Assembly (NCBI RefSeq): GCF_000379805.1
Contig: NZ_KB903543.1
Span: 121,721-175,578 of the forward strand
Direction of reading: 5' to 3'
Length of the DNA stretch: 53,858 bases
Source: Lewinella cohaerens DSM 23179
Lineage (GTDB): Bacteria; Bacteroidota; Bacteroidia; Chitinophagales; Saprospiraceae
Shown here: positions 1-53,858 of the stretch, piece by piece
How positions within the stretch are numbered: position 1 is the stretch's first letter
Layout: each line of letters begins with the position of its first letter
The notes under the pieces: model-generated
Database searches by the model: none
Told to the model about the DNA's origin: nothing
Seen by the model: only the letters and a program-made list of their open reading frames with translations
Translations under genes and position numbers: made by a program

Positions 1-2
1 AC

Positions 3-1457
3 CATATTGATCCCAATGTGAGCTTTCTGCTCGATGATGTAGTACAGTTTACCACGGGGGAAATTCCAAAAACAAACAGCTGGCAGACCTATGGCTTTAC
101 CTTCACCACTGCCCCAGGGCAGACCAGCATACGACTTTCGCTACGCAACAATGCGCCCGGAGGGATCGGCAACGACCTGGCTTTAGACAATATCAGCTTC
201 CGCCCTTGTGGTGATGAGGCCTTTATCCTTCCAGCCGAACCCGCCAACATTTGCGCAGATGGGCAGCCACTCCCCCTTTCCGCTACCGTTATGGGCAACC
301 TGTATGATGATCCTGCCGTGCAGTGGCAGATTAGCCCCAACGGCGTCACCGACTGGGTGGATATTGCCGGTGCAAACGACGAGACCTACCTGCACACCAT
401 TCTCGCCTCCGGCATCTACTATTACCGCTTCCAGATTGCGGATGGTATCGTCAACCTCCAAAACGAAAAATGCCGCATTAACTCCAATGTCAAGGAAGTT
501 ATTGTGCTACCCACCGAATTTGCTGTCACTGATACTATTTGCGCTGGCCTTACTTACCCTGTTGGCAATTCCCTCTACACCACTAGCGGCAACTTTGTGG
601 ATTCTTTGGTCAATAGCTTCGGTTGCGATAGTATTATCTCTACAAATTTGACGGTATTGCCAGACCCTAATATTCTTCCTGTTTATTTAGCCAGTGTCCC
701 AGATTGTTTTAATACAGAAAACGGCCAAATTGAAGTCACGGACGTCCTCAATGGCTACCCGCCCTATAGTTTCCTTTGGACAGAGAGCGGCACCATGTCC
801 AACATCCTCACAGATGTCCCCGGTGGCGTCGCTTACAACTTGTTAATTACCGATCGCTACGGTTGCCAACTCGATACCAACATCACCCTGACTTCCCCAG
901 CGGCAATCACCCTGGAATTGGGGCCAAATTTCGATATCGAACTGGGTGAAGAGATAAGCCTTACGGCCAACACCAACTTTTCTGTCAGTCTGTATTCGTG
1001 GGTTACCGATAATGCCAACAACCTCTTGCCTTGCACCACTGAACCCGACTGCCCAGAGATCAGCTGGCAACCTACGCAGAGCCAGACCGTCTACCTGACT
1101 ACAGAGGACGCTAACGGCTGTGCGGTGACCGACTCCGTTTTTATCTCCGTCACTCCTAACTACGACCTGTATATCCCCAATGCCTTCAGTCCCAACCTGG
1201 ATGGCGTGAATGATTATTTCACCGTTTACGGTAATGCCAATCGGATAGCAAGCATCCGCTCCTTCCGGATATTCAACCGCTGGGGCCAGCCGATGTACGA
1301 AGCGACAGACTTGTTTCCCGGTGTTCCTGGCCAAGGCTGGGATGGTCGCGTCAAAGGCAAAATTGTCGACCAGGGGGTGTACGTGTACGCGATTGAGGTT
1401 GTTTTCCTCGATGGTGTTGTTCGGGAATTTAGTGGTGATGTGGTCTTGGTACGGTAA
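3..1457 (+). CDS. T9SS type B surface protein, 5'-truncated by the window edge
   Basis: The reading frame is open to the first base, so the gene begins before the window; the first in-frame alternative start (GTG at 18) has no special support. The visible N-terminal part (to about residue 65) ends in DLALDNISFRPCG, which resembles the end of a carbohydrate-binding jelly-roll domain. Ig/PKD-like segments with paired cysteines follow. The last ~95 residues (YIPNAFSPNLDGVNDYF, then IFNRWGQ, ending in VVLVR) are a typical gliding-motility-associated type B sorting domain, so the product should be secreted by T9SS and held on the cell surface. Its ligand cannot be told from the visible part. It faces the serpin gene tail-to-tail. 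Confidence 0.85.
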   Translation, partial: HIDPNVSFLLDDVVQFTTGEIPKTNSWQTYGFTFTTAPGQTSIRLSLRNNAPGGIGNDLALDNISFRPCGDEAFILPAEPANICADGQPLPLSATVMGNLYDDPAVQWQISPNGVTDWVDIAGANDETYLHTILASGIYYYRFQIADGIVNLQNEKCRINSNVKEVIVLPTEFAVTDTICAGLTYPVGNSLYTTSGNFVDSLVNSFGCDSIISTNLTVLPDPNILPVYLASVPDCFNTENGQIEVTDVLNGYPPYSFLWTESGTMSNILTDVPGGVAYNLLITDRYGCQLDTNITLTSPAAITLELGPNFDIELGEEISLTANTNFSVSLYSWVTDNANNLLPCTTEPDCPEISWQPTQSQTVYLTTEDANGCAVTDSVFISVTPNYDLYIPNAFSPNLDGVNDYFTVYGNANRIASIRSFRIFNRWGQPMYEATDLFPGVPGQGWDGRVKGKIVDQGVYVYAIEVVFLDGVVREFSGDVVLVR

Positions 1458-1469
1458 GCTCTAATTTTT

Positions 1470-1500
1470 AACCACTAAAGGCACCAAGATTTTTTTCACC
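1470..1500. repeat. ACCACTAAAGGCACCAAG-type dispersed motif between convergent genes
   Basis: The short gap between the convergent type B protein gene and the serpin gene holds a motif of the form ACCAC-AAAGGCAC-AAG followed by a T-run. Close relatives lie in the GH16/DUF2911 gap (40285-40305 and, as a perfect hairpin, 40423-40468), with a more diverged one near 19443-19515. All sit at gene ends, which suggests a terminator-associated dispersed repeat. Confidence 0.45.
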
Positions 1501-2512
1501 CAACCGGCTTATTCACCACCGCCGCAAAGATCGGATCATCCTGTGCATTGAGGATTAATACCAGAAAAGGCCGATTAAAAACCACCCTTCGAGGAATAGA
1601 CAGCGTTGCCATCGCCATCGTAGCAGCCGTAGCCTCTACCCCATTTTCATCAATTTTTAAATTAGCTTTCTGCATGATGTCTACCTGGGTATGCCCCCGG
1701 CCTAAACCAGGCATAGAAGCTGGTACAAGTTCAGGAAACAAGACTGACAGATTTGTTTCTCCGGTGGCGATAAACTTGGGTAAATGGAGTTCAAATTTGG
1801 CGCTTCCCCAGCTGGAGATTCCTTTTTCGGAAAGCCGGTTCAACAACTGAGACATCGATACATGCTCATGCGGCATCATGGCACAAAACAGGGTTTCGCC
1901 ATCTTGCATACAATTGCCTAGCGTCGCCGCGCATAGATCATCGTAGCCATTGACGGTATTGAATAATTCATCAGACACCATAAATTCCGCCGTCACGGTA
2001 CCTTGTGGTGCATAAAAATTCTTGCGGCTCGTTTTCCTTGGATCAAAAGGCGTTTCCCAGGCACCGGTATAACACAAGGTGTTCAGATAAAGTGCAATGG
2101 CTTCGCGCAGCTCTCCAGCCAAAGCTTCTTCTGGCTTCATCTCAGGAATCCGCCCCTGGGTACCTTCTTCAATGGCCGCATTGATGGCTCGTGCAGCAGC
2201 AGTACCTTCCCGAAAATCAACTTCTACGGGCTCTACATCCAAGGCTTTCAATCCTGCCAATGTTGCCGCCGTAGGCACCACCTCCCCTTGCTGTAGCCAG
2301 CAAGAATTGACCGACAGTAATTGTTCGTGCGCCGGAGGTTCTGTCAGAGATATCCCCTCGCGTACTAGGGTTTCCGAAAAATCGGGGTTATCCAAGGCCA
2401 TCATTCGCAAAATGGTCGTATAAGAATAGAGGCTAACCACACCGTTTTCGCCATTATCCACCACGGATTTTAAGGCGGTGGGGAGGGCTTTCCAAAGGAA
2501 GTTATGTGCCAT
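1496..2512 (-). CDS. Serpin family protease inhibitor, no signal peptide
   Basis: 338 residues, shorter than the usual 370-400. Family marks: the helix-F/strand-3A block NTLCYTGAWETPFDPRKT (about 144-161), the hinge of the reactive-centre loop (E289, G291, then ATAAT at 294-298) and the C-terminal signature VFNRPFLVLI (311-320) ending PIFAAVVNKP. Serpins trap serine or cysteine proteases by inserting this loop after cleavage. The small-residue hinge suggests it can inhibit, although P14 is Val instead of the usual Thr/Ser. The likely P1 is L304 or S305 depending on alignment; the loop is one residue shorter than in alpha-1-antitrypsin. There is no hydrophobic N-terminal leader, so a cytoplasmic target is likely. 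It lies 36 nt downstream of the EAD11-like gene, probably co-transcribed. Confidence 0.9.
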   Translation of the reverse strand: MAHNFLWKALPTALKSVVDNGENGVVSLYSYTTILRMMALDNPDFSETLVREGISLTEPPAHEQLLSVNSCWLQQGEVVPTAATLAGLKALDVEPVEVDFREGTAAARAINAAIEEGTQGRIPEMKPEEALAGELREAIALYLNTLCYTGAWETPFDPRKTSRKNFYAPQGTVTAEFMVSDELFNTVNGYDDLCAATLGNCMQDGETLFCAMMPHEHVSMSQLLNRLSEKGISSWGSAKFELHLPKFIATGETNLSVLFPELVPASMPGLGRGHTQVDIMQKANLKIDENGVEATAATMAMATLSIPRRVVFNRPFLVLILNAQDDPIFAAVVNKPVG

Positions 2513-2548
2513 TATTGTTTATTTAATAAGTTCGGTGATCCTAAACCA

Positions 2549-3364
2549 TCATTTCTTAATCAAGTCTTCCACTTGCTGTTGAATGCTCTTGAGAGAATTC
2601 TCACAACTCAATTTTGTAATCAAACCTCGTGAAAAGGATTTTTCAACTTGATCATACTGCGTAGAAAATAGTCGCATTTGATCATTCCATTCTCCTCCAA
2701 GAGTTAATAGTTCAGGCCAACAGCCTTCTTCCATCAACAGGATAAGTTGTTCTTTTTGCCCTCCCGAAAGAGGAATCTTCGCCTCCTCCGGAGACACTAA
2801 ACCCATGATGGTGTTAATAATTTGCTGAACACTCCGTTGGTGATCTTCCTGACGAACCAGGCCTAACCTCGAATCACGAATCGCCTGCTCATAACGTTGA
2901 AAAAGCAATAGGCCGTATTGGCTGTAACTGCTGGCCAATTTCAGCGCCTCAGTATATTCGTTGCGGAGCAGATGTGTACGAATTTGCTGGCATTCGTCTT
3001 CTGTAAAATGCTTAGGCAAGTATTCCTCAGGATCTTCTACAGTGCTTATTGCTGGTGTATTAACACGCGTCGTTTTGCCCGATTCTACCATTTCCAGCAC
3101 GGCATAAACAATCCGGTTATTGGTAACGTAGAAGGTTTCTTCATCTATCAACTTCTCCTTATACTGATGTGATGCTTTCTCCTGCTGTGCTTTGAGGGGA
3201 ACAGCCTCTGTATAACCCGCGTCAATGAGCAATTCCAAAGCCGCCGGCACCTCTGACTGTGCCAGTAACTCCCGGACTTGCTCAGGCAAACTGCGCTCTG
3301 TCGGAGTCGGGGCAGGCGCAGTTGATGCCAGCTGATTTAGCCATCGGAGAAGTTTCGTGAACAT
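2549..3364 (-). CDS. Three tandem EAD11-like (effector-associated) adaptor repeats
   Basis: 271 residues, all alpha. I see three copies of one pattern at about 26-94, 121-191 and 201-269: a helix with an acidic/leucine face, a G/N-x-[WY]xE[AL]L turn, an S-x-[YW]-x-Q/D helix, then a GLI/LID-x-E segment and a last amphipathic helix (RIVYAVLEMV, QIINTIMGLV, SIQQQVEDLI). This matches my recollection of effector-associated domain 11, a small homotypic-interaction domain of bacterial conflict systems that links effectors such as proteases, nucleases or NTPases to partners. No effector domain is fused here, so it may be a scaffold. The third repeat is the most diverged. It precedes the serpin gene by 36 nt. 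Family assignment is by pattern only. Confidence 0.6.
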   Translation of the reverse strand: MFTKLLRWLNQLASTAPAPTPTERSLPEQVRELLAQSEVPAALELLIDAGYTEAVPLKAQQEKASHQYKEKLIDEETFYVTNNRIVYAVLEMVESGKTTRVNTPAISTVEDPEEYLPKHFTEDECQQIRTHLLRNEYTEALKLASSYSQYGLLLFQRYEQAIRDSRLGLVRQEDHQRSVQQIINTIMGLVSPEEAKIPLSGGQKEQLILLMEEGCWPELLTLGGEWNDQMRLFSTQYDQVEKSFSRGLITKLSCENSLKSIQQQVEDLIKK

Positions 3365-3522
3365 TTTACAGGGTTTTATTGTGAAAAATTTGTGCCGCTC
3401 GTTTTTGAATCACCAAAGACACCTGAGAAAATACTACTTTTTTTCACTTGACCTTAGTTTCTCTACAATCACTAAAAAACAGGACATCTTACCTTTGGAA
3501 AGGTTTTAATTGATCCTCTAAC

Positions 3523-4359
3523 CTAGCCCCTCTCCCCAAGGTACTCCTCAAGCGCCTGAAGAGCTTCAGTACTCTTGCCTTGCAAATAATGGCCGTGAAC
3601 GAGTCCTCTCAATTTGTCAGAAATGATATTGGTTTCAGGATTAACGTCAATTACTTTGCCGTTACGTGACAATGTTCTTTCTACTAAACGTTGGGGTAAG
3701 TTTGTCGCCCCCGATGTTCCAACAACGATCATTAGGCCCGTGGATTTCGCAATCCTAAGTGTTGTATCTAAATGATAGTATTTTTCATTGTAATACTCAT
3801 CGAACCAAAGTACATGAGGTCGGGTCATTTCTCCGCATTTTGGGCAAATTAGTTTTTGCTTTTCATCGAATGTCAAAGGTGTTTCTCTACTTCTGATCTG
3901 CTCTCTAAAAAAGAGAGGGATAGCATACAATGCTTTTGAGCACTCATCAGCACAACGCATATATCTGAGATCACCATGAATCAGGTACAGATTGTTAATC
4001 AAGCTTTCGGGTCTAAAATGCAAGCCGTCTACATTTTGAGAAATCAAGGCAAACCTAGCCCCTAGTCGTTTCTCAATAGAAGATAGCGCTATATGTCCCA
4101 AGTTTGGTTTTGCTTGCTCACAAATGCTAATCCGATACAAAAACCAGCGCCAGACCTCATCCGCATTGACATCAAACATCTTCTTTGTGCCCATTGATTG
4201 AGGGGTTGCATTTTTTGAACCTATTGTCCAAAAACCTTCCTTTCCTCTAAACGTTGGTATTCCACTATCTGCAGAAGTACCAGCTCCTACTAAAAAGGTG
4301 ATCAATCTATCTCCATCAAGCGCCTCTTGCAAAAATTCTTTAGTTCTACCGTCTAGCAT
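3523..4359 (-). CDS. Sirtuin (SIR2-family NAD-dependent protein deacylase)
   Basis: 278 residues, the usual bacterial sirtuin length. NAD-binding motif GAGTSADSGIPTFRG at 25-39, QNVDGLH at 108-114, catalytic His128 in HGD, and RPHVLWFDE at 180-188, which resembles the VVWFGE motif of CobB-type enzymes. GTSG at 214-217 is the second nucleotide-binding motif. The zinc module is unusual: the second pair is a normal C172-x2-C175, but the first is C136-x3-C140. The reaction is removal of acyl groups from lysine using NAD, giving nicotinamide and O-acyl-ADP-ribose. It follows the upstream membrane-protein gene by 119 nt and precedes the EAD11-like gene by 158 nt. A defence role is possible but there is no fused effector. 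Confidence 0.88.
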   Translation of the reverse strand: MLDGRTKEFLQEALDGDRLITFLVGAGTSADSGIPTFRGKEGFWTIGSKNATPQSMGTKKMFDVNADEVWRWFLYRISICEQAKPNLGHIALSSIEKRLGARFALISQNVDGLHFRPESLINNLYLIHGDLRYMRCADECSKALYAIPLFFREQIRSRETPLTFDEKQKLICPKCGEMTRPHVLWFDEYYNEKYYHLDTTLRIAKSTGLMIVVGTSGATNLPQRLVERTLSRNGKVIDVNPETNIISDKLRGLVHGHYLQGKSTEALQALEEYLGERG

Positions 4360-4478
4360 TTAACCTGGTATTTAATTTTAGCATAACTACACGAATTAAC
4401 TACAGAATAGTTCCTACTCAACAGGACTAGAAAAACGTTCAAGATTCCCTACCTCCCTATAAAACGAAGCACTTTCTG

Positions 4479-5075
4479 TCACCTCTTCTCTCTTAGAAAA
4501 TCGCCAATAGCATTGTGCTGTTGGCGCCTGATGAAAATATGCTTTTGCTGATTAGCCCTAACCTTCAAAGTAATCGTTGTTGCTATCACAATCATTATTA
4601 CTGAAAAGATCCCAAACAACTTCGAACTCCCCATACCTGCAATTGCCAGGATAAAAACAGGAGCCGCTACTGCTTTCCCTGCCTCGATATTAAGGGCAAG
4701 AAAATAAGCAACAAGGAAAACTCCCGATAGAATTACCCCCGCTAACATCGGCCTCTTCAGTAATGAAAACAATTTCTCTTTTCGAAACTCGTATCCTCCA
4801 AAAACGCTTGGTTGATCTTTTAAATACACTATAATCTCCCTCTTCGCCTGATCATTTCCAATTCGAATTTCTTCATAGGATTCTTCTTTAAAGAAAACAG
4901 TCATTTTATGGCTCGAATCCTCTACCTCAATTTTCGTTATGTAAGGAATGGGTATTCGAAATACGCCATCATCATTGATATTGACATTGATACCACCATG
5001 ATCAGAATGTACTATTCCCAAAAACTTCTCATCTATTAGAAGAAGTTTGTTTTTTGACAGATTCCAGCGCTTCAT
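4479..5075 (-). CDS. Hypothetical membrane protein with N-terminal beta-rich domain
   Basis: 198 residues that I do not recognise. Residues 1-100 are predicted beta-rich (LLLIDEKFLGIVHSDHG, then alternating Ile/Val strands) and recall small PH-like domains that precede membrane anchors; this is a weak resemblance. Two or three hydrophobic segments follow between about 108 and 172, then a basic tail (RRQQHNAIGDFLREKR), which suggests a cytoplasmic C-terminus. No catalytic motif is visible. It is the first gene of the minus-strand group that runs through the sirtuin and EAD11-like genes to the serpin, although the 119-nt gap leaves room for a separate promoter. Confidence 0.6.
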   Translation of the reverse strand: MKRWNLSKNKLLLIDEKFLGIVHSDHGGINVNINDDGVFRIPIPYITKIEVEDSSHKMTVFFKEESYEEIRIGNDQAKREIIVYLKDQPSVFGGYEFRKEKLFSLLKRPMLAGVILSGVFLVAYFLALNIEAGKAVAAPVFILAIAGMGSSKLFGIFSVIMIVIATTITLKVRANQQKHIFIRRQQHNAIGDFLREKR

Positions 5076-5267
5076 ATATACTTAATTTCCTTAGTTAAGA
5101 TAAGGTAATAAATACTTTCTTATCCCAGCAAATATCAGGGTAGGCATCCCCTTTTCTTATGGCGTAAAAATCAACAAACACTCTATTTCTTTCTTAATTG
5201 TAGATAAAATAAAACTTTCCCCTTATATTTGTTCTACAATAAAGTAAGATCTATCAATCACACTGGC

Positions 5268-5603
5268 ATGAAAGAAACCAGACTTGGCGAATTTGAAGAA
5301 GTAATTCTACTGCTCGTAGGCATCTTAGGCGATGATGCTTATGCATTAAGAATTGCCGATGAATTTGAGGTACAGACCAAACGATCCGCCTCTATTGGTT
5401 CCGTACACGCTACCCTAAGCAGGATGGGCGACAAGGGTTTCTTGAAATCAAAGATGGGAGAACCTACCGCCCAACGTGGTGGCCGCCGCAAACGCATCTA
5501 CGAAATCACGGCTGCAGGAGAAGCTGCTCTCAAAAAGGCACGAGATCTACGTCTATCGCTCTGGGATCAATATCCCGGATTTTCCTTAAGTCTCAATTTC
5601 TAG
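5268..5603 (+). CDS. PadR-family transcriptional regulator
   Basis: 111 residues from the ATG at 5268; a longer TTG start at 5229 would add 13 residues outside the family pattern. The winged-helix sequence LGEFEEVILLLVGIL, DDAYALRIADEF, SIGSVHATLSRMGDKGFL and YEITAAGEAAL is characteristic of PadR. These proteins usually repress a neighbouring membrane-transport gene and respond to a small ligand. The stop is 12 nt before the FtsX-type permease start, so the two form a unit. In Bacteroidota this PadR plus prefix-domain permease pair is common, and the regulator presumably controls the pair. Confidence 0.92.
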   Translation: MKETRLGEFEEVILLLVGILGDDAYALRIADEFEVQTKRSASIGSVHATLSRMGDKGFLKSKMGEPTAQRGGRRKRIYEITAAGEAALKKARDLRLSLWDQYPGFSLSLNF

Positions 5604-5615
5604 CCCCCTATTTCC

Positions 5616-8234
5616 ATGAAAAAAGAAAACTTTCAGCCACCTCGGATTGCCACAAAATTTCTGCTGTGGTTTCTCAAACCTGACCTTCGGGAAGAGGTTG
5701 CCGGTGATCTGGAAGAAAGATATTTTGGCCAACTGGGAAACAACTCTCAACGACAAGCCAATTTCCATTACTGGTTTCAGGTCATCAATTACCTCCGCCC
5801 ATTTGCCTTGCGAGAGGATCTGCTCACTTCCCTAAACCCCTTCTTTATGTTTCGCACTAATTTCAAAATTGCTTGGCGCAACCTCTTTAAGCAAAAAGGA
5901 TATTCGTTGATCAACATTACGGGCATGACACTGGGACTTACGTGCTTTTTGCTGTTGGCGCTCTATATCCAATACGAATCCAGCTATGATCGGCAAAATG
6001 AGCACGCAAATCGTATTTACCGAATTGCACAGACCCAAAAAGGCAATACTTTCCGTGGTACGGACCAGTTTGCAGTAGCCCCTGCGACCATTGGACCCGC
6101 CCTGGAGGCTGAGTTTCCGGAAGTAGAAAAAACAGTAACTTTTACGGTGTTGTCCACACTGTTTGGACAAGAAGATCAGGTATTTTATGAACAAGGTTTG
6201 TACACCACTAAATCACTTTTTGAGGTTTTCACCTACCCAATCATAGAAGGAGACACGAAGGCTGCCCTCGCCGACAAGGATGCAATTATTCTTACCGAAG
6301 CATTGGCAAAAAAATACTTTGGCAACTCCTCCCCCATCGGCAAAACGATGAAACTGAGTAGCGACCGCCTCCTTACGGTAAAAGCCGTTATGGAAGACCT
6401 CCCTGGTAACCAGCACTTCAAATTTGACTTTGTAGCTTCCATTGATAACTACGGAGAATACGTGGAAGATACCAAAGCGCAACGTTGGGGGAGCAACAAC
6501 TACGAAGTATATGCTCTGCTACAGAAGGGTGCCGACTACCAGCAACTAGAAGAAAAGATGTCTATTTTTGACGATAAAGTCAATGCAGCTTACGCAGAAT
6601 GGCCTTTCTCTGCGAGTTATTTTTTCGAACCGCTCACTGATATTTATTTGCACTCAAAAGCAAATTTCGGAGAAGGTATAAAGAGTGACATTCGCTACCT
6701 GTACTTATCGGCAGCTATTGCTTTTATCATTCTTTTCCTGGCACTGATCAATTACATGAACCTCTCGGTAGCCCGTTTTCAGCAACGTACAAAAGAAGTT
6801 GGCGTTCGCAAGGTATTAGGTGCAAAAAGGAAGCAACTGGTTCAACAGTTCATGACGGAATCCATGCTGGTGACTGGAATTAGTTTACTAATGGGTTTAG
6901 GCTTGGCCAGACTGTTACTGCCGTTTTTCAACCGCTTGCTGGATCTGGAAATGCCGTTTCTACTTAGTGGCAACAAGATGATCTTAGGCACCCTTTTACT
7001 CCTGGCGCTTCTTATGGGCGGGCTTTCGGGTTTATATCCGGCGATTATATCATCGGCTGCTACACCAGTGAAAGCTTTACAAGGAAGGTGGTTCGGTAAT
7101 CAAAAACAATCGGGGCTATTGCGTAATGCGCTTATCATTGGCCAGTTTACTGCTGCTATTGTTTTGGCAACCGGCAGTATTGTTATTTATCAGCAATTGC
7201 AATACATTCAAAACAAACAACTGGGCTACAATCGTGACCAAGTCGTCTACGTGCCTTATCGTAATCAGGAATTATTTGACAAAACCACCACGATTAAAGA
7301 AGAGCTCATGAAGGACCCGCACATAGAGCAGGTCGCATTTACCAACGTGCTCCCACTCAACACCAATAACCAAGGTATTGTAACGGAGTGGGAAGGCAAC
7401 GCCAATCAGCAAGAACTTCCCATTTATCGTTTTCGTTCCGACGAAAATTTCATACCACTTCTGGAGATGGAGCTGGTAGAAGGTCGCAATTTTTCGCCGG
7501 ATTTTCCTTCCGACACAGTGGCTACTTACATTCTCAATGAGACCGCCATCAAAACGATGGGTTGGACCAAGGCTGCCGGAAAGTCCTTCCGTGATGGCAA
7601 GGTTATCGGTGTAGTCAAGGATTTCCACTTTCAGCCTTTCAATCTGGCGATTGAGCCCATGTTTATCACTTTCCAAACACGGACCAGTAGCTACTACGCT
7701 GGTAATATTGCCATGAAAATAAACTCCGACACCCCAGAAGAAACGATGGCTCACATTCAGCAAACACTGGCAAAGATCATCCCACAAGTGCCTTTTGATC
7801 TGCGATACATGGATGATTCTTTCAATAAACTCCACCGTGCCGAGCAGCGGTTTGGCGATGCCTTCAAAATATTCACTTTCCTGGCCTTGTTTATTGCATG
7901 TATCGGATTGTTTGGCCTGGTAGCCCACACGGTGCTCCAACGTACCAAGGAGATCGGCATTCGCAAAGTACTGGGCGCTGCTATTACGGATATCATAGGG
8001 TTAATTTCGGGTGATTTCCTACGACTCATTGCTTGGTCAGCACTCATCGCCATCCCTATTTCCTGGTGGGGTATGCAGCAGTGGCTACAAGGCTTCGCCT
8101 ACCACACTGAGGTGCAGATTTGGATATTTGCTCTCGTAGGAGTCATCGCCATTGGGCTTGCCTTTATCACCATTAGTTTACAAACCTTAAAGGCAGCGAT
8201 GGCCAATCCGGTGGAATCAATTAAAACAGAATAA
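5616..8234 (+). CDS. FtsX/MacB-like ABC transporter permease with N-terminal prefix domain
   Basis: 872 residues. Residues 1-75 (PPRIATKFLLWFLKPDLREEVAGDLEE) match the permease prefix domain found in permeases encoded beside PadR regulators. Then come two permease halves, each with a leading helix (IAWRNLFKQKGYSLINITGM, residues 87-106), a periplasmic MacB-type domain and FtsX helices; the conserved RTKEVGVRKVLGAKR (first half) and RTKEIGIRKVLGAAI (second half) are coupling-helix motifs. Such permeases need an ATP-binding subunit, and none is encoded next to it. It probably acts in lipoprotein or toxic-compound extrusion or in stress sensing; the substrate is unknown. Translation is likely coupled to the PadR gene. 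Confidence 0.9.
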   Translation: MKKENFQPPRIATKFLLWFLKPDLREEVAGDLEERYFGQLGNNSQRQANFHYWFQVINYLRPFALREDLLTSLNPFFMFRTNFKIAWRNLFKQKGYSLINITGMTLGLTCFLLLALYIQYESSYDRQNEHANRIYRIAQTQKGNTFRGTDQFAVAPATIGPALEAEFPEVEKTVTFTVLSTLFGQEDQVFYEQGLYTTKSLFEVFTYPIIEGDTKAALADKDAIILTEALAKKYFGNSSPIGKTMKLSSDRLLTVKAVMEDLPGNQHFKFDFVASIDNYGEYVEDTKAQRWGSNNYEVYALLQKGADYQQLEEKMSIFDDKVNAAYAEWPFSASYFFEPLTDIYLHSKANFGEGIKSDIRYLYLSAAIAFIILFLALINYMNLSVARFQQRTKEVGVRKVLGAKRKQLVQQFMTESMLVTGISLLMGLGLARLLLPFFNRLLDLEMPFLLSGNKMILGTLLLLALLMGGLSGLYPAIISSAATPVKALQGRWFGNQKQSGLLRNALIIGQFTAAIVLATGSIVIYQQLQYIQNKQLGYNRDQVVYVPYRNQELFDKTTTIKEELMKDPHIEQVAFTNVLPLNTNNQGIVTEWEGNANQQELPIYRFRSDENFIPLLEMELVEGRNFSPDFPSDTVATYILNETAIKTMGWTKAAGKSFRDGKVIGVVKDFHFQPFNLAIEPMFITFQTRTSSYYAGNIAMKINSDTPEETMAHIQQTLAKIIPQVPFDLRYMDDSFNKLHRAEQRFGDAFKIFTFLALFIACIGLFGLVAHTVLQRTKEIGIRKVLGAAITDIIGLISGDFLRLIAWSALIAIPISWWGMQQWLQGFAYHTEVQIWIFALVGVIAIGLAFITISLQTLKAAMANPVESIKTE

Positions 8235-8256
8235 GATTCCACCAGATTGATCAGGT

Positions 8257-9096
8257 CTACCGAATATCCTTCAACTCAAGGAAGTCCATATCCGTAAAAT
8301 CTTTGTTTTCCCCAGCCATGGCCCAAATGAAGGAGTAACTGGCGGTACCTGAACCAGCATGGATCGACCACGGCGGCGAGATGATAGCCTCCTGGTTGTT
8401 TACCCACATGTGGCGAGTCTCGGATGGGCGGCCCATAAAGTGCATAACCCCTTGATTTTCTGGCACATCAAAATACAAGTACACTTCACTGCGGCGGTCG
8501 TGAGTATGTGCAGGCATGGTATTCCAAACACTTCCATCTTGCAACACGGTCAGCCCCATTACAACTTGACAGCTGTTGATCCCCGCATCGTGGATGTACT
8601 TGTAGATCGTCCGTCGGTTGGCTGTTTCTGTAGCTCCAAGTGTTACAGGTGCAGCGTCTTCTTTCGTAAACATCTTATTAGGAAACGGCTGATGCGCTGG
8701 TGCCGAAAAAAGGAAAAACTGTGCCGGGCTATCCGCCACTGCCGACTGGAAACTTACGTCCTTGGTACCTTTGCCAAGGTAAAGGCAACTCAGCTTGTCT
8801 AGCTTGTACGTTTCCCCATCTGCAGTGATACTACCAGAATCTCCAATATTGATGATCCCAAGTTCCCGGCGCTGTAGAAAAAACTCGCTTTTTAGCGTCT
8901 CGTAATTAGGCAGCTCTATTGCCGCAGTAGTAGGCGTTGCGCCTCCCATCACCATGCGGTCATAATGGCTGTACACGAAATTCAGCTCTCCTGCCGCAAA
9001 CAGGTTTTGCACCAAAAAATCGTTGCGCAATTCCTGCGTGTTCATTCTTTCTACTTCCCGAGGACTGGCCTCATAACGTTGTTCTATCGTTTTCAT
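8257..9096 (-). CDS. kduI: 5-dehydro-4-deoxy-D-glucuronate isomerase (KduI)
   Basis: 279 residues, full length. It interconverts 5-keto-4-deoxyuronate, the spontaneous product of unsaturated uronic acids, and 2,5-diketo-3-deoxygluconate (EC 5.3.1.17) in the cytoplasm. The metal site is intact: H197 and H199 in PAHTHDRRSEVY, E204, and H246 in PPWSIHAGSG, one residue off the E. coli numbering that I recall. It is the last gene of the uronate locus on the minus strand, separated from kduD by 270 nt that hold a hairpin and a motif region shared with the HTCS promoter region, so it may have its own promoter. Its substrate is what GH88 would release from lyase products. Confidence 0.96.
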   Translation of the reverse strand: MKTIEQRYEASPREVERMNTQELRNDFLVQNLFAAGELNFVYSHYDRMVMGGATPTTAAIELPNYETLKSEFFLQRRELGIINIGDSGSITADGETYKLDKLSCLYLGKGTKDVSFQSAVADSPAQFFLFSAPAHQPFPNKMFTKEDAAPVTLGATETANRRTIYKYIHDAGINSCQVVMGLTVLQDGSVWNTMPAHTHDRRSEVYLYFDVPENQGVMHFMGRPSETRHMWVNNQEAIISPPWSIHAGSGTASYSFIWAMAGENKDFTDMDFLELKDIR

Positions 9097-9217
9097 TTGT
9101 AAAATTTTTATTCGTAATTAATTAGTTTGAATTCAGCCAAGCCGGGCATAGCGATTCCGACTCGCATTAACTCGTCTAAATCTGAAGATTAGAGGGGACT
9201 TAAAACGGTTCAATGTC

Positions 9218-9309
9218 AATTTCCAACATCATAACAAAGAACCGGAAGGAAATCAAGAAGCAACTCTCCTCTTGGGTAACCCCTATACCCTCTACCAAGT
9301 ACCTTGTAC
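9218..9309 (-). promoter_or_regulatory. Upstream region of kduI sharing collinear motifs with the HTCS upstream region
   Basis: On the plus strand three blocks occur here in order: AATTTCCAAC (9218-9227), CTATACCCTCTACCAA (9283-9298) and CCTTGTAC (9302-9309). The same three blocks in the same order and orientation relative to the gene lie upstream of the HTCS gene (36051-36060, 36113-36128, 36150-36157). The 16-bp block is about 187 bp before the kduI start and about 200 bp before the HTCS start. It may be a shared regulator target or a diverged dispersed element. No convincing bacteroidete -7 box was identified here. Confidence 0.4.
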
Positions 9310-9310
9310 A

Positions 9311-9365
9311 GTGAGGCTTGCTTTCAAAACCACCACCACACTATGGCCTCAAAGGCAAGCCTCAC
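9311..9365 (-). terminator. Hairpin directly after kduD
   Basis: Perfect 11-bp arms GTGAGGCTTGC (9311-9321) and GCAAGCCTCAC (9355-9365) enclose a 33-nt loop and abut the kduD stop at 9367. There is no clear U-run, so it could be a weak terminator or a 3'-end stabiliser that separates expression of the upstream operon from kduI. Confidence 0.5.
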
Positions 9366-9366
9366 C

Positions 9367-10137
9367 TTACCTCCCCATCCAACCACCATCGACGACTAAT
9401 ACTTCCCCACTGACATAATCAGCAGCTGAAGAAGCCAGAAATACGGTTGGGCCTTTAAAATCGGCAGGCGTTCCCCAGCGGTTGCTTGGAATTCGTGCCA
9501 GAATAGCGTCATTACGCTCAGGGTTTTCACGTAGTGCCTGGGTATTATCCGTGGCGATATAACCTGGTGCAATGGCATTGACACAAACGCCACGCCCGGC
9601 CCACTCATTCGAGAGCGCTTTGACCAAGCTTCCGATGGCCCCTTTGCTGGCCGCGTAACCTGGCACCGTTATCCCCCCCTGGAAGGTCAAAAGAGAAGCG
9701 GTAAATATTATTTTACCGTGGCCCCTTTCCAACATATCCCGGCCAAATTCTCGGGCCAGAATAAATGGCGCGTTGAGGTTCACATCCAGCACATTGTCCC
9801 AAAAGTCATCAGAATGTTCGGCCGCAGGAGCTCGCAGGATGGTACCAGCATTATTGACCAGAATATCCACGGGAGCTTCCTCCTTTTTTACCTTTTCGAT
9901 AAAAGCATAGAGGGCTTCTCTGTTGGAGAAATCCGCCTGGTAAGCTTTAAATTTCCGGCCTAAATCCGTCACCTCTTTTTCGATCTCACTGCCTTGCAGT
10001 GCTAGTGTTGCAGATACGCCTATCACGTCGGCACCTGCTTCGGCCAAAGCTACGGCCATTGCTTTTCCAATCCCTCGTTTGCAACCCGTTACGAGGGCTG
10101 TCTTACCGCTGAGGTCAAATGCGTTGAGGATACTCAT
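9367..10137 (-). CDS. kduD: 2-dehydro-3-deoxy-D-gluconate 5-dehydrogenase (KduD), SDR family
   Basis: 256 residues, a classical short-chain dehydrogenase. Cofactor motif TGCKRGIG at 17-24, NNAG at 95-98, and catalytic S148, Y161 and K165 (YAASK). The start MSILNAFDLSGKTALVTG matches KduD proteins closely. It reduces 2,5-diketo-3-deoxygluconate to 2-keto-3-deoxygluconate with NADH (EC 1.1.1.127), the step after KduI. Its start lies 15 nt after the dctM stop, consistent with co-transcription with the TRAP transporter genes. A plain gluconate dehydrogenase is less likely given the neighbouring kduI. Confidence 0.94.
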   Translation of the reverse strand: MSILNAFDLSGKTALVTGCKRGIGKAMAVALAEAGADVIGVSATLALQGSEIEKEVTDLGRKFKAYQADFSNREALYAFIEKVKKEEAPVDILVNNAGTILRAPAAEHSDDFWDNVLDVNLNAPFILAREFGRDMLERGHGKIIFTASLLTFQGGITVPGYAASKGAIGSLVKALSNEWAGRGVCVNAIAPGYIATDNTQALRENPERNDAILARIPSNRWGTPADFKGPTVFLASSAADYVSGEVLVVDGGWMGR

Positions 10138-10152
10138 ATTTTTTTATTGAGG

Positions 10153-11457
10153 TTATAAATTAAAGAGGCTCGGCAACCACAAGGAAAGTCCCTCGAAAAA
10201 GGTTACGACCATCAGCATCAAAATCATAGCTAACAAAAAGGGCATCAGCGGCTTGATCACTTTCGACACCGATATCTTGGCAACACCCGCTCCGACAAAT
10301 AGAATTGTCCCCACAGGTGGCGTACATAAACCAATACAAAGATTCAGGACCATAATGATACCGAAGTGTACAGGGTCCATCCCCAATTGGGTTACAACAG
10401 GAAGGAAAATGGGCGTAAAAATCAGCACTGCTGGTGTCATATCCATAAAAGTCCCTACGATCAACAAGGTCAAGTTGATCAGTAAAAAAATCAGGATTGG
10501 GCTACTGACCGTATCCAACAAAAAGCCTGTCATCAATTGAGGAATACTCTCAAAAGAGAATAACCACGACATGGCCATCGATGTACAAATCAGGAACATA
10601 ACAATAGCCGTCGTTTTGGCACTATTAAGCAGGATACCCGACAAATCAGCAAAGCGAATCGTCTTGTAACTAAACCCTAAAACAAGCGCATAAAACACGG
10701 CTACTGCGGCAGCTTCCGTAGCTGTAAAAACACCTTGCACAATCCCCCCTACAATGACCACCAGCATTAGCAGGCTGAAAAATGCCCGTCGGAAATCGTG
10801 CCAGACTTTACTGAGCTTTACCCTTTCTCCTTTCGGGAACTTGCGTTTTTTAGCAACCACCGCAGCAACGGTCATCAAGGCCAGTCCCACCAAAATACCG
10901 GGAATATAACCCGCAATAAACAGTGCCGCTACCGACGCAGCTCCTCCACTCGCGAGGGCATACACAATCAGTACATTGCTCGGAGGGATCAACAACCCTG
11001 TGGTCGAAGCCGTAATATTGAGAGCCGCACTGAAGGGTCGCGGGTAGCCTTCTTCCTCCATACGGTCTGTCATTACACTACCAATCGCAGAGGCCGCCGC
11101 TACTGCGGAACCCGAAATAGCACCAAACAACATCGCCGCCAGCGTATTGACATAAGCCAGCCCACCAGGAAGGCTCCCCATCAGCGATTTGGCGAAATTT
11201 ACCAGTCGGTTGGCGACGCCCCCCTGGTTCATCAATTCACCCGCCAGGACGAAAAAGGGAATTGCCAGCAGGGCGAAACTATCAATACCGGTCGTCATTC
11301 GTTGGGCCACCGTTGTAATACCCGGCACAAAGGCAATATTGAGCAAAATTGTCAGCGTGGTGGAGAGACCAATGCTATAGGCGACTGGCACCCCATAGCC
11401 CAGCAACCAGAAGAAGCTCAGGAAAAGCAGTAGTATACTTATAAGTTCTATAGACAT
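10153..11457 (-). CDS. dctM: TRAP transporter large permease (DctM/UxuM-like)
   Basis: 434 residues, about 12 hydrophobic segments. Family motifs include PFFVLAGELMNQGG, the FGAISGSAVAAASAIGSVM block, ITASTTGLLIPPSN and the C-terminal NLCIGLCTPPVGTILFVGAG. This subunit carries the sodium-driven transport channel of a tripartite periplasmic transporter. With dctQ and dctP it should import an organic acid, here most likely hexuronate given uxaC and uxuA immediately upstream. Just before its start lies a partial copy of the palindromic repeat (AATTTATTTTTTGCGC, 11458-11473) and a full copy fills the gap to dctQ. Confidence 0.95.
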   Translation of the reverse strand: MSIELISILLLFLSFFWLLGYGVPVAYSIGLSTTLTILLNIAFVPGITTVAQRMTTGIDSFALLAIPFFVLAGELMNQGGVANRLVNFAKSLMGSLPGGLAYVNTLAAMLFGAISGSAVAAASAIGSVMTDRMEEEGYPRPFSAALNITASTTGLLIPPSNVLIVYALASGGAASVAALFIAGYIPGILVGLALMTVAAVVAKKRKFPKGERVKLSKVWHDFRRAFFSLLMLVVIVGGIVQGVFTATEAAAVAVFYALVLGFSYKTIRFADLSGILLNSAKTTAIVMFLICTSMAMSWLFSFESIPQLMTGFLLDTVSSPILIFLLINLTLLIVGTFMDMTPAVLIFTPIFLPVVTQLGMDPVHFGIIMVLNLCIGLCTPPVGTILFVGAGVAKISVSKVIKPLMPFLLAMILMLMVVTFFEGLSLWLPSLFNL

Positions 11458-11602
11458 AATTTATTTTTTGCGCTAACTAGAGTAAGAAACAGCACAAAAT
11501 AAATTGAGCCGACGTTTTTCAAAAAGCTGGCGAAGCGATTCATTTCAAGCGTGTCAGCTATTTGGAAAACCTAAAAGGAGGCTCAATTTATTTTTTGCGC
11601 AA
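11458..11602. repeat. Palindromic repeat copy 1 (dctQ-dctM gap) plus a half copy
   Basis: A full copy (11488-11602) starts with AACAGCACAAAATAAATTGA and ends with TCAATTTATTTTTTGCGCAA; the ends are inverted copies of each other, and inner arms (TTTTTCAAA-AGCTG / CAGCTATTTGGAAAA) also pair. A half copy (11458-11473) lies against the dctM start. The stop codon of dctQ and its last residues (LRKK) are encoded by the right end. Orientation is opposite to the tandem array at 16546. Confidence 0.8.
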
Positions 11603-12082
11603 TACGCTGACTTTTTGCCTGTGGTAATGGGCAATATTGCAAATAGAAAAAAATACAATCAGCAAGCCGCTGACGGGCACAATGGAGTACACATAACCCA
11701 AGGGAATGTGCATTGCTGCCGAGGTTTGTCCTAGGCGTAATGTCGTGTAAACCAAGTTGCCGCCACCAGCCACCATCACCACCAAAGCAAAGACCAGCAT
11801 GAGAGACTCAATAATCTGTAGTCGTTCCTGCTGGCGTTCTTCGGAAAGCTTATTGAGCAAAAAATCCATCGCCAGATGCTCTCGCCGACCATTGAGGTAG
11901 GCAGCTCCCAAAACTGCCAGCCAGATGAGGGCAAAGCGGGCAAATTCTTCCGTAAAGGAAAACGATTGATTGAGGACATAGCGGCCAAACACCTGCCAAA
12001 GCACATCCAGGACCAGCAGCGCGAAAATGACTACTAGTAGTTTTTCGATAAGCCCATTTATGCGGTCATATATTTTTTTCAT
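11588..12082 (-). CDS. dctQ: TRAP transporter small permease (DctQ-like)
   Basis: 164 residues with four hydrophobic segments (about 12-32, 45-65, 88-108, 130-150), the standard size and layout of the small TRAP subunit. FTEEFARFALIWLAVLGAA is the conserved core motif of the family. It associates with DctM and helps dock the substrate-binding protein. The extreme C-terminus (VLRKK plus stop) is encoded by the end of a dispersed palindromic repeat, so the original end of the gene has apparently been replaced. It follows dctP by 67 nt. Confidence 0.92.
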   Translation of the reverse strand: MKKIYDRINGLIEKLLVVIFALLVLDVLWQVFGRYVLNQSFSFTEEFARFALIWLAVLGAAYLNGRREHLAMDFLLNKLSEERQQERLQIIESLMLVFALVVMVAGGGNLVYTTLRLGQTSAAMHIPLGYVYSIVPVSGLLIVFFSICNIAHYHRQKVSVLRKK

Positions 12083-12149
12083 CTTTCTCGTTGTATTGCG
12101 CAGAAAACAACCTGCGATTTTCGTGCTGTTCCTTTTTACTAGACTTGCT

Positions 12150-13124
12150 CTACTGCGCTTGAATTTCCGCCACCAACTTTTTCATGCGCGGGTCTTTGCT
12201 AAACTCCTCCAAAACAGCTTGTGTCTTATTCGCAAACAAGCTTTTTTCAGGACGGATGATCTCTACATTTTCAGCTTTCAACTTGGCCATACATTCGGCT
12301 ACATTTTCTTCCCAAAACTGCTTTTGTGCAGTGGCCGAAACTTTGGCGGCTGCCCTGAGCCATCCCTGCTCCTGGGCGTTGAGCGTGTCCCAATACTTGG
12401 TACCCATCACCAGTACGTCGGGGATGGAACTGTGCTCATCAAGGGTGTAAAATTTGCACACTTCATAATGTCCCGAAGTCACAAAGGATGGAGGGTTGTT
12501 TTCAGCACCATCTACTACGCCTTGCTGCAGTGCAGTGTACAGTTCGCTGTAAGCCATTGGCGTAGCAGAGCCTCCCATTTCGTTGACCATATCTACCGAC
12601 ATCTGGTGACTCATCACTCGTATTTTTAGGCCTTTCAAATCCTCAGGTGTCCGGATAGGCTGCTTTTTGGTGTAAAAACTACGGCTACCGGCATCGTAAA
12701 AACACAAGCCCTTGAGCAGGTATTCGCTGCCAGCTTCGAGGATAGCCTCACCCGTTGGCCCTTCCAACACCGAAAAAAAGTGATCCTTGTCACGAAAGAG
12801 ATAAGGAACGCCCATCACCTGGTACTCCGGTGCGAAATTGGCCATGGCCGCTGCACTCACTTTGGTCATCGCAATGCTTCCAATCTGGAGTAGTTCCAGT
12901 ACTTCACGTTCGGTACCCAGCTGGCCGTCGGGGAAAATCTTTACTGTCAGAGCTCCGCCCGATTGCTCCTCTACGCTAGCCGCAAAAACTTCCATCCCCT
13001 GGTGTACAGGATGCGTAATGGGCAGGGTGTGCGCCAGGTAAACCACCTTGGCACTACCCAATTTTTCACAGGAACCTGCCGTGAGCAGGAGTCCAAAAGC
13101 CAACAGGTAAAAGCAATGTTTCAT
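12150..13124 (-). CDS. dctP: TRAP transporter substrate-binding protein (DctP family), lipoprotein
   Basis: 324 residues with a lipoprotein leader (FYLLAFGLLLTAGSC, Cys about residue 19), so it is membrane-anchored in the periplasm. The TRAP signature is present: LKGLKIRVM, with the Arg that binds substrate carboxylate, then YSELYTALQQGVVDGAENNP. It captures an organic acid and delivers it to DctQM. The position 11 nt after uxaC in an uronate catabolic operon suggests glucuronate or a keto-deoxyuronate as ligand; this is inference from context. Confidence 0.94.
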   Translation of the reverse strand: MKHCFYLLAFGLLLTAGSCEKLGSAKVVYLAHTLPITHPVHQGMEVFAASVEEQSGGALTVKIFPDGQLGTEREVLELLQIGSIAMTKVSAAAMANFAPEYQVMGVPYLFRDKDHFFSVLEGPTGEAILEAGSEYLLKGLCFYDAGSRSFYTKKQPIRTPEDLKGLKIRVMSHQMSVDMVNEMGGSATPMAYSELYTALQQGVVDGAENNPPSFVTSGHYEVCKFYTLDEHSSIPDVLVMGTKYWDTLNAQEQGWLRAAAKVSATAQKQFWEENVAECMAKLKAENVEIIRPEKSLFANKTQAVLEEFSKDPRMKKLVAEIQAQ

Positions 13125-13135
13125 ATTCTTTATTT

Positions 13136-14533
13136 TTAAAAATCAAAGAATTGCTTAGCGTTGCGATAACAAATATCTTCTACGACCCCGCCCAGCCAAG
13201 GCAGGTCATTGGGTAGCATTCCTCGTTGAACATCGTCGCCCAAGAGGTTGCACAGAATGCGCCGAAAATATTCGTGCCGAGGGAAAGACAAAAAGCTCCT
13301 ACTATCCGTGAGCATACCAATAAATCGGCTGAGCAAACCCAGCTGCGACAGTGCATTGAGCTGCTTCTCCATACCATCCTTCTGGTCGAGAAACCACCAG
13401 GCCGAACCCCATTGAATTTTTCCCGGCAGGGTACCATCGTTGTAATTACCTGCCATCGTAGCGAATACTTCATTGTCACGAGGATTGAGGTTGTAGAGGA
13501 TAGTCTTGGCCAATTTGTCTTCCCTGTCCAGCCGATTGAGGAAAGCCGCCAGCCCTCGAGCCTGATCAAAGTCGCCAATGCTATCGCAGCCAACGTCCGC
13601 ACCGATGCTTTTCAGCAAGCGCTGATTGTTATCACGTAGTGCCCCCAGGTGCAATTGCATCGTCCAGTTTCGCTGGTGATACATTTTTCCGAGTTCGTGA
13701 AGCGCAGCCATTTGAAAGGCAGCTACTTCTTCGGAATTCAATGGACTTTTGTTCTTGGCTTTAGCCAGAATATCATCCAGCTTGACTGTTCCAAAATCGA
13801 CAGGATAAAGTTGTCCTAAACCATGGTCTGCCAATTGGCAACCGTGTGCAGCAAAGTAGTCGATCCGGTTTTCCAGCGCTGCCAATAGTTGATCAAACGT
13901 ATTTATAGACGTGCCAATGATGGTTTCCAACTTGCCCAAAAAGGGAAGAAAATCAGCGCCATCAATCACCAAAAACTTATCGGGTCTGAAAGTGGGCAAC
14001 ATCTTCAAACTTCGTCCAGCTTCCGCGTGCAAGCGGTGATATGCCAAATCATCCGTAGGGTGATCAGTAGTACAAACAACTTCTACTTTCATTTGAGTCA
14101 AAAGGCCGTTCGTCGTAAATCCCGGAGAAGCTAACGCTATATTAGTCCGCTCGTAAATAGCTTCAGCTGTAGTTGCGCTAAGTAAATCATTGATCCCAAA
14201 ATACCGCTGCAATTCCAGGTGCGTCCAATGGTACAGCGGGTTGCGTAAGGTATAAGGCACAGTCTCTGCCCATTTCACAAATTTCTTGCGATCATCTGCC
14301 GCGCCGGTGATGAAGGTCTCCGGGATACCGTTGGCCCGCATGGCGCGCCATTTGTAATGATCGCCTTTGAGCCATACTTCGGTAATGGTCGAAAAATGCT
14401 TGTCTTCCGCAATCTCTTGTGGCGACAAATGATTGTGGTAATCAATAATAGGTTGTTCCCGTGCATACTCGTGGTAGAGGCGTTCGGCGGTAGGGCTTTC
14501 GAGGAGGAAATTCTCGTCCAAAAATGTTTTCAT
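13136..14533 (-). CDS. uxaC: Glucuronate isomerase (UxaC)
   Basis: 465 residues, close to the 470 of E. coli UxaC, amidohydrolase-fold. Typical blocks: FLLESPTAERLYHEYA, IIDYHNHLSPQEIAED (metal/substrate site), CTTDHPTDDL and the C-terminal LTDSRSFLSFPRHEYFRRILC. It converts D-glucuronate to D-fructuronate (and galacturonate to tagaturonate) in the cytoplasm. The next enzymes of the glucuronate branch, mannonate oxidoreductase and UxuA, are the two genes just upstream, and no tagaturonate/altronate genes are present, so glucuronate is the likely physiological substrate. It lies 10 nt downstream of uxuA. Confidence 0.97.
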   Translation of the reverse strand: MKTFLDENFLLESPTAERLYHEYAREQPIIDYHNHLSPQEIAEDKHFSTITEVWLKGDHYKWRAMRANGIPETFITGAADDRKKFVKWAETVPYTLRNPLYHWTHLELQRYFGINDLLSATTAEAIYERTNIALASPGFTTNGLLTQMKVEVVCTTDHPTDDLAYHRLHAEAGRSLKMLPTFRPDKFLVIDGADFLPFLGKLETIIGTSINTFDQLLAALENRIDYFAAHGCQLADHGLGQLYPVDFGTVKLDDILAKAKNKSPLNSEEVAAFQMAALHELGKMYHQRNWTMQLHLGALRDNNQRLLKSIGADVGCDSIGDFDQARGLAAFLNRLDREDKLAKTILYNLNPRDNEVFATMAGNYNDGTLPGKIQWGSAWWFLDQKDGMEKQLNALSQLGLLSRFIGMLTDSRSFLSFPRHEYFRRILCNLLGDDVQRGMLPNDLPWLGGVVEDICYRNAKQFFDF

Positions 14534-14543
14534 GTAAATTAGT

Positions 14544-15722
14544 TTAATTTTCCGCTGATCTTAAAATGCCCATTTCTAAACCGCGTAGTTCCGCCAGACC
14601 ACGTAAGCGACCGATACCTGAGTAGCCGGGATTCGTTTGTTTGCGTAGATCATCAAGCATCTGATGGCCATGATCGGGGCGCATGGGGATGTTTACACCT
14701 TGCTGGTGCGCCGCCCGGAGCAGATTTTTCATTACGGCATACATATCCACATCACCTTCGAGGTGATTGGCCTCAAAGAAGTTCCCCTCGGCATCGCGCT
14801 TGGTAGCCCGCAGATGGATAAAATGAATACGCTCGCCAAATTGAGCTACCATTTGAGGTAAATCATTATCGGAACGAACTCCGAAAGAACCCGTACAGAA
14901 GCACAGGCCATTGCAGGGGGAAACAACAGCCTGCATGAGCTTCTGTACGTCTTTTGCTGTACTCACTACTCTGGGTAAGCCCAAAAGAGGGAACGGTGGA
15001 TCATCTGGATGAATAGCCAACTTTACACCAACCTCTTCCGCTACGGGAGTGATTTGTTGTAAAAAATGGATCAGGTTCTCTCGCAGTTGATCCGCATCAA
15101 TACCTTCGTAGGTCGCCAGGATTGCTCTGAATTTTTCGAGATCAAGCACGCCCTCTGTTGTACCGCCGGGTAAGCCCGCGATGATGTTTTTTATCAGTTT
15201 TTGGCGAGCAGCCTCGTCCATTTCAGCGAAGGCATCGGCCGCTTTTTGCTGTTCTTCATGGGTATAATCCGCCTGCGCTCCGGCCCGTTTCAGGAGGAAT
15301 AAATCAAAAGCGGCAAAAGCGGCCTTTTCAAAATAAAGCCCCGTAGAACCATCCGGCATAAGATGGTATAGCTCGGTGCGTGACCAGTCGAGCACAGGCA
15401 TAAAGTTGTAGGTTACGATATGAATACCACAAGTCGCCAGATTGCGAATGCTTTGCTGGTAATTGGTGATATATCGCTGGTAATCGCCGGTTGTGCGCTT
15501 GATATCTTCATGCACCGGAATACTCTCTACCACGGACCAGCGCAGGCCATTGTCGGCAATTTCTTGTTGTCTTTTCTGAATCTCTGCCACCGGCCAAACC
15601 TCACCACTCGGAATATGGTGCAGAGCCGTAACGATACCCGTAGCTCCGGCTTGCCGGATGTCCGCCAAGCTTACGGGGTCATTGGGGCCGTACCAACGCC
15701 AGGTTTGTTCTAAATGCTTCAT
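14544..15722 (-). CDS. uxuA: Mannonate dehydratase (UxuA)
   Basis: 392 residues, like the 394 of E. coli UxuA. Landmarks: start [19 protein letters not shown], the metal-site block [33 protein letters not shown] and [10 protein letters not shown] near the C-terminus. It dehydrates D-mannonate to 2-keto-3-deoxygluconate (EC 4.2.1.8), the last step of the glucuronate branch before KDG kinase. It sits between the SDR mannonate oxidoreductase (21 nt) and uxaC (10 nt), clearly one operon. Confidence 0.97.
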
Positions 15723-15743
15723 TAATCTAGTGTTTTACTTTTG

Positions 15744-16541
15744 TTACACTCCGCTAAATGCACTAAATCCACCATCTACTGGCACTACAATTCCGGTAAC
15801 GAAAGCCGAACGATCATCACACAACCACAGCAAAGTGCTGATCAATTCGTCAGGTTCGCCAAAGCGGCGCATGGGAGTTTGACTGATGATCGTATTCCCA
15901 CGATCCGTGAGGGTATTGTCTTCTTTCAGCAGTAAACTGCGGTTTTGCTCGGCGATAAAAAAGCCAGGTGCTATAGCGTTGACCCGGATACCACCACCGT
16001 ATTTCACGGCTAACTCTACGGCCAGCCAGCGCGTAAAATTATCCACTGCCGCCTTTGATGCCGAATACCCAACCACTCTTGTTAGAGGTAACTGAGCAGC
16101 CATCGAAGAGATGTTGATAATACAGCCCTGCTCTCGTTCTGCCATCAGTCGGGCAAAAACCACCGAAGGCAGCACCGTACCGGCCAGATTGAGGTCATTG
16201 ACCTTGCGAAACTCATCAATTGGCATATCGAAAATGGTCTGCTCCGGCATGATCGTGGCTCCCGAGCGATTGCCACCAGCGCCATTCACCAGAATATCGA
16301 CGTGTCCTGCTTTAGCGACAACTTCCTCTGCGGCTTTATTCACAGAGTCTTCGTTGAGCACATCGCAGGTAATTGCATGAATTATTAAACCCACTTCCTT
16401 AAATTCGGCTACTCTAGCAGCAGACTTTTCGGCATTCCGCCCCAATATAAAAACGGTGGCTCCGGCTTCTGCCAAACCTTTTGCAAAAGCACTACCCAGT
16501 GTACCATTCCCGCCGGTGATGACGGCTACTTTGTTTTTCAT
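15744..16541 (-). CDS. SDR-type D-mannonate oxidoreductase (fructuronate reductase)
   Basis: 265 residues; short-chain dehydrogenase with glycine motif TGGNGTLG (9-16), NGAGGNRS (86-93), catalytic S145/S146, Y159 and K163. The GGNRSGATIM and NLAGTVLPS blocks are those of the SDR family annotated as mannonate oxidoreductase, an analogue of the longer E. coli UxuB. It reduces fructuronate to mannonate with NAD(P)H, linking UxaC to UxuA; the adjacent genes supply exactly those two steps. The start codon lies a few bases from the tandem repeat array, whose end contributes the AAAGGAC sequence before the ATG. Confidence 0.88.
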   Translation of the reverse strand: MKNKVAVITGGNGTLGSAFAKGLAEAGATVFILGRNAEKSAARVAEFKEVGLIIHAITCDVLNEDSVNKAAEEVVAKAGHVDILVNGAGGNRSGATIMPEQTIFDMPIDEFRKVNDLNLAGTVLPSVVFARLMAEREQGCIINISSMAAQLPLTRVVGYSASKAAVDNFTRWLAVELAVKYGGGIRVNAIAPGFFIAEQNRSLLLKEDNTLTDRGNTIISQTPMRRFGEPDELISTLLWLCDDRSAFVTGIVVPVDGGFSAFSGV

Positions 16542-16545
16542 GTCC

Positions 16546-16908
16546 TTTTATTGCGCAAAAAATAGATTGATCCTTCTCTGAAGTTTTTCAAATAGCCGTC
16601 ACGCTTAAAATGAAACGCTTAGCCAACTATTTTAAAAACGAAGGCTCAATTTATTTTTGTGCTGTTTTTTATTGCGCAAAAAATAGATTGATCCTTCTCT
16701 GAAGTTTTTCAAATAGACGTCACGCTTAAAATGAAACGCTTAGCCAACTATTTTAAAAACGAAGGCTCAATTTATTTTTGTGCTGTTTTTTATTGCGCAA
16801 AAAATAGATTGATCCTTCTCTGAAGTTTTTCAAATAGACGTCACGCTTAAAATGAAACGCTTAGCCAACTATTTTAAAAACGAAGGCTCAATTTATTTTT
16901 GTGCTGTT
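16546..16908. repeat. Three tandem 121-bp units of the palindromic repeat
   Basis: Three near-identical head-to-tail units (16546-16666, 16667-16787, 16788-16908). Each begins TTTTATTGCGCAAAAAATAG, contains ACGCTTAAAATGAAACGCTT in the middle and ends CTCAATTTATTTTTGTGCTG. Unit 1 differs from units 2 and 3 by one base (AATAGCCGTC against AATAGACGTC), so the amplification is recent. The array fills the whole gap between the PL20-like gene (stop 16916) and the SDR gene (start 16541). No ORF is supported inside it. Confidence 0.95.
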
Positions 16909-16915
16909 CTTCAAA

Positions 16916-19411
16916 TTATTCCAAAATAAATCTAATCTCCGACGAGGTATTCTCTGGTGTATACACCTTTAAGATATAGACCCCTCTCGGCCAAGTTGAA
17001 ACATCAACTAAGGTATCATATCGTAAAAGTAGATTTTCTTTCACGACCTGGCCATTCAGGTTGTAAACAATACCCTTGGCCTCCTGAGTCCCTGGCAGAG
17101 TGATCTGCAACTGCTCCCGTGCAGGGTTAGGAAACACCTCCACCTTAAGGTCTGTAGCAGGAGTTTCCACCCCAGTGGCACCCGTATAATTGACGGTGTA
17201 GGTTTTTACCGTCAGCCCATCTTCGGCAGTGACGGTCACAGTAGCTTGGGTATTCGGCACAGTCATAGGGTCTGTAGCAGTCGTTGTAGCAAATACCGAG
17301 CGGGGCGTATAAGTTAGGGTTGGCACTTCCGTTGTGGCCAGGTCTACCGTATACTCTAATTGATAAGGTGCAAATCCTGCTACTAGTGTCCCATCTACCA
17401 GCAAGGTCGCCAAGGTGGCATCGCTGCTCAAGAACAAATCTTCGGGCAGAGGTGTGCCTTCACCAGGAGCGTAATCACCTGTTTTATCTACAGCCAGCCA
17501 GTCTACGTAAGCGCCATAATCTGCTCCGCCCGACTTCCCCCACTCGAAGAAACTGATAGCGCTTTCCTCGTTGCTTACGCCACTTACCAGAGGGACGGGA
17601 TTTTCATCCACATAGATGGTCGTTAGGCTGCCATTGACGGTCATGCGCATTACGTGTAGTTCATTGTTCCAGTTAAAAGGCACCTCTTGTTCCGCTACCG
17701 GCGACGACTTTTCTAGCTTGATCGTAGATTGATTGATTCTTACTTTTTGGCGCCAGCCACCAATGCGAATATCAAAATAGCAGATACCATTTACATCCGG
17801 ACTCACTGCTTTGAGGCGGGCAACAATGGTATAGACGGTGTCGGTACTTTCAAGTTCGTAGCGCCAGCGAAAGTTCTCACTGGAATTACTGCGGAAGCCG
17901 AAATAGCGATTATCGCTCCCATTAGGATCGGCTACTATTTCATCTACAGGAGGAGCAGCAGGGGCAGCATTGAGTGCAAAAAAGTTGGTCTCTACTTCTG
18001 GCCGAGCATCGGCCCGGTACACTTCCCAAGGCATATCACTATTGAGTTCGCCGGTGGTAAATGACCATAATGGCCCCTCGGTGGCTCCGTTTTCGTTGAG
18101 CGCTATGATTTTCCAATAATAGGTCGTGTTAGGTGCCAAATCAGGCATATAAGTAGTCGTATTCTGGGTGCTCACCAAAGGGGGAGCGTTAGTCGTACCG
18201 AAATAAAGTTCAAAATCATCGGTATTTCCGCCAGCCAACCAACTCAAATTGGCAACGTTACTCACGCTCGTAGCACCATCTTCTGGGCTAGGCGCACTGG
18301 CCAGATCAGGCAAAGCCGTAGTCAAATCCGTGGTGATTGTGACGGCATTGCTAGCGGCGGAAACGTTACCCGCCTCGTCGCGCGCCTGGACAGTAAAGGT
18401 GTATGTGGTAGCTCCTATCAGATCATTGATTGTAGCTGTTAATCCTGTTACCGTCTCAACAACCATTCCCTCCTGAAGAATATCGTAAGCAATGACACCA
18501 TATTCATCTGTAGCTGCAGACCAACTAAGGTCGACACTCGTGATCATAACATTCGAGGCTGTTAAAACAGGAGCTGTAGGAGCTTCCGTATCAGGCACCA
18601 ACACCGCTTCTTCCGGGCACAGCGCCTCCTCTACTTCAGAGACGCAAAAGTCGGCAAAACGTATTTCTTCATCTTGCAGGCTGCTGCCTTTCAGGCGGTA
18701 CATCCCCCATTTCGGGCGACTGTATTCTGCGCCATCCCGCCACAGATCGATGTTATTGTTTTCGTAAGTGAGCAGTGTGATGCCCGTATTCATGTCTTTA
18801 AGTGTCAGAAAGAGGGCACCATCTTCGCGGTGTTCTTGGCGTAGATAGGCTTCCACCCATTTCCCGCGGAAGTGATCAAGGTCGGCCTCGGCTAGCACTC
18901 CAAGGTCAGCTCCTGTGTCACCCCCATTATGCCGCGCTTCCAGCTTATCCGCACGAAGTGTAAGGGTAATAACAGGAAACCCACTATCTGCTCCGCCGAA
19001 GATTTTGTTCTGAAAAATATGACAGAAAGAAGAAGCGCCCACAAAGTTTTCGTCAACCCTGAATTTCCACCGATAGTAAGAGGTCCCTCCCAAGTTGTGC
19101 TGTAGTTCCGCACTGGTGTTCGGGCCGCCTTTTACTTCCATACGTACCCGATCGAAAACCTGGCAGCGATCATTGTCTTCCACGATGTGGCTATGAAAAA
19201 CAAAGACGTTACGCTCCAAATTTTCGTCGAAACCTTGTGTGATGTGTGGTCCGAACGTTGTGTGTTCACAATCTGGCGTTTCTATATCAAGACCTGCTGC
19301 CAGGAAGACCGGATAGCCACTTCCTGTTGCTGCTGTCGCAGAACAGTTCACCTGTGCCCGGAGCAACAGACTACTGGAGCAGAGCAAACTAAGAAGGAGG
19401 TATTTTTTCAT
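16916..19411 (-). CDS. Secreted multidomain polysaccharide lyase (PL20/PF14099-like) with T9SS type A domain
   Basis: 831 residues from the ATG at 19411; the upstream ATG at 19441 is less likely because the signal peptide begins at MKKYLLLSLL. Order: signal peptide; lyase-like jelly roll about 25-265 (YYRWKFRVDENF, FCHIFQNK, GKWVEAYLRQEH, PKWGMYRLKG), resembling the PF14099 polysaccharide lyases that include PL20 glucuronan lyases; two FN3 domains about 280-460; a second jelly-roll/LamG-like region about 465-650; a cadherin-like beta-sandwich about 660-745; and a type A sorting domain (VEVFPNPAREQLQI). It should cleave a polyuronide by beta-elimination at the cell surface or outside. Heparinase- or alginate-lyase-like specificity cannot be excluded. 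Confidence 0.75.
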   Translation of the reverse strand: MKKYLLLSLLCSSSLLLRAQVNCSATAATGSGYPVFLAAGLDIETPDCEHTTFGPHITQGFDENLERNVFVFHSHIVEDNDRCQVFDRVRMEVKGGPNTSAELQHNLGGTSYYRWKFRVDENFVGASSFCHIFQNKIFGGADSGFPVITLTLRADKLEARHNGGDTGADLGVLAEADLDHFRGKWVEAYLRQEHREDGALFLTLKDMNTGITLLTYENNNIDLWRDGAEYSRPKWGMYRLKGSSLQDEEIRFADFCVSEVEEALCPEEAVLVPDTEAPTAPVLTASNVMITSVDLSWSAATDEYGVIAYDILQEGMVVETVTGLTATINDLIGATTYTFTVQARDEAGNVSAASNAVTITTDLTTALPDLASAPSPEDGATSVSNVANLSWLAGGNTDDFELYFGTTNAPPLVSTQNTTTYMPDLAPNTTYYWKIIALNENGATEGPLWSFTTGELNSDMPWEVYRADARPEVETNFFALNAAPAAPPVDEIVADPNGSDNRYFGFRSNSSENFRWRYELESTDTVYTIVARLKAVSPDVNGICYFDIRIGGWRQKVRINQSTIKLEKSSPVAEQEVPFNWNNELHVMRMTVNGSLTTIYVDENPVPLVSGVSNEESAISFFEWGKSGGADYGAYVDWLAVDKTGDYAPGEGTPLPEDLFLSSDATLATLLVDGTLVAGFAPYQLEYTVDLATTEVPTLTYTPRSVFATTTATDPMTVPNTQATVTVTAEDGLTVKTYTVNYTGATGVETPATDLKVEVFPNPAREQLQITLPGTQEAKGIVYNLNGQVVKENLLLRYDTLVDVSTWPRGVYILKVYTPENTSSEIRFILE

Positions 19412-19577
19412 CATTATATCTATTTTCTCTTTGTAAATCAATTAGCCACAAAAACACTAAAACACAGAATTGCACGAATCTTTTTTACGGTTTTTAGTGC
19501 TTTGGAGCTTTAGTGTCTATTCCTGTTTCGTTCCGCAGATATTCGTTTTTCACCAAATGAAATTTCCAAACAAGCTC

Positions 19578-20768
19578 TTACTTCGCCGCTACCCACAGGG
19601 TCGGTTCTCTAACCGGGTAATTGCGATTGATCTCTTCCGACTTGCGTGTGGGGTCCAGTTGTTTCCAGGTTTCCAGCATTTGGGCATCATCGTAAGCTCT
19701 CGCCGTAAGTAATAAACCCGTCGTCTGGATGGGTAATTCCTCAAAATATTGCACATCAGGTGGTTTGATCCACGTTGATTTGTCTTTCATGTAAGGCAAC
19801 ATAAAGCCCCATGCTTTGCGAATACTTCCGTTTGGGCCTTCGTAGGTCCACAAGTTTTCTGTGGGGGTAGAGGCCAATTCACACAATACAGCGTAGCCCT
19901 CCAGGTTGAAAAGGGTATAATTGTAAGGCTTGGTTCTTTCCATTTCTTCAGGAAAACTGCCGTCTGGGGCCATCTGCGCTGCAAGGAGTTTTTTGAACTG
20001 CTGGCGGGCTACTTCTCTCAAATCTTCCTGCCCCGTCAGTTGAGCGAAAGCTGCTATTTGAGCGGCCCACCAAGTGCTGTGGTTGTTGCCGTGGTCTTTT
20101 TCATCAAGACCGTAAGGGTGGGTATTCATCCAGGTAGCGTAAGCGGCAAACCATTCTTTCAGTCCGGTCAGCGATTCTCCTTTTAAATATCCACGCTGAG
20201 CAAGAATTCCGATGGCTTTGGTGACCTCAATCAAATGGATGGTATCGATGATGCCTATCCCGCGCCCAGTGACCCTGCCCTTGATAGCTTGTGCGTATAG
20301 CAGGTTGGGGTTCATCAGCGTTGCCGGGGCGAGAAAAAAAGCATTCAGGTGCCGGAGGGCATGAGCTGCATATTTTTCGTCACCCGTAACTTCGTAGGCG
20401 GCTACCAGCGCAGCTACCCAACGATTGAGGTTGCGCATAGCTTGACGGTGGGCCGTGAAATTTTCGGGATTGGTCTTACCATCACGACGGGTGTAAGGGC
20501 CTTCTGGGTCTTCTGGGTTTGGCCACCAGTAATCGCCCTCGGAATAAAAATCGTGGATGCCACCAGCGCTGCGGGCACAAGTAGCGCTGGTGATAGGCAC
20601 CGGCGCTTGCGCAAGATAGCTGTCCGCCGTAGCGATAATTTGTTCTTTATTAAAATCGAGACCAAGCTCTGCTACCGAGGTAGAAGTATTCTTGACCGAT
20701 GCTGACTTTTCGTTGCAAGTTGTCAACAACAATACACTGAACAGTACGATGAGGTAGCTATTCTTCAT
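19578..20768 (-). CDS. Alginate-lyase-superfamily (PF05426, PL38-like) lipoprotein lyase, copy B
   Basis: 396 residues with a lipoprotein leader (YLIVLFSVLLLTTC, Cys18). The alpha-barrel lyase domain carries CARSAGGIHDFYSEGDYWWP, GRGIGIIDTIHLIEV and the active-site motif GNNHSTWWAAQ, seen in PF05426 enzymes; the length and DYWWPNPEDPEGPY block recall PL38, which includes glucuronan- and alginate-active members. It presumably degrades polyuronide or oligouronides in the periplasm or on the surface. It is a paralogue of the gene just upstream and overlaps that gene's stop by 11 nt, so the two are probably translationally coupled and arose by tandem duplication. Exact specificity is inferred from the locus. 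Confidence 0.8.
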   Translation of the reverse strand: MKNSYLIVLFSVLLLTTCNEKSASVKNTSTSVAELGLDFNKEQIIATADSYLAQAPVPITSATCARSAGGIHDFYSEGDYWWPNPEDPEGPYTRRDGKTNPENFTAHRQAMRNLNRWVAALVAAYEVTGDEKYAAHALRHLNAFFLAPATLMNPNLLYAQAIKGRVTGRGIGIIDTIHLIEVTKAIGILAQRGYLKGESLTGLKEWFAAYATWMNTHPYGLDEKDHGNNHSTWWAAQIAAFAQLTGQEDLREVARQQFKKLLAAQMAPDGSFPEEMERTKPYNYTLFNLEGYAVLCELASTPTENLWTYEGPNGSIRKAWGFMLPYMKDKSTWIKPPDVQYFEELPIQTTGLLLTARAYDDAQMLETWKQLDPTRKSEEINRNYPVREPTLWVAAK

Positions 20769-22026
20769 TCAAGATCTTATTTTGCCACAACACCAAGTTT
20801 GCGTGATGATCGTCTTCTCCTTGAGGCAGTTGGTGCCAAAAGTCAAGGTATTTCTCCTCCCCTGAACACCAATATGCAAAAACCAGATAATCATTCCGGC
20901 TCACATGGAGGCTGGTTTCCAAAGGGGTGAGATAGGGCCAACTAGCAGGTGTTTCCAAATAAGGAAGGACAAATTCCAATGCTTTTTTCAAGTTGCCGCT
21001 TTTACTTTCGTAAGTCCACAGGTTTTCTTCTGCCGTAGAAGCAAGTTGGCAAAATGTTGTCCAGCCCCGCAGGTTATAGCTGGTGTAGTGAAACGGCTTG
21101 GTACGTCCCAATTCATCCGGAAAACTACCATCCGCCGCCATCTGAAGGTCAAGTTGATTTTTGAATTGTTCGCGACTGATTACGAAGAGGTCTTCCCGCT
21201 GAGCCACCAGTGCATAGGCGGCTACTTGCGCGCCCCACCAAGTGCTGTGGTTGTTATTGTTATCGCGTTCTTCTATCCCATAAGGATGAGTGGTGAGCCA
21301 GTCACCATAGTCGCTGAACCATTGCTGGATAACAGCGTAGTTCTCGCCTCCTAATTTTCCGGATGCTGCCAATAATCGGATGCTCAAGGAAACATTAATC
21401 AAGCCCAGGGTGTCGATGATACCAATGCCACGGCCCGTGCTTATGCCGTGAATGGCTTGCCCGTACAGCAAATTGGGGTTCATAAGAGTGGCAGGGTCAA
21501 CAAACCAGGCTGTCAAATGGCGAATGGCCTGCTGTGCGTACTTTTCATCTCCTGTGATTTGGTAAGCGGCGGTGAGGGAGGTTACCCATTCCACCATTTG
21601 CTTGAGGGCCTTTTTGTGAGCACCGAAGTTATTGGGATTACGGTGGCCGTCTTTGCGGATATACGGTCCATCGGGGTTTTCAGGATCAGGCCACCAGTAA
21701 GAGCCTTCCGAAAAATAATCATTTACTCCACCGGCGCTCCGTTCTGCTGTAAAAGCAGTAATGGTCACGGGGTTTTCTTGCAGGTATTTATCTGCTTCCG
21801 CTAAAATTGCCTTATCACTGATGGATAACTCTGCGTTTTTTTCTTCGTTTGCACAATTAGGCAAACACAAAACAATCATTAGTAACAGTAAACCAAATAC
21901 GTTTGTATTCCACTCAAAATTAGTTGAGCCTGCTTTGAGTTTTCCAAATAGCTGACACCACTGTCTGCCCGGCGAAGCCAGGTAGGTGCTCAACTCATTT
22001 TTGTACTGATCTTTTTTTCTCGGCAT
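20758..22026 (-). CDS. Alginate-lyase-superfamily (PL38-like) lyase, copy A, with repeat-derived N-terminus
   Basis: 422 residues. The catalytic domain matches copy B block by block (ERSAGGVNDYFSEGSYWWP, GRGIGIIDTLGLINV, NNNNHSTWWGAQ). The first ~40 residues are odd: they are encoded by a degenerate copy of the dispersed palindromic repeat (21911-22012), and the hydrophobic lipoprotein-like segment VFGLLLLMIVLCLPNC starts only near residue 43. No other ATG lies in frame before it. The ATG overlaps the stop of the DUF4861 gene as TAATG, which supports this start through coupling. The repeat seems to have replaced the original start, possibly affecting export. Confidence 0.8.
   Translation of the reverse strand: MPRKKDQYKNELSTYLASPGRQWCQLFGKLKAGSTNFEWNTNVFGLLLLMIVLCLPNCANEEKNAELSISDKAILAEADKYLQENPVTITAFTAERSAGGVNDYFSEGSYWWPDPENPDGPYIRKDGHRNPNNFGAHKKALKQMVEWVTSLTAAYQITGDEKYAQQAIRHLTAWFVDPATLMNPNLLYGQAIHGISTGRGIGIIDTLGLINVSLSIRLLAASGKLGGENYAVIQQWFSDYGDWLTTHPYGIEERDNNNNHSTWWGAQVAAYALVAQREDLFVISREQFKNQLDLQMAADGSFPDELGRTKPFHYTSYNLRGWTTFCQLASTAEENLWTYESKSGNLKKALEFVLPYLETPASWPYLTPLETSLHVSRNDYLVFAYWCSGEEKYLDFWHQLPQGEDDHHANLVLWQNKILNEE
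21911..22012. repeat. Degenerate palindromic repeat copy inside the start of the PL38-like copy A gene
   Basis: The left part CAAAATTAGTTGAGCC, the inner TTTTCCAAATAGCTGACA and the right end GCTCAACTCATTTTTGTACTG align with the intergenic copies; the downstream ATTTTGCGC near 22028 matches the outer end. This copy is read through as codons of the lyase N-terminus, and the family's TAA-containing end appears here as ATGAG, keeping the frame open. Confidence 0.65.
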
Positions 22027-22994
22027 TATTTTGCGCTTTTTGCGGATTGCTCCACTAATTGGCGAAAACCGACCTCATCAGTTACCCCATTATTGTCTCG
22101 CTCCCAAGCCGCTAAAAAACGGTAGCGAACTTCTTTCGAAGCGTTTTCAAAAACATAAAGGTGGTTTAACTTATTGTCAATAGAAACCGGCTGATAAGCT
22201 TGCTCGGCCACAATGGCCATACCCATATTTTCGTGATGAAAAGACTGCTCCCCCCAGTTTAGTAAATAGGCGTAGCCATCGCTTACCCCTTCCTTTACCT
22301 CGGGCAAATGCTTGACGATACCGGTAGCGAAGGACATCCCTTGCGGCAAAGCGCCATTGCTGACTCGGAGATGAATTTCCGACCAGGGCTCCCCGGCGGC
22401 AAGGCTCCAATCCTGAACGAGGTCAAAAGTCTCCTCCCCTATTTTCAAGCTGGTGAAGGTGGTGCGAATAACAGAACGCTCCTCTCCATTCTCGATCACC
22501 TCAATGGTTTTCTCTACACATTCCGAGAGCGTATACAGAGAATCCTGGTACCAAATGGCCGGACTGCCAAGGCCTAGAGCATCTCCCACTTTGAGCACGT
22601 CCGAGCCCCAATTCATGATATCGTGGTATTGCCAACTTACGGTATCCATCACCAGATCAGGTACCGTTTTACCGTAAATATCAAAACGATGGCGACTATC
22701 GGCATAGTAGCGGTAAGCTATGAGGTCGTTCTCCAACACCGGGCCCTCAAACATGATCCACTTGCTCTGGGTGGCCAAGTTCGCTGGGACGACAACCTTC
22801 GTTTGGGCAATGTAATCCCCCGTTACTTTGTCTTTATCCGCAGGATCAAAAGGAAAATCCTGGGTAAGGAGTAAGGCCTGGGTCTTTTTGGTGGTCACAG
22901 CTTCCTCGGTCTGCTTCCCTTCCTCCGTGGGTGGAGAAGCGCAAGAAAACTGGGCCGCTATCAACAGCCATAACAATAGTCTATTCTTCTTCAT
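22026..22994 (-). CDS. DUF4861 family lipoprotein
   Basis: 322 residues from the ATG at 22994 (MKKNRLLLWLLIAAQFSCASPP); the more upstream ATG at 23033 would overlap the GH2 gene and precede the natural leader. The lipobox AQFSC gives an anchored Cys near residue 18. The body (LALLLTQDFPF-type start, NDLIAYRYYADSRHRFDIYGK, HDIMNWGSDVLKVGDALGLGS, EPWSEIHLRVSNG) matches DUF4861, a beta-sandwich family repeatedly found in polysaccharide loci of alginate/ulvan/pectin type. Its biochemical role is not established to my knowledge; a carbohydrate-active or binding role is inferred. The last codons (KSAK, TAA) share sequence with a repeat end. Confidence 0.75.
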   Translation of the reverse strand: MKKNRLLLWLLIAAQFSCASPPTEEGKQTEEAVTTKKTQALLLTQDFPFDPADKDKVTGDYIAQTKVVVPANLATQSKWIMFEGPVLENDLIAYRYYADSRHRFDIYGKTVPDLVMDTVSWQYHDIMNWGSDVLKVGDALGLGSPAIWYQDSLYTLSECVEKTIEVIENGEERSVIRTTFTSLKIGEETFDLVQDWSLAAGEPWSEIHLRVSNGALPQGMSFATGIVKHLPEVKEGVSDGYAYLLNWGEQSFHHENMGMAIVAEQAYQPVSIDNKLNHLYVFENASKEVRYRFLAAWERDNNGVTDEVGFRQLVEQSAKSAK

Positions 22995-23016
22995 AGTCTT
23001 TCGTTTTGACGGCGTT

Positions 23017-25455
23017 TTATTTAGTAAAATCAATAACTAAATAACTGCCTTTAAAATCTTGGTTCCGCGCTTCAATGATGGCTCGCCCAGACTCCTCTGG
23101 TGTCAGTTCGATGGCTGCTCGTCCGTTCGCCATTTGTAATACTTGGCTGCGGGTGGGGGTTCCGTAATGCCGGAGTAGCGTGCCTGCGCCATCGCAGGTG
23201 AAGTAGATTTCTTCTTCATAGTCTAGCACCCGTACCCCGTTTTTATCAAGCATAATTGCTTCCACCAAGTAATTCCCGTTATCCAACATTCTATTGCTCA
23301 ACTGGATATTATCGGCTTTGCCTGCTTGTTGGAAATCATAGGTAATAGTTAGCGTATCCGAAGTGCTGCTGCCATCGGGAGCAAAACCTATCGCGATGAG
23401 CGTATTTTCACCGGCCTTGAAATTCACATCCCAGTTCAGACCACCAGCGGGGAGTTGCCCCAGTACGCGGCTTTTACGCCCTAGTTTTTGGCCATTATGG
23501 ATTAACTCTGCCGCTTCACAATTACTATAAACGGAGATATTTCGAACTTTGCCTTCTGGGCCACGACGATAGGTCCAGGTGTGTGATTCTATGTATACAA
23601 AAGGAGTTTTACCCCAATAGCTTTTGTACACGTAGTAAGCATCTTTGGGATTTCCATCACGGTCTACCAAGCCTTTTTGATTAAGATATGGGATGGCATT
23701 TTGGGGTCGCAACGGGGTGCCAAAATCTTTGAAAGCCCACTGGGCATTCCCCGCAAAATCAGGCTGAGTTTCGGTCACACTGAGGTAGTAATCGAAAAGA
23801 TCAACGATGTAGTTTTCCGTCCAGTCTCCCTTTTTGGCGATGTTCTCAACATTGACTTGATTGGCTACTTCTGCCCAATCGTCATCGCTCAGTGCACCTT
23901 CTCCGGTGATGGGATTCTCGGTATGGCGCCCTACATGACTTGATCCGCCGTACTCCATGTGGAGAAACTGGGCGTATTTTTTCTGATTTTGGGTCAAGGT
24001 GTTTTTGTAATTGGTATAAACACCAGCGTACCAGCCCGACCAGATAGAGGGAGAAAAAACGTCTACCAGATCAGCACCTGCGTAGTATTTCCGCAAGGAT
24101 GTCAGGCGATACGGATCTGCCTTGTGGGCAAGGGTATTGAGCTTGGTTACGTAAGCATTGAGTCGCTTTTCATCATCTCCATTTTCGAAGTCTGGTAACC
24201 AGTAGATTTCGTTACCAAGCGACCAAAAGATAATGCTGGGGTGATTGTAATTTTGCTGAATCTGTTCCTGGAGCAATCGTTCTGTGTTGGCTTGCCATTC
24301 GTCTTCCCCCATGCCTCCGCGACACCAGGGTAATTCATCCCAAACAATAAGGCCCAGTTCATTACAAGCCCGATAGATTTCCGGATCCTGAGGATAATGC
24401 CCGAGGCGGACAAAATTGGCACCCATTTCCTTGATCTGTGCCATGTCCTTGCGGTGTTGTTCGTTAGTCATCGCAGCACCATAACCAGCGTGTTCTTCAT
24501 GCCGATGGGTGCCGCGCAAGAGCAGTCTTTCTCCATTCAGGTAAAAAGCACCATATTCCTCAAAGTGGTACCAACGATAGCCTATGGTTGTTGTTTTTTC
24601 GTCTAAAACACGGCCATCTCTCAACAATTGAACCGCCACCTGATAAAGGTTTGGGTGATCCGGTGACCAAAGTTGTGGTTGATTCACTACCGGCATCACC
24701 AATGCTTGCTTGTCATTGAGGCTTGTACCCGCAAAGGTCTTTTCGGCGACTACCTGCTTATCAATGGCGATGATTTTTGCGCTTACCTCGTAATCTTCAG
24801 TTAGCACGATGCCCTCGGGCAGGTTCACCTGTAGCGTTGTTTCTGCCTTGTCGCGACTCACACTTGGGGTACTGACCTGGATACCTTGCAGCCGTATTTT
24901 CGGTACGATTTTCAACCACAGATCACGGGTAATACCGCCGTAGATAAAGAAATCAGCCTTCTGCGAAGGGATAACATTGGGGTTATAACTATTGTCTACC
25001 CGGATGCTGATGGTATTCTTTTGCCCCCGACGAACATGGGGTGTGATGTTTACCTCAAATCCAACGTACCCACCGACGTGGGTGCCCGCCAATGCGCCAT
25101 TGACGTAAACCTCAGTGCTGATATTGGCCCCTTCAAAATAAAGCAGGTATTCTGCCTGATCATAGTCACTGAGGAAAATTTCCTTTTGGTACCAACCAGC
25201 ATCCCGGCGGTACCCTGGCTCAAAGTCCAGCGCATCCCACTGGTTCCAGCTATGCGGCAAGTTGATGGTTTGCCAATCCGTTCTATCAGCCAAAGCTGCT
25301 ACATCACCTAAATTATCGGGCAGATAACTCCAACCTTCATTGATATTTTCGGTGATTCGCTCCTGCAAAGGTTGCAGAAAAGCCCCAACATTGCTGCTAG
25401 ACAGCATGTAGAAAAGCCCTACCAGGCCAAAGAACAGGGATACCTTCTTTTTCAT
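23017..25455 (-). CDS. Glycoside hydrolase family 2 (beta-glucuronidase/beta-galactosidase-like)
   Basis: 812 residues, signal peptide at 1-25. Jelly-roll sugar-binding domain (NLPHSWNQWDALDFEPGYRRDAGWYQKEI), Ig-like domain, then the TIM barrel with FVRLGHYPQDPEIYRACNEL. Catalytic acid/base E416 in WSLGNEIYW and nucleophile E501 in HMEYGGSSH; C-terminal Ig-like DUF4982-type modules. GH2 enzymes release terminal beta-linked sugars with retention. In a locus that degrades uronides and feeds glucuronate to UxaC, a beta-glucuronidase role is the best guess, but beta-galactosidase cannot be ruled out from sequence. It is exported, so it acts in the periplasm or outside. The stop lies 22 nt before the DUF4861 start. 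Confidence 0.9.
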   Translation of the reverse strand: MKKKVSLFFGLVGLFYMLSSSNVGAFLQPLQERITENINEGWSYLPDNLGDVAALADRTDWQTINLPHSWNQWDALDFEPGYRRDAGWYQKEIFLSDYDQAEYLLYFEGANISTEVYVNGALAGTHVGGYVGFEVNITPHVRRGQKNTISIRVDNSYNPNVIPSQKADFFIYGGITRDLWLKIVPKIRLQGIQVSTPSVSRDKAETTLQVNLPEGIVLTEDYEVSAKIIAIDKQVVAEKTFAGTSLNDKQALVMPVVNQPQLWSPDHPNLYQVAVQLLRDGRVLDEKTTTIGYRWYHFEEYGAFYLNGERLLLRGTHRHEEHAGYGAAMTNEQHRKDMAQIKEMGANFVRLGHYPQDPEIYRACNELGLIVWDELPWCRGGMGEDEWQANTERLLQEQIQQNYNHPSIIFWSLGNEIYWLPDFENGDDEKRLNAYVTKLNTLAHKADPYRLTSLRKYYAGADLVDVFSPSIWSGWYAGVYTNYKNTLTQNQKKYAQFLHMEYGGSSHVGRHTENPITGEGALSDDDWAEVANQVNVENIAKKGDWTENYIVDLFDYYLSVTETQPDFAGNAQWAFKDFGTPLRPQNAIPYLNQKGLVDRDGNPKDAYYVYKSYWGKTPFVYIESHTWTYRRGPEGKVRNISVYSNCEAAELIHNGQKLGRKSRVLGQLPAGGLNWDVNFKAGENTLIAIGFAPDGSSTSDTLTITYDFQQAGKADNIQLSNRMLDNGNYLVEAIMLDKNGVRVLDYEEEIYFTCDGAGTLLRHYGTPTRSQVLQMANGRAAIELTPEESGRAIIEARNQDFKGSYLVIDFTK

Positions 25456-25478
25456 TGGTTAGTTTTCTTTCGTAAGTA

Positions 25479-25602
25479 TTGCGCAACAAATAATTGAGCC
25501 TCCTCTAAGTATTCCAAATAGTTGACATACCTACCTACCAAGCCGAACTTGCAGGCTTTGCCATTTATTGGAAAACGAAGGTTCAATTTATCTTTGTGCT
25601 GT
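25479..25602. repeat. Palindromic repeat copy between GH88 and GH2
   Basis: Outer ends TTGCGCAACAAATAATTGAG and TTCAATTTATCTTTGTGCTG match the family; the inner part (ATTCCAAATAGTTGACA, CCATTTATTGGAAAACGAAG) pairs imperfectly and is of a different subtype from the tandem array. It occupies the GH2-GH88 gap and overlaps the 3' end of the GH88 gene, supplying its TGA stop. Confidence 0.8.
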
Positions 25603-26794
25603 CTCCAGAAGCTTGGCTCCGACGCAGCGCTTCCAAGTAAAAATATTCGGCGTAAATGATCGGAGCATCCATCTCAAACTCTCCGGGGATACTCCCCACA
25701 CTGTGCTTTAAAAAGAAAGGCGCCGTATTACTTTGGTATTCTTCTTTTTCTAAACTGTTCAGTATCTGGTTGGCCCAACCGAGATAGCGCGAAGCGTTTT
25801 CCTGGTCATAGGTACTCAACTCAAAAAGTCCAGAGGCGGCCACAGCAGCAGCCGAAACGTCTCTGGGTTCGTCGGGAATATTTGGCGCATCAAAATCCCA
25901 ATAAGGGATAAGGTCTTCCGGTAGGTTAGGATGGGTGAAGATAAAGTCCGATATCTTCTGAGCTTGTGCCAAGAATTCCGGCTGCTTGGTATAGCGGTAA
26001 GCTACGGTGTAGCCGTAAAGCCCCCAAGCTTGCCCACGGCTCCAGGCCGACTCGTGACTGTAGCCTTGGTGGGTGTTTTTTTGTTCTACTTCTCCCGTAA
26101 GGGGGTTGTAGGAGACTACGTGGTAGGAGCTATTGTCGCCACGAAAGTGATTTTTTAGCGTCGTTTCAGCATGCTGGGTAGCAATATGATAATAGCTCGA
26201 ATCTCCCGTCAAGCGAGTAGCTTCGTAAAGCATCTCCAGGTTCATCATATTGTCGATAATGACCGGAAAAGCCCATATATCTTCGTGATGATCCCAGGAA
26301 CGGAGCGCACCGACCGTAGCATTGTATCGCGTACTGAGGGTGTTGGCTGCCGTTAGAAATACGTCTTTAAAATGCTCGTCACCAGTGATTCGGTAAGCTT
26401 GGCCAAAGCTACAATAGAGCTTAAAGCCCAAATCATGCGTAGTACTGTCGAACTTTTCTTTTTCTACAAAAGATTGCCAGTTTAGAGCTGCTTTCTTAAT
26501 GACATCCTGCCGGCCTACATCGTACAGTTGCCAGAGCACACCAGGAAAGAAACCACTGGTCCAGCTTTTGGAGCGGGTGCCTTTCATTTCTCCATCCTCA
26601 ACAGTACGTGGTATCTGGAGAGAATCCAGTGGAAATTGGGGAAGATAAGCCACCATTTTATCGGACAGCTCTATCAATCGGTTACTTTGCGCTACCTGTA
26701 CGGATTCAGCTGATGCAGACTCAGCTGTAGCCAACTGACAGGCATTGAATAACAAAAGGGTTAACAAAAAAAGAAATACTGGTACTATTTTCAT
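25583..26794 (-). CDS. Glycoside hydrolase family 88 unsaturated glucuronyl hydrolase, lipoprotein
   Basis: 403 residues from the ATG at 26794 (MKIVPVFLFLLTLLLFNAC, lipobox Cys19); an upstream ATG at 26875 adds an unlikely 27-residue extension. The alpha6/alpha6 barrel motifs SKSWTSGFFPGVLWQLYD, RSWDHHEDIWAFPVIIDNMMNLE (catalytic Asp in the IDNMMNLE block) and HESAWSRGQAWGLYGY are those of GH88. It removes the 4,5-unsaturated uronic acid left at the non-reducing end by polysaccharide lyases, giving the substrate of KduI. The last residues (DSTKIN and the TGA stop) are encoded by the end of a dispersed repeat, so the native C-terminus has been replaced. Confidence 0.93.
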   Translation of the reverse strand: MKIVPVFLFLLTLLLFNACQLATAESASAESVQVAQSNRLIELSDKMVAYLPQFPLDSLQIPRTVEDGEMKGTRSKSWTSGFFPGVLWQLYDVGRQDVIKKAALNWQSFVEKEKFDSTTHDLGFKLYCSFGQAYRITGDEHFKDVFLTAANTLSTRYNATVGALRSWDHHEDIWAFPVIIDNMMNLEMLYEATRLTGDSSYYHIATQHAETTLKNHFRGDNSSYHVVSYNPLTGEVEQKNTHQGYSHESAWSRGQAWGLYGYTVAYRYTKQPEFLAQAQKISDFIFTHPNLPEDLIPYWDFDAPNIPDEPRDVSAAAVAASGLFELSTYDQENASRYLGWANQILNSLEKEEYQSNTAPFFLKHSVGSIPGEFEMDAPIIYAEYFYLEALRRSQASGDSTKIN

Positions 26795-26875
26795 TACAGA
26801 TAAGCTAAATTCAATACAAGAAAAATGAGGGCAGACCAAATGGTTATAAATGGTCTGCCCACAAAAGGTACCCAA

Positions 26876-28468
26876 TTATTTATTAACGATTACTCGTTTG
26901 AACATTTGTCCTTCTTCCGTACGTAAATATACGATGTACATGCCTTGCTTGAACATGCTACCAGGAACCCAATTGAATTGGTGCTCACCGCTCATCAAAT
27001 TACCACTATGAAGTGAAGCAAGCTCACGTCCCATAAGGTCATAAACGGTCAGATTAACCATTCCTGCCTTGGTTGTAGTGAAGCTCAATCTCGTACTTGC
27101 AGCTACCGGATTAGGGCTAAGCTGCAGACCTAATGCAGGGTTGATATTCAAATCATCAACATCATTAATTAGATCATCACAAGTGTCTACTGCGCCAATC
27201 GGCCCACCATCTGTAGCTGCCGTTGCAGAATCAGAAGCAGGATCATAACATGGAGAAAATCCCGAAAAATCAAATAAGTTACCTGAATCAAAAGGAGTGC
27301 CGGAAACGGCTACATCTTCCACGATGAAATCATACATATCTGTTGCTGTAGGATCAGCATAAAGGTCTACTACGTACTGTAGAATAGTAGCAGGAATGCT
27401 TTCCAATTCCAGGGTTTCTGAGAAATAAGCGTCACTTACTTCAGCACCTAAATGCTGAACGATAAGATCAGACAAGAAGCCAGGAGCAGATATGCTATCG
27501 TTGGAAGCCCAGTAATTCGTCACATCTTCTGTCCAGAAAATGTTGTTCGATTTAATTTCCAGGCTGGTATTTTCGTATAAAGTATCAAGAGTAATTACTT
27601 TATGAAGATCGCCGTCTGGCTGTGTCTGCTCATCCGTATAAGCTGGGCTAGACCCTAACATGATAGGGTTCATAAATAAATTATCCGTGATCTTTGCTTC
27701 CAGTACTCGGCCCAACTGGATATGACCATGACGCCCGATTGTATTGAAGCTTGTGCAATTATCAATTTCAATGTAATTGTGAGGCTGGCTACCACCCTGG
27801 CTACGGAAAAACCGATCCTGAATATTATAGACAATGACGTTACGCATTACCAAAGTATCCAGGAAAAAATCACGGGCATCAATCCCACGACCATTACCTT
27901 GTATTACTCTCCGGTTGCCACCATTACGAAGAACAGTGTTCTCTACGAACATTCTCACGCCGTTGGCACGTAATTGTAGAAATCCTCCACGATCTTTCTC
28001 GAGGATACAGTCTTGAACAACAACGCGAGAATTCTCTCCTTGAATACGCATTTTGCCCCAGTCATGCTGTTCTAGTGGCCCTGTTTGCCCAGCAATAATC
28101 CAAATATTACGGAAGGTAACATCACCACCAGCACGCATAATATCCTGGTATCCTCCATCTGCATTGGGGGTTCGGGTAATAACTGGTTTATTGTCTATGT
28201 CTTCTAAGTCAACTGCTTCAATTTGAAGGGCCCATTCACCGGTATTTACAAGACGGTCATTACACAGGTAAACCCCGCCGTTCTCTAGTTTATAAATGGT
28301 ATTATTATCGTTGCGATCCCCCGTAACGGTGGTATCTCCCATAATAACCTCAAAAATATCAGCAGGTGCTAGGGGATCCGTTGGAATGGTAACGACGGAT
28401 TGTGCTTGCAGCCCGATTCCTCCACATACGAAGAGAACTAAGGCGATAAATTGGTAACATTTTTGCAT
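26876..28468 (-). CDS. Right-handed beta-helix protein with T9SS type A sorting domain
   Basis: 530 residues: signal peptide (to about QAQ at 23), a parallel beta-helix of about 30-370 with repeated short strands (VTFRNIWIIAGQ, VVVQDCILEKD, MFVENTVLRNG, VMRNVIVYNIQ, YIEIDNCTSFNT), then a type A sorting domain (LQLSPNPVAASTRLSF to the end). Such helices occur in lyases (PL6 and others) and in DUF4957/DUF5123-type surface proteins; I see no clear catalytic triad, so a surface glycan-binding protein or a lyase are both possible. It lies directly after the TonB receptor gene, where a SusD would be expected in a standard locus. Confidence 0.7.
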   Translation of the reverse strand: MQKCYQFIALVLFVCGGIGLQAQSVVTIPTDPLAPADIFEVIMGDTTVTGDRNDNNTIYKLENGGVYLCNDRLVNTGEWALQIEAVDLEDIDNKPVITRTPNADGGYQDIMRAGGDVTFRNIWIIAGQTGPLEQHDWGKMRIQGENSRVVVQDCILEKDRGGFLQLRANGVRMFVENTVLRNGGNRRVIQGNGRGIDARDFFLDTLVMRNVIVYNIQDRFFRSQGGSQPHNYIEIDNCTSFNTIGRHGHIQLGRVLEAKITDNLFMNPIMLGSSPAYTDEQTQPDGDLHKVITLDTLYENTSLEIKSNNIFWTEDVTNYWASNDSISAPGFLSDLIVQHLGAEVSDAYFSETLELESIPATILQYVVDLYADPTATDMYDFIVEDVAVSGTPFDSGNLFDFSGFSPCYDPASDSATAATDGGPIGAVDTCDDLINDVDDLNINPALGLQLSPNPVAASTRLSFTTTKAGMVNLTVYDLMGRELASLHSGNLMSGEHQFNWVPGSMFKQGMYIVYLRTEEGQMFKRVIVNK

Positions 28469-28667
28469 AATAAAGTTTATTTAAAATGATTTGAATTTGA
28501 TTGTAATTAGTTGTCGTGTTAAACAGTGTTGATTCCCTTCACCGCTTTTGTGCTTGAATGCAGAAATGACGATCCTTGTCCCCATAGGGATACCAATGGC
28601 ACAGCCACTTACCGCCTTACTTTAGCTTAGCTATAAAAAATGTCGCTGGAGGAAATTCGTCTACTGG

Positions 28668-31556
28668 TTATATCTTATACTGTACCCCGATACTCCCTGT
28701 AAAACCATAGTTCTCAATGGTATTTAAGAAGGCTTCCGTTCGGGTAAAGCTGACATCTTGCTGGTTGGTTAAATTGTTCAGATTTAAAAACACGCTCCAA
28801 TGGTCTCCGAAGCGTTGCTTGCAGGAGGCATCCCAACGCCAGAAATCCGCCGTGAACGTATCAAAATCTTTATTGACCGAGTAGTTCTGTACTTTTTCGC
28901 CTTGGTAGGCACCAGAAACACGCGCGGAAAAGCCTTTGACGTCATATCCAATGGATAAGCGCAGAATATGAGGTGACTGGCTAGGCATGTTCACCGCTCG
29001 ACTGGTATTGGTAAAGGTTGTTTCAAAAATCGGAGGCACAGGAACAATCAGTCGGGTCTCTGAAGTAAGGAAGAAAACTTCCGTTTCCGAGTACAGTCTG
29101 GCATAGTTCGCATTGAGAACAATCCCTGAAAAAGGCTTGGGAAGAGACATCAAATTGGCCTGTAGCTCGAGTTCGTAACCATACACTCTCGATTCACGAG
29201 AATTGATATAAGAACTTAGTTCATACCCCCGATTATCAGGAAAACCAAAAGCATCGGCCGTCTCCTGGTCAAAAAGGTTGGTGGTCCAAGGATAGAATAT
29301 ATTGTCTACCTCTTTGTAGAATACGCCCGCGGAAAACAAGCCCCATCCTCCTTTATATGCTGCAAAAGAGAGGTCGTAATTTGTTGCTTTCGCATAAGAA
29401 AGATCAGGATTACCAGTAGTGATACGGGTTTGATTATCATCAATTTCTGTACGAGGTGTGACGTATAGAAAATCGGGGCGTGCTAATGTCTGCGCAGAAG
29501 ACCAACGTATATCCAACCAAGGAAGTGGCTCGTACTTAATGTGCAAATGTGGAAGTAGTTCGTCGTAAACCTGTTCACTGGTCGTTTTATTAAAGGTACC
29601 ATTGACACCGTACCACCCGTTAAGGGTAGAAATACCTCCGCTGTAGACATTATTAGAAGCTTCGTACCGAACCCCAGGAATGACTGTTATTTTCTTCCCT
29701 ACATTTAACTTCATCATGATGTAACCGGCGCTCACCTGCTCTTCTACAGAATAATTTTCCAGAAGTGCAGAACGATCAGTATTCAAAATCGAACGCTGCG
29801 CTTCGTACCAATCGCGAACCCGATCGGGGTCTAAATCAGCACTTAGCCCGATGTTGTCACCCGTTTCATTTTCAAATTCTATATCGTTTTCCTCAGCGGT
29901 AAAACTCAGGATACTGATCAACTCATTGTTATCTGGCAAGAAAGTAATTGGCCCACCGTAGCGCGCTACAGCATCATTAACAATGCCGCCGCCGAGGTAA
30001 TAAAAATCTTCTGCCTGACGGGTGAGGCTGCGTGTACGGTTGATTGTTTTGTACTTACCACCTACTTGCAAATAGCCCTGCAACCAATCGTTGATCCGTA
30101 TTGGCAACTGGACATTTACCAAGGCAGTATTGGTTTTTTCGTTAGTGCTGGATTCTTGAAAACTATTGCTACGCAGCAGCGACCTGCTTAATTCAGGCTT
30201 AGCCGAAGAGAAGAAGGTACTTGGCTGACCATTCGGATCTACTGAAGCATCAAATACTTGACTATTGTTAACAAAACGCATAGAAAAATCGTAAGGCGTT
30301 TCTCCGCGTGTTTCAGACGAAGAGACCGTCCAGTCGACCTTTAAAGGGCCTAGAATGTGCTCTCCTGTAAAAGAAAGGGAGTACAAATCCAGTTGATTAT
30401 CAATACCTCGTCCCCAATACTCAATACCTGGCTCCGACGGCAGGAAACGTTCCTCCATCACAAAGCGATCACGTTCAGTACGGCTATAGATGCCAAAGAA
30501 GGAGAAGTCGTGCTTGTCTAGATCATAATCTAAACTTATACTGGTATTGTAGCGGCGGCGAATCTCCTGCCGATCTTCTAGTCGTAGGGAGTTGCCAAAG
30601 ATACTTGTGATGCCTGTTTCTGCATCTGTAGGACCGCGTCGCCAGTTGTTGGTTTGAATATCTCCACCGCGGTTGAAGCGTTCCACGCCGCCCTGGATAA
30701 CAAACCCTAGTTGCTTTTTGGCAAGCAAGCGTTTGCTCATTTGTAAAACGCCTTTGTAGTCGCCATAGTCACTGTTCAGGAAATTTGCTCCTCCTAAAAG
30801 CTTGGCCGTCATTTTGAATTCTTCAGCTGCTTTGCGCAACTTCAAGTTGACGGTACCACCAATAGCTTCGGCGTCCATATAAGGTAACGGAGCTTTGTAT
30901 ACTTCAATTCCATCGAGTAATTCAGGTGAGATCAACGAAAGGTCAACGGAACGATCCGTACTAGAGTTCGAAGGCAAACTCACACCGTTTAAGGTAATGG
31001 CTGCAAACTTGGGTTGCATTCCTCGGATGACGACCTTCTGACCTTCGCCACCGCTACGGTCTATCCCAATTCCAGGCAAACGAGCAATAGCTTCGGCAGC
31101 ATTAACATCTGGTAACTCTTGAATACGATCAGCAGAAACAATGTTAACTAAAGCATCAGAGTTGAGCTGCTGACTGATCGCCTGCGCTTGCCCCTGCGCC
31201 TGAGCGGTCACAATGACTTCAACTCCCTGCAGGGCTTCCACCTCCATGTCCACATCGACGGTATATACCTCGCCTGCTTTTAGTATTACGGGAATTCTCT
31301 TGGTCTGATAACTTATGAATGAGATCATCAACACCTGTTCACCTTCTGGCAGGCCTACCAAAGTGAAGCGGCCATCGATATCCGTACTTGTCCCTAGATT
31401 AGAGTCTTTCAGAAAAATATTAACACCTGGTAATGGCGTCTTATCTTCTCCATCTTTTACAACACCGCTAATGGCTCCGGTCTGCGCACCAACTTGAACA
31501 CTCAGCAGCAACAGCCCAATCAGTATTCCAAAGATAATATTCTCTCTCACCTGCAT
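28668..31556 (-). CDS. TonB-dependent outer-membrane receptor without a SusD partner
   Basis: 962 residues. Signal peptide at 1-24; carboxypeptidase-regulatory-like domain about 27-115 (GAISGVVKDGEDKTPLPGVN); plug about 130-245 (IVSADRIQELPDVNAAEAIARLPGI, GGEGQKVVIRGMQPKFAAITLNG); then a beta-barrel ending in a short aromatic-rich strand (GFTGSIGVQYKI). The plug sequence is like the Xanthomonas/Caulobacter-type receptors more than the longer SusC proteins, and no SusD gene is present. It should import oligosaccharides, here oligouronides, across the outer membrane using TonB energy. It is followed 199 nt later by the beta-helix gene. Confidence 0.92.
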   Translation of the reverse strand: MQVRENIIFGILIGLLLLSVQVGAQTGAISGVVKDGEDKTPLPGVNIFLKDSNLGTSTDIDGRFTLVGLPEGEQVLMISFISYQTKRIPVILKAGEVYTVDVDMEVEALQGVEVIVTAQAQGQAQAISQQLNSDALVNIVSADRIQELPDVNAAEAIARLPGIGIDRSGGEGQKVVIRGMQPKFAAITLNGVSLPSNSSTDRSVDLSLISPELLDGIEVYKAPLPYMDAEAIGGTVNLKLRKAAEEFKMTAKLLGGANFLNSDYGDYKGVLQMSKRLLAKKQLGFVIQGGVERFNRGGDIQTNNWRRGPTDAETGITSIFGNSLRLEDRQEIRRRYNTSISLDYDLDKHDFSFFGIYSRTERDRFVMEERFLPSEPGIEYWGRGIDNQLDLYSLSFTGEHILGPLKVDWTVSSSETRGETPYDFSMRFVNNSQVFDASVDPNGQPSTFFSSAKPELSRSLLRSNSFQESSTNEKTNTALVNVQLPIRINDWLQGYLQVGGKYKTINRTRSLTRQAEDFYYLGGGIVNDAVARYGGPITFLPDNNELISILSFTAEENDIEFENETGDNIGLSADLDPDRVRDWYEAQRSILNTDRSALLENYSVEEQVSAGYIMMKLNVGKKITVIPGVRYEASNNVYSGGISTLNGWYGVNGTFNKTTSEQVYDELLPHLHIKYEPLPWLDIRWSSAQTLARPDFLYVTPRTEIDDNQTRITTGNPDLSYAKATNYDLSFAAYKGGWGLFSAGVFYKEVDNIFYPWTTNLFDQETADAFGFPDNRGYELSSYINSRESRVYGYELELQANLMSLPKPFSGIVLNANYARLYSETEVFFLTSETRLIVPVPPIFETTFTNTSRAVNMPSQSPHILRLSIGYDVKGFSARVSGAYQGEKVQNYSVNKDFDTFTADFWRWDASCKQRFGDHWSVFLNLNNLTNQQDVSFTRTEAFLNTIENYGFTGSIGVQYKI

Positions 31557-31815
31557 CGTTGATATTTTATTTTAATCAGCCATAGGCAAACCAAACAATC
31601 TGGTCATATCCCATGCCGCTAAAGTATCGCAGAAAAGAAGAACAAAAATCTAAAGAAGGGGGTAAAAAAGTATACGCAAACCCAATCAACTGACAGTCAG
31701 CACATTACAACATCACCCTAAAAAGACAAATTGTGGAATTAATTTAGAAGTAATATTTATTACAGTTGAAACAATGCTTGTCTCGAGCTTCCGGTAAAAC
31801 CCGAAAGTCAAACGC

Positions 31816-34800
31816 TTAGTTGTTTGACCCCATGTATTCAGAAGGCGTTTGATCAAATTGCTTTTGAAAACACTTACTGAAGTAGCGCGGGTCACGAAAA
31901 CCAACATGATCAGCAACTTCTGTAACACGAAATTTACCCTGAACAAGTAGCTGAGCAGCACGCTTGAGTCGGATACTCTTTACAAAGTTTTTTGGTGTCT
32001 GGTTGGTGAGTGCTTTGATTTTGATGAATAATAAAGGCCGACTGACAGCCATTTCATGTGCAAAATTTTCAACCGTAAGCTCTGGGTTATTCATATTATC
32101 TTCCACAAATTGGAGCGCGTTATTCAAGAAGTGTTCATCCGCCGAGGTAATATTGATCTCCTTCGGATCAAAATTGAGCACCCTGGCAAACTTGTCTCTG
32201 GCTTCCTTTCTGGATTGAAGGGTATTGCGCACCCTCAAAGCCAACTCTTCCGGATGAAAAGGCTTGGTGATGTAATCATCAGCTCCAATCCTCAGCCCTT
32301 CAATTTTAAAGAGAGAAGCCGTACGGGCGGTGAGTAATATCACAGGGATGTGGCTAATTTCCAAGTCTGTTTTTAGCTTACCGCAAAAGGTGATTCCATC
32401 CATTTCAGGCATCATCACATCGCTGATAACGAGGTCAGGTAAATGCTTCTTGGCCATCTTTAAGCCTTTCATGCCGTTTTCTGCGATCACCAGACGATAC
32501 TGCTCCGAAAAAATCTGCTCGATGTAACTCCGAACCTCCGGGTTATCTTCGACAATAAGTAACAAAGGCGCTTCTGCAGGAGGCGTACCTTCTTGCTCTT
32601 GGATGGTAGGCAAGATCACTGGCATGGCTAACATCGGTTCATAATCCGCTGTTTTATCCGGATCGGCATAATCATTATAAATATCCGTATCCGAAAAGTG
32701 GTCACGCCCTTTGAGTAGCTGTACAACAAAAGTGGCGCCTTGGGCTTTTTCCTCGTTGTGGCCCCTAGTGGGTTCAACAAAAATCTTACCGTGGTGGAGC
32801 TCTACCATCTGTTTGGAAATAGCAAGGCCAATCCCCGTGCTTTTGAGATTGGAATGGGCAAGGCTGGATTTTTCGTAAAATCGTTTAAAAATTTGATCCT
32901 CCAACTCGGCGCTTATCCCTACGCCATTGTCCTTTACCCTAACCTCCACATAGTCTTCGCTTTCGGTAATCAGCAAGGTGATTTCACCACCTTTTGGCGT
33001 AAACTTGAAGGCATTAGATAAAAGATTGAAAAATACTTTTTCCAACTTGTCTTGATCAAACCACAGGTTAACAGCCTCTACTTCCGGAACGAAAGTATAA
33101 GTGATGCTCTTCAACTTAGCCGTTTCCTGAAAAGGTAAAAATATCTCTCCAACAAAATTGACGAAATCGCTATGCACAATCTTCATCGTCTCGTGATCGG
33201 TCACAAGTTTACGGAAGTTCAGTACTTGGTTGACTAAATTAAGCAGGCGCTGGGCATTTCGCTCAATCAGCGACAGTTGTTGAAAAACAGGCTCCGGGTG
33301 TTTCTCCCTTCTCAATAAATCTTGCAATGGCCCGAGAATGAGCGTCAGCGGGGTACGAAACTCATGGGTGATATTTGTAAAAAAGCGCAACTTCATCTCT
33401 GTTAGCTCTTCCTGCTGCTGCTTGGCGACCTGCTCCAACTGTAATTTATGCTGCAAACGAACGAAGCGGATCAGGCCAAAAGTCAGGCCACTTACCAAAG
33501 CAAGGTAAATAAGGTAAGCCCACCAACTGCGCCAGGGCGGCGGCAAGACAATGATCTCTAACGCTCGTTCCTCTGAATTCCAGACACCATCACTGTTGCC
33601 TCCTCGCAGTCTGAAAACATAGGTCCCCTCTCGTTGAATAGTGTAGGTAGCCTCCGTTTCGCCAACGCTGTGTTTCCACTCCCGATCGAGGCCTTCCAGT
33701 TTGTAGGCGTAGTGATTATTCTCGGGGCTAAAATAATCCAGCGCTGCAAAGCCTAGGGTAAAGTTGGCTTCATTGTATTTAAAGGTGATGCTTTGGGTCT
33801 CGTTGATACTACGTTCCAAGCAACTCCCCTCTTCTCCAATAACCACTGCGCTATTATTCTTTTTCAATTGGGTAAAAACGAGCGGTGGGATAAATTCGTT
33901 AGCCAGAATTTTTTCAGGATCAAACAATGTGAAGCCATCAATCCCCCCAAAAAGCAGCTCCCCCGAGCGCGTTTTGTAGTAAGCATTGAAATTATACTCC
34001 AGGTTTTCCAATCCATTGGAGAAATTGTAATTGGTGAAAGTCCCTAGGTCAGGATTATACCTGGAGAGCCCATTATTGGTACTTATCCAATAATCTCCGT
34101 TATCCGCTTCCAGTATCCCAAAGATCGTATTACCGGGAAGGCCATCCGCCACGGTAAAGTGATCCAGCTTCCCCGACTTGGGTTCCAGGCGGTATACGCC
34201 ACTGCTAATAGTTCCAATCCAAACCTGCTGCTTACTGTCTTCCTGTAGGGCATAAATTTTCTCACCGGTTAGGAACGCCTCAAAGCGGTCAGGGAGACCA
34301 TCTTTCCCTAAAAAGACCTTATTGACTCCTCTTTCTGTCCCTATCCAGCATTGACCATCCTGGGTTTCGAGAAAAACCCTGGTAAGGTCAGAACTGAGGC
34401 TAGTGCTATCCTCCGCGTTATGGCGGAAGTTGTGAAAACGCCCTTGCTCCAAATCCAACAAATCAAGGCCGCCACCATAGGTAAGAATCCAGAGGTAATC
34501 GCCCCTTCTTTTCAAGCCATAGACATTGTCGTGGGCGAGCGAGTTCTCTACCAGTGGATCGTGCTGGTAATGACGGAAGGTTTCGGTTTCTAAATCTAGC
34601 AGATTAAGCCCTGCCTGAAAAGTACCGATCCAGAGTTGGTTGCCATCCAGAAGAAGTTGTTTTACACTATTGCCACTCAAGGCGTTTCCTGCTTCTCGTT
34701 GCGCCTGATACTGTTTAAATTGACTATTCGTACGGTCATAATAATTCAGCCCTCCTCCCCCTTCGGTGCCAATCCACAGATTACCCAATGGGTCTTCCTC

Positions 34801-35913
34801 AAACGAACTGACGACATCGGCACCAAGCCCATTCCCGGAAGGTGCGTAATGGAAATTCGTGAAGCGATTATAGTTTTCATCAAAGTGATTTATCCCCCCA
34901 TAGTAAGAACCTACCCAAAGACTACCCCGCTGATCTATGTATAGAGAACGAATGGAGTTATCAGACAAGCCATCATTGCCCGTAGCTGCTTTTTTGTAGC
35001 GGAGAAATTCGCTCGTCCCTTTTTTCAAAACATTGAGACCATCAAAAGTACCTACCCATAAATCGCCTTTCCTATCCAGGCACATGGCCCGAATATTATT
35101 GTTGCTCAGTGCGTTAATATCATTTTTTTCGTTCCGATAAACCTTCATTGTATGAGCGGCCCTGTTCCAGTAAGCAACACCATCCTTGAGGGCTCCCAAC
35201 CAGAGATTGCCTTCCTCATCTTCCAGCATACTCTTGACATGGATGTCCGCTGGCCAAGCCGAGGGAGGCAAGGGTAAGCGATTAAATGAGTAGGTGCTCT
35301 CCGTTTCTTGCAAAGCATATAAACCGTTGGCGGTACCGAAAATCAACTCTCCATCAGCATCTTCCAGGATAACTTCTATATCGTTACTCCCCTGGTGAGG
35401 AGAATTATTGTTCGCAAAGTAAAAGCGTTCAAAGGAATTCGTCTTTTCGTCAAAGAGGCTCAAACCTACCGAGGTGCCTACCCACAGTCGGCCTTTGCTG
35501 TCCCGATAAATGTGCCGAATCACGTTACTGGTAAGGGAGGAAGGGTCTTTTTCGTCGTGGTAATAATTCTGAAATTTATCTGTAGAGGGGTCATAGCAAC
35601 TAAGCCCCGAGATCGTACCTGCCCACAGGCGATGGTGCACCGTATCGGCGTAGAGGGCGCGAATATCGTTGCCAGCCAAGCTATTGTGTGTCGTATCGTT
35701 GCGATAAATTTCAAACTGGTAGCCGTTGAATTTATTGAGTCCGTCTCTGGTACCAAACCACATAAAGCCCGATCCATCTTGTACGATAGAAAAAACGGAC
35801 GTCTGTGATAGGCCTTCTTTTTTGGACAAATACTGGAAAGAAACGGTTTGTTCTTTCGACCAGTTGAAAACCAACCAACAGCAACTAAATATTAACCACC
35901 ACTTGCTACGCAT
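31816..35913 (-). CDS. Hybrid two-component system regulator (HTCS)
   Basis: 1365 residues in one chain: signal peptide, about 14 beta-propeller repeats (Reg_prop; GLWVGT/LWIGT-type motifs) to about 690, a Y_Y_Y domain (YAYKLEGLDREW), a membrane helix about 785-808 (WWAYLIYLALVSGLTFGLI), histidine kinase with H850 in THEFRTPL, ATPase N-box FFNLLSNAFKFT and DNGVGIS, receiver domain with D1165 in VISDVMMPEMDG, and a C-terminal AraC-type DNA-binding domain. HTCS proteins bind an oligosaccharide in the periplasm and activate their polysaccharide locus. It heads the locus divergently from the gene at 36435, and the ligand is predicted to be an oligouronide. Confidence 0.97.
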   Translation of the reverse strand: MRSKWWLIFSCCWLVFNWSKEQTVSFQYLSKKEGLSQTSVFSIVQDGSGFMWFGTRDGLNKFNGYQFEIYRNDTTHNSLAGNDIRALYADTVHHRLWAGTISGLSCYDPSTDKFQNYYHDEKDPSSLTSNVIRHIYRDSKGRLWVGTSVGLSLFDEKTNSFERFYFANNNSPHQGSNDIEVILEDADGELIFGTANGLYALQETESTYSFNRLPLPPSAWPADIHVKSMLEDEEGNLWLGALKDGVAYWNRAAHTMKVYRNEKNDINALSNNNIRAMCLDRKGDLWVGTFDGLNVLKKGTSEFLRYKKAATGNDGLSDNSIRSLYIDQRGSLWVGSYYGGINHFDENYNRFTNFHYAPSGNGLGADVVSSFEEDPLGNLWIGTEGGGGLNYYDRTNSQFKQYQAQREAGNALSGNSVKQLLLDGNQLWIGTFQAGLNLLDLETETFRHYQHDPLVENSLAHDNVYGLKRRGDYLWILTYGGGLDLLDLEQGRFHNFRHNAEDSTSLSSDLTRVFLETQDGQCWIGTERGVNKVFLGKDGLPDRFEAFLTGEKIYALQEDSKQQVWIGTISSGVYRLEPKSGKLDHFTVADGLPGNTIFGILEADNGDYWISTNNGLSRYNPDLGTFTNYNFSNGLENLEYNFNAYYKTRSGELLFGGIDGFTLFDPEKILANEFIPPLVFTQLKKNNSAVVIGEEGSCLERSINETQSITFKYNEANFTLGFAALDYFSPENNHYAYKLEGLDREWKHSVGETEATYTIQREGTYVFRLRGGNSDGVWNSEERALEIIVLPPPWRSWWAYLIYLALVSGLTFGLIRFVRLQHKLQLEQVAKQQQEELTEMKLRFFTNITHEFRTPLTLILGPLQDLLRREKHPEPVFQQLSLIERNAQRLLNLVNQVLNFRKLVTDHETMKIVHSDFVNFVGEIFLPFQETAKLKSITYTFVPEVEAVNLWFDQDKLEKVFFNLLSNAFKFTPKGGEITLLITESEDYVEVRVKDNGVGISAELEDQIFKRFYEKSSLAHSNLKSTGIGLAISKQMVELHHGKIFVEPTRGHNEEKAQGATFVVQLLKGRDHFSDTDIYNDYADPDKTADYEPMLAMPVILPTIQEQEGTPPAEAPLLLIVEDNPEVRSYIEQIFSEQYRLVIAENGMKGLKMAKKHLPDLVISDVMMPEMDGITFCGKLKTDLEISHIPVILLTARTASLFKIEGLRIGADDYITKPFHPEELALRVRNTLQSRKEARDKFARVLNFDPKEINITSADEHFLNNALQFVEDNMNNPELTVENFAHEMAVSRPLLFIKIKALTNQTPKNFVKSIRLKRAAQLLVQGKFRVTEVADHVGFRDPRYFSKCFQKQFDQTPSEYMGSNN

Positions 35914-36434
35914 TTTTTTATCTCATTTCCCGACACTAAGCTGGACTTTCGGCATTCGCCGAAAGTCGTAGAGGGATGCGGGGCGATTGCATCACCCCTT
36001 TAAGTAGAGGGTAAAGGGACTTCGTTTACCCAAGAGGGAAGCGGCTTTTAAATTTCCAACCTCGACCTATTAGACTGATATTGGAAATTAATAAACATTC
36101 GTCTTTCCATCTCTATACCCTCTACCAAAAGGGCGCGAAGCGGCCTGTGTCCTTGTACGGAATTTGGCTAAAGTCCAGCTAAGAGCATGTTTTGAGATAA
36201 CAAGATAAGTGTTCTTGGGTTCTTATAGCAGCATAGGAGCAGTCAGCAACCTGACAAGATGGTTTTTGAGGACTTAAGTGCTTGATTTTATTTTCTTTTT
36301 TTATCTTTAGTAATGCTTAGTTCCTGTTGACAAACAGTATGCATTGAGCATTCTCCCCTATTTTTCTTGCGACTTTAATATCCAGTATCTGATTACCAGG
36401 TCCTGCATTTTCCATATACCAATACCCATATTCA
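35914..36434. other. 521-bp gap rich in stem-loops upstream of the HTCS gene
   Basis: No gene is supported. Three perfect inverted repeats lie close together: GACTTTCGGC/GCCGAAAGTC (35944-35967, 4-nt loop), GGGTAAA/TTTACCC (36009-36031) and AATTTCCAA/TTGGAAATT (36051-36089). The third and the downstream CTATACCCTCTACCAA (36113-36128) and CCTTGTAC (36150-36157) recur upstream of kduI. TTACCCAAGAG here also occurs inverted as CTCTTGGGTAA near 9270. The gap must hold promoters for both divergent genes; TATCTTTA at 36302 is a weak -7-like box for the plus-strand gene. Confidence 0.6.
36051..36157 (-). promoter_or_regulatory. HTCS upstream motif set shared with the kduI upstream region
   Basis: AATTTCCAAC, CTATACCCTCTACCAA and CCTTGTAC occur in the same order as upstream of kduI, 138 to 244 bp before the HTCS start. 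The spacing between blocks 1 and 2 is 62 bp here and 65 bp at kduI; block 3 is further away here by a 21-bp insertion. Function as a regulator site is inference. Confidence 0.4.
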
Positions 36435-37451
36435 ATGTCTATTATCACCACGGCCATTGGCCTTATTCTCGTTTATCTTATCCTCAGCTTAATGGTTTCT
36501 GCTATTCAGGAAGCCTTGGCGAGTTGGTTCTCCATGCGAGGCAAACATCTTGGCCATGCTATCGATCAGATGCTTACCAATGAAAAAACAACGGAGGGCA
36601 CACTGGAGCTTGACAAGTCTATTCTGGAAAAATTCCAAAACCACCCTTCTTATGGAGATATGGTTCAGGATAAAAACAAGCAGTCAGCTAACCATGCGAC
36701 TCACCCTTCCTACATGAGTGCGGCTACTTTTTCTAGTATTTTACTGCATGTTTTAGACGGCAAGGACGTGAAGAACCTCACCGCAGCTATCAATAATATG
36801 GAAGACGGGAAGTTGAAAAAATTCTTACTGGATTGCCTCGCTGAAGCGGGAAATGACCTCACCAAATTCAGGGCTAGACTAGAACAGTGGTACGATCAAG
36901 TAATGAGCCGCGTATCAGGCTGGTACAAATCCTACACCCACAAAATCATTATGGTGGTGGGCTTGCTCGTAGCCGTCTACATGAATGCAGATACCCTTTC
37001 GATTTATCAAAAAATGTCGTTGGTTGCAGCAGGTTCTAGCCAAGAACAGGCCATTATTGGACTGGCCCAGGATTTTGTAGATCAACGCTACGATGGTTTC
37101 AATCAGCAGGTCAATGAGATCAAACTATCCCTCGACTCCGCTGCGCAAAAAACGGACTCTACCCAATACGCCAGTTTGTTGCTCGAGCATAATCGTCAAT
37201 TACTCACACAGGTAGATTCATTAGTGACGGTTACTACTGCTGCAAGCTCTCCCCTGGGGCTAGGCTGGACCAAAGCCGAGTGGGTGTCTGTAAAAACCAA
37301 CTTCCCTGCAATGCTCAACAAACTAATAGGCCTGCTGCTTACCACTTTTGCGATTTCTCTGGGTGCACCTTTCTGGTTCGACATGCTGAAAAAGATCATC
37401 AATATTCGCAATGCGGGACCTGTTTATCAGAAGAGTGAGGATAAGGGTTGA
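36435..37451 (+). CDS. Hypothetical membrane protein with three transmembrane segments
   Basis: 338 residues; not tied to a named family. Hydrophobic segments at about 4-26 (IGLILVYLILSLMVSAI), 170-190 (IIMVVGLLVAVYMNA) and 287-308 (IGLLLTTFAISLGAPFWFDM), with a long soluble part between the first two that is helical and a second soluble loop carrying a coiled-coil-like stretch. The closing LGAPFWFDMLKKIINIR motif recurs, as I recall, in uncharacterised bacterial membrane proteins of this architecture. It is divergent from the HTCS gene and has no operon partner, so nothing ties it to uronide use. Confidence 0.7.
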   Translation: MSIITTAIGLILVYLILSLMVSAIQEALASWFSMRGKHLGHAIDQMLTNEKTTEGTLELDKSILEKFQNHPSYGDMVQDKNKQSANHATHPSYMSAATFSSILLHVLDGKDVKNLTAAINNMEDGKLKKFLLDCLAEAGNDLTKFRARLEQWYDQVMSRVSGWYKSYTHKIIMVVGLLVAVYMNADTLSIYQKMSLVAAGSSQEQAIIGLAQDFVDQRYDGFNQQVNEIKLSLDSAAQKTDSTQYASLLLEHNRQLLTQVDSLVTVTTAASSPLGLGWTKAEWVSVKTNFPAMLNKLIGLLLTTFAISLGAPFWFDMLKKIINIRNAGPVYQKSEDKG

Positions 37452-37475
37452 TGGTTGTTGGTTTGATTGCTTGTT

Positions 37476-37637
37476 GGTCTTTCCCACCTCCATCACTGCG
37501 TGACACCTCCGCCCGAGCGGAGGACAGGGGTTCCGTTGGGGCTATCTGTGTCTCCTGCTCAGCGGAGGTGGCCGTAGGTCGGGGGTGAGAGCTTGTAGCT
37601 ACTAGGCGAGATGTTGCGTTTTGGTGAAGCCATTTCT
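37476..37637. repeat. GC-rich hairpin repeat R1, left flank of the DUF559 gene
   Basis: About 160 bp, much more GC-rich than its surroundings. It folds as consecutive small hairpins: TCAC-TGC-GTGA (about 37494-37504), CCTCCGC-CCGA-GCGGAGG (37506-37523) and CTCC-TGC-TCA-GC-GGAG (37552-37567). It ends with ACTAGGCGAGATGTTGCGTT. A direct copy (R2) lies on the other side of the DUF559 gene and the stems show compensating changes between copies. Confidence 0.85.
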
Positions 37638-37651
37638 CATTACACTTAGGA

Positions 37652-38092
37652 TCATTCTTTTTTCTTCCTACGCCGCCTTGGTTTAGGCGGCGGAACAGTC
37701 GCATGTTCCTCTATCCAGGTAGCGATTTGAAACTTTACTCCTTCCATATCATTGAGAACCCTTGAGCTGGAAAAACGAAGTGTGGTGAATCCAAGATCAG
37801 CTAGAAATAAATCTCGTCTTTTATCATAAGCTTTTTGCTTCTTGTTTTGATGAGTGATGCCATCTACTTCTATGACCAAACCAATCGGAAGACAAGCAAA
37901 ATCTGCAATATAGAATCCAATGGGGCGTTCGCGTCGGAACTGATAACCAAGCATGTTTCGATTGCGTAGCGCGTATTTCCAAAGTGCAGCCGCTGATTTT
38001 GTAAAATGCTTTCGGTTGTGATTGGCATAATCCTTGAGATGCCTGTTGTAATTATAGTGACTCCAAGAGCGGGGTGCTTCTTCGTGTTTCAT
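37652..38092 (-). CDS. DUF559 (Vsr/restriction-endonuclease-like fold) nuclease domain protein
   Basis: 146 residues from the ATG at 38092; a start at 38158 would add an atypical hydrophobic stretch. Family motifs: SAAALWKYALRNRNMLGYQFRRERPIG, then YIADFACLPIGLVIEVDG (acidic residues D64, E75 and D77 with the family's metal-site pattern) and GFTTLRFSSSRVLND. It ends in a very basic tail (PPKPRRRRKKKE) likely to bind DNA. DUF559 proteins are related to the Vsr mismatch endonuclease but their role is unknown. The gene is bounded on both sides by direct GC-rich hairpin repeats and points against its plus-strand neighbours, which suggests a mobile or repeat-associated unit. Confidence 0.85.
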   Translation of the reverse strand: MKHEEAPRSWSHYNYNRHLKDYANHNRKHFTKSAAALWKYALRNRNMLGYQFRRERPIGFYIADFACLPIGLVIEVDGITHQNKKQKAYDKRRDLFLADLGFTTLRFSSSRVLNDMEGVKFQIATWIEEHATVPPPKPRRRRKKKE

Positions 38093-38169
38093 GAGCGCGT
38101 ATTTTGTGAGAGCTAAAGTCAAAGGTATCAAGTTAGGAGCTATTAAGGGAAGATACAAGTTTTTGGTGA

Positions 38170-38329
38170 GGTCTTTCCCACCTCCGTCCTGTGGACACCT
38201 CCGCCCGAGCGGAGGACAGGGGTGCCGCTAGGGCTATCTGTGTCCCCTGCTTTGCGGGGGTGGCCGGCAGGTCGGGGGTGAGAGGTAAGCTACTAGGCGA
38301 GATGTTGCGCTTTGGCGAGGCCATTTCCC
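38170..38329. repeat. GC-rich hairpin repeat R2, right flank of the DUF559 gene
   Basis: Direct copy of R1. The first hairpin is GTCC-TGT-GGAC (R1: TCAC-TGC-GTGA), the second CCTCCGC-CCGA-GCGGAGG at 38198-38215, the third CCCC-TGC-TTT-GC-GGGG at 38244-38259 (R1: CTCC...GGAG). Both copies share TAGCTACTAGGCGAGATG-like ends (AGCTACTAGGCGAGATGTTG). Confidence 0.85.
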
Positions 38330-38383
38330 ACCTCCATCACTGCGTGACACCTCCGCCCGGGCGGAGGACAGGGGTGCCGCTAG
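38322..38383. repeat. Truncated GC-rich hairpin repeat R3
   Basis: Starts directly at the end of R2 and carries only the first two hairpins: TCAC-TGC-GTGA as in R1 and CCTCCGC-CCGG-GCGGAGG (38350-38367), ending GGGGTGCCGCTAGG as R2 does. It is fused to a different downstream tract. Confidence 0.8.
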
Positions 38384-38488
38384 GAGATGGCTGAATTGGT
38401 GCGTAAGGCGAGGCCTGAAGCTCAGCGGACGGAGGAGCAGGCCAAGGGATAGTAGGAAGCGATAGCGACCGGATAGCCTGGTGCCGAT

Positions 38489-38517
38489 CCCGTCCCGACT
38501 AGAAAAGTCGGGACGGG
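38489..38517. repeat. Perfect 12-bp GC-rich hairpin
   Basis: CCCGTCCCGACT (38489-38500), loop AGAAA, AGTCGGGACGGG (38506-38517). It is very stable but lacks a T-run on either side, so it is more likely part of the repeat complex around the DUF559 gene than a simple terminator. Confidence 0.75.
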
Positions 38518-38665
38518 AGACGGCATGGCCCCAAATGAACTAAAAGTCTAGCTTACATGTCCTTCTAATGACTTACATGACTCTCACTCATTGCTAAGAG
38601 AAAACCCTCCTTAATCTTATCTTTAGGGCAACTTTCAAACTTTTCAACTTTCAAATTTTAATACA

Positions 38666-40270
38666 GTGCATAAACTAAACTTTCTACTAAGCATTCTTTT
38701 CTTTGTTCCTCTTCTTGGGTTCGCGCAAAATGCCGAAGACGACTTTGAGGGCAATAGTACCATCACTAGCTGGTACGGCGATGACTGTGGAATGGACAAT
38801 GCCTATGGCAACCCATTTCAGGAAGGCATCAATACTTCGGCTACGGTTTTGCAATACCAAGATAATGGTGGGCAATATGCCAATATTCGGTTCGAGATTG
38901 ACGAGACCTTTGCTTTGTCGCAAAACGCAGCTTTTGCTTTAAAAATTTACGTTACGTCCAGCAGTATCACTGGCGGCCAACCCAACCAGGTATCGCTTAA
39001 ACTTCAGGATGGTGATTTGCCCGAGCCGTGGTCTACACAAACGGAAATCATCAAACCCATTGTGCTGGACCAATGGCAAGAGGTGACCTTTGATTTTGCG
39101 AATGATCCGTATCAAAACCTGAATGAGGGATCGCCGAACCCTGTCACACGCACCGACTTCAATCGGGTCGTCTTACAAGTAAACGGCGAAAACAACAACG
39201 ACCTTGTCACGGCCTATATCGATGATTTTGTCTATGGCGTTGACAACGGAGAAGGGAGTATCTACAACCAACTGGTGTGGGCCGATGAGTTTGACGGCAA
39301 TGGGCCCATTGACCCCACCAAATGGCACCACCAAACGCAGCTACCTAATGGCGGCAGTTGGTTCAATAATGAGCTACAGCACTACACCAATCGCGTGGAA
39401 AACTCGTATGTTGAAGATGGCTTTTTGCACATTGTAGCCAAGAAAGAAAACTTTACAGACCAAGGCTACACCAAGTCTTACACCTCAGCGCGCCTCAACT
39501 CCAAATTTGCCTTCACTTATGGCCGTGTAGAGGCGAGAGCAAAACTCCCATTTGGTTTGGGTACCTGGCCTGCGATCTGGATGCTGGGCAAAAACATCAC
39601 CGAAGCAGGGGGATACTGGGCCAACACCTACGGTACTACCGGATGGCCAGCCTGCGGCGAAATTGACATTATGGAACATTGGGGTTACAATCAGAATTAT
39701 GTACAAAGTGCGTTGCACACGCCTTCTTCCTTCGGTGCTACAGAGAATCATGGAGGCACGCTGGCTTCGGATGTTTCGAATACCTTCCACATCTACGCGT
39801 TAGAATGGACGCCGGAAGAGATGCGATTCAGTATCGACGGGAGTGTATACTACACCTATGCTCCGAACAACCAAAACCCCGCGACCTGGCCCTTTGATGC
39901 CGACCAGTACCTGCTACTCAACGTAGCGATCCAGGGCGAGGTTGCTGGTAATTTCACCCAAAGCCCGATGGTGCTTGACTACATCAGGGTTTATCAGGAA
40001 GGCACCAATACAACGGCTGACACAGAAGAATTGCAGCAGATTCAAGTATTTCCAAATCCGGTAGAAGGGCCATTAAACATTACCGTTCCCGCTACGCTGG
40101 CAGGTGCCCAAGTGAAGGTATATTCGGCCGCCGGGCAGGTGCTTGTACAGGAATTTACGCAAGATTCTACCTCGCTGACGCTCGATTGGTCGGGTTATCC
40201 GGCGGGGGCTTATGTCCTGGTGTTTGAATCGGGGGGTGAGCGTGTTAGTTATAAGGTGGTGAAGATTTAA
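38666..40270 (+). CDS. GH16 endo-beta-glucanase (laminarinase-like) with T9SS type A domain
   Basis: 534 residues from the GTG at 38666, which gives a good signal peptide (MHKLNFLLSILFFVPLLGFAQ). An N-terminal carbohydrate-binding jelly roll (about 25-190) is followed by the GH16 domain (about 205-450) with the retaining-enzyme motif E332-I-D334-I-M-E337 in GEIDIMEHWG and a tryptophan-lined cleft (GTWPAIWMLG). A type A sorting domain closes the protein (IQVFPNPVEGPLNITV). The motif spacing and neighbouring residues resemble beta-1,3-glucanases, so laminarin or a mixed-linkage glucan is the likely substrate. It is secreted by T9SS and is separate from the uronide locus. Confidence 0.93.
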   Translation: MHKLNFLLSILFFVPLLGFAQNAEDDFEGNSTITSWYGDDCGMDNAYGNPFQEGINTSATVLQYQDNGGQYANIRFEIDETFALSQNAAFALKIYVTSSSITGGQPNQVSLKLQDGDLPEPWSTQTEIIKPIVLDQWQEVTFDFANDPYQNLNEGSPNPVTRTDFNRVVLQVNGENNNDLVTAYIDDFVYGVDNGEGSIYNQLVWADEFDGNGPIDPTKWHHQTQLPNGGSWFNNELQHYTNRVENSYVEDGFLHIVAKKENFTDQGYTKSYTSARLNSKFAFTYGRVEARAKLPFGLGTWPAIWMLGKNITEAGGYWANTYGTTGWPACGEIDIMEHWGYNQNYVQSALHTPSSFGATENHGGTLASDVSNTFHIYALEWTPEEMRFSIDGSVYYTYAPNNQNPATWPFDADQYLLLNVAIQGEVAGNFTQSPMVLDYIRVYQEGTNTTADTEELQQIQVFPNPVEGPLNITVPATLAGAQVKVYSAAGQVLVQEFTQDSTSLTLDWSGYPAGAYVLVFESGGERVSYKVVKI

Positions 40271-40284
40271 GGGGGACGTTTTTT

Positions 40285-40305
40285 TGAACCACCAAGGGCA
40301 CTTAA
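40285..40305. repeat. ACCACCAAGGGCACTTAAG motif after the GH16 gene
   Basis: A half copy of the hairpin sequence found at 40423, lying 15 bp after the GH16 stop and followed by a T-run. It may be the remnant of the same terminator-type repeat. Confidence 0.5.
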
Positions 40306-40422
40306 GTTTTTTTTAAAAAATCGACCTCGGCAAAGCCAAACTATACGACTATGTTGTGAAACTAATCTAGACACCTTTTTATCACATAGACACAATAACA
40401 GTTTTTAATTACTCCCTTTTTT

Positions 40423-40468
40423 ACCACCAAAGGCACTTAAGGTTTTTTCCTTTGGTGCCTTTGGTGGT
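40423..40468. terminator. Bidirectional terminator hairpin between GH16 and DUF2911 genes
   Basis: Perfect 14-bp arms ACCACCAAAGGCAC (40423-40436) and GTGCCTTTGGTGGT (40455-40468) enclose an 18-nt loop and are flanked by CTTTTTT on the left and TTTTAAAG on the right. It lies between convergent genes, as expected of a shared terminator, and belongs to the dispersed ACCAC-AAAGGCAC motif family. Confidence 0.85.
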
Positions 40469-40477
40469 TTTAAAGAA

Positions 40478-42010
40478 TCACTCTACCACCTCATCGCTCC
40501 CCAAATACTTGCGGTCGCCGTGGGTATACCAGTGTCGTTTGGCGGGAATGCGGAGTGCACCCACCTGGGCTTCGCCCTCTAGCAGGATATACTCGCCGTC
40601 GTTGGCGGCTTCATCGTGATAGAAGCGGTAGCCGCTCAGAGCGTAGGTTTCCGGGTGGAAGTAGAAGTACCAGGTATCGCCGCCCACTTCCTCTGTATAA
40701 GTGACTTTCATTTCTAGTAGCTCTTTCCCGAAGAAGTCTACACGATAAACGTTATCGTCGATGATGGTGCCTGGGTCACGTAGTTTCATGGGCAAGCCCC
40801 AGAGGTAGGTGTAATAGTTGCTATAAACGGCACCGGCTTCACAGCTTAGCCGGTGTTGGCGAATTTCTTCGGGTGTAAAGCCATCCGTCCGGCCATTGAG
40901 ACTAAAGGTGCAACCTTCTGCATTGTATGCTCGATATATTTCGTCTCTCCCTCGTATCTGCGCGAGGGTAAACATTTCGTGCCCTTCATCCATCGTCACT
41001 TCCGAGCGGCGGTAGCTACCACCGGGGCGCGACTCGTAGAGTTTGAGGCTAACAGGCAGCACGCCCCACTGCGCCTGGGGATCGTGGTAAGCGATGGTTT
41101 TCTCCAGCAGTTGGGAGCCGCTAACATAGGCTACCGGCTCTTTGTTCCATTCCCTGAGGGTTTGGGTATTCATGCGCACGTAGTGCGGGTTGGGAGCCGC
41201 CTCGGCCAGTTCTAGCGAACGCGCCATGATCTTATCGGCGGCGGAATAGTTGCCCAATTCATGCTCAATGATGGCATGATAGCGCATCACTCCAAACTGG
41301 TCGCCATCGAGGTCCTGCCGGCGATCCATCCATTCTTTAGCCTGTTGCAAATCCAGGTTATTATCTAAATAGTAACGTGCAGCACGATAATAGTCAGGGC
41401 CAGTGGTCTTTGCACCAAAAGACTGGTTAATTAGTTTTTCAACCTGCTCATGGGTGCCCAAGGTCACTGGAATCTCCAGGCGGGTGTTCTCCCACTCCAG
41501 CACAAGGTCAGCACTCGTATGAGTAATGTTCATCCAGCGAAACTCCATACTTTCTACCCGCTCGGGGAGGGCTTTCGTGGGTAAGTCTACCCGCAAAACA
41601 TCTTTGGATGGGTCATAACCGCGAGCGCCCCAAAGGGTCGTATCTTTACTCAGAATCAGCGTCCACTCGGCATCTTCACGCGGAATGGTGTAAAGCGCAT
41701 AAGTACCTGGCGGAACTATCTGATCTTTTATACTTATCTCGCGGTCGAAAAACAACGTGGTCGCTTCATTAGCGCCTGTACGCCAAACTTCTCCGTAGGG
41801 GATCAGCTCACCAAAGATCTTTCTTCCCTTAACGCCAGGGCGGTGATAATCCAAGGTGAAGCTAGTCAACCCAACCTCCGTTTCTACACGTGCCGGCGCG
41901 CTGGCTGGTGGCAGCGTAAACTGAGCATTGAGCGCCAGTGGGAATAACAGCAGGAGTAAGCTGTACCATTTTAATTGTAGGAAGAAAGAATAGGAGGTAA
42001 TAAGCTTCAT
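40478..42010 (-). CDS. Exported DUF2911-DUF6503 fusion protein
   Basis: 510 residues with a signal peptide (LQLKWYSLLLLLFPLALNAQ). Residues about 30-190 match DUF2911 (TSFTLDYHRPGVKGRKIFGELIPYGEVWRTGANEATT, PPGTYALYTIP), then a TPR-like helical stretch (LDNNLDLQQAKEWMDRRQD), then from about 305 a DUF6503-like domain (YHDPQAQWG, FTLNGRTDGF-type core, YFHPETYALSGYRFYHDE). Both families are common in Bacteroidota and unknown in function; they usually occur as separate proteins. It is convergent with the GH16 gene and shares its terminator. Confidence 0.8.
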   Translation of the reverse strand: MKLITSYSFFLQLKWYSLLLLLFPLALNAQFTLPPASAPARVETEVGLTSFTLDYHRPGVKGRKIFGELIPYGEVWRTGANEATTLFFDREISIKDQIVPPGTYALYTIPREDAEWTLILSKDTTLWGARGYDPSKDVLRVDLPTKALPERVESMEFRWMNITHTSADLVLEWENTRLEIPVTLGTHEQVEKLINQSFGAKTTGPDYYRAARYYLDNNLDLQQAKEWMDRRQDLDGDQFGVMRYHAIIEHELGNYSAADKIMARSLELAEAAPNPHYVRMNTQTLREWNKEPVAYVSGSQLLEKTIAYHDPQAQWGVLPVSLKLYESRPGGSYRRSEVTMDEGHEMFTLAQIRGRDEIYRAYNAEGCTFSLNGRTDGFTPEEIRQHRLSCEAGAVYSNYYTYLWGLPMKLRDPGTIIDDNVYRVDFFGKELLEMKVTYTEEVGGDTWYFYFHPETYALSGYRFYHDEAANDGEYILLEGEAQVGALRIPAKRHWYTHGDRKYLGSDEVVE

Positions 42011-42153
42011 AACAGTTTTCAGTATTGTGAAAGCGTAACGACGATCTTGCTAATGTACGTAAGTATTACGCAAAAAGAGGATGCTGTATATCGTAAAAAT
42101 GTCAGATAGAATGGCTGCACAGTAGCTCAATTTGCCTTATCTTGCCAGTTCTT

Positions 42154-42205
42154 AGAGCACGTTTGGGGCGGTTTCGTAGCGAGAACAAGCTCCCAAACAA
42201 GCTCT
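42154..42205. repeat. Inverted repeat AGAGCACGTTTGGG / CCCAAACAAGCTCT
   Basis: Arms at 42154-42167 and 42192-42205 pair except at two central positions. Single arms occur elsewhere (CCAAACAAGCTCTTA near 19566, AAGAGCATGTTTTGAG near 36181), indicating a dispersed palindromic motif. Here it sits about 30 bp before the start of the tandem-repeat protein gene. Confidence 0.5.
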
Positions 42206-42234
42206 TAACTTTCAACAATTTAAAAAGTGTATTT

Positions 42235-43665
42235 ATGAAAACTTTTATTACAAGTATTGTGCTTTGCCTGTTTTCTCTTCCGCTATTGGTGGGGCAAAAC
42301 AATGTAGAGTTTAGCGCCAGCGACAGCTGGGGTTCCTTTATGAATGTCTTTAGAGCCAATGGTGATTATTGGTTTGGTGATCCATGGAGTGTTGCTGATC
42401 TCAAGACAACACTTAATGCCGGTGAAAACACAATGACATTGCAACCCAACTTCAATACTTATGCTGACAACCCCACAAATCCAGAATGGGTAGATCAGAC
42501 ATCAGGTGAGGGCGTTGCTACGATGGAGGCTAGTACCTTCGTAGAGCCAGGGGCCAGCTTTAATGGTCAGGACCTTACTTTTTCGGGTACGGTACAGTCT
42601 TACACGATAGATGACGCTTACACCGTTAAGTTCTTCATCAAAGCACTTGATCCTGAGAATGGTTTTGTTGATGCTTTAGGTGGTTCAAAGACTTTTGACC
42701 TGCCTACCAGTGGAGACTTTACTGTAAGCGCAACTGGTGCTGAATTGGCACCGGGCTTACTTGTCCAGTATGGCTTCAGTGTTACTGGTCTAAATGCAAA
42801 CCCTGCTAACGAAGCTGCCCTAGGTAGCGTTGTGATTACTGGAGAAGGTACTCCTTCTGGTTCAAACAATATTCTATGTAATGCCAGCGACAACTGGGGT
42901 TCCTTTATGAATGTTTTCAGAGCCAATGGTGACTATTGGTTTGGTGATCCATGGAGTGTTGCTGATCTCAAGACAACACTTGATGTAAGCGCGAATAACA
43001 TTATATTGCAGCCTAACTTCAATACTTATGCTGACAACCCCACAAATCCAGAATGGGTAGACCAGACAACTGGTGAGGGCGTTGCCACCATGGAAGCTAA
43101 CACCATACTAGAACCCGGGGCTGCCTTTAATGGTTCTGACCTCACTTTTTCAGGAACGGTAGATGCTTACACGCTAGATGACGCTTACACCGTTAAGTTC
43201 TTCATCAAAGCACTTGATCCCAATAATGGTTTTTCTGATGCCTTGGGTGGCTCAAAAGTTTTTGATCTACCCGCTAGTGGAGCATTTACGGTAAGCGCAA
43301 CTGGTGCGGAATTGGCACCTGGCTTAACGATACAGTGCGGCTTCAGCGTTACAGGTAGAAATGCAAACCCTGCTAACGAAGCGGCTTTGGGTAGCGTAGT
43401 CATCGGCCCAGGCACGGTGTCTGTCAACGATTTGAACAATCTAGAAATTGCGATGAGCGTTTTCCCTAACCCTACCCATGAAACTTTGTTCATCAAGAGT
43501 GATGCACAAGTTCAATCTTACCAGATTGTAACGCTTTTGGGTCAGACGGTACAGCGTGGTAACGCTACCAAGGAGATAGATGTAACAAATCTAGCTGCTG
43601 GTACTTACTTCCTTAGCGTTCAAGCGGAAGAAGGCAACAAAGTGATGAAGTTCATCAAGAACTAA
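42235..43665 (+). CDS. T9SS type A protein with two near-identical 189-residue repeats
   Basis: 476 residues from the ATG at 42235 (an upstream alternative at 42142 reads through a palindrome and precedes the real signal peptide MKTFITSIVLCLFSLPLLVGQ). Two tandem copies (bases 42298-42864 and 42865-43431, 567 bp apart) each begin NN-x5-ASD-WGSFMNVF, include GDYWFGDPWSVADLKTTL and a second half with the YTVKFFIKALDP block. Each is predicted to be beta-rich; I do not recognise the domain. The C-terminus (SVFPNPTHETLFIKS) is a type A sorting domain. Likely a secreted adhesive or binding protein. A strong terminator follows 17 bp after the stop. Confidence 0.8.
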   Translation: MKTFITSIVLCLFSLPLLVGQNNVEFSASDSWGSFMNVFRANGDYWFGDPWSVADLKTTLNAGENTMTLQPNFNTYADNPTNPEWVDQTSGEGVATMEASTFVEPGASFNGQDLTFSGTVQSYTIDDAYTVKFFIKALDPENGFVDALGGSKTFDLPTSGDFTVSATGAELAPGLLVQYGFSVTGLNANPANEAALGSVVITGEGTPSGSNNILCNASDNWGSFMNVFRANGDYWFGDPWSVADLKTTLDVSANNIILQPNFNTYADNPTNPEWVDQTTGEGVATMEANTILEPGAAFNGSDLTFSGTVDAYTLDDAYTVKFFIKALDPNNGFSDALGGSKVFDLPASGAFTVSATGAELAPGLTIQCGFSVTGRNANPANEAALGSVVIGPGTVSVNDLNNLEIAMSVFPNPTHETLFIKSDAQVQSYQIVTLLGQTVQRGNATKEIDVTNLAAGTYFLSVQAEEGNKVMKFIKN

Positions 43666-43682
43666 ATCCTTCGGATATTTAT

Positions 43683-43721
43683 AAAAATGCCGCTTCTGAT
43701 AAAATCAGAAGCGGCATTTTT
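43683..43721. terminator. Strong bidirectional hairpin terminator
   Basis: Perfect 18-bp arms (43683-43700 and 43704-43721, core GCCGCTTCTGAT) with a 3-nt loop; A-rich on the left and T-rich on the right, so it works for both the plus-strand repeat-protein gene and the convergent minus-strand gene. Confidence 0.93.
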
Positions 43722-43853
43722 ATTTGAGACGGAAGCACGACAAGATAACACTCGCTATTTATTAAATAAAGACCTACCTCTTTTTTCGAATTTATCGAAA
43801 CACCTGTTCTGATGTACAATTTCATCCAGGTCCTGTACCAAAAAAGCAAAGGC

Positions 43854-44240
43854 TTATGTAGTCATTTTAAGTAGCCAAAACAACATTAAGATTGTCAAAA
43901 GAATTATGATGGCAACGGAAATAATGTAGACAAAGGCCTTTTTACGTACGGAACTAGGAGAAAAGAATCTATCTAAAAATCGCACAAGTAAAGATGGGTC
44001 TGCTTTCACCTTCTCTTTTCTCTTTACTCCTGTTTTTATAAGTACTCTATCAGCATCGTGAAAAACTGATTTTGGAACTCGAATAATCGCACCTTCATCT
44101 CCCAGATACTCATGTAACTTTTCTCTGTACAATCGATACTCGTACAACACCTCATAACGAATAGCTTCCTCTTCAAGAATTGCACATGCCTTCTCGAAGT
44201 TTGCTTTTATCCTCGTTTCGTAAACTTTAATGTACGGCAT
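43854..44240 (-). CDS. Hypothetical membrane-anchored protein with DUF2007-like N-terminus
   Basis: 128 residues from the ATG at 44240 (MPYIKVYETRIKANFEKAC); the longer ATG at 44306 runs back toward the preceding gene. Residues 1-70 (KVYETRIKANFEKACAILEEEAIRYEV ... IIRVPKSVFHDADRVL) show the beta-alpha pattern of DUF2007-type signalling domains, a weak resemblance. A basic linker and one hydrophobic helix (about 104-125) at the C-terminus make it a tail-anchored-like protein. It follows the lectin-like gene by 70 nt on the same strand and could be co-transcribed. Confidence 0.6.
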   Translation of the reverse strand: MPYIKVYETRIKANFEKACAILEEEAIRYEVLYEYRLYREKLHEYLGDEGAIIRVPKSVFHDADRVLIKTGVKRKEKVKADPSLLVRFLDRFFSPSSVRKKAFVYIISVAIIILLTILMLFWLLKMTT

Positions 44241-44310
44241 TAATTGATGGGTTTTCCATCTCGTCTCTAAGCATACAGAAGCTCTCCTTGCAACCAACTT
44301 TCCCAAATTC

Positions 44311-45771
44311 CTACCTCACCAAAGTGAGACTGCCTTGTTCTTCAAACTGCCGATCGCCAATTTGAAAGTTGATCATATAGAGGTAGGATTCAGAAGGGAC
44401 TTGATTATTATTAAAGGTGCCGTCCCAAAATTGTGCGACGGTATTCGTTTCAAAAACAACTTTGCCCCAACGGTTGAAAACCTTACAATTGTAAGTATCA
44501 ATATTAGCCTTGGTAAACAAGCCAAAAACGTCATTATCCCCATCACCGTTAGGCGAAAAGATATTCGGAACACTGTACAATATCCCTAGATTCTCAATAC
44601 TGATGCTGGCCTCTTGCACACAACCAGCTTCGGAAGTGGCTGTGACCGTGTAGGTTTCCGTCCCCTCCTGGTCCGCTAAAGTAGTTACCGTAGTTGAGTC
44701 TGCTGCCGGATCAGAAAAAGTATTATTCTCGGAAGAAGACCAGTCGTAAATATAATTTTCTCCACCCGGCGTAGGATTCGCAATCAACTCCAATTCCGTA
44801 CCCGCAGGAAAGGCGGTAGTGGTATTGGGCATAATGTCGATAGCCACATCAAATTGATCATTATCTACGGTGATTAACACGTCATCGTAAAAGGGAATGC
44901 CACAATCATCGAGAATTTCAACCGTGTACAAGGTGGTTTCCGTCGGCGAAGCAATAGGATTGGAAATCCCCGTATCAGATAGTCCGGTTGCAGGCGACCA
45001 AAGGTAACTTGCACCACCACTGGCTTCTAATTGCAGCGACTCTCCCGGACAAATGGTCTCGTCAGCTAATTCATTAAGGAAAGAAGTGTAAGAAAAACAG
45101 ACCTCATGGACATTATTGAGCCCTCCTGTAGCGGAGGTAAATCCCCAGAATACGAGTGGGTCGCCATTGAAAATCTCGTTGACAATATCAGCCGTGTAGG
45201 TTAAACGCAGGTCACAATCAAGATAAATAGAAAGCGTTTGTGTTTCTGCATCCCAGGTAATCCGTAACTGGTGATATTCGCAATCCTCAATATTAGGTTC
45301 ATCTACATTCGCTTGAACGGGGCCGGCTAGCGCTCCTTGAGGCATTGTATGGTTGACGATCCCGTCGCTAATAATGGTTATGTGATCGTAGACTGGGTCG
45401 CCGAAATCCAGGTTCTGGTACGTATCAAACTCCACTCCTAGAGCAGGCTCTACATCACCAAAACCGATAGCTCCCCCTCCCCCACCAATAGAGGTACTGA
45501 TGGGTTGTAAACCAAAAACAATCCCATCTGCTCCTTGCAGGTCTTCACAACCTAAAAAGAGGTCTGCCAATAAATCAAAAGATGAATTCAGGTTGATCTT
45601 CTGCCCATTCCACAAGGAGCCTGCCTCCCAATTTACGGCAGCAGTAAGCTGATAACAACTGTCATTGGTAGCGACGGCATTTCCGTTTAGGAAAAATTGT
45701 GCCTGCCCGGGAAAGCAGGTAGAGAGATAAAGGATAGCAAATAAACTAAGCCTTTGGGCAATGTAATTCAT
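44311..45771 (-). CDS. L-type lectin-domain surface protein, T9SS type B
   Basis: 486 residues from the ATG at 45771 (MNYIAQRLSLFAILYL, signal peptide). Residues about 20-225 form a legume-lectin-like beta-sandwich (WEAGSLWNGQKINL, ADGIVFGLQP, ALGVEFDTYQN, HQLRITWDAETQTLSIYLD), as in bacterial lectin-like domains with a metal-binding D/N cluster. PKD-like segments follow and a type B sorting domain closes the chain (YSVPNIFSPNGDGDNDVFGLF, FNRWGKVVFETN). Probably a cell-surface sugar-binding protein. A dispersed palindrome lies 19 bp upstream of its start. Confidence 0.88.
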   Translation of the reverse strand: MNYIAQRLSLFAILYLSTCFPGQAQFFLNGNAVATNDSCYQLTAAVNWEAGSLWNGQKINLNSSFDLLADLFLGCEDLQGADGIVFGLQPISTSIGGGGGAIGFGDVEPALGVEFDTYQNLDFGDPVYDHITIISDGIVNHTMPQGALAGPVQANVDEPNIEDCEYHQLRITWDAETQTLSIYLDCDLRLTYTADIVNEIFNGDPLVFWGFTSATGGLNNVHEVCFSYTSFLNELADETICPGESLQLEASGGASYLWSPATGLSDTGISNPIASPTETTLYTVEILDDCGIPFYDDVLITVDNDQFDVAIDIMPNTTTAFPAGTELELIANPTPGGENYIYDWSSSENNTFSDPAADSTTVTTLADQEGTETYTVTATSEAGCVQEASISIENLGILYSVPNIFSPNGDGDNDVFGLFTKANIDTYNCKVFNRWGKVVFETNTVAQFWDGTFNNNQVPSESYLYMINFQIGDRQFEEQGSLTLVR

Positions 45772-45790
45772 GTTTACTAATTTTTTTAGG

Positions 45791-45903
45791 AACAGCACAA
45801 AAATAAATTGAGCCGTCGTTTTTCAAAAAGCTGGCTAAGCGGTTCACTTTAAGCGTGTCAGCTATTTGAAAAACCACAGAGACGGTTCAATTTATTCTTT
45901 GCG
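45791..45903. repeat. Palindromic repeat copy upstream of the lectin-like gene
   Basis: The clearest fold of the family: outer arms CAAAAATAAATTGAGCCGTC and GACGGTTCAATTTATTCTTTG-type sequence pair over about 20 bp, and inner arms TTTTTCAAAAAGCTG and CAGCTATTTGAAAAA pair around GGCTAAGCGGTTCAC. Same orientation as the copy at 11488. Confidence 0.85.
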
Positions 45904-45991
45904 TATCTAATGCAAAGCAAATTTATCAATAAATAGCTATTCTATAGCATTTACTCCGCTTCTACTTAACACTTTTCACCCCATAGGTTTT

Positions 45992-46957
45992 CTATTCAAA
46001 CGCTCCTTTTTCTAAATAATCCATAAATGAATCATAGCGCTGAATGTCGCTGACTCCTTTGCGGGTGCAAAGCATAAAAATGGCCGACTCTGCTTGTCCG
46101 ATTAATACGACGGTAGTTGATTCCCCTACTTGAATATCATCAAAAATATTAATGAGTCGTTTTTGAAAGATGCCGCTTGTTGTTTTCACCATAAATTCTT
46201 TCCCCTTCCGCTCCACAAGAACATAGTTATCGTATCTCCGGGGCGTTGCAACAAGAGACCTCTTGGTTATCTTGGAAAGGATTTCCGCTTGTTCTTTGGT
46301 GATTTTCATTCCTTTTAGCAAACCAAACAACTCGTTTCGCTTATCCGCTGAAGATAACGTCATTAGTTCCTGAGGCACAATAGCGTTTCCAGCCTCGGTT
46401 AAGCTCCCTGTTGCCAGAAATGAATCTTTATAGTCATTCCCTGTCTGATTATCGTCCGTAAACAACTGATCCAAACCTAACAAATCTTTGCCAAATTGCA
46501 ACACATTCTTCGCAAATGAGCCTTTCGCTTCTTTGGGCAAACTATTTGACCAACTTTGTAAAACTTCCTTTTCTATGGGCGAAAACCGGGGGTGGGACAG
46601 AAAAAAATCATCGAAAAAACGTTTCTCTTCTACAGACAAAGACTTCCTACTAAAATCAGACCCTATACTTCCTTGCTCCCCCCTTTTTGCTAAAGCCTCA
46701 CTCGGCAAATCCGCTGTCCGGCCAAAACGATCAAGGTTTGACTCCCCGAGTGTAAACTCATCAGCCCGAGAAGCATTTCTTCCCAGGTCATCATAAACAG
46801 AAGCGCTTCTACCAACATCATCAAACTTCGTTACCGAGCGGCCACACCCTAATACTGCATTGTCGGCAAACCTTAGCATACTCGTTAATGCAATACCCAA
46901 AACTGCAACTACCCCTCCAATACCTCCTCCGCAGCCTGTAGATTCTGAATTCGCCAT
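45992..46957 (-). CDS. Hypothetical protein with Gly-rich start and repeated DDxGRxA motifs
   Basis: 321 residues; not recognised. Residues 8-30 (CGGGIGGVVAVLGIALTSML) are glycine-rich and hydrophobic, possibly one membrane segment or a pore-like helix. Residues about 45-80 contain degenerate repeats (FDDVGRSA, YDDLGRNA, ADEF, LDRFGRTA). A helical middle region (about 100-240) precedes a beta-rich C-terminus (YVLVERKGKEFMVKTTSGIF, ESTTVVLIGQAESAIFML). A 54-codon ORF ends 6 nt before its start. There is no motif to assign function. Confidence 0.65.
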   Translation of the reverse strand: MANSESTGCGGGIGGVVAVLGIALTSMLRFADNAVLGCGRSVTKFDDVGRSASVYDDLGRNASRADEFTLGESNLDRFGRTADLPSEALAKRGEQGSIGSDFSRKSLSVEEKRFFDDFFLSHPRFSPIEKEVLQSWSNSLPKEAKGSFAKNVLQFGKDLLGLDQLFTDDNQTGNDYKDSFLATGSLTEAGNAIVPQELMTLSSADKRNELFGLLKGMKITKEQAEILSKITKRSLVATPRRYDNYVLVERKGKEFMVKTTSGIFQKRLINIFDDIQVGESTTVVLIGQAESAIFMLCTRKGVSDIQRYDSFMDYLEKGAFE

Positions 46958-46963
46958 ATTTTA

Positions 46964-47128
46964 CTATTTCTTGGAAAGAATCGCTATCCACCCACCGTCA
47001 GCGGCCATTTCAGCGGCGACTCTCGTGTTTTTGTTTACCTCCAAAACCTCTCTCTTGTAGTCTTCTACAAATCGATCGGCATTTACGCCATCCTTAAACA
47101 TTTTCATTTCAAACAGCCCGTCATCCAT
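46964..47128 (-). CDS. Small ORF directly upstream of the 321-residue hypothetical gene
   Basis: 54 codons from an ATG at 47128 (a GTG at 47137 would add three). Translation starts MDDGLFEMKMFKDGVNADRF, includes VEDYKREVLEVNKNTRVAAEMA and ends GGWIAILSKK. It is hydrophilic, charged and helical, with no low-complexity bias, and its stop lies 6 nt before the next start, typical of an operon. I do not recognise it. Its size leaves open a chance ORF. Confidence 0.45.
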   Translation of the reverse strand: MDDGLFEMKMFKDGVNADRFVEDYKREVLEVNKNTRVAAEMAADGGWIAILSKK

Positions 47129-47291
47129 TCCGAACACGGAGATTTGTCCTCAAATTAATCAATTCCTGCTATTTCTTATTTCTTTATGAGTTAGCATACA
47201 AACATATTTCTGGTCATTCGGTATTGCTGAAAAACAACAATAATTACAGATATTGTGTTTTCTCTTCAATACATCAATAAAAAAGAACTAA

Positions 47292-47591
47292 ATGGATATT
47301 TCCGCAGTAGTAGAAGGTATTAACGCCAAAGCCGCGGCCGCCCCCCCGCTAGGTAACACCTTGAAAATTGATTTCGGTGACGAACAAGTTGTATATGTAG
47401 ATGGTACCGGCGATCAGAACGTTGTGACAACTAGCGACGCTGATGCCGATTGTGTCATCATCATTACTACCGAAAACTTCATAAAACTGGTCAAAGGAGA
47501 ACTTAATCCAATGATGGCCGTCATGACCGGCAAAGTGAAGATCAAAGGAGATATGGGTGTAGCAATGAAATTACAGTCCTTGGTGGGGTAA
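47292..47591 (+). CDS. SCP2 sterol-binding-domain protein
   Basis: 99 residues, a whole single-domain SCP2 protein: LKIDFGDEQVVYVDGTGDQNVVTTSDADADCVIIITTENFIKLVKGELNPMMAVMTGKVKIKGDMGVAMKL covers the family's strand-helix core, with the conserved F-x-K-L-x-x-G and GK-x-K-x-x-GD motifs. Such proteins bind lipids or acyl chains in a hydrophobic tunnel in the cytoplasm. It stands alone on the plus strand, convergent with the TauE gene. Confidence 0.92.
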   Translation: MDISAVVEGINAKAAAAPPLGNTLKIDFGDEQVVYVDGTGDQNVVTTSDADADCVIIITTENFIKLVKGELNPMMAVMTGKVKIKGDMGVAMKLQSLVG

Positions 47592-47746
47592 AACTGGCTA
47601 AAAGCGGTAAGCGGGAGAAAAGGGTCTAAGTGTGTAAAAGTGTAAGGGTGTAAGGGCTATTTCAGTTCTTGTAGTAGCTGCAATACTTCTGACTTCCACT
47701 TTTGCCATGGACATTCCTACTGGGCCCGCTTCCGCTTTTTCCTAAA

Positions 47747-48490
47747 TTAACCCAACAATATCCGCAGTGCAGTGAGGGCCGTAACCACCATGACAAAATA
47801 TCTAAATGCCTTTTCAGGGATCATTGCTACTACTTTAATGCCTACCCAAAAGCCGAGAAAAATGGCAGGAACAACATAAACATTGAGGCACAGACTCTGC
47901 CAAGAGATAGTGTGCCACGACCAGATGTGAAAGGGCACCTTAAACCAATTGATGAGCATAAAAAACCAGGCCGCAGTGCCAATAAATTGCCGTTTGGGTA
48001 AGCGTGTAGCGAGGAGGTAAACGGACATAACAGGGCCGGCAGCATTGCCCACCATCGTCGTAAAACCGCCTGCCAGCCCTGCAAAGCCGCTCACCAAAGG
48101 ATGCTTCATGAACCTTGCGGAAGGGGGGCTGCGTTCTTGCCAGATGAGTAATACGAGCCCCAAAATAACAATCCAGGCGAGGATATTACCGAAGGTTTCG
48201 TCATCCAAACCCTCCCCTATCCAGACGCCCAACAATACCCCCATAGCTGCCGCTGGTAATAGACGCAGCAGGTAAGACCACTTGGCGTCGCGACGATAGT
48301 AAACCACCGCCAGTGTATCGGCGACAAGCAATAGTGGCAACACCAAGCCTGTAGAGGCTTTGGCTGGAAAAGCCTGTGCCATTAACACAACCAGGACCAT
48401 GCCCAAGCCCTTGAGGCCTGCCTTGGATAAACCGACCATAAAAGCGGCTCCAGCTAAAGTAATCCATTGAATTGTTTGTAAATCGTTCAT
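47747..48490 (-). CDS. TauE/SafE-family sulfite/organosulfonate exporter
   Basis: 247 residues, about eight hydrophobic segments in two repeats. The conserved TauE motifs are present: AAFMVGLSKAGLKGLGMVLVVLMA near the N-terminus and the second-half GFAGLAGGFTTMVGNAAGPVMSVYLLATRLPKRQFIGTAAWFF. Members move sulfite, sulfonates or C2 compounds across the cytoplasmic membrane; the substrate here is open. It is transcribed divergently from rpsU. Confidence 0.92.
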   Translation of the reverse strand: MNDLQTIQWITLAGAAFMVGLSKAGLKGLGMVLVVLMAQAFPAKASTGLVLPLLLVADTLAVVYYRRDAKWSYLLRLLPAAAMGVLLGVWIGEGLDDETFGNILAWIVILGLVLLIWQERSPPSARFMKHPLVSGFAGLAGGFTTMVGNAAGPVMSVYLLATRLPKRQFIGTAAWFFMLINWFKVPFHIWSWHTISWQSLCLNVYVVPAIFLGFWVGIKVVAMIPEKAFRYFVMVVTALTALRILLG

Positions 48491-48905
48491 TGTTTATCTT
48501 AATTCTCTGACAAATACCTTATTTATTGGTGGTTGACAAGTAGTAAACCCGCGTCATAAAACAACACACAACCAACTGATAACCAATTAAATAAACACCA
48601 ACAGAAAGATGATCTTGTATTAATTATAAAAAAATGGTAGATATATTCGTTAGTTAGGCCTACTTTTGCATTTTATTAGTTGCAGTGGTTTTATCTAAGC
48701 TAGCGCTTTTTCTTGTAGTCGGGTTGCTGTTTATGCCCTTAAATAAAGGTGCAATATATCAAAACGAGCTTCACATTCCTTCATGGAATATGTACAGAAA
48801 AATTCCGCGTACCTGATTAACTGGCATTTCCGTAACACTAACTACTTGGCCTTTTGCAATCCAGTGGATGATTGACGGGCTAAGTCAAATAAGTTTAAAC
48901 GTATT
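48491..48905 (+). promoter_or_regulatory. 415-bp divergent gap with rpsU promoter box and long leader
   Basis: The plus strand carries TACTTTTG at 48661-48668, matching the bacteroidete -7 box TAnnTTTG. If used, the rpsU leader is about 235 nt. It contains a small hairpin (ATTCC/GGAAT near 48777-48791) and TTGAC/GTCAA (48872-48888) 17 nt before the start codon. No Shine-Dalgarno-like sequence precedes the ATG. No gene is supported in the gap. Confidence 0.4.
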
Positions 48906-49100
48906 ATGATTATTATTGACCGCAAAGATGGAGAAAACATTGATCGTATGCTGCGCCGTTACAAACGCAAGCACCGCGATGTAAAATTACGCCGTGAATT
49001 GCGTAATCGCAAGCAGTTTGAAAAGCCATCTGACGTGAGACGCAAAGAGGTCCTGAAGGCCATCTACCGCGACCAAAAAATACAGAACGAAGAGCTTTAG
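48906..49100 (+). CDS. rpsU: 30S ribosomal protein S21
   Basis: 64 residues, typical of bacteroidete bS21. The core ENIDRMLRRYKRKHRDVKLRRELRNRKQFEKPSDVRRKEVLKAIYR matches the family closely, with the basic C-terminal helix. S21 binds the platform of the small subunit near the 3' end of 16S rRNA; in Bacteroidota it helps to hide the anti-Shine-Dalgarno sequence (established for Flavobacteria). It is followed 33 nt later by a cold-shock-domain gene, and the pair is likely co-transcribed. Confidence 0.97.
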   Translation: MIIIDRKDGENIDRMLRRYKRKHRDVKLRRELRNRKQFEKPSDVRRKEVLKAIYRDQKIQNEEL

Positions 49101-49133
49101 ATTAAGACTGGGTTCTTCTTAACCGTTTGAGTT

Positions 49134-49406
49134 ATGATTCTCGACAAGATTAAAGCCTTTTTCCGTTCCGGATCAAAAGGCAGCAGCAGCACTACCAAGC
49201 GTACCGGTGGCCAGCGTACTGGCACCATTCGTTATTTCAATTACCGCAAAGGCTACGGCTTCATTTCCTGCCCAGAGCTGGAAGATGATACCTTTGTCCA
49301 CGTTTCTGACACCAATGGGTCGTTGCGAAAAGGCGACCGTGTTACTTTCCGTATTGAACAGGAAGATAAGGGACCGCGTGCGCGAGAAGTAGAGGTAGTA
49401 AAGTAA
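49134..49406 (+). CDS. Cold-shock-domain RNA-binding protein
   Basis: 90 residues. The cold-shock domain occupies about 28-90, with RNP1-like KGYGFISC and RNP2-like DTFVHVSD motifs and the usual basic strand GTIRYFNY. A 27-residue Ser/Thr/Lys/Gly-rich N-terminal extension (SGSKGSSSTTKRTGGQRTG) precedes it, unlike the minimal 67-residue CspA. It binds single-stranded RNA/DNA and probably acts as an RNA chaperone. It is directly downstream of rpsU, and a GTGATCG/CGATCAC hairpin follows the stop. Confidence 0.94.
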   Translation: MILDKIKAFFRSGSKGSSSTTKRTGGQRTGTIRYFNYRKGYGFISCPELEDDTFVHVSDTNGSLRKGDRVTFRIEQEDKGPRAREVEVVK

Positions 49407-49409
49407 GCA

Positions 49410-49431
49410 GTGATCGTACCATTGCGATCAC
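49410..49431 (+). terminator. GTGATCG-TACCATTG-CGATCAC hairpin after the cold-shock gene
   Basis: A 7-bp perfect stem (49410-49416 with 49425-49431) and an 8-nt loop, followed by CATTAAAGCTTTTTTTGC, so it may terminate the rpsU-csp transcript. A second hairpin with the same loop and a changed stem lies at 49551. Confidence 0.6.
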
Positions 49432-49550
49432 ACATTAAAGCTTTTTTTGCTATTTGCACAACCTGATATCTAGCTACTGCCAGTAGCCAAAGCCACCCCG
49501 TATATACGCTTAATACCTATCGTAGGAACAGCCCTACTGGGTGGCGCATA

Positions 49551-49572
49551 GTGACCGTACCATTGCGGTCAT
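49551..49572. terminator. GTGACCG-TACCATTG-CGGTCAT hairpin, twin of that at 49410
   Basis: Same 8-nt loop TACCATTG and same size as the 49410 hairpin, with the central T-A pair replaced by C-G and the closing pair G-U. It lies 15 bp after the NhaC-type gene's stop on the minus strand, so it may serve that gene. Between the twins, GCCACCC (49492-49498) and GGGTGGC (49539-49545) form a further inverted repeat. Confidence 0.55.
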
Positions 49573-49586
49573 ACTATTACCCTGTT

Positions 49587-51077
49587 TTACACAAATCCTA
49601 GTATCAAATACCCCAACGCAGCCAGTCCACCCGCGATCAAAGCGTAGGGGAGTTGTGTCTTGACGTGATCTACATGATCTGTAGCGGAGGCCATTGACGA
49701 TAGTATCGTCGTATCACTGATCGGCGAACAGTGGTCACCAAATACACCGCCCCCCAAGGCGGCAGCTATAATAATATGAGGATCGGCCCCCAATGACTGC
49801 CCCATCCCTACCGCGATAGGGATCATGATGCCAAAAGTTCCCCAGGAGGAGCCAATAGAAAAGGCCACAAAACAACTCACTACAAAGACAAGAAAGGGTG
49901 CCAAAGCTGGCGACAACCAGCTTTGGGTAATCTCTGCTACATAAATACCAGTGCCAAGGTGTTCCTTACAAAGTGTACCTATGGCAAAAGCAAGCAGCAT
50001 AAGCAAGGCAAGCGGAATCATGCCTGCAATACCCTTGAGTGTGAGGTCGACCATTTCGCGAATGCCCATGATACCTTGTGCTTTGTAAAACGCCATACTC
50101 ACCAGTAATGCTCCCACTACAGCAGTAAGCACAGCCGTAGAGCCGGAGCCCTTACCGATGGCTAGCAGCAAATGGTCCCAGCCACTGCTTGGCGCTGCGG
50201 TAGCAGCATCTGCCCAGCCGGTATAAGCCAGCATGACAGGCATGAGCACCACCATCACCACAATAGGAACTACCATATTGTAAGCCTTGGGCGTAACACC
50301 CGGAGCTACTTCTTGTTCGGTAAGCTCATCTGTGACCATAGGTTGAGCATCGTCCCAAAGTAACTTCCCACTTTGAGTACGGGTTTCGGCCTTTTTCATA
50401 GGCCCAAAATCTTTCTTCCAGAGTATAATCGCCGGTACAATCAAAAGGGCCAGGATGGGGTAAAAATTCCACCCGATGCTGCGCAGCATGGTAGCAAAAG
50501 GGTCAGAAAAACCCTGCGCAGCCAACAAACTCATGATAAATGCCCCCCAACCATTGAATGGGATGAGGATGCTACTAGGCGCGGAACTGGAATCAGCAAT
50601 ATAGGCCAACTTCTCACGCGAAATCCCCAGCTTGTCAAACAGCGGACGATAAAGTGCGCCCACTGTAAGCACAGAAATACTGGACTCTACAAAGATAAGG
50701 GCACCTGTAAACCAAGCCAGCAGACTGACGATAACCTTGCTTTTCTGATCGTCTTGGCCTTCATAAGCTTGGAGCTTTCGCTGAACCAAAGCGATAAAAC
50801 CAGCGACCCCGCCCGAGCGCTGCATAAAAACAATGAGCCCTCCTACCAAGGCACAAAACATGATCGTACGCGTATTCCCCGAATCCTTGAACACATCGAC
50901 CAAGGCTTGTAGCGTATCAAATAAGCCATAGAGCGGATTACCGCCGTTGAGCATCGTCCAGCCCAGAAAGATGCCAAAGATCAGGGAGATAAACACCTGC
51001 TTGGTGAGGATGGCCAAAACAATAGCGATAAGCGGTGGCAGCAGGCTCCAAAAGCCGTGGTGGAGTGTTTCTTCCAT
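49587..51077 (-). CDS. NhaC-family Na+/H+ antiporter
   Basis: 496 residues with about twelve membrane segments. Family blocks: PPLIAIVLAILTKQVFISLIFGIFLGW, TGALIFVESSISVLTVGALYRPL, ADSSSAPSSILIPFNGWGAFI, SIGSSWGTFGIMIPIAVGMG and GGGVFGDHCSPISDTTILSS, all typical of NhaC and related carriers. It exchanges sodium for protons or another solute across the cytoplasmic membrane. It lies 18 nt downstream of the caspase-like gene on the same strand, so the two may be co-transcribed. Confidence 0.93.
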   Translation of the reverse strand: MEETLHHGFWSLLPPLIAIVLAILTKQVFISLIFGIFLGWTMLNGGNPLYGLFDTLQALVDVFKDSGNTRTIMFCALVGGLIVFMQRSGGVAGFIALVQRKLQAYEGQDDQKSKVIVSLLAWFTGALIFVESSISVLTVGALYRPLFDKLGISREKLAYIADSSSAPSSILIPFNGWGAFIMSLLAAQGFSDPFATMLRSIGWNFYPILALLIVPAIILWKKDFGPMKKAETRTQSGKLLWDDAQPMVTDELTEQEVAPGVTPKAYNMVVPIVVMVVLMPVMLAYTGWADAATAAPSSGWDHLLLAIGKGSGSTAVLTAVVGALLVSMAFYKAQGIMGIREMVDLTLKGIAGMIPLALLMLLAFAIGTLCKEHLGTGIYVAEITQSWLSPALAPFLVFVVSCFVAFSIGSSWGTFGIMIPIAVGMGQSLGADPHIIIAAALGGGVFGDHCSPISDTTILSSMASATDHVDHVKTQLPYALIAGGLAALGYLILGFV

Positions 51078-51095
51078 GGTGTGTATACTAAGCGA

Positions 51096-53168
51096 TTACT
51101 GTAGTTTAAAATTAACCGGATAATTCATTTTTGTCCTTAGCGGTGGGCCACCGTTGTTACCGGGCGTCCAGCGATTGCCTCTTGTTTGCATGGCCTGAAA
51201 AACCCTGAAAGCCTCTTTCCCAAAACCGTTTCCCGGATCATTAACCATCTGAATATTGGTCATGCTCCCATCTTTTTCAATTACAAAAGATACCATTGCT
51301 CTAGCCTCCAAACCTTTTTCACGGCCTTCGGAAGGATACTTGAGATTAGCAGCGATAAATTTCGTAAGTGCTCTATTTGAGCAACTGCTCGTAGAACAAC
51401 CAGGGTAAAGCGGGTTATTTTTGACGATAAAATAAATTTTATCATCAGAAGCCGTCGTTTGTTGAGACGCTTCCTCTGTTTTTTTGACTACTGGATCAGT
51501 ATTGATATAAAGCGGAGGTGCCTTAAAATCTTCCCGACTTAACGGTGTATCCCCTGCTGGCTGTTTATTTTGAGCCTGTTCTATGGAGTCTGTATAGCTC
51601 GCGATAAATTCATTAACGCGACGAACGATATTTTCGTCCTGAAATTTATTTGGCACACGGCGATAATCGGCGACCGCTGTCTTTGCTGCCTTAATATCGC
51701 GGTCCTGGATAGCGATCTTCATCTGCTTTTCCACCTTACTAGCTGCTATTTCTTCGGCAGATGGCCCAGTACATTTTTTCACCCCCCATATCAACAGAAG
51801 CAAGGTCACTAATCCCAGTACCGATCCCCAAATAATATTGCTTCTACTCCTTAGGATTTCGCTTGTTTCTTTGCCACTCGCTTGAGGGCTTGTTTTTTCT
51901 AATCTCTGGACAGGAACCGGGGGCTTTTCCTTTTTAATGGCCCCTTTCTTTTCTTCGCGCAAAATAGACTGCGTAGGCTGTTCGGTCACTGAACTTGACG
52001 CCGTTTCTTGCGTCAATTGTGCTAGCCGCTGTTGGGCAGCCTCTTTATAAGGAGTATCCTTTCGGATAAAACCCAACAAACCAAACTCTGAATCATAAAC
52101 ACTAATAAAAGCCCGCTTGTGTTCCAAATCAAGCCCCATAGCCAGGGCTTCGTCAAAATACGTACTTTGGGGGAATTCCTGGCAGTAAGTGCGAACCTCC
52201 TGGCGCTTAGCATCTATCTCCTTCAGCTTTTCATCCGGCATGGCTGCTATTCGTTTCCAGCTTGCCGCTGCACTTAGTTTCTTAATAACCTTCTGTGCTT
52301 CTTCCTGATGCTTCCCCTTCGGGAATAAGTGTGCAAACTGCTGAAAAGCCTCCAAGGTACCAGCAGTTTGAGCTTCCGTCCAGGCAATGCCCTCTTCTTG
52401 CGAACGGCGAAAAATAAACTCACCTCGCTTGTGCCCTACACCATGGATAGGACCTCCGTCGGGCAGTTGCTCGTAATTGGAGCGGGTTTGTTCCCGCACC
52501 TGCCCCAAAAGAAAATTGGTAGTAATATAAGGCCGCGCCGTCGTGCGCAGTACATCCAAAATACTCTCGGCAAAAGGGCTATGCTGCCCTGCCGGGCCAT
52601 CCGCGACCACCTCATCATGCCGACCAGAACAGATCGCCCAACGGCTGGGCAACTGTGCCAACTCGCTCGCAACCAATTCTCCACTACGTTCTCCTCGAAC
52701 AAAAAGGCTACCCGAGAAACAAGCATCTGAAACAAGCAATGTGTGCAAGGAAGGAATATCTCCCAAATAATCTCTGATCGTTGAATTCGGAATATAATAG
52801 CTAATACCATCACGAGGAGCATCCGTTGGCACCCAGAACCCCCGTTGACGATTATTCAAGTGCCCATGCCCTGCATAATAAACCAACAAGCTATCTTGGG
52901 AAGTTACTGTCGCTGCCATTTTTTCCAGCGCCAGGATAATATTCTCTCTAGTAGCTTCCTTATTGAAAAGCAGCGTCACCTTTTGCCTTGGCAAACCAAA
53001 GTCACGTATCAGCAATTCCGAAACTGCCTTTACATCACGTACCGCGTTATTCAAAGAAGGCCAATATTGATAATCATCAATACCAATACCTAGAAAATAA
53101 GTATCTCCCTTAGAAGGAGGAAATAGTTGGCCGGTGGTGGAAGGTCTTCCTGCCCGGTTTTTCGCCAT
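51096..53168 (-). CDS. Metacaspase-like protease with transmembrane helix and C-terminal TonB_C domain
   Basis: 690 residues from the ATG at 53168 (MAKNRAGRPST); an ATG at 53300 would add an unconserved 44 residues. Peptidase C14 domain about 20-260: catalytic H101 in YYAGHGHLN and C150 in VSDACFSGS. The Asp two before the Cys (DACFSG) is the metacaspase-type S1 arrangement, suggesting cleavage after Arg/Lys. A helical region follows, then a K/P-rich linker, a membrane helix about 442-462 (IIWGSVLGLVTLLLLIWGV) and a periplasmic TonB C-terminal-type domain about 595-690 (FIAANLKYPSEGREKGLEARAMVSFVIEKDG). Topology thus puts the protease inside and TonB_C outside. Targets are unknown. Confidence 0.9.
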   Translation of the reverse strand: MAKNRAGRPSTTGQLFPPSKGDTYFLGIGIDDYQYWPSLNNAVRDVKAVSELLIRDFGLPRQKVTLLFNKEATRENIILALEKMAATVTSQDSLLVYYAGHGHLNNRQRGFWVPTDAPRDGISYYIPNSTIRDYLGDIPSLHTLLVSDACFSGSLFVRGERSGELVASELAQLPSRWAICSGRHDEVVADGPAGQHSPFAESILDVLRTTARPYITTNFLLGQVREQTRSNYEQLPDGGPIHGVGHKRGEFIFRRSQEEGIAWTEAQTAGTLEAFQQFAHLFPKGKHQEEAQKVIKKLSAAASWKRIAAMPDEKLKEIDAKRQEVRTYCQEFPQSTYFDEALAMGLDLEHKRAFISVYDSEFGLLGFIRKDTPYKEAAQQRLAQLTQETASSSVTEQPTQSILREEKKGAIKKEKPPVPVQRLEKTSPQASGKETSEILRSRSNIIWGSVLGLVTLLLLIWGVKKCTGPSAEEIAASKVEKQMKIAIQDRDIKAAKTAVADYRRVPNKFQDENIVRRVNEFIASYTDSIEQAQNKQPAGDTPLSREDFKAPPLYINTDPVVKKTEEASQQTTASDDKIYFIVKNNPLYPGCSTSSCSNRALTKFIAANLKYPSEGREKGLEARAMVSFVIEKDGSMTNIQMVNDPGNGFGKEAFRVFQAMQTRGNRWTPGNNGGPPLRTKMNYPVNFKLQ

Positions 53169-53438
53169 AAACGATACTGTTTTGGCTGAAATATAAGCAT
53201 TTAACGCGAAGTTTAGTAAAACTAATTTATGCAGCGTAAACTGCAAATCAATACCGCCTAGGGTACCTATTAACCATCTACTTCGCTCCATGTTGGCCAC
53301 AGCAACTCAGAGGTACGGTTTTCTGGAGTTGCTCCAAAATTGCGATAGTCTGCCTTGGAGGACTATATGCACTTAGTGTTGCTGTGACCAAAAACACAAA
53401 AGGTAGCAATACCATTAATGATATAACCACTCCTCCTT

Positions 53439-53747
53439 TTACGAACAGCCCGAGACTCGACCTGAATGATATGTTACCAATGCATTTTCATTGAAAGTAA
53501 AATGCTTTCCTACGCCTCGCGGGATAAAAACAACACCGTCAGGTGCTTGCTTCTGTGGCAATGGCGAAAGTGCTTGGGGGGCCTCCTCTATCGGTGAAGT
53601 TCGCTCCAGTTCATAAGATTCTCGCCATTCCTTTGTATTTTCTATTTGTTGCCTAGCAGGAGCTTCCGTGCTCCCTGGATTATTCTTAGCGTAAAAACTA
53701 CCCAGACTCAATATGACTATAGCTAAGAGGATATATTTCTTTTTCAT
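53439..53747 (-). CDS. Small exported hypothetical protein
   Basis: 102 residues with an N-terminal signal peptide (KKKYILLAIVILSLGSFYA). The rest is hydrophilic, with Pro/Glu-rich middle (SPIEEAPQALSPLPQKQAP) and a beta-like end (DGVVFIPRGVGKHFTFNENALVTYHSG) finishing in Cys. No family recognised. It is the gene upstream of the protease on the same strand, with a gap of about 270 bp to the protease start. A copy of the palindromic repeat lies upstream at the window edge. Confidence 0.55.
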   Translation of the reverse strand: MKKKYILLAIVILSLGSFYAKNNPGSTEAPARQQIENTKEWRESYELERTSPIEEAPQALSPLPQKQAPDGVVFIPRGVGKHFTFNENALVTYHSGRVSGCS

Positions 53748-53781
53748 ACTATTTCTATTTTAAAAAATCGCAAGTTGTTTT

Positions 53782-53858
53782 TTGCGCAATAAAAGAACAG
53801 CACAAAAATAAATTGTGATTTTGTTTCCAGAACAGGTGGCTAAGCGCTTCATTTTAAG
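53782..53858. repeat. Palindromic repeat copy, cut by the window end
   Basis: TTGCGCAATAAAAG (53782-53795) is the end of a neighbouring copy, then AACAGCACAAAAATAAATTG starts a full copy running to the last base (CTAAGCGCTTCATTTTAAG), in the same orientation as those at 11488 and 45791. This two-copy junction resembles the tandem array junctions at 16667 and 16788. Confidence 0.75.

Follow-up and report, generated by a model that had tools for sequence, protein, structure and literature searches.

A DUF559 nuclease gene between hairpin repeats in Lewinella cohaerens: a possible mobile-repeat system built on a Vsr-like nuclease

When a small nuclease gene lies between copies of a structured repeat, do the gene and the repeats belong to one mobile unit, and might the nuclease be what moves it? 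The question is posed by a locus in Lewinella cohaerens DSM 23179, in a 53,858-nucleotide stretch of contig NZ_KB903543.1 that we refer to as the window. An earlier note, made from the DNA letters alone, described two direct repeat copies (R1 and R2) on either side of a DUF559 gene with a truncated third (R3), and our repeat searches agree with this: R1 and R2 have the same orientation and are 87% identical over 164 query positions, and R3 is matched by R1 over 56 nt at 96%. The stems also read exactly as first described, with a first stem of TCAC/GTGA in R1 and R3 and of GTCC/GGAC in R2, and with the CTCC/GGAG stem of R1 replaced by CCCC/GGGG in R2. Table 1 lists the features of the locus.

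Table 1. Features of the DUF559 locus, in window coordinates.
Feature	Position	Strand	Basis or remark
R1, REPIN-like repeat with spacer	37476..37640	+	two inverted hairpin half-units at about 37480-37591
Left spacer copy TTTTGGTGAAGCC, recurring to the right of the DUF559 gene	37619..37634	+	repeat family D5
DUF559 (PF04480) endonuclease gene, 146 aa from ATG, intact	37652..38092	-	Pfam; D64, E75-x-D77, H81
Right spacer copy TTTTGGTGAGGTC, 81% identical to the left copy	38161..38176	+	repeat family D5
R2, direct copy of R1, 87% identical	38168..38330	+	repeat search, folding
R3, third copy, truncated	38324..38384	+	repeat search

Folding of R1 (z -3.7) and R2 (z -5.8) was in both cases better than that of all 200 dinucleotide shuffles, and the fold of R3 was unremarkable (z -1.8, with 14 of 200 shuffles equally good). 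When each copy was compared with its own reverse complement, 76 of 115 columns agreed for R1 and 78 of 112 for R2, and R1 also matched the reverse complement of R2. R1 and R2 are pairs of inverted half-units and are therefore REPIN-like. Solo repeats, which the earlier note suggested looking for, do occur: a BLAST search of the 7.3-Mb genome with R1 found 19 places, of which 16 lie outside R1-R3, match over 24-60 nt each and seem, from their surroundings as judged by eye, to be mainly intergenic. Three intergenic loci (L012, L019 and L026) are mosaics with other palindromes beside an R half-unit, for example GTCCCTCTGGAGGGACCGATCCACAGGATCGAGGGAGGG in L026, and elsewhere in the window, at 40282-40475, a palindromic pair ACCACCAAAGGCACTTAAGG lies 3' of a GH16 gene and is accompanied by a second direct copy. 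A reading of the hairpins as terminators is unlikely by eye, the tails being G-rich and a T-run absent. Rfam returned no family at the gathering score on the window, a stretch that holds no in-frame unit of the kind described below.

The earlier note held that stem changes that keep pairing mean that the structure is selected. Such changes are present. Among 17 aligned units of the genome 92.8% of cells were paired and the covariation score was 0.124, neither of which was reached in any of 500 shuffles; two-sided changes were found in five cells (2 of 500 shuffles), though in only two of the 12 pairs (120 of 500 shuffles), and all of these statistics must be read against a shuffle control that leaves the relatedness of the units in. 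The alignment thus lends modest support to compensatory change within this genome, but the claim of selection was too strong, because copying of one inverted arm onto the other also preserves pairing and because the covariation is modest.

The window protein matched PF04480 with an E-value of 1.4e-27 (96.1 bits against a cut-off of 20.6); its only other Pfam match, to PF18741, fell below cut-off, and the scan found no Y1/HUH tyrosine transposase domain in it. Residues D64, E75-x-D77 and H81 were invariant across 14 aligned members. The profile matched 3hrl at 2.8e-32 and, at 1.5e-6, 3r3p, which is the homing endonuclease I-Bth0305I; these were also the top two Foldseek hits (6.8e-8 and 6.2e-4) of an AlphaFold model with a pLDDT of 88; an alignment-free fold of the same protein was poor (pLDDT 49.5). 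The protein is accordingly predicted to be a Vsr/I-Bth0305I-like PD-(D/E)XK nuclease that has kept its acidic residues. A search of the genome contigs with this single protein found no relatives. PADLOC gave a weak DpdF match (3.5e-5) and no defence assignment.

Reading the flanks of DUF559 loci in 150 genomes of the family, we saw the same hairpin architecture across genera, in differing sequence. We defined a G-tailed hairpin as a C-rich and then a G-rich arm separated by a loop and followed, after a short linker, by a G-run (GGGG), with a stem of at least 5 and lying within 500 bp of the domain. The family set comprised 69 distinct loci from 105 rows (the 36 omitted were matches too weak or too partial, G047:C1 and the second copy within L080; L033 and L055 duplicate L094 and L095), less ten with under 300 bp of flank. 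A hairpin was present at 46 of the remaining 59 loci and on both sides at 27, against 1 and 0 of 231 control ORFs taken from twenty 20-kb stretches of 16 of the family genomes or their contigs. Since the rule was written after these 59 loci had been viewed, the family test is partly circular, and we therefore reapplied the rule unchanged to further loci whose flanks had not been read beforehand. The held-out set, nearly all Bacteroidota, was the best 80 of 572 loci minus seven from Saprospiraceae, Saprospirales or Lewinella and eight with short flanks; here 51 of 65 loci had a hairpin and 36 had one on both sides, compared with 6 and 0 of 117 windows placed 2.5 kb away. Among 20 plasmid loci, hand-picked from 43 records of Cyanobacteria, Deinococcota, Alpha- and Gammaproteobacteria and one Bacillota, 18 had a hairpin and 11 had it on both sides; the corresponding controls were 8 and 1 of 40 windows, a background that is raised because many of the plasmid records are GC-rich. 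No qualifying hairpin was found at 13 of 59 family, 14 of 65 held-out and 2 of 20 plasmid loci, the last being L209, from an alphaproteobacterium, and L289, from the Bacillota record. GIY-YIG genes, treated in the same way, had a G-tailed hairpin at 1 of 22 loci (30 taken, eight with too little flank).

Dinucleotide-shuffled flanks are expected to hold 2.7, 1.7 and 2.3 hairpins in the family, held-out and 14 of the plasmid loci, where 123, 138 and 41 were observed, and the background density is 7 per 400 kb. When the hairpin rule was left aside and the two flanks of each gene were simply aligned, they were alike (local alignment score of at least 50) at 35 of 59, 33 of 65 and 7 of 14 loci. Control windows reached that score in 6 of 260 and 3 of 132 cases, the 132 far windows being drawn from all 80 held-out loci, including those dropped from the test. 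The orientation of the nearest hairpin was mixed, and flanking copies were direct rather than inverted at 28 versus 13 family, 26 versus 9 held-out and 2 versus 6 plasmid loci. The loci are phylogenetically non-independent, with several from one genome and several from Pedobacter. An association of such hairpins with DUF559 genes across several phyla is well supported, and the flanking copies that the earlier note had looked to find in other Bacteroidota extend beyond that phylum.

At the genome level, DUF559 matches occur in 68 of the 150 family genomes. Taking matches of at least 60 bits as presence, three or more copies of a hairpin pattern were found in 22 of 50 genomes with DUF559 and 11 of 100 without (p 1.3e-5), and five or more in 18 of 50 and 10 of 100; the pattern covers one subset of hairpins, counts overlapping matches at one site, and misses the repeat of the window itself, with 0 matches in its own genome and in the sister species G062. 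The pattern is thus commoner in genomes with DUF559 than in those lacking it; equal abundance is what the earlier note had named as telling against its proposal. Six draft genomes without any DUF559 match (G024, G060, G107, G108, G114 and G116) nevertheless carry 24-48 pattern copies, and these are real counter-evidence, for which gene loss or assembly gaps are possible. Genus-mates point both ways: G125, with DUF559, has 98 copies and G018, without it, none, whereas G114, without it, has 42 and G003, with it, 11.

These counts bear on the view that the hairpins are ordinary REPs spread by an HUH (Y1) transposase of the RAYT type, among which DUF559 has settled as a passenger. Y1_Tnp matches are found in 110 of the 150 family genomes, four of them in that of L. 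cohaerens, and taken alone they are weakly associated with the pattern (at least three copies in 29 of those 110, against 4 of the 40 genomes that lack Y1_Tnp; p 0.044); moreover, the GGGGWSAS inverted repeats that PMC3733652 places around some tyrosine transposases resemble the GGGGTGAG tails at some DUF559 loci. However, in a joint model with genome size (p 0.03) Y1_Tnp adds nothing (p 0.82) and DUF559 does (p 0.0003), and G060 combines 42 pattern matches with no Y1_Tnp match. Among the 30 best-scoring Y1_Tnp loci, none of the 20 with enough flank had a G-tailed hairpin, and the four in L. cohaerens have no R1 or R2 match within 1.5 kb on each side. We consider this explanation unlikely. One of those four genes, L243 (G000:C46:34124-34468), is flanked on either side by long palindromes of another kind, GTCGGGTTT...AAACCCGAC, and is likely to be an ordinary REPtron. 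Small GIY-YIG genes also occur as tandem pairs (G061:C229, G042:C11, G072:C74 and G136:C726), whose members lie about 390-540 bp apart and score nearly equally.

DUF559 domains also occur in frame within host genes. The second DUF559 domain of the L. cohaerens genome lies in mnmE (L009, G000:C14:9350-9676), where it is bounded by inverted hairpins, and the unit is common to the sister species. Other family genomes carry the domain in ileS, metH and a methylase gene of the Eco57I type, and one further DUF559 frame with a weak N6-methylase match is ended by a contig edge; the held-out set adds leuS in two Ferruginibacter, aroC and another methylase gene. The Met_synt_B12 profile of metH is split in two, DUF559 preceding the better-matching stretch, and Chorismate_synt is similarly split in aroC. 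The homologues compared (MnmE in four genomes, IleRS in four and MetH in three) have no DUF559 at that place, with homology resuming afterwards; at that very position the MnmE of L259 carries another insert, which is short and repetitive. Units reading into hisF were found, again in the held-out set, in six Pedobacter and one other Bacteroidota, and for L141 and L189 alone the upstream residues were identified by eye as HisA. Ten embedded units were scored, of which six have hairpins on both sides (L009, L094, L029, L166, L181 and L190), three on one side (L036, L042 and L037) and one, in aroC (L182), on neither.

The embedded units are not one clade in a tree of 142 rows and few columns, from which L033, L055, L049, L080, L092, L093 and L096 were left out. 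In the part of it considered, one clade (support 100/99) unites the aroC unit with both leuS units, and those of mnmE, ileS and metH belong, with three others, to a clade of seven (99/89). Supported clades thus mix host genes, and related units sit in different ones. No intein family appeared in the Pfam tables of the scanned proteins, nor was an intron family matched in them, the junctions being read by eye. Residence in mnmE, ileS, leuS, metH and aroC would be an unusual route by which selfish DNA persists.

Comparison of sites between species gives a second view. At the orthologous site, the sister species has an R1'-R2'-R3' array, again with a truncated third copy, and no DUF559 gene, which fits either insertion of the gene between the repeats or its loss; that species carries its DUF559 gene about 7 kb from there, as part of a unit array situated at the margin of an inverted block. 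The Deinococcus hpa clusters show the gene at junctions that clearly differ between two species and with other neighbours in a third, and the hpaE/oxidoreductase junction occupied in one species is continuous in another. Inspection by eye revealed no target-site duplication at DUF559 units, the ends of which vary, with long inverted ends in G125 and Deinococcus and direct copies elsewhere. In two Deinococcus units (L205 and L206) the outermost arms differ between the units, yet both ends of each unit match, as though arms had been transferred from one end to the other or acquired from the target. Because in-frame units are missing from homologues, because an orthologous site is free of the gene and because the hpa positions differ, mobility of the DUF559 unit is well supported by these comparisons.

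The gene-free site also lends itself to another explanation, in which the repeats are pre-existing safe sites or targets where DUF559 genes insert or persist, rather than parts of the element. The gene may have entered between repeats already present there (although a deletion would leave the same arrangement), and REPs are reported as targets of IS elements (PMC1525189). Against this, most in-frame units are flanked by hairpins on both sides when the compared homologues have neither hairpin, and the association reappears, with other repeat sequences, across many genera and in several phyla. We judge it improbable that the repeats merely received the gene.

Copies without a gene were found beyond the locus, as the 16 R1 matches outside the window trio and, in G125, as inverted pairs. 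The DUF559 unit of G125 has 77-nt inverted ends, 97% identical and separated by about 500 bp, and gene-less hairpin pairs in that genome resemble these ends; inspection by eye found no other copy with ends about 500 bp apart among the G125 matches listed, where scoring covered 40 of 88 and 40 of 45 candidates. Eighteen near-identical hairpin pairs in G125 (L294-L311) were considered as proof of DUF559-driven spread and rejected as such: each is central in a MITE of about 230 bp with ends CTGTCGATTACCCACAAATCC, 14 of the 18 copies have exact 9-10-bp duplications, and, since the burst rides in the MITE, it is no evidence for DUF559 activity.

Conserved essential genes are the niche of inteins and homing genes. 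A homing endonuclease would cut insert-free alleles and be copied in by recombination, with the hairpins as tolerated ends, and the kinship of I-Bth0305I with the DUF559 catalytic domain, the insertions in conserved essential genes and the recurrent hisF read-through units all agree with such a role. Homing, however, leaves gene-less hairpin copies at unrelated sites unexplained, and related DUF559 units occupy different host genes; we regard this as quite improbable. That the protein is instead a Vsr-like repair or quality-control nuclease, immobile by itself and adjoining structured DNA for regulation or as its substrate, is very unlikely, for although the Caulobacter DUF559 protein VsrA is, according to PMC12907096, required for the SOS response when the ScmA methylase is missing, a repair role explains neither the in-frame units that homologues lack nor the differing positions in related species.

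The reading that we prefer is that the locus in the window is a single unit of a mobile-repeat system, in which a DUF559 nuclease gene and its G-tailed hairpins are organised like a REPtron and the nuclease replaces the HUH transposase; we give it an even chance of being right. The association and the mobility that the earlier note's idea of a nuclease-driven mobile repeat calls for are there, in the in-frame units and the gene-free site among others, and from these we infer that the nuclease may drive the movement. It would recognise the hairpin and its G-rich tail as its own ends and nick or cut there, perhaps on single-stranded DNA during replication or repair, whereupon host repair would copy the unit to another location. 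Hairpin pairs lacking the gene would ride along as non-autonomous passengers, like REPINs for RAYT transposases, and units that read through in frame could lodge even in essential genes. More tentatively, and with somewhat less than even confidence, we suggest that DUF559 proteins are the mobilising enzymes of widespread, undescribed hairpin-ended mini elements without HUH or DDE enzymes, which spread gene-less pairs in trans and are able to insert in frame into essential genes that are not destroyed by it.

If so, a recurring nuclease partner would offer a testable driver for another class of palindromic repeats, a possible function for a Pfam family still labelled 'unknown function', and another way of viewing Caulobacter VsrA and other Vsr-like DUF559 proteins. 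Palindromic repeats with no known driver are on record, CGTC repeats being described as unassociated with transposase genes (PMC3733652). Among the papers listed by searches of the open literature, which leaves most subscription journals outside, none ties DUF559 or Vsr-like genes to REP-like repeats in its title or the start of its abstract.

Of the known systems, REPtrons (REP or REPIN sequences with RAYT/TnpAREP) share with the DUF559 units a small nuclease gene between palindromic repeats and dispersal both singly and as inverted pairs, but their nuclease is an HUH Y1 enzyme and not a PD-(D/E)XK one, and their REPs carry GTAG (PMC3733652) where the tail seen here is G-rich. TIRtrons, with their TIRYT genes and GGGGWSAS inverted repeats (same source), likewise have a G-rich motif flanking a small nuclease gene; their enzyme is a tyrosine transposase, and the sampled Y1_Tnp genes were without the G-tailed hairpin. 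I-Bth0305I, a Vsr-like (EDxHD) homing endonuclease, shares profile, fold and lodging in conserved genes, whereas here dispersed hairpin repeats accompany the gene and intron and intein families were unmatched in the scanned proteins. Finally, Rickettsia palindromic elements and intragenic REPs, as covered in PMC3733652, are also in-frame palindromic inserts found in essential genes among others, to which the inserts described here add a nuclease domain, mostly between two hairpins.
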